From assembly GCA_028064935.1 (NCBI GenBank), contig JAPTWT010000258.1, positions 1 to 9,612 on the forward strand: 9,612 bases of DNA. The letters run 5' to 3'. The position numbers and the translations under genes were made by a program. This DNA comes from Gammaproteobacteria bacterium (GTDB taxonomy: Bacteria > Pseudomonadota > Gammaproteobacteria > Acidiferrobacterales > Acidiferrobacteraceae). This document shows, piece after piece, positions 1 through 9,612 of this stretch. The notes beneath the pieces were generated by a model, which saw only the letters and a list, made by a program, of their open reading frames with translations, was not told the DNA's origin and ran no database searches. Position 1 is the stretch's first letter; each line of letters opens with the position of its first letter.

Positions 1-40
1 GGGTCACGCCTACGTCGTGGACTATGAGGACTATCACTGA
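1..40 (+). CDS. higB: HigB-type toxin, C-terminal end (partial)
   Basis: Only the last 12 codons and the TGA stop (38-40) are inside the window; the frame starts at base 2. The peptide GHAYVVDYEDYH matches the usual C-terminus of HigB/RelE-fold mRNA interferases, which end in a G-x-A-Y-x-V-x-x-x-DYH pattern. HigB cleaves mRNA at the ribosome and is neutralised by HigA. The stop lies 5 bases before the ATG of a higA-like gene, in the toxin-first order typical of higBA. The match is short, so the call rests largely on this gene order. Confidence 0.6.
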   Translation, partial: GHAYVVDYEDYH

Positions 41-45
41 TAGCT

Positions 46-331
46 ATGCACAATCCTCCACATCCAGGGGAATTTCTCACCGCGGTCTATCTGGAGCCCA
101 ACGGGCTCAGTGCCCGGGAACTCGCAGTCACGCTCGATGCCTCGGCCTCGACCTTGCGTCGCATCCTGAAGGGGCAGAGTGGCATAAGTCCGGACATGGC
201 CCTGCGTCTTTCCAAGGCGCTCGGACGCTCCCCGGAGAGCTGGCTTGCTGCAGTCCCGATATGACCTCTGGCAAGCCAAACAGCGTGTCAAATTGAGCCG
301 GGTCGGCAGGGTCCGGCTGACTGCAATGTGA
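46..331 (+). pseudogene. higA: HigA-type antitoxin, frameshifted
   Basis: The ATG at 46 opens a 72-aa frame with the HigA/VapI signature: HPGEFL near residue 7, then an XRE-type helix-turn-helix (about residues 22-60, with SARELAVTL and STLRRILKG), then MALRLSKALGRSPESWL. The frame stops at TGA 262-264. From base 248 another frame continues exactly as the family expects, LQSRYDLWQAKQRVKLSR, and ends at TGA 329-331. The coding sequence is therefore split by a small indel near 247. The DNA-binding domain is complete, so a truncated repressor could still be made, but the normal C-terminal part is lost. It follows higB by 5 bases, so it was the second gene of a higBA operon that HigA normally represses. 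Confidence 0.78.
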
Positions 332-790
332 TGCTTCATCGGCATCGACCCCGGTAAACAGGGTGCCCTTGCTGTCATCAACGAACATCTCGATGTGCTG
401 TTTATGGCCCGGACGCCCAAGACGACCGCCGGCATGGCGGACGTCGCGCGGCAGGCGATGTAGCTCGGGGAGGTAAAGCTTGCGGTGCTCGAGCGCACCC
501 AGGCGATGTCCGGGAACGGCGTCGTCGCCATGCACAGCTATGGCCGTCAGGCAGGCACCTGGGAGGGCATCCTGGTCACGCTAGGCGTACCCCTTATCCA
601 GCCGTACCGGCGGGTTTGGCAGGCGCTTGTGAGCGCACCGGGCTGCAGGCGCGGGGTGACCAAAAAACGCTCCATCGCCTCCGCGAAGCGCCTGTTTGGG
701 GTGACCCTCAAGAAGAGTCAGGATGGTATCGCCGATGCCCTACACATGGCCCTGTGGGCCTTGCACGTATATGCGACTGGGGGAATGTAG
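332..790 (+). pseudogene. RuvC-like Holliday junction resolvase, broken
   Basis: Read in one frame, this stretch gives about 152 residues of the RuvC-like RNase H-fold resolvase type found in phages and islands. It starts FIGIDPGKQGALAVI (first catalytic Asp at 347-349), has a second acidic strand VLERTQAM, and ends with KKSQDGIADALHMALWAL, where the D-G-x-x-D pair matches the last catalytic acids. Two lesions are visible. There is an in-frame TAG at 461-463. The first codons also lack a start: TGA sits at 329-331 directly before the conserved strand, with no in-frame ATG/GTG/TTG before the catalytic Asp. Such enzymes cut branched recombination or packaging intermediates. An ATG at 485 could give only a 101-aa fragment without the first catalytic motif. 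The family call is fairly sure and loss of function is likely. Confidence 0.68.
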
Positions 791-794
791 GGCC

Positions 795-824
795 GGGCCT
801 ATACGTACACACGAAAGGAGGCCC
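795..824 (+). promoter_or_regulatory. inverted repeat overlapping a ribosome binding site
   Basis: GGGCCT (795-800) is complementary to AGGCCC (819-824). The right arm includes the end of the strong Shine-Dalgarno AAAGGAGG (814-821) for the gene starting at 827. In RNA this 6-bp stem with an 18-nt loop could partly hide the ribosome binding site. It is a small repeat in GC-rich DNA, so chance is a real alternative. Confidence 0.25.
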
Positions 825-826
825 TT

Positions 827-1084
827 ATGGTGAAACACAAAAAGAGATTGCAGCTGGTTGAGGTGGCGTGGGTCGACGCCGACCGCAACCCGGGCTGGGT
901 CAACGACGAACAGGTCGATGATGAGGAAGGGGAGGGTCAGGCCTATGGATTGCTCGTAAGGAAGAAGACGGCGCGCTTTGTGTTTCTCGCCCACCAGTAT
1001 AATCACGGTGACTGGCTCGGCCTATTTCGTATCCCTGTGGGGATGGTGCGCGAAATCCGCGTCATCGAAACCTATCCGCTATGA
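827..1084 (+). CDS. small phage-type hypothetical protein
   Basis: An 85-aa acidic protein with a convincing start: AAAGGAGG ends five bases before the ATG. It contains VEVAWVDADRNPGWVNDEQVDDE, a Gly-Leu-Leu-Val segment, then FLAHQYNHGDWLGLFRIPVGMVREIRVI. I know this general layout (W-x-D-A, an acidic loop, 'GLLV', 'LAHQ', 'RIPVGMV') from small uncharacterised phage and prophage proteins with a compact beta fold, but I cannot name a function. No membrane segment or signal peptide is visible. It sits 36 bp after the decayed resolvase and may come from the same phage-like segment. Unlike its upstream neighbours it looks intact. Confidence 0.6.
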   Translation: MVKHKKRLQLVEVAWVDADRNPGWVNDEQVDDEEGEGQAYGLLVRKKTARFVFLAHQYNHGDWLGLFRIPVGMVREIRVIETYPL

Positions 1085-1089
1085 CTAGG

Positions 1090-1509
1090 TCAAGTAACCT
1101 TTTCGAAAGGATTGAGCGTAGCGACGCCGCTTGGCGCCACGTCACGGGTGTTGCGCGTGACAAGTATCAGTCCGTGTTCTTGCGCCGTTGCGGCGAGCAG
1201 TCCATCCACCAGCGGTAAGGGGTTGGGTACATTGTTTTCCGCCCAACGCTTGGCGATGGGCGTCGTAATGGGCAGGATTCTATCCTGAAATGTAGATTCC
1301 AGGGTTCGCAGTTTTTCGGCCAGTCGACTGGCCTGCGGTGCATCGCGGCGACGGAGGCGGGCTATACCCTGTTGCAGCTCCCCGATGATGAGCACCGAAA
1401 GAAAGAGGTCCCCATAAGAGGCTTGCGCGAACCAATCCTGTACGGACGAGGTCGCCCGGGCGCCTTTTTGCAGTTCCGAGATGATGTTGGTGTCTAAGAG
1501 ATAGGCCAT
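1090..1509 (-). CDS. vapC: PIN-domain toxin, VapC/FitB type
   Basis: A 139-aa PIN-domain ribonuclease of normal length. The acidic active-site set is present: D6 in LLDTNIISEL, E44 in the IIGELQQGI segment, D102 in PLVDGLLAATA, and D123 in LVTRNTRDV. The ending LNPF is typical of FitB-like VapC proteins. These toxins cleave RNA, often tRNA or rRNA, and are blocked by a partner antitoxin. The start ATG lies inside the end of the antitoxin gene (16-bp overlap, 1494-1509), so translation is probably coupled. The gene is intact, in contrast to most genes to its left. Confidence 0.9.
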   Translation of the reverse strand: MAYLLDTNIISELQKGARATSSVQDWFAQASYGDLFLSVLIIGELQQGIARLRRRDAPQASRLAEKLRTLESTFQDRILPITTPIAKRWAENNVPNPLPLVDGLLAATAQEHGLILVTRNTRDVAPSGVATLNPFEKVT

Positions 1510-1727
1510 TCCGGGATGTCTCGCCCCGTCTCCTGGGAGCGGGTGAGGTCCACGTCCGTAAGCCCTTGCGCCACTTCACACAGCAACGCCTTGAACTGCC
1601 GTTGGCGTTCTTCCGAGGAGGCGTCTTTGGCCAGAACAACGACCTTCACCGGTGTCCCATCGGGGATATTCTCCGGGACCGGTACCGAATGGTTGCTTGT
1701 GACACTCTCGAATTCGAGGGCTCGCAT
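1494..1727 (-). CDS. antitoxin partner of the PIN toxin
   Basis: A 77-aa protein directly upstream of and overlapping the PIN toxin. Residues 1-33 (MRALEFESVTSNHSVPVPEN, then IPDGTPVKVVVL) look like a short beta-rich AbrB/MazE-like DNA-binding arm with the I-P-x-G-x-x-V-x-V-V-V pattern. The rest is helical and ends in the DIPEW motif often seen where antitoxins clamp PIN toxins. It should bind and inhibit the toxin and repress the operon. The stop is TAG (1494-1496 complement). A purine-rich AAGGGG lies just upstream of the ATG. The subfamily is not certain. Confidence 0.8.
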   Translation of the reverse strand: MRALEFESVTSNHSVPVPENIPDGTPVKVVVLAKDASSEERQRQFKALLCEVAQGLTDVDLTRSQETGRDIPEWPIS

Positions 1728-1783
1728 ACGTTGTCACCCCTTATCCCGCGGAAAAGTCTTCCGAGATAGGCAAACAGACTGAC

Positions 1784-1792
1784 ATTGTAGCA
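1784..1792 (-). promoter_or_regulatory. extended -10 promoter of the PIN toxin/antitoxin operon
   Basis: On the minus strand the sequence reads TGCTACAAT, an extended -10 (TGn plus TACAAT) about 57 bases upstream of the antitoxin ATG at 1727. No good -35 is visible, as is acceptable for extended -10 promoters. Its position at the very edge of the truncated coupling-protein gene is consistent with the module carrying its own promoter. Confidence 0.4.
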
Positions 1793-1826
1793 GAAAGCGG
1801 CGCGCGTCGGTCTTTAACCTAAGTCG

Positions 1827-3017
1827 GTGCTCGATGTGGGGGCTATTGCCCTATCCTCGCTGCCCGCATCGACGGCTGCGACTGGCAATCTCGTGCCCTC
1901 GAGCGAAACCGACCCAGGCGCCGACCATTACCGGCAGAGCGCCAACCAGGCGTTGACCGTGTTCGTGGGCGCGCTCAAGGCCTGCAAGCTGCGCTACAAC
2001 TTCACGGACCTCGCCATCCTGCTGCAATCCGGCCTCGCGCTCGAGCAGCTGCTGCGCATGACGCCGCAGGGCCCCGAGCGCATGGCGCTCGACGTGTTCC
2101 TTGACAAGTTCCGCAAGGGCACGCCACAAGGCGTGCAAATCGACGTGAACAAGATGAAGGACACCTTGGGCGGCATGGCCGGGCGCAGTGCGCTGTTCGG
2201 TCAGGGCAAGTTTGGTCAGGTGTTCAACACCTACGCGCCCGAAATCGACTTGGCCGACATCCTGCGCACCAACAAGATGCTCTACGTCATGCTGTCGACC
2301 ATGGCCAAGGACACGGCGGCCCTGAATCTGGGCAAGATGATAGTCTCGGACTTCCGCACGGCGGTGGCCCGGCTGCAGGCCCTGCCGAAGCAGCAACGCC
2401 CGTGGCCGCCTTTTATTGGCGCGCTCGATAGGATGGGCTCCTACGTCATGCAGGGCATCGCCCGGCTCTTCGAGCAGGCGCGGTCGACGCGTGTGGCGCT
2501 CCTGCCGGGGTTTCAGGCGTTCGGCAATCTGCGCGAGGTCTCGGCGGAGTTCGCCGGCATCATCATGCAGAACACGTGCTCGAAGGCGCTGTTCCGTTTC
2601 GGTGGGAATGACTCGGCGGAATCGGCGGCGGAGATGGTCGGCAAGGTGCGGCGCTACCAGCACGGACTGTCTACGTCGGAATCCAGCGGTGAATCCGCCC
2701 ACGTCATCCGCGCCGCCCCGCAATCCTCGCAGAGCGCGTCGGGCAATGTGGGGCACAACTGGTCCGAGCGCGAGGACTTCCGCGTCTCGCCCGACAAACT
2801 GGCGGGCCTCTTGCCCGGCGAATCCATACTGACCGTCGGGGCGCGCGTCTACCATATCATCACGCCACTATTGAAGACGCCCATCGACACCCTGAGGCCC
2901 GACGACTCCGTGCGCGCCGAGTACACCTTCACGCCGATGCACCATCCGACACGCGTGCCGGATGGTGAGCAGGGGCTCCATTTCGACCAGCGTTACAGCG
3001 AATTCATGGCGGGATAG
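1827..3017 (+). pseudogene. TraD/VirD4-like coupling protein, N-terminally truncated
   Basis: The 396-aa open frame matches the C-terminal half of a conjugative type IV coupling protein, the inner-membrane ATPase that delivers the relaxase-DNA complex to the secretion channel. From about residue 30 (DPGADHYRQSANQALTVFVG) it follows the family. It then has KMIVSDFRTAV and the Walker B region at 201-207, and FGNLREVSAEFAGIIMQNT plus ALFRFGGNDSAESAAEMVG (232-271), the TraM-recognition-type domain. The membrane helices and Walker A P-loop are absent; I estimate about 300 N-terminal residues are missing. Walker B reads DRMGSYV where the family has DE, so the catalytic Glu is replaced by Arg. The GTG at 1827 follows a stop at 1815-1817 and has no clear ribosome site. 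It is best read as a relic cut off at its left end beside the toxin/antitoxin module. Confidence 0.75.
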
Positions 3018-3200
3018 CGGCATGTCCCCTTCCTTCTTGTAGGCGCCGTATTCATCGTATTGCTCATCGTCCTGAGCCACATCCCAGGCGTCGAGCACCT
3101 CGTCAAGCCGCTGTTAAGCGGGGTGACGTCGGTGTTTTCGACATTCATGGGTGGCGTTGGCGGGTGGCTGCTATGGGGCATCAAGACGGCCTGGCGTAGC
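3018..3200 (+). pseudogene. relic of a small membrane protein after the coupling protein
   Basis: The frame directly after the coupling-protein stop (TAG 3015-3017) stays open. It encodes a hydrophobic stretch HVPFLLVGAVFIVLLIVLSH followed by GVEHLVKPLLSGVTSVFSTF and GGVGGWLLWGI, about two membrane segments in 60 residues. No clear start is seen: ATG 3022-3024 is one base out of frame, as if the C-run at 3026-3029 had lost a base, and TTG 3060 would cut off half of the first membrane segment. A small inner-membrane gene commonly follows coupling-protein genes in conjugative elements, which is why I read this as real but damaged. The frame continues beyond about 3200 only as antisense of the integrase fragment. 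Confidence 0.33.
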
Positions 3201-3389
3201 AGGACGGTGTCCGCGAGCTGTTTTGGCTTCCGCCTCGCCGGGGGTCTCCGTGGTCAGGGTTTGCTCAGTGGCTCGCGCCCACGCAACGGCTTCCGCACGC
3301 GTAGTAAAGGTTTTGGTTTTGGTGCCGCGTCCATTTAGACGCACACGCGCCTGCCATCCACCCCACGGCCGTTTTGTGATAGATGCCAC
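3200..3389 (-). pseudogene. tyrosine integrase, N-terminal arm-binding fragment
   Basis: From GTG at 3389 the minus strand reads MASITKRPWGGWQARVRLNG, then TKTKTFTTRAEAVAWARATEQ. This is the N-terminal arm-binding domain of island and phage tyrosine integrases (a three-stranded sheet that grips arm-type DNA sites, followed by a helix). Similarity ends about 60 residues in. The SAM-like core-binding and catalytic domains are missing, and sequence related to the conjugative relic takes over near 3200. The frame extends upstream to TTG 3410, but the M-A-S-I-T-K-R start is the family norm. It is the first gene left of the tRNA-like att site and points away from it, the usual place for an integrase. 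It cannot be active. Confidence 0.72.
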
Positions 3390-3463
3390 GGTCGCCCTGC
3401 CTCGTGCCAAATACCCGTCAGGCGCAGCTTGCCATCCTGGTGGATGGAAGGCAATGAACCCGT

Positions 3464-3480
3464 GGACACGGGACGTGTCC
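3464..3480. repeat. short perfect palindrome near att site
   Basis: GGACAC (3464-3469) and GTGTCC (3475-3480) form a perfect 6-bp inverted repeat with a 5-base centre. It lies between the integrase start and the 11-bp direct repeats, where accessory binding sites of an integration complex or an integrase operator could sit. No protein can be assigned. Confidence 0.3.
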
Positions 3481-3490
3481 CCCGATACTC

Positions 3491-3512
3491 AGTGGAGCGG
3501 AAGTGGAGCGGA
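3491..3512. repeat. tandem 11-bp repeat left of att core
   Basis: AGTGGAGCGGA occurs twice with no gap (3491-3501 and 3502-3512). The 11-bp period is about one helical turn, which would place two bound proteins on one face of the DNA. Together with the similar array at 3695-3727 and the integrase arm-domain fragment nearby, it is a candidate arm-type integrase binding site. The role is inferred. Confidence 0.5.
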
Positions 3513-3557
3513 ACGTGATTTTGCGGGGAGGATTATGAGCTAAGTTCTTGATTATAT

Positions 3558-3602
3558 TGGTTGGCGATAGTGGGATCGAACCACTGACCCCTGCCGTGTG
3601 AA
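3558..3602 (-). other. att site: 3' half of tRNA-Val(CAC)
   Basis: The minus strand reads as a tRNA 3' half. It has an anticodon loop TTCACAC (anticodon CAC), anticodon-stem 3' strand GGCAG, variable loop GGGTC, T arm AGTGG-TTCGATC-CCACT, acceptor 3' strand ATCGCCA, discriminator A and CCA. To the right of 3602 the sequence no longer pairs (GGCAG would need CTGCC), so the 5' half is absent. A displaced tRNA 3' half is the classic attachment duplicate left by tyrosine-integrase elements. Base 72 is A where tRNA-Val normally has C, a possible sign of drift in a non-functional copy. The integrase fragment on one side and the AlpA-like gene on the other fit this reading. Confidence 0.7.
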
Positions 3603-3668
3603 TGCGCTAAGCGCTTGAGCGCCCGCAACAAAATCCCACAAAAACAATGAATTACCAGTCCGATAATT

Positions 3669-3688
3669 CCGTCCCTGAGGCGGTTTTT
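3669..3688 (+). terminator. weak terminator-like hairpin
   Basis: CCGTC (3669-3673) can pair with GGCGG (3679-3683, one G-T pair) around the loop CCTGA, followed by TTTTT (3684-3688). It resembles a short intrinsic terminator on the plus strand, but no intact plus-strand gene ends just before it. It may be a leftover or chance. Confidence 0.25.
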
Positions 3689-3694
3689 CGAGTA

Positions 3695-3727
3695 AAAGTG
3701 CGCCCAAAGTGCGCCCAAAGTGGGCGC
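3695..3727. repeat. triple 11-bp tandem repeat right of att core
   Basis: AAAGTGCGCCC is repeated exactly at 3695-3705 and 3706-3716, then as the variant AAAGTGGGCGC at 3717-3727. Like the left array it has an 11-bp period, and both arrays share an AGTG core. They lie roughly 50-90 bp from the tRNA-like core, one on each side, as expected for integrase arm sites P and P'. Iteron-like repressor sites are an alternative. Confidence 0.5.
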
Positions 3728-3826
3728 GGTTAGGCGGCGTGGCTGGCGCCCGCGGGCGGGAGCCACATCCGTGTGAATTTCACCCGGGGCCTAAGAACAC
3801 CACAGCCAAAACCGTGGTGAAACAGT

Positions 3827-4060
3827 ATGCCGAAAACAACGCTCGACGCCAAACAGCTGGCGGCGGTGCTGCACATGAAGCCCTACACGATTACGGACTA
3901 CACAATCAGGCATCCGGAGCGGCTACCACCCTTCATAAAACTCCCCACAGGCAAACCTCTGTGGTTCGAGGAGGACGTGCAGGCGTGGCTGGAAGAGCGG
4001 CACATCAAGGTCCTGCCGCCACAACAGAGTCCCACCGACTTCAGTCGCAAGTGGTGGTAG
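3827..4060 (+). CDS. AlpA/MerR-like helix-turn-helix protein (possible excisionase)
   Basis: A 77-aa protein with one winged helix-turn-helix of the AlpA/HTH_17 type. DAKQLAAVLHMKPYTITDYT forms the first helices (residues 7-26), PPFIKLPTGKPLWF is the wing, and EEDVQAWLEER is the closing helix (49-59). The first half stands where the family puts its 'LAE.LGVS..TV' segment. Proteins of this type act as excisionases or as activators of integrase and alpA-regulated genes in island elements. Its position 225 bp from the tRNA-like att core and next to the 11-bp repeats supports a recombination-directionality role for the right-hand element. The ribosome site is weak, and the ATG was chosen because the fold starts a few residues later. 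Confidence 0.7.
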   Translation: MPKTTLDAKQLAAVLHMKPYTITDYTIRHPERLPPFIKLPTGKPLWFEEDVQAWLEERHIKVLPPQQSPTDFSRKWW

Positions 4061-4153
4061 CGCGCCCCGGCAAGGCTGATTGTGTTTGCAGACAAAGCCC
4101 ATGGCGCGATACATTGCCGCACGCGAACCGCTGCGTATGTCCCCGACGTTATA

Positions 4154-4183
4154 TGCTATAATTGTAGCCTATTTGTTATAGGC
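4154..4183 (+). promoter_or_regulatory. extended -10 promoter and operator of addiction module
   Basis: TGCTATAAT (4154-4162) is a perfect extended -10. Five bases on, GCCTAT (4167-4172) and ATAGGC (4178-4183) form a perfect 6-bp inverted repeat around TTGTT, between the -10 and the ribosome binding site. A palindrome here would overlap the transcription start, fitting autorepression by the antitoxin as in related modules. No clear -35 is seen. GGAGG (4185-4189) precedes the ATG. Confidence 0.6.
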
Positions 4184-4193
4184 AGGAGGGGCC

Positions 4194-4418
4194 ATGTTGG
4201 CATCCGAACTCGAGAGGGTCGCGCGTACGCTGTCCGCCGAAGAGCGGGCGCGACTCGCTGAGGTACTCCTGGAGTCTCTTCAGGAGACGCCGGCAGCCGA
4301 GGTGGCGACGGCCTGGAACCGGGAGATAGAGGCCCGTATCCGTGCCTATGAGCGCGGTGAACTCGAAAGCCCCAGCGCCGAAGCCGTTTTTGCGGAAGCA
4401 CGCCTCCTCGCTCGGTGA
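4194..4418 (+). CDS. addiction-module antitoxin (RelB-like, TIGR02574 type)
   Basis: A 74-aa protein of the 'putative addiction module component' family. The N-terminal half LASELERVARTLSAEERARL is followed by AEVLLESL, a helical dimerisation region. The segment W-N-R-E-I-E-A-R-I and the tail YERGELESPSAEAVFAEAR are the usual toxin-wrapping region, and the helix ending in EVFA-like sequence is typical. Start ATG 4194 has GGAGG nearby. The stop TGA (4416-4418) overlaps the GTG start of the toxin gene, giving tight coupling. It looks intact while the toxin is interrupted, so it may now act alone as a DNA-binding or anti-addiction protein. Confidence 0.86.
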   Translation: MLASELERVARTLSAEERARLAEVLLESLQETPAAEVATAWNREIEARIRAYERGELESPSAEAVFAEARLLAR

Positions 4419-4705
4419 GACGGGCGCGTTTCCTGGCGCCCGCGCGCGAGGAGTTTCTCGCTGAAGTCGCCTGCTACGACGAGATTCATGTGGGCTATGG
4501 AGCCCGGTTCGCGGCCGCAGTGGAAGAAACAGTGGCTCGGGCCGTGGCCTTCCCGGAATCCGGCTCCCCGCTTTGGGCGGGAACGCGTCGCGTCTACACC
4601 AAAGGCTTTCCCTTCTCCATCGTATAGCGGCCGGAACCCGACGGGGTCGTCATTGTGGCGGTCGCTCATCAGTCGCGGCGTCCTGGTTATTGGCGCGCGC
4701 GATGA
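4415..4705 (+). pseudogene. ParE/RelE-type toxin interrupted by an in-frame TAG
   Basis: From GTG 4415 the frame gives RRARFLAPAREEFLAEVACYD, then YGARFAAAVEETVARAVAFPESG and RRVYTKGFPFSIV, then TAG at 4625-4627. Past it the same frame continues as RPEPDGVVIVAVAHQSRRPGYW and ends at TGA 4703-4705, which is exactly the C-terminal half of the ParE/RelE fold (F-P-Y-S-I-V-Y-R, then V-V-A-V-A-H-x-x-R-x-P-G-Y-W). The stop stands where the family has Tyr (TAT or TAC), so a single base change is enough to explain it. The intact product would be 96 residues, a normal length. The 70-aa fragment lacks the last strands and the A-H-x-x-R-R active region and should be inactive. It overlaps the antitoxin gene by four bases. 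Confidence 0.86.
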
Positions 4706-4825
4706 GGAGACGGGCGCCGAGGCCGGCCGGACCGTCCGTACGCCGGTCGCCATCCCTTACTGCTCGAGGGCGTGTCACACACCCAGCCCAAACGTCGAGC
4801 TCTCAGCCCACGGCGTTGCCGGCGC

Positions 4826-4851
4826 GGGACTGTGGGTCCCCACACGGTCCC
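4826..4851. repeat. strong hairpin upstream of the tandem hairpin units
   Basis: GGGAC plus TGTGG (4826-4835) pairs with CCACA (4840-4844) and GTCCC (4847-4851), with a CG bulge and a GTCC loop. That is ten base pairs in 26 bases. No T-run follows on either strand, so it is not an obvious terminator. It lies in the otherwise gene-free stretch 4706-4958, where I see no other feature, and may belong with the structured region to its right. Confidence 0.45.
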
Positions 4852-4958
4852 GTAACTACCGGGGCAAGGCGTCCGCCAAAGTGTCCGCGCAGGGGAAGTA
4901 CAAGGGGTGTGAGGCCGGCCGGGGGTTAGGGGCTGGTTATGGGGCTAGGTGAGCATAT

Positions 4959-5084
4959 CCGCTCCAAAATTCGCGCGGCATACCAGCCAGCGCCACGAAT
5001 TTTGGAGGATGTTTTCGCGTACCCCGACCTCGAGGGGCGCCACTCGAGGTCGGGGAGGCCTGCCGTCTCGGCGCGCCTCGCGGA
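4959..5084. repeat. structured tandem unit 1 (two hairpins)
   Basis: The unit begins CCGCTCCAAAATTC. Hairpin A has arms CTCCAAAATTCG (4962-4973) and CGAATTTTGGAG (4996-5007), a perfect 12-bp stem with a 22-base loop containing ACCAGCC. A linker with TGTTTTCGCGTA follows. Hairpin B then has arms CCCCGACCTCGAG (5022-5034) and CTCGAGGTCGGGG (5043-5055), a perfect 13-bp stem with an 8-base loop. The unit ends GGCCTGC...CTCGCGGA. Frames across the two units do not stay in step, so it does not look coding. Whether it acts as DNA or RNA, and on which strand, is not visible. Confidence 0.85.
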
Positions 5085-5086
5085 AA

Positions 5087-5207
5087 CCGCTCCAAAATTC
5101 ACGCGCCCAACCAGCACGCGGATGAGAATTTTGGAGGTGTTTCCGCGTAAGTCCTGCCTCGCAGGGTGCGAGGCAGGATGGGCCTGCGAAGATGCGTGGC
5201 TCGCGGA
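5087..5207. repeat. structured tandem unit 2 (two hairpins)
   Basis: This is a second, diverged copy of the preceding unit, offset by 128 bp at the left arm of hairpin A and 129 bp at the right arm. Hairpin A keeps its stem, CTCCAAAATTC (5090-5100) and GAATTTTGGAG (5126-5136), around a 25-base loop that again contains ACCAGC. Hairpin B has arms TCCTGCCTCGC (5152-5162) and GCGAGGCAGGA (5168-5178) with a 5-base loop. These arms are unlike those of unit 1 but again perfectly complementary. The tail again shows GGCCTGC and CTCGCGGA, followed by a bare CCG as if a third unit began and was lost. Confidence 0.85.
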
Positions 5208-5218
5208 TGCCGTTGGAT

Positions 5219-5244
5219 AAAAAAGCCCCTCTTATCGAGGGGCT
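5219..5244 (-). terminator. intrinsic terminator of the 134-aa protein gene
   Basis: AGCCCCTC (5224-5231) and GAGGGGCT (5237-5244) form an 8-bp stem around TTATC. On the minus strand the stem is followed by six T (complement of 5219-5224). It therefore ends leftward transcription from the gene at 5307-5711 and separates that transcript from the tandem hairpin units. Confidence 0.87.
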
Positions 5245-5306
5245 ATGCTCTGTCGGCGCCGTACCAAAGCCCATAGGCCCTGCCATGAGCGAGGGCGCCC
5301 AACAAT

Positions 5307-5711
5307 TTAACGCGCGCAATCCGTTTCCGTCATTGCCGGCCGACCAGCCATTCGGCCGGCAATGATGGCTGGTTGGATGACACCTTGACTCAAGACGATG
5401 CGGCGCGTGGCCGCCGGGGCTCCGCGCCCGGATTGGGTCCAGAGGTCTCGCGCCCAGCGTCGGAGCCCCACTAGCACCTCGCGCGAGTGGGCGGACCGGG
5501 GAACCCAAAAGGGCACAATCCGCCCGTCGCTCCAGCAATAATCCACGACCAACCCCCGGTCGGGGCAGGCCCCGCGCAGGACAATACGTGCGGGGCGCGC
5601 ATAGGCGACATAGCGAATGAGGGGAAACCGAGCCCACAGGGCCAGGGCCTCCGGGCTCGCGGGTTGGCTCTCCTCGCTTCCGTCCGTGCGGGTAATGGTT
5701 GTCGTCAACAT
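5307..5711 (-). CDS. unknown 134-aa protein
   Basis: A small leftward gene of unknown function. The start is supported by GGAGGAG six bases before the ATG at 5711, and an intrinsic terminator follows about 60 bp after the stop. The N-terminus (about residues 1-20) is polar and Ser/Thr/Glu-rich. Residues 21-90 look like a compact alpha/beta domain: ALALWARFPLIRYVAYARPA, then IVLRGACPDRGLVVDYCWSD and IVPFWVPRSAHSREVLVGL. The tail after about 100 is Arg-rich. There is no signal peptide or membrane helix. The end of the reading frame (5330-5372) is occupied by a strong DNA palindrome, so the C-terminal 18 or so residues may be shaped by DNA or RNA structure rather than protein need. I recognise no family. 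Confidence 0.6.
   Translation of the reverse strand: MLTTTITRTDGSEESQPASPEALALWARFPLIRYVAYARPARIVLRGACPDRGLVVDYCWSDGRIVPFWVPRSAHSREVLVGLRRWARDLWTQSGRGAPAATRRIVLSQGVIQPAIIAGRMAGRPAMTETDCAR
5330..5372. repeat. 14-bp-arm palindrome with pseudoknot potential
   Basis: TCATTGCCGGCCGA (5330-5343) and TCGGCCGGCAATGA (5352-5365) are perfect 14-base inverted arms around the loop CCAGCCAT. The loop is itself complementary to ATGGCTGG at 5365-5372, directly after the stem. Loop and flank could therefore pair as an H-type pseudoknot or switch to another fold. It overlaps the 3' end of the 134-aa coding sequence. The loop carries the same ACCAGC(C) motif as the A hairpins of the tandem units. Confidence 0.75.
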
Positions 5712-5721
5712 GGCGTCTCCT

Positions 5722-5739
5722 CCGTGGTGTCGAACACGG
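5722..5739. promoter_or_regulatory. possible operator at the ribosome site of the 134-aa gene
   Basis: CCGTG (5722-5726) and CACGG (5735-5739) flank an inner GTGT/ACAC pair around CGA. The near-palindrome lies just upstream of the GGAGGAG ribosome site of the leftward gene. It could be a repressor site or an mRNA hairpin. No clear -10/-35 was found in 5740-5974, and I see no other gene in that 263-bp gap. Confidence 0.25.
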
Positions 5740-5974
5740 GGGTGTAGGGGCGCGGGGAAATTCGGGGGTAAGTGACAGCCTGAAAACTCGCTGGGCCCAT
5801 TCTGGCCCGCCCGACACCACGCAACTGTCGCCGCCCAGCTCTTGCGTTAGCGCGAATCCGACGTGCGACTTGGCTCGCGACGTTACGGACGCGCACCATC
5901 GGTCGCAAACTGTCGTGACACACACGGCACCCGCCAGCAGCACGCGCTTCGCTTGGGCTCAGCCGGCGGGGCTC

Positions 5975-6976
5975 TCAGATGGTTGCGATGAGCGTGTTCA
6001 CAGCCGTTCTGTATCGCTCGAGAGGTTCCGTGTTGACTTGTGGCCGGGTATTGTGGACATCGTACTGGCCGGGCTTGATGGCATACAGGGGCAGCCCCTT
6101 GTGCGAGCACACGATGGCCACGGAGTGGCTGTCCGGAACGTCCGGAAAGGTAGGCCCGCTCGGAACGAAGGCGTCAGGCTTGGCCTCCTTGAGGGCCCCA
6201 ACGCGCCGCTTGATTTCGTCGAACATCGCGGTGAAGGCTTTGCTCGCTTTCTGGTTGTACTGTGTCGAGCGGTTGAGCACGACCGCGTGAATCCGCGGCA
6301 ACTGGAGGCCGAACTGGGCGGCCCTTCCGGAGAAATTGGCCGCCCCGTAGTGACTGTCGACCTGCAGGCCATACAGCAGCGAGCCGACGTTGTCTACGGC
6401 CCGCGCGGAGGAGCCGTCGCTTGAGCAGGGAATGATAAGCGCTTCCGCCGCTACCATCGAGAGTTCCGTGTAGGCGGAGAAGCTGGGGTTGCAGTCGATG
6501 AACACCATGGTCTCGGGGCCAAGCTTCTCGACACAGCTGGTTGTCAGGTCGAGCAGCCAACTGTGAACGGTTTGCCAGGAATTGGCTGGTAGTGTCTGCG
6601 AGCTAATCTGGTTGATCACCTGGGCTTGCAGCTCCAGGCTTGGGTCCCCGGCCACGAGGTGGACTCCTTCGGGCAGGGCGCTGTTTATGACGTGCGCGTC
6701 GAGCAGGTAGTCAGTCTCGTGCCCTGTTTTTCCGTGGGGCGATTGCAGCCTCGAGTCGAAATAGCCGCCGACTGTCTGGCGGGTCTGAATAAGGCTCGTG
6801 AGCCGCTCGGAGCCTGTCCCGTTCCCACCCAGCACGATTTCCGACAGGTTGGCCTGCGGGCACATATCGACCAGCACAATCGGGATACCGCGTTCTTTGG
6901 CAATCTCCGTGGCCAGCACGAAGGACAAAAATGTCTTGCCGACGCCACCCTTGTTGTTCCAGACCGCGTATCGCAT
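5975..6976 (-). CDS. parA: ParA/MinD-family ATPase
   Basis: A 333-aa P-loop ATPase of the ParA type, which binds DNA non-specifically in its ATP form and positions plasmids or other cargo. The deviant Walker A is KGGVGKT at residues 9-15, with the signature Lys at 9. The A' region is IVLVDMCPQANLSE (33-46), with Met-Cys where most have D-P. Walker B is MVFIDCNPSFSAYTEL (157-172). PCSSDGSSARAVDNV (183-197) is a typical switch segment. There is no N-terminal helix-turn-helix, so it resembles the small-type ParA but is longer because of a C-terminal extension (about 240-333). The ATG at 6976 puts Walker A nine residues in, as is usual; the frame stays open to 7123, but that part is not ParA-like. 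No ParB gene is visible beside it. Confidence 0.9.
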   Translation of the reverse strand: MRYAVWNNKGGVGKTFLSFVLATEIAKERGIPIVLVDMCPQANLSEIVLGGNGTGSERLTSLIQTRQTVGGYFDSRLQSPHGKTGHETDYLLDAHVINSALPEGVHLVAGDPSLELQAQVINQISSQTLPANSWQTVHSWLLDLTTSCVEKLGPETMVFIDCNPSFSAYTELSMVAAEALIIPCSSDGSSARAVDNVGSLLYGLQVDSHYGAANFSGRAAQFGLQLPRIHAVVLNRSTQYNQKASKAFTAMFDEIKRRVGALKEAKPDAFVPSGPTFPDVPDSHSVAIVCSHKGLPLYAIKPGQYDVHNTRPQVNTEPLERYRTAVNTLIATI

Positions 6977-7169
6977 CCGCCGGGACCCCTTCTTGTTGTT
7001 CTGAGGGTAGTTAGGGTACATCTCGTTGTGTATTGGGGACAAGGGAGCCATAGATGGCCTCGAAGTGACTGACATCATTCCTATTCGCCTTAGGTCCCGC
7101 CAAAAATTCACCATCCCAAACATCCGGGTCGCCGGCTCACCGGGCTCAAGCCGGGCCGGAAATCCCCTT

Positions 7170-7197
7170 TTGTGCTACGCCTTGGTTGCAACATAAT
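7170..7197 (+). promoter_or_regulatory. possible promoter of the rightward cluster
   Basis: TTGTGC (7170-7175) and CATAAT (7192-7197) stand 16 bases apart, an acceptable sigma70-type pair, about 100 bases upstream of the 43-aa gene. The surrounding 6977-7297 stretch is the divergent intergenic region between parA and the rightward cluster. It also holds CCGGCT/AGCCGG inverted arms (7132-7137, 7149-7154). No convincing leftward promoter for parA was found. Confidence 0.35.
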
Positions 7198-7239
7198 TTC
7201 CACAGTCGTAAACTCTTTCCAGAGCGGCGGGGTCTTGGT

Positions 7240-7253
7240 TGTGGCAGGCCACA
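7240..7253. promoter_or_regulatory. candidate operator palindrome
   Basis: TGTGGC (7240-7245) and GCCACA (7248-7253) form a perfect inverted repeat with a 2-base centre between the possible promoter and the ribosome site of the 43-aa gene. It is a plausible binding site for a dimeric repressor controlling the cluster. The protein is unknown. Confidence 0.33.
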
Positions 7254-7297
7254 GCGCTCATGGCGTGTCTGGTGCGTGGAAAAGAAAGGAGATAATC

Positions 7298-7429
7298 ATG
7301 GCGACAGGAAAGAAGGCGGCATCAAACGCTTCGCGGATTTTGCGCAACCCCACTTCATCGAAGCGCCAAAAGAAGGTGGCGGCGTCGGATTTGTCCCAAG
7401 CGCCGCGCCACAAGAAACGGAGAGGCTGA
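7298..7429 (+). CDS. small basic Lys/Ser-rich protein (43 aa)
   Basis: AAAGGAG precedes the ATG at 7298 with good spacing, so translation is likely. The product is 43 residues, strongly basic, with MATGKKAASNASRILRNPTS, then SKRQKKVAASDLSQAP and HKKRRG. I recall small proteins of the general form 'GK.AS.ASK.LR...TSK..K..AASALSQ' from many proteobacteria; they have no known function and are often found beside other accessory genes. The composition suggests nucleic-acid contact or a disordered tail. It is the first gene of the rightward cluster, 19 bases before the next start, so co-transcription is likely. Confidence 0.65.
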   Translation: MATGKKAASNASRILRNPTSSKRQKKVAASDLSQAPRHKKRRG

Positions 7430-7448
7430 TACGGACAGATTCCGGCGC

Positions 7449-8435
7449 GTGAACGAAGTTGCGGCGGACCTGGAAAAGGTGTTTCGGGGTGACGTCGAGC
7501 GCATAGCCGACAGCTTCATCCAGGCGTTCAACCTTACGTTTGCCAGAGAAAACCGGCATCTCTCCTACGCCCCCTATCGGTGGCTGGAATTCGCGCTCAT
7601 GCGTTATGTCACGCCGGCTCCCAGGCAGGTGCTCTTTTCGCATGGCTTTTGGCGACGGGCGCCTAAAGAGGCAGGGGCTGCGGTTGACGACTTCGCGCAT
7701 CGGATGCGCCACGGCGAGGACATCAACGCGTATCAGGGGCGGGGGCTGACGATGAATGATGTCAGTGGCGCCGGGCAACGCCAGAGAACAGACCTCCTGC
7801 TGGCCGATTTCGGTATTCACCATTTTCACCTGACCGACGAGCCTCTCGTGCCAGAAAAGGTCTATTCCAGGCGGTCAAATTGGCTGCTGTTCGCTGTAGT
7901 GCGCGCGGATGCCTTGCTATTTGTGGACGTGCTAAGCCACCCGAAAGGCATGGAGTGGGCCCAAAAGGATGTGCTGGAAACTGCGGTGGAGAACTGGCCG
8001 CAGGCGTTTGCGCATTGCGAGGTGAAGGGCGTGACTGGTGCAGATTGGAGTGACGAGAAAATAGACCATCTGCGTGGATATGGGGTAAATACGCCACACA
8101 GGATTGGGTCTCGGGTCTACTGCGCCATAAATGGTGGGCTCACCAGCGCAGGGACACCATTATTGGTCCACAGGGCGGCGGACCGCATCCAGTGCGAGAT
8201 TGCGGATTTGGTGCGTCAATTCGCGGACCAAAACAACCCGATGGTGCAGCTCTGCCGCGAGCGCGGTGTCCGCGGGCCCGAGTTCCGTATCGTTCTCGCG
8301 CCGGAAGGCATAGCCGTTGCCGAGCAGACGACATTAATAGGCGCGGTGCTCACGGAATGGCCGGGATTGTCAGCGCTCGCACCGTCGTGGGCTATCTCTC
8401 GGCTCACAGCGTTCTGCGCCAAAATACCGCCCTAA
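7449..8435 (+). CDS. unknown 328-aa protein with DFGIHHFHL motif
   Basis: Starts at GTG 7449, close after the 43-aa gene; GGAGAGG lies rather far upstream, so translational coupling is possible. The middle carries the striking motif D-F-G-I-H-H-F-H-L (120-128), a hydrophobic strand NWLLFAVVRADALLFVDVLSH (144-164, with D160 and H164), W170 and ENWPQAF (181-187). I have seen this combination (LL.DWGIHHLHLG, then LLF...(ILV)..H, then W...LL..I..NWP) in uncharacterised proteins from bacterial islands. Closely spaced Asp and His residues suggest a metal-binding or nuclease-like centre, but that is inference. The C-terminal third (ADRIQCEIADLVRQF onward) is helical. There is no signal peptide or membrane helix. 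Its place upstream of hsdM suggests an accessory defence role. Confidence 0.8.
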   Translation: MNEVAADLEKVFRGDVERIADSFIQAFNLTFARENRHLSYAPYRWLEFALMRYVTPAPRQVLFSHGFWRRAPKEAGAAVDDFAHRMRHGEDINAYQGRGLTMNDVSGAGQRQRTDLLLADFGIHHFHLTDEPLVPEKVYSRRSNWLLFAVVRADALLFVDVLSHPKGMEWAQKDVLETAVENWPQAFAHCEVKGVTGADWSDEKIDHLRGYGVNTPHRIGSRVYCAINGGLTSAGTPLLVHRAADRIQCEIADLVRQFADQNNPMVQLCRERGVRGPEFRIVLAPEGIAVAEQTTLIGAVLTEWPGLSALAPSWAISRLTAFCAKIPP

Positions 8436-8455
8436 GGTATACTCCAAGCAGAACA

Positions 8456-9349
8456 ATGAGCAGCGGTGCGAGGGGAGGGGTCGTGGGGCGCGAGCTTGGT
8501 GTGAAAACAAGCGCGGGAGACGTGTTTGAGTACCGGAACGGGATGTTCCGGGAGGCTTGGCCGCCGCCCGCGGTGTCGTCGGCGATGTTCATTGTCGAGG
8601 ACCAGAAACCAGTCGCCGCGATGCTGGATTTGTCGCAAGCCAATCATATTTTCAGGGAAGACAGTTTTGACGCGACCACGCGCATCCGTCGCGGGCGGTT
8701 TTATAGGCGCAATGGCATCCCTCGCACAATGTGTGCGAAAGGCCATGATGGCCCGGATTTTCATCCTTGGATACAGTCATTCTTGGCCGAGAACTCGAGG
8801 CCGCCCACCAGGCTCGTCGCCATCGGCGTCGAGGATTCCTTCTGGCGCATTCTCAGCGCCGAATGCATCACAACGGGCGAGTGGCTGGTGACGCTTAAGG
8901 CCCGCGGCGGCGCGGGCTTGCTGCCGGAGGTGGATGACGACAAGGTTCCCGCGCTCGGGAGGGCCGAGGTAGTGAAGGCTGTCGACCACATGGTCGACGT
9001 AGCCCACCGAGAGACGCCCGGCTCCATCGTGGATGTAGCGCGCAATACGGCGGCGTTCTTGATGGGAGTGTACGCGGCAGGACTGGAAACAGACGCCAGT
9101 AAGCAGCGGGAGATACGGCACAAGGACCTCAGCAAGGTTTGCACCCATTTCGAAAGCCACCCTAAGTTAAAGAAGCAGGAAGTTGCGATTTCTACGGGCC
9201 GCATATTGGCCCGCCTGCATCCGCGCAATAAGCCCAACGAACAGCAGCGGCATGGTCTGCGTCCGGTCACCGAGGATGATGCCACCTTCGCCGTAAGTGC
9301 CATAGGCCTCCTTCTCAACGAATTCGCATGGACCCCACAAAACGCATGA
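8456..9349 (+). CDS. unknown 297-aa protein, possible HEPN-like C-terminus
   Basis: ATG 8456 lies 20 bases after the previous stop. The frame is open further upstream, but only inside the preceding gene. The N-terminal half (residues 10-150) looks like a mixed alpha/beta domain with SSAMFIVEDQ and a following hydrophobic stretch, and an Arg-rich segment around 76-90. The C-terminal half is helical: VDHMVDVAHRETPGSIVDVA (176-195), RNTAAFLMGVYAA, then STGRILARLHPRNKPNEQQR and HGLRPVTEDDATFAVSAIGL. The RN (257-258) and HG (266-267) pair followed by a helix with T-E-D-D-A resembles the end of Abi/HEPN-type RNase domains, but the spacing is wider than the classic R-x4-6-H. The stop overlaps the hsdM start (ATGA), so the two are translationally coupled. 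The function is unknown. Confidence 0.8.
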   Translation: MSSGARGGVVGRELGVKTSAGDVFEYRNGMFREAWPPPAVSSAMFIVEDQKPVAAMLDLSQANHIFREDSFDATTRIRRGRFYRRNGIPRTMCAKGHDGPDFHPWIQSFLAENSRPPTRLVAIGVEDSFWRILSAECITTGEWLVTLKARGGAGLLPEVDDDKVPALGRAEVVKAVDHMVDVAHRETPGSIVDVARNTAAFLMGVYAAGLETDASKQREIRHKDLSKVCTHFESHPKLKKQEVAISTGRILARLHPRNKPNEQQRHGLRPVTEDDATFAVSAIGLLLNEFAWTPQNA

Positions 9350-9612
9350 GCTTTTCCGAACTGGCCAATTTTATCTGGGGTGTCGCCGACCTCCTGCGCG
9401 GTGACTACAAGCGCGCCGATTTCGGCAAGGTCATCCTGCCGTTTACCCTCCTGCGCCGCCTCGAGTGCGTCCTGGAGCCCACCAAGGCCAAGGTGCTGAA
9501 GGAACAGGAAAAGTATGGGTCTTCAGGCTTTCGTGTGGGTAAGGGGGTATTGGGCTTGCATCAGGCGCCCCCGCAGGCAAGTATTACACCCCTATGCGCG
9601 ATATCGAACTGT
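9346..9612 (+). CDS. hsdM: type I restriction-modification methylase HsdM, N-terminal part
   Basis: ATG 9346 overlaps the previous stop as ATGA; an in-frame ATG at 9328 is possible, but MSFSELANF is the usual beginning. Residues 1-57 are classic HsdM N-terminal domain: SFSELANFIWGVADLLRGDY, GKVILPFTLLRRLECVLEPT, K-A-K-V-L. HsdM is the adenine-N6 methyltransferase subunit of type I systems, and this helical domain helps hold the modified or unmodified DNA signal. After KEQEKYG the expected family sequence is not found. The frame stays open to the window end (89 codons) but reads as low-complexity residues. Another frame from about 9543 gives GAPAGKYYTPMRDIEL, so a frameshift, deletion or insertion near 9515-9570 is possible. 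Confidence 0.83.
   Translation, partial: MSFSELANFIWGVADLLRGDYKRADFGKVILPFTLLRRLECVLEPTKAKVLKEQEKYGSSGFRVGKGVLGLHQAPPQASITPLCAISNC

What the first reader, a model, noticed from the sequence alone, without database searches (positions are those of the whole stretch)
4959..5207. Tandem two-hairpin element with a structure-conserved, sequence-divergent stem
Two ~128-bp units follow each other. Hairpin A is conserved in sequence (11-12 bp perfect stem). Hairpin B has entirely different arms in the two copies (13 bp and 11 bp) yet both are perfectly self-complementary. Compensatory change within one locus is the mark of selection for folding, as RNA or as single-stranded DNA. I know no named element with this layout, and it fits none of the genes around it.
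Basis: partly seen in the sequence, partly recalled or inferred. Interest (0 to 1): 0.85.

Follow-up and report, generated by a model that had tools for sequence, protein, structure and literature searches.

The report
Twin hairpin repeat beside conjugation genes
A short stretch of apparently non-coding DNA, probably from an acid-loving bacterium, is repeated twice, each copy carrying one hairpin whose letters stayed fixed and one whose letters changed in matched pairs; it looks like a real structured site, but no relatives were found and its job is unproven.

Summary
Two 128-bp units (4959-5086, 5087-5214) each hold hairpin A (12 and 11 bp), hairpin B (13 and 12 bp) and a small third hairpin C. 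Perfect hairpins of 11 bp or more: 4 observed; 3 of 1000 shuffles of the stretch had even one. The B arms are not "entirely different": 14 of 26 sites agree, and of 13 pairs 7 are unchanged and 6 changed on both sides. The A core is the opposite: 0 of 22 sites differ, while 16 of 29 unpaired sites differ. So A is held by sequence and B by pairing. Paired change inside one locus is not proof of selection, because template switching also makes it. Best guess: a tandem DNA recognition site in a decayed mobile island. An RNA reading is nearly as likely.

The parts
4959..5086 (.). Unit 1 of the tandem element
   Evidence: 128-bp direct repeat; model made from unit 2 alone matches 4951-5078 at 42.5 bits
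5087..5214 (.). Unit 2 of the tandem element
   Evidence: 128-bp direct repeat; conserved tail CTCGCGGA ends at 5207
4962..5007 (.). Hairpin A, unit 1: arms CTCCAAAATTCG, 12 bp, loop 22
   Evidence: core identical in both units, 22 of 22 sites
5022..5055 (.). Hairpin B, unit 1: 13 bp, loop 8
   Evidence: 6 of 13 pairs differ on both sides from unit 2
5056..5078 (+). Hairpin C, unit 1 (small, imperfect)
   Evidence: plus-strand fold
5079..5147 (.). Hairpin A, unit 2, with its outer extension (core 5090-5136, 11 bp, loop 25; whole arms 22 nt, 91% complementary)
5152..5178 (.). Hairpin B, unit 2: 12 bp, loop 3 (13 with a G-T pair on the plus strand)
5180..5202 (+). Hairpin C, unit 2 (small, imperfect, two G-U pairs on the plus strand)
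   Evidence: plus-strand fold
5224..5244 (-). Terminator-like site for minus-strand transcripts, borders the element
   Evidence: stem of 8 pairs followed by a T run; 2 such sites found in 4150-6100 against a shuffle mean of 1.8, so weak on count

Best explanation
A non-coding DNA site made of two tandem units, left in a decayed conjugative or integrative island, probably of Acidiferrobacter. In each unit the inverted repeat A (CTCCAAAATTC, 11 bp, 22-25 bp apart) is a sequence-specific binding site for a protein, read in double-stranded or folded form, and B is a hairpin whose folding alone matters, as a cruciform or a single-strand hairpin. Shown: the tandem units, the fixed A arms and the paired changes in B. 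Inferred: that a protein of the mobile element binds A and uses B during transfer, partition or recombination. Unknown: which protein.
For: A core 0 of 22 sites differ, against 16 of 29 unpaired sites and 12 of 26 B sites: a stem kept only for RNA folding would be expected to drift as B did. Both strands fold equally well, as expected of a strand-blind palindrome. Neighbourhood is mobile: coupling-ATPase relative (TrbC profile E 6.6e-9 but far below that model's curated cut-off; 89% to a record named Acidiferrobacterales), ParA, excisionase-like HTH at 3827-4060, addiction-module antitoxin and PIN toxin, PD-T4-7 and HsdM.
Against: No second case of the layout in anything searched. ParA relatives do not carry it: 0 of 12 loci, with flanks of at most about 1.5 kb in nine of them and only 31 bases downstream in L045. 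No full recombinase or relaxase gene among the ORFs scanned; a 79-aa ORF at 3171-3410 has only weak HNH, integrase and DUF2188 matches. The absence of promoter-like sites in 4150-6100 is uninformative, since shuffles average only 0.4. The unit-2 C hairpin carries two G-U pairs on the plus strand, which speaks a little for RNA.
Confidence: 0.35

Rival explanations
1. A structured non-coding RNA, two tandem domains of three hairpins each, transcribed on the plus strand, either from its own promoter or as the 3' end of the addiction-module genes whose last ORF ends at 4627.
For: Strong folding; three hairpins per unit in the same order; 10 of 44 pairs changed on both sides (6 in B, 4 in the outer A extension), shuffle mean 5.0, 0 of 500 shuffles as high, slid versions 0-4 (the alignment is fitted to unit 2's structure, which favours it); wobble pairs 3 and 3 on the plus strand against 1 and 3 on the minus strand.
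Against: The A core does not vary at all, and 4 of the 9 outer A pairs are broken in unit 1 in this register; no Rfam match at gathering, and three far below it at E up to 5; minus strand folds as well; no promoter-like site found, though that says little.
Confidence: 0.3
2. A relic with no present function: a duplicated palindromic sequence in a decaying island whose arms are kept complementary by template switching, not by selection.
For: Template switching can create and repair stems (PMC8794818, abstract). B has 6 two-sided and 0 one-sided changes, which fits single-event repair. The neighbouring coupling ATPase is 396 aa where its five best relatives are 576-578 aa.
Against: It does not explain why A is the same in both units at 22 of 22 sites while the rest diverged, unless conversion acted on A alone.
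Confidence: 0.2
3. Ordinary transcription-end hairpins between converging genes, duplicated.
For: Lies between plus-strand ORFs ending at 4627 and a minus-strand ORF ending at 5307. AAAATTC-hairpin-GAATTTT resembles a two-way terminator, and two hits elsewhere overlap a tRNA 3' end: L009 (tRNA-Gly 7190-7263) and L071 (tRNA-Ala 4737-4809); some others lie between converging ORFs by my reading.
Against: None of the four hairpins passes the terminator scan on either strand.
Confidence: 0.09
4. Degenerate integron attC sites (folded single-strand recombination sites whose stems vary in sequence).
For: The only three RYYYAAC...GTTRRRY box pairs of attC spacing in the window lie here: 5105-5218, 5297-5378 and 5305-5378 (by hand about half a pair would be expected). 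The bottom strand of 5297-5378 folds with its boxes paired below a 14-bp stem. At 5105-5218 an L-like pairing of 7 with one bulge exists, 5113-5119 with 5194-5201; 8.7% of 3000 random positions do as well. attC sites are known for poor sequence conservation (PMC2727003, passages).
Against: The boxes are not at the base of hairpin A or B and unit 1 has none. The bottom strand of 5105-5218 folds as a branched structure. At 5297-5378 the spacers beside the boxes are 3 and over 20 nt and no L pairing above 4-5 was found. No integron integrase seen among the ORFs scanned.
Confidence: 0.06

Closest known systems
Integron attC sites
   Same: Palindromic, folding matters more than sequence, found in mobile DNA (PMC2727003, abstract and passages); attC-like boxes lie close by
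   Different: No R boxes at the hairpin bases; two or three separate hairpins per unit; arms of A are fixed in sequence
Plasmid centromeres placed downstream of parA-parB (P1 parS, F sopC; recalled, no call)
   Same: Repeated units with inverted repeats beyond the end of a ParA gene (parA 5978-7123 minus, small ORF 5307-5711 minus, then the repeats)
   Different: The small ORF has no family match in the libraries tried and only one relative; 12 loci of ParA relatives lack the repeats within the flanks held
Dispersed intergenic palindrome families (REP, ERIC, MITE type; recalled)
   Same: Short non-coding palindromic repeat units
   Different: Only two adjacent copies known; genome-wide copy number could not be checked; one hairpin sequence-fixed, one sequence-free
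IS200/IS605 ends (single-strand hairpins), the commonest IS family in strain ZJ, 27 copies (PMC8889020 section 13)
   Same: Hairpins near element ends
   Different: No Y1 transposase among the ORFs scanned with Pfam; perfect 12-13 bp stems that change sequence between copies would not suit sequence-reading recognition (inference)

Membership tests
Integron attC site | R'' (RYYYAAC) and R' (GTTRRRY) boxes at the two ends of one hairpin | tested here: not met
   box pairs at 5105-5218 and 5297-5378 do not coincide with hairpin A or B; unit 1 has none. (5297-5378, outside the element, does fold with its boxes paired.)
Integron attC site | L'' and L' boxes pairing next to the R boxes with extrahelical base | tested here: inconclusive
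   No perfect pairing of 5 or more within the stretch scanned; with one bulge, 7 pairs at 5105-5218, a level reached by 8.7% of 3000 random positions
Rfam RNA family | Score at or above a family's gathering threshold | tested here: not met
   0 matches at gathering over 4227 families for the whole window; three matches at E up to 5 in 4900-5300, all far below gathering
Intrinsic terminator | GC-rich stem followed directly by a T run | tested here: not met
   hairpins A and B not flagged on either strand
Plasmid centromere (parS/sopC-like) | Conserved linkage of repeats to parA and a centromere-binding protein gene | tested here: not met
   12 loci with ParA relatives (32-58% identity) show no tandem hairpin units within the flanks held; in the E. 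coli relative the next gene downstream is on the other strand, an HTH gene lies upstream
Plasmid centromere (parS/sopC-like) | Binding by the partition protein | not testable with these tools
   Needs a DNA-binding assay
Dispersed palindrome family (REP/MITE type) | Many copies through the genome | not tested
   No whole genome is held for the window

The most novel reading that the evidence does not exclude
A new class of two-signal site in mobile DNA: in each tandem unit one palindrome is read by its letters and a neighbouring one only by its fold, so that a protein could first find the site in duplex DNA and then act on an extruded hairpin that is free to change sequence.
Probability: 0.15. 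Interest if true: 0.65.

Novelty: new variant of a known kind. Interest (0 to 1): 0.38.

Why it matters
If real, the contrast between a sequence-locked and a fold-locked palindrome in the same unit would give a compact system for asking how a protein recognises folded DNA or RNA without sequence. It also shows a practical point for genome scans: paired changes in one locus must be weighed against template switching before they are called selection.

Tried and rejected
DUF4143 link: a hunch from memory that CTCCAAAATTC hairpins accompany DUF4143 ATPases. All 6 genomes with exact-arm hits have DUF4143 matches, but so do 6 of 14 control genomes, and no such hairpin lies in the 14 DUF4143 loci fetched, which reach about 1.5 kb to each side at most. 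Dropped.

Exact-arm hits as relatives: 9 stretches in 6 genomes, four of them 57-bp palindromes at four places of one Acidimicrobiales MAG. The flanks of all 9 were read (120 bases before, 160 after or to the end of the locus). None has a second unit or a B hairpin. One (L009), and the viral hit L071, overlap a tRNA 3' end. Against my reading: model R1, over all 9 loci, gives L006 31.6 bits (E 5e-5), L009 19.3 and L001 13.9, and R2 gives L006 27.5 and L003 21.4 (5 of the 9 loci). The opposite strand of the window's own element scores 34-35 bits, so any long palindrome with these arms reaches that level, and the L006 alignment, the only one of these printed, has no B stem. The excess of exact-arm hits is not fully explained.

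BLAST hits of 79-100% over 20-39 nt in 20 of 385 genomes: 15 of the 20 were held as loci and read; none has the hairpins. Covariance model R2: 0 of 385 genomes at E 0.001 and 1 of 398 at E 0.1 (E 0.0056, no tandem unit on reading). These model searches scored at most 8-9 candidates per genome with strict filters, so they are weak negatives. Pattern for the unit tail: 8 viral stretches, all 8 read, none with hairpin B; 0 of 318 genomes.

ParA-centromere idea: not supported by 12 loci. Repeated motif ACCAGC near the loops: 5 in 520 bp and 9 in the rest of the window, not pursued.

Full report
What is there. Two units follow each other with a start-to-start distance of 128 bp. Each has hairpin A, hairpin B and a small hairpin C. 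The window holds 8 perfect hairpins with stems of 9 bp or more and loops of 3-44; four of the five longest lie in 4962-5178, the fifth (and longest, 14 bp) at 5330-5365. Perfect hairpins of at least 11 bp with loops of 3-30: 4 in 4945-5215, against 3 of 1000 dinucleotide shuffles of that stretch with at least one and 0 with two. Folding energy is far below shuffles on both strands, z -9.38 and -9.39.

How the units differ. A model built from unit 2 alone finds unit 1 at 42.5 bits, E 2.2e-7. On the alignment fitted that way (A4), stem B has 13 pairs: 7 unchanged, 6 changed on both sides, none on one side, none broken. By site, B differs at 12 of 26, unpaired positions at 16 of 29 (17 more have gaps), the A core at 0 of 22, the inner A stem at 1 of 8, C at 1 of 14, and the outer A extension at 14 of 18. 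The outer extension pairs well only in unit 2; in register with unit 2, four of its nine pairs are broken in unit 1 and four are changed on both sides, though unit 1 can form a different short extension. The alignment is fitted to unit 2's structure, which leans towards that structure, and there are only two copies.

What it means. Paired changes are usually read as selection for folding. PMC8794818 (abstract and start of introduction) reports that template switching can create and repair stems, so B alone does not prove selection. The A arms are harder to explain without it: they stayed the same while their surroundings changed at about half of sites.

Where it lies. The minus-strand ParA at 5978-7123 is identical over 333 aa to a protein whose longest contig is 3,302,271 bp (P0001, two contigs), and the chromosome of Acidiferrobacter thiooxydans ZJ is given as 3,302,271 bp with 63.61% GC (PMC8889020, passage of section 11). 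I infer that the window is from that strain. Around the element are a TrbC/TraD-like coupling ATPase, 396 aa where its five best relatives have 576-578, an excisionase-like HTH at 3827-4060, an addiction-module antitoxin at 4194-4418 and a PIN toxin at 1090-1509, the PD-T4-7 defence protein at 7449-8435 (6e-102) and the start of HsdM. This is a patchwork of mobile and defence genes. The element lies in the gap between plus-strand ORFs ending at 4627 and a minus-strand ORF ending at 5307, with a minus-strand terminator-like site at 5244-5224. ORFs run through it; the one tested, 4942-5220, has no Pfam match.

Relatives. Rfam: 0 at gathering; three matches at E up to 5, all far below gathering. 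Plasmids and phages by BLAST: none. Viral contigs by six patterns: 0 hits in four; 4 hits and 8, all 12 read and none alike. In genome contigs (one genome for each of 84,980 species) the exact A arms occur in 9 stretches of 6 genomes. Their flanks were read; none has a second unit or a B hairpin. Four lie in one Acidimicrobiales MAG. By hand I would expect about half a hit with even base use, so 9 is an excess; hairpins with A-rich and T-rich arms are common at gene ends, which may account for it, but I did not test that. Models R1 and R2 do score some of these palindromes (best L006, 31.6 bits with R1; 27.5 with R2), about as high as the antisense strand of the window's own element (34-35 bits). 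Sampled genomes gave 0 of 385 and 1 of 398 by model and short BLAST matches in 20 of 385, 15 of them read and none alike. I do not know that any sampled genome belongs to Acidiferrobacterales, and the model searches scored at most 8-9 candidates per genome, so these negatives are weak.

Mechanism. I put a DNA recognition site first (0.35): a fixed inverted repeat that a protein reads, with a fold-only hairpin beside it. Fixed A arms, equal folding of both strands and the mobile neighbourhood fit it. A plus-strand RNA is close behind (0.30). A relic kept palindromic by template switching is possible (0.20). Terminators (0.09) and attC sites (0.06) fit less well; attC-like boxes do lie in and beside unit 2. 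None of these was shown.

Known or new. It is a member of no family tested here. The statement that I know no report of it rests on Rfam and on the listings of six paper searches for related terms, several of them cut to the first 5-10 papers; none listed such an element. Three papers were opened in part; supplementary files were not read.

Noticed in passing
7449-8435 +: PD-T4-7 phage-defence protein (PADLOC E 6e-102), next to the start of a type I methyltransferase HsdM at 9328: a defence island.
   Followed up: partly
1827-3017 +: Conjugative coupling ATPase (TrbC/TraD-like), 396 aa where its five closest relatives have 576-578 aa; probably cut short.
   Followed up: partly
L001, L003, L006, L007 (Acidimicrobiales MAG CAJQNJ): Four 57-bp palindromes on four contigs with the same outer arms CTCCAAAATTC; in L003 and L006 the inner arms are near-perfect and differ between copies, in L001 and L007 they are imperfect. 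Possibly a repeat family of its own.
   Followed up: partly
5330-5373: Nested palindromes (14 bp and 9 bp arms, overlapping) inside the 3' part of a 134-aa minus-strand ORF, with attC-like boxes GCCCAAC at 5297 and GTTGGAT at 5372; the bottom strand of 5297-5378 folds with the boxes paired.
   Followed up: partly
5307-5711 -: 134-aa ORF with a single relative listed (98%, metagenome contig of 1761 bases) in a search of 5.8 billion proteins.
   Followed up: partly
5978-7123 -: ParA, 57.9% identical to a ParA-family protein of E. coli plasmids (p1493-4, replicon IncY, near KilAC antirepressor genes) and 55.4% to one of Pseudomonas phage phi297.
   Followed up: partly
L009 7154-7194, L071 4708-4742: A hairpin whose arm overlaps the 3' end of a tRNA gene (tRNA-Gly and tRNA-Ala by ARAGORN).
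   Followed up: partly
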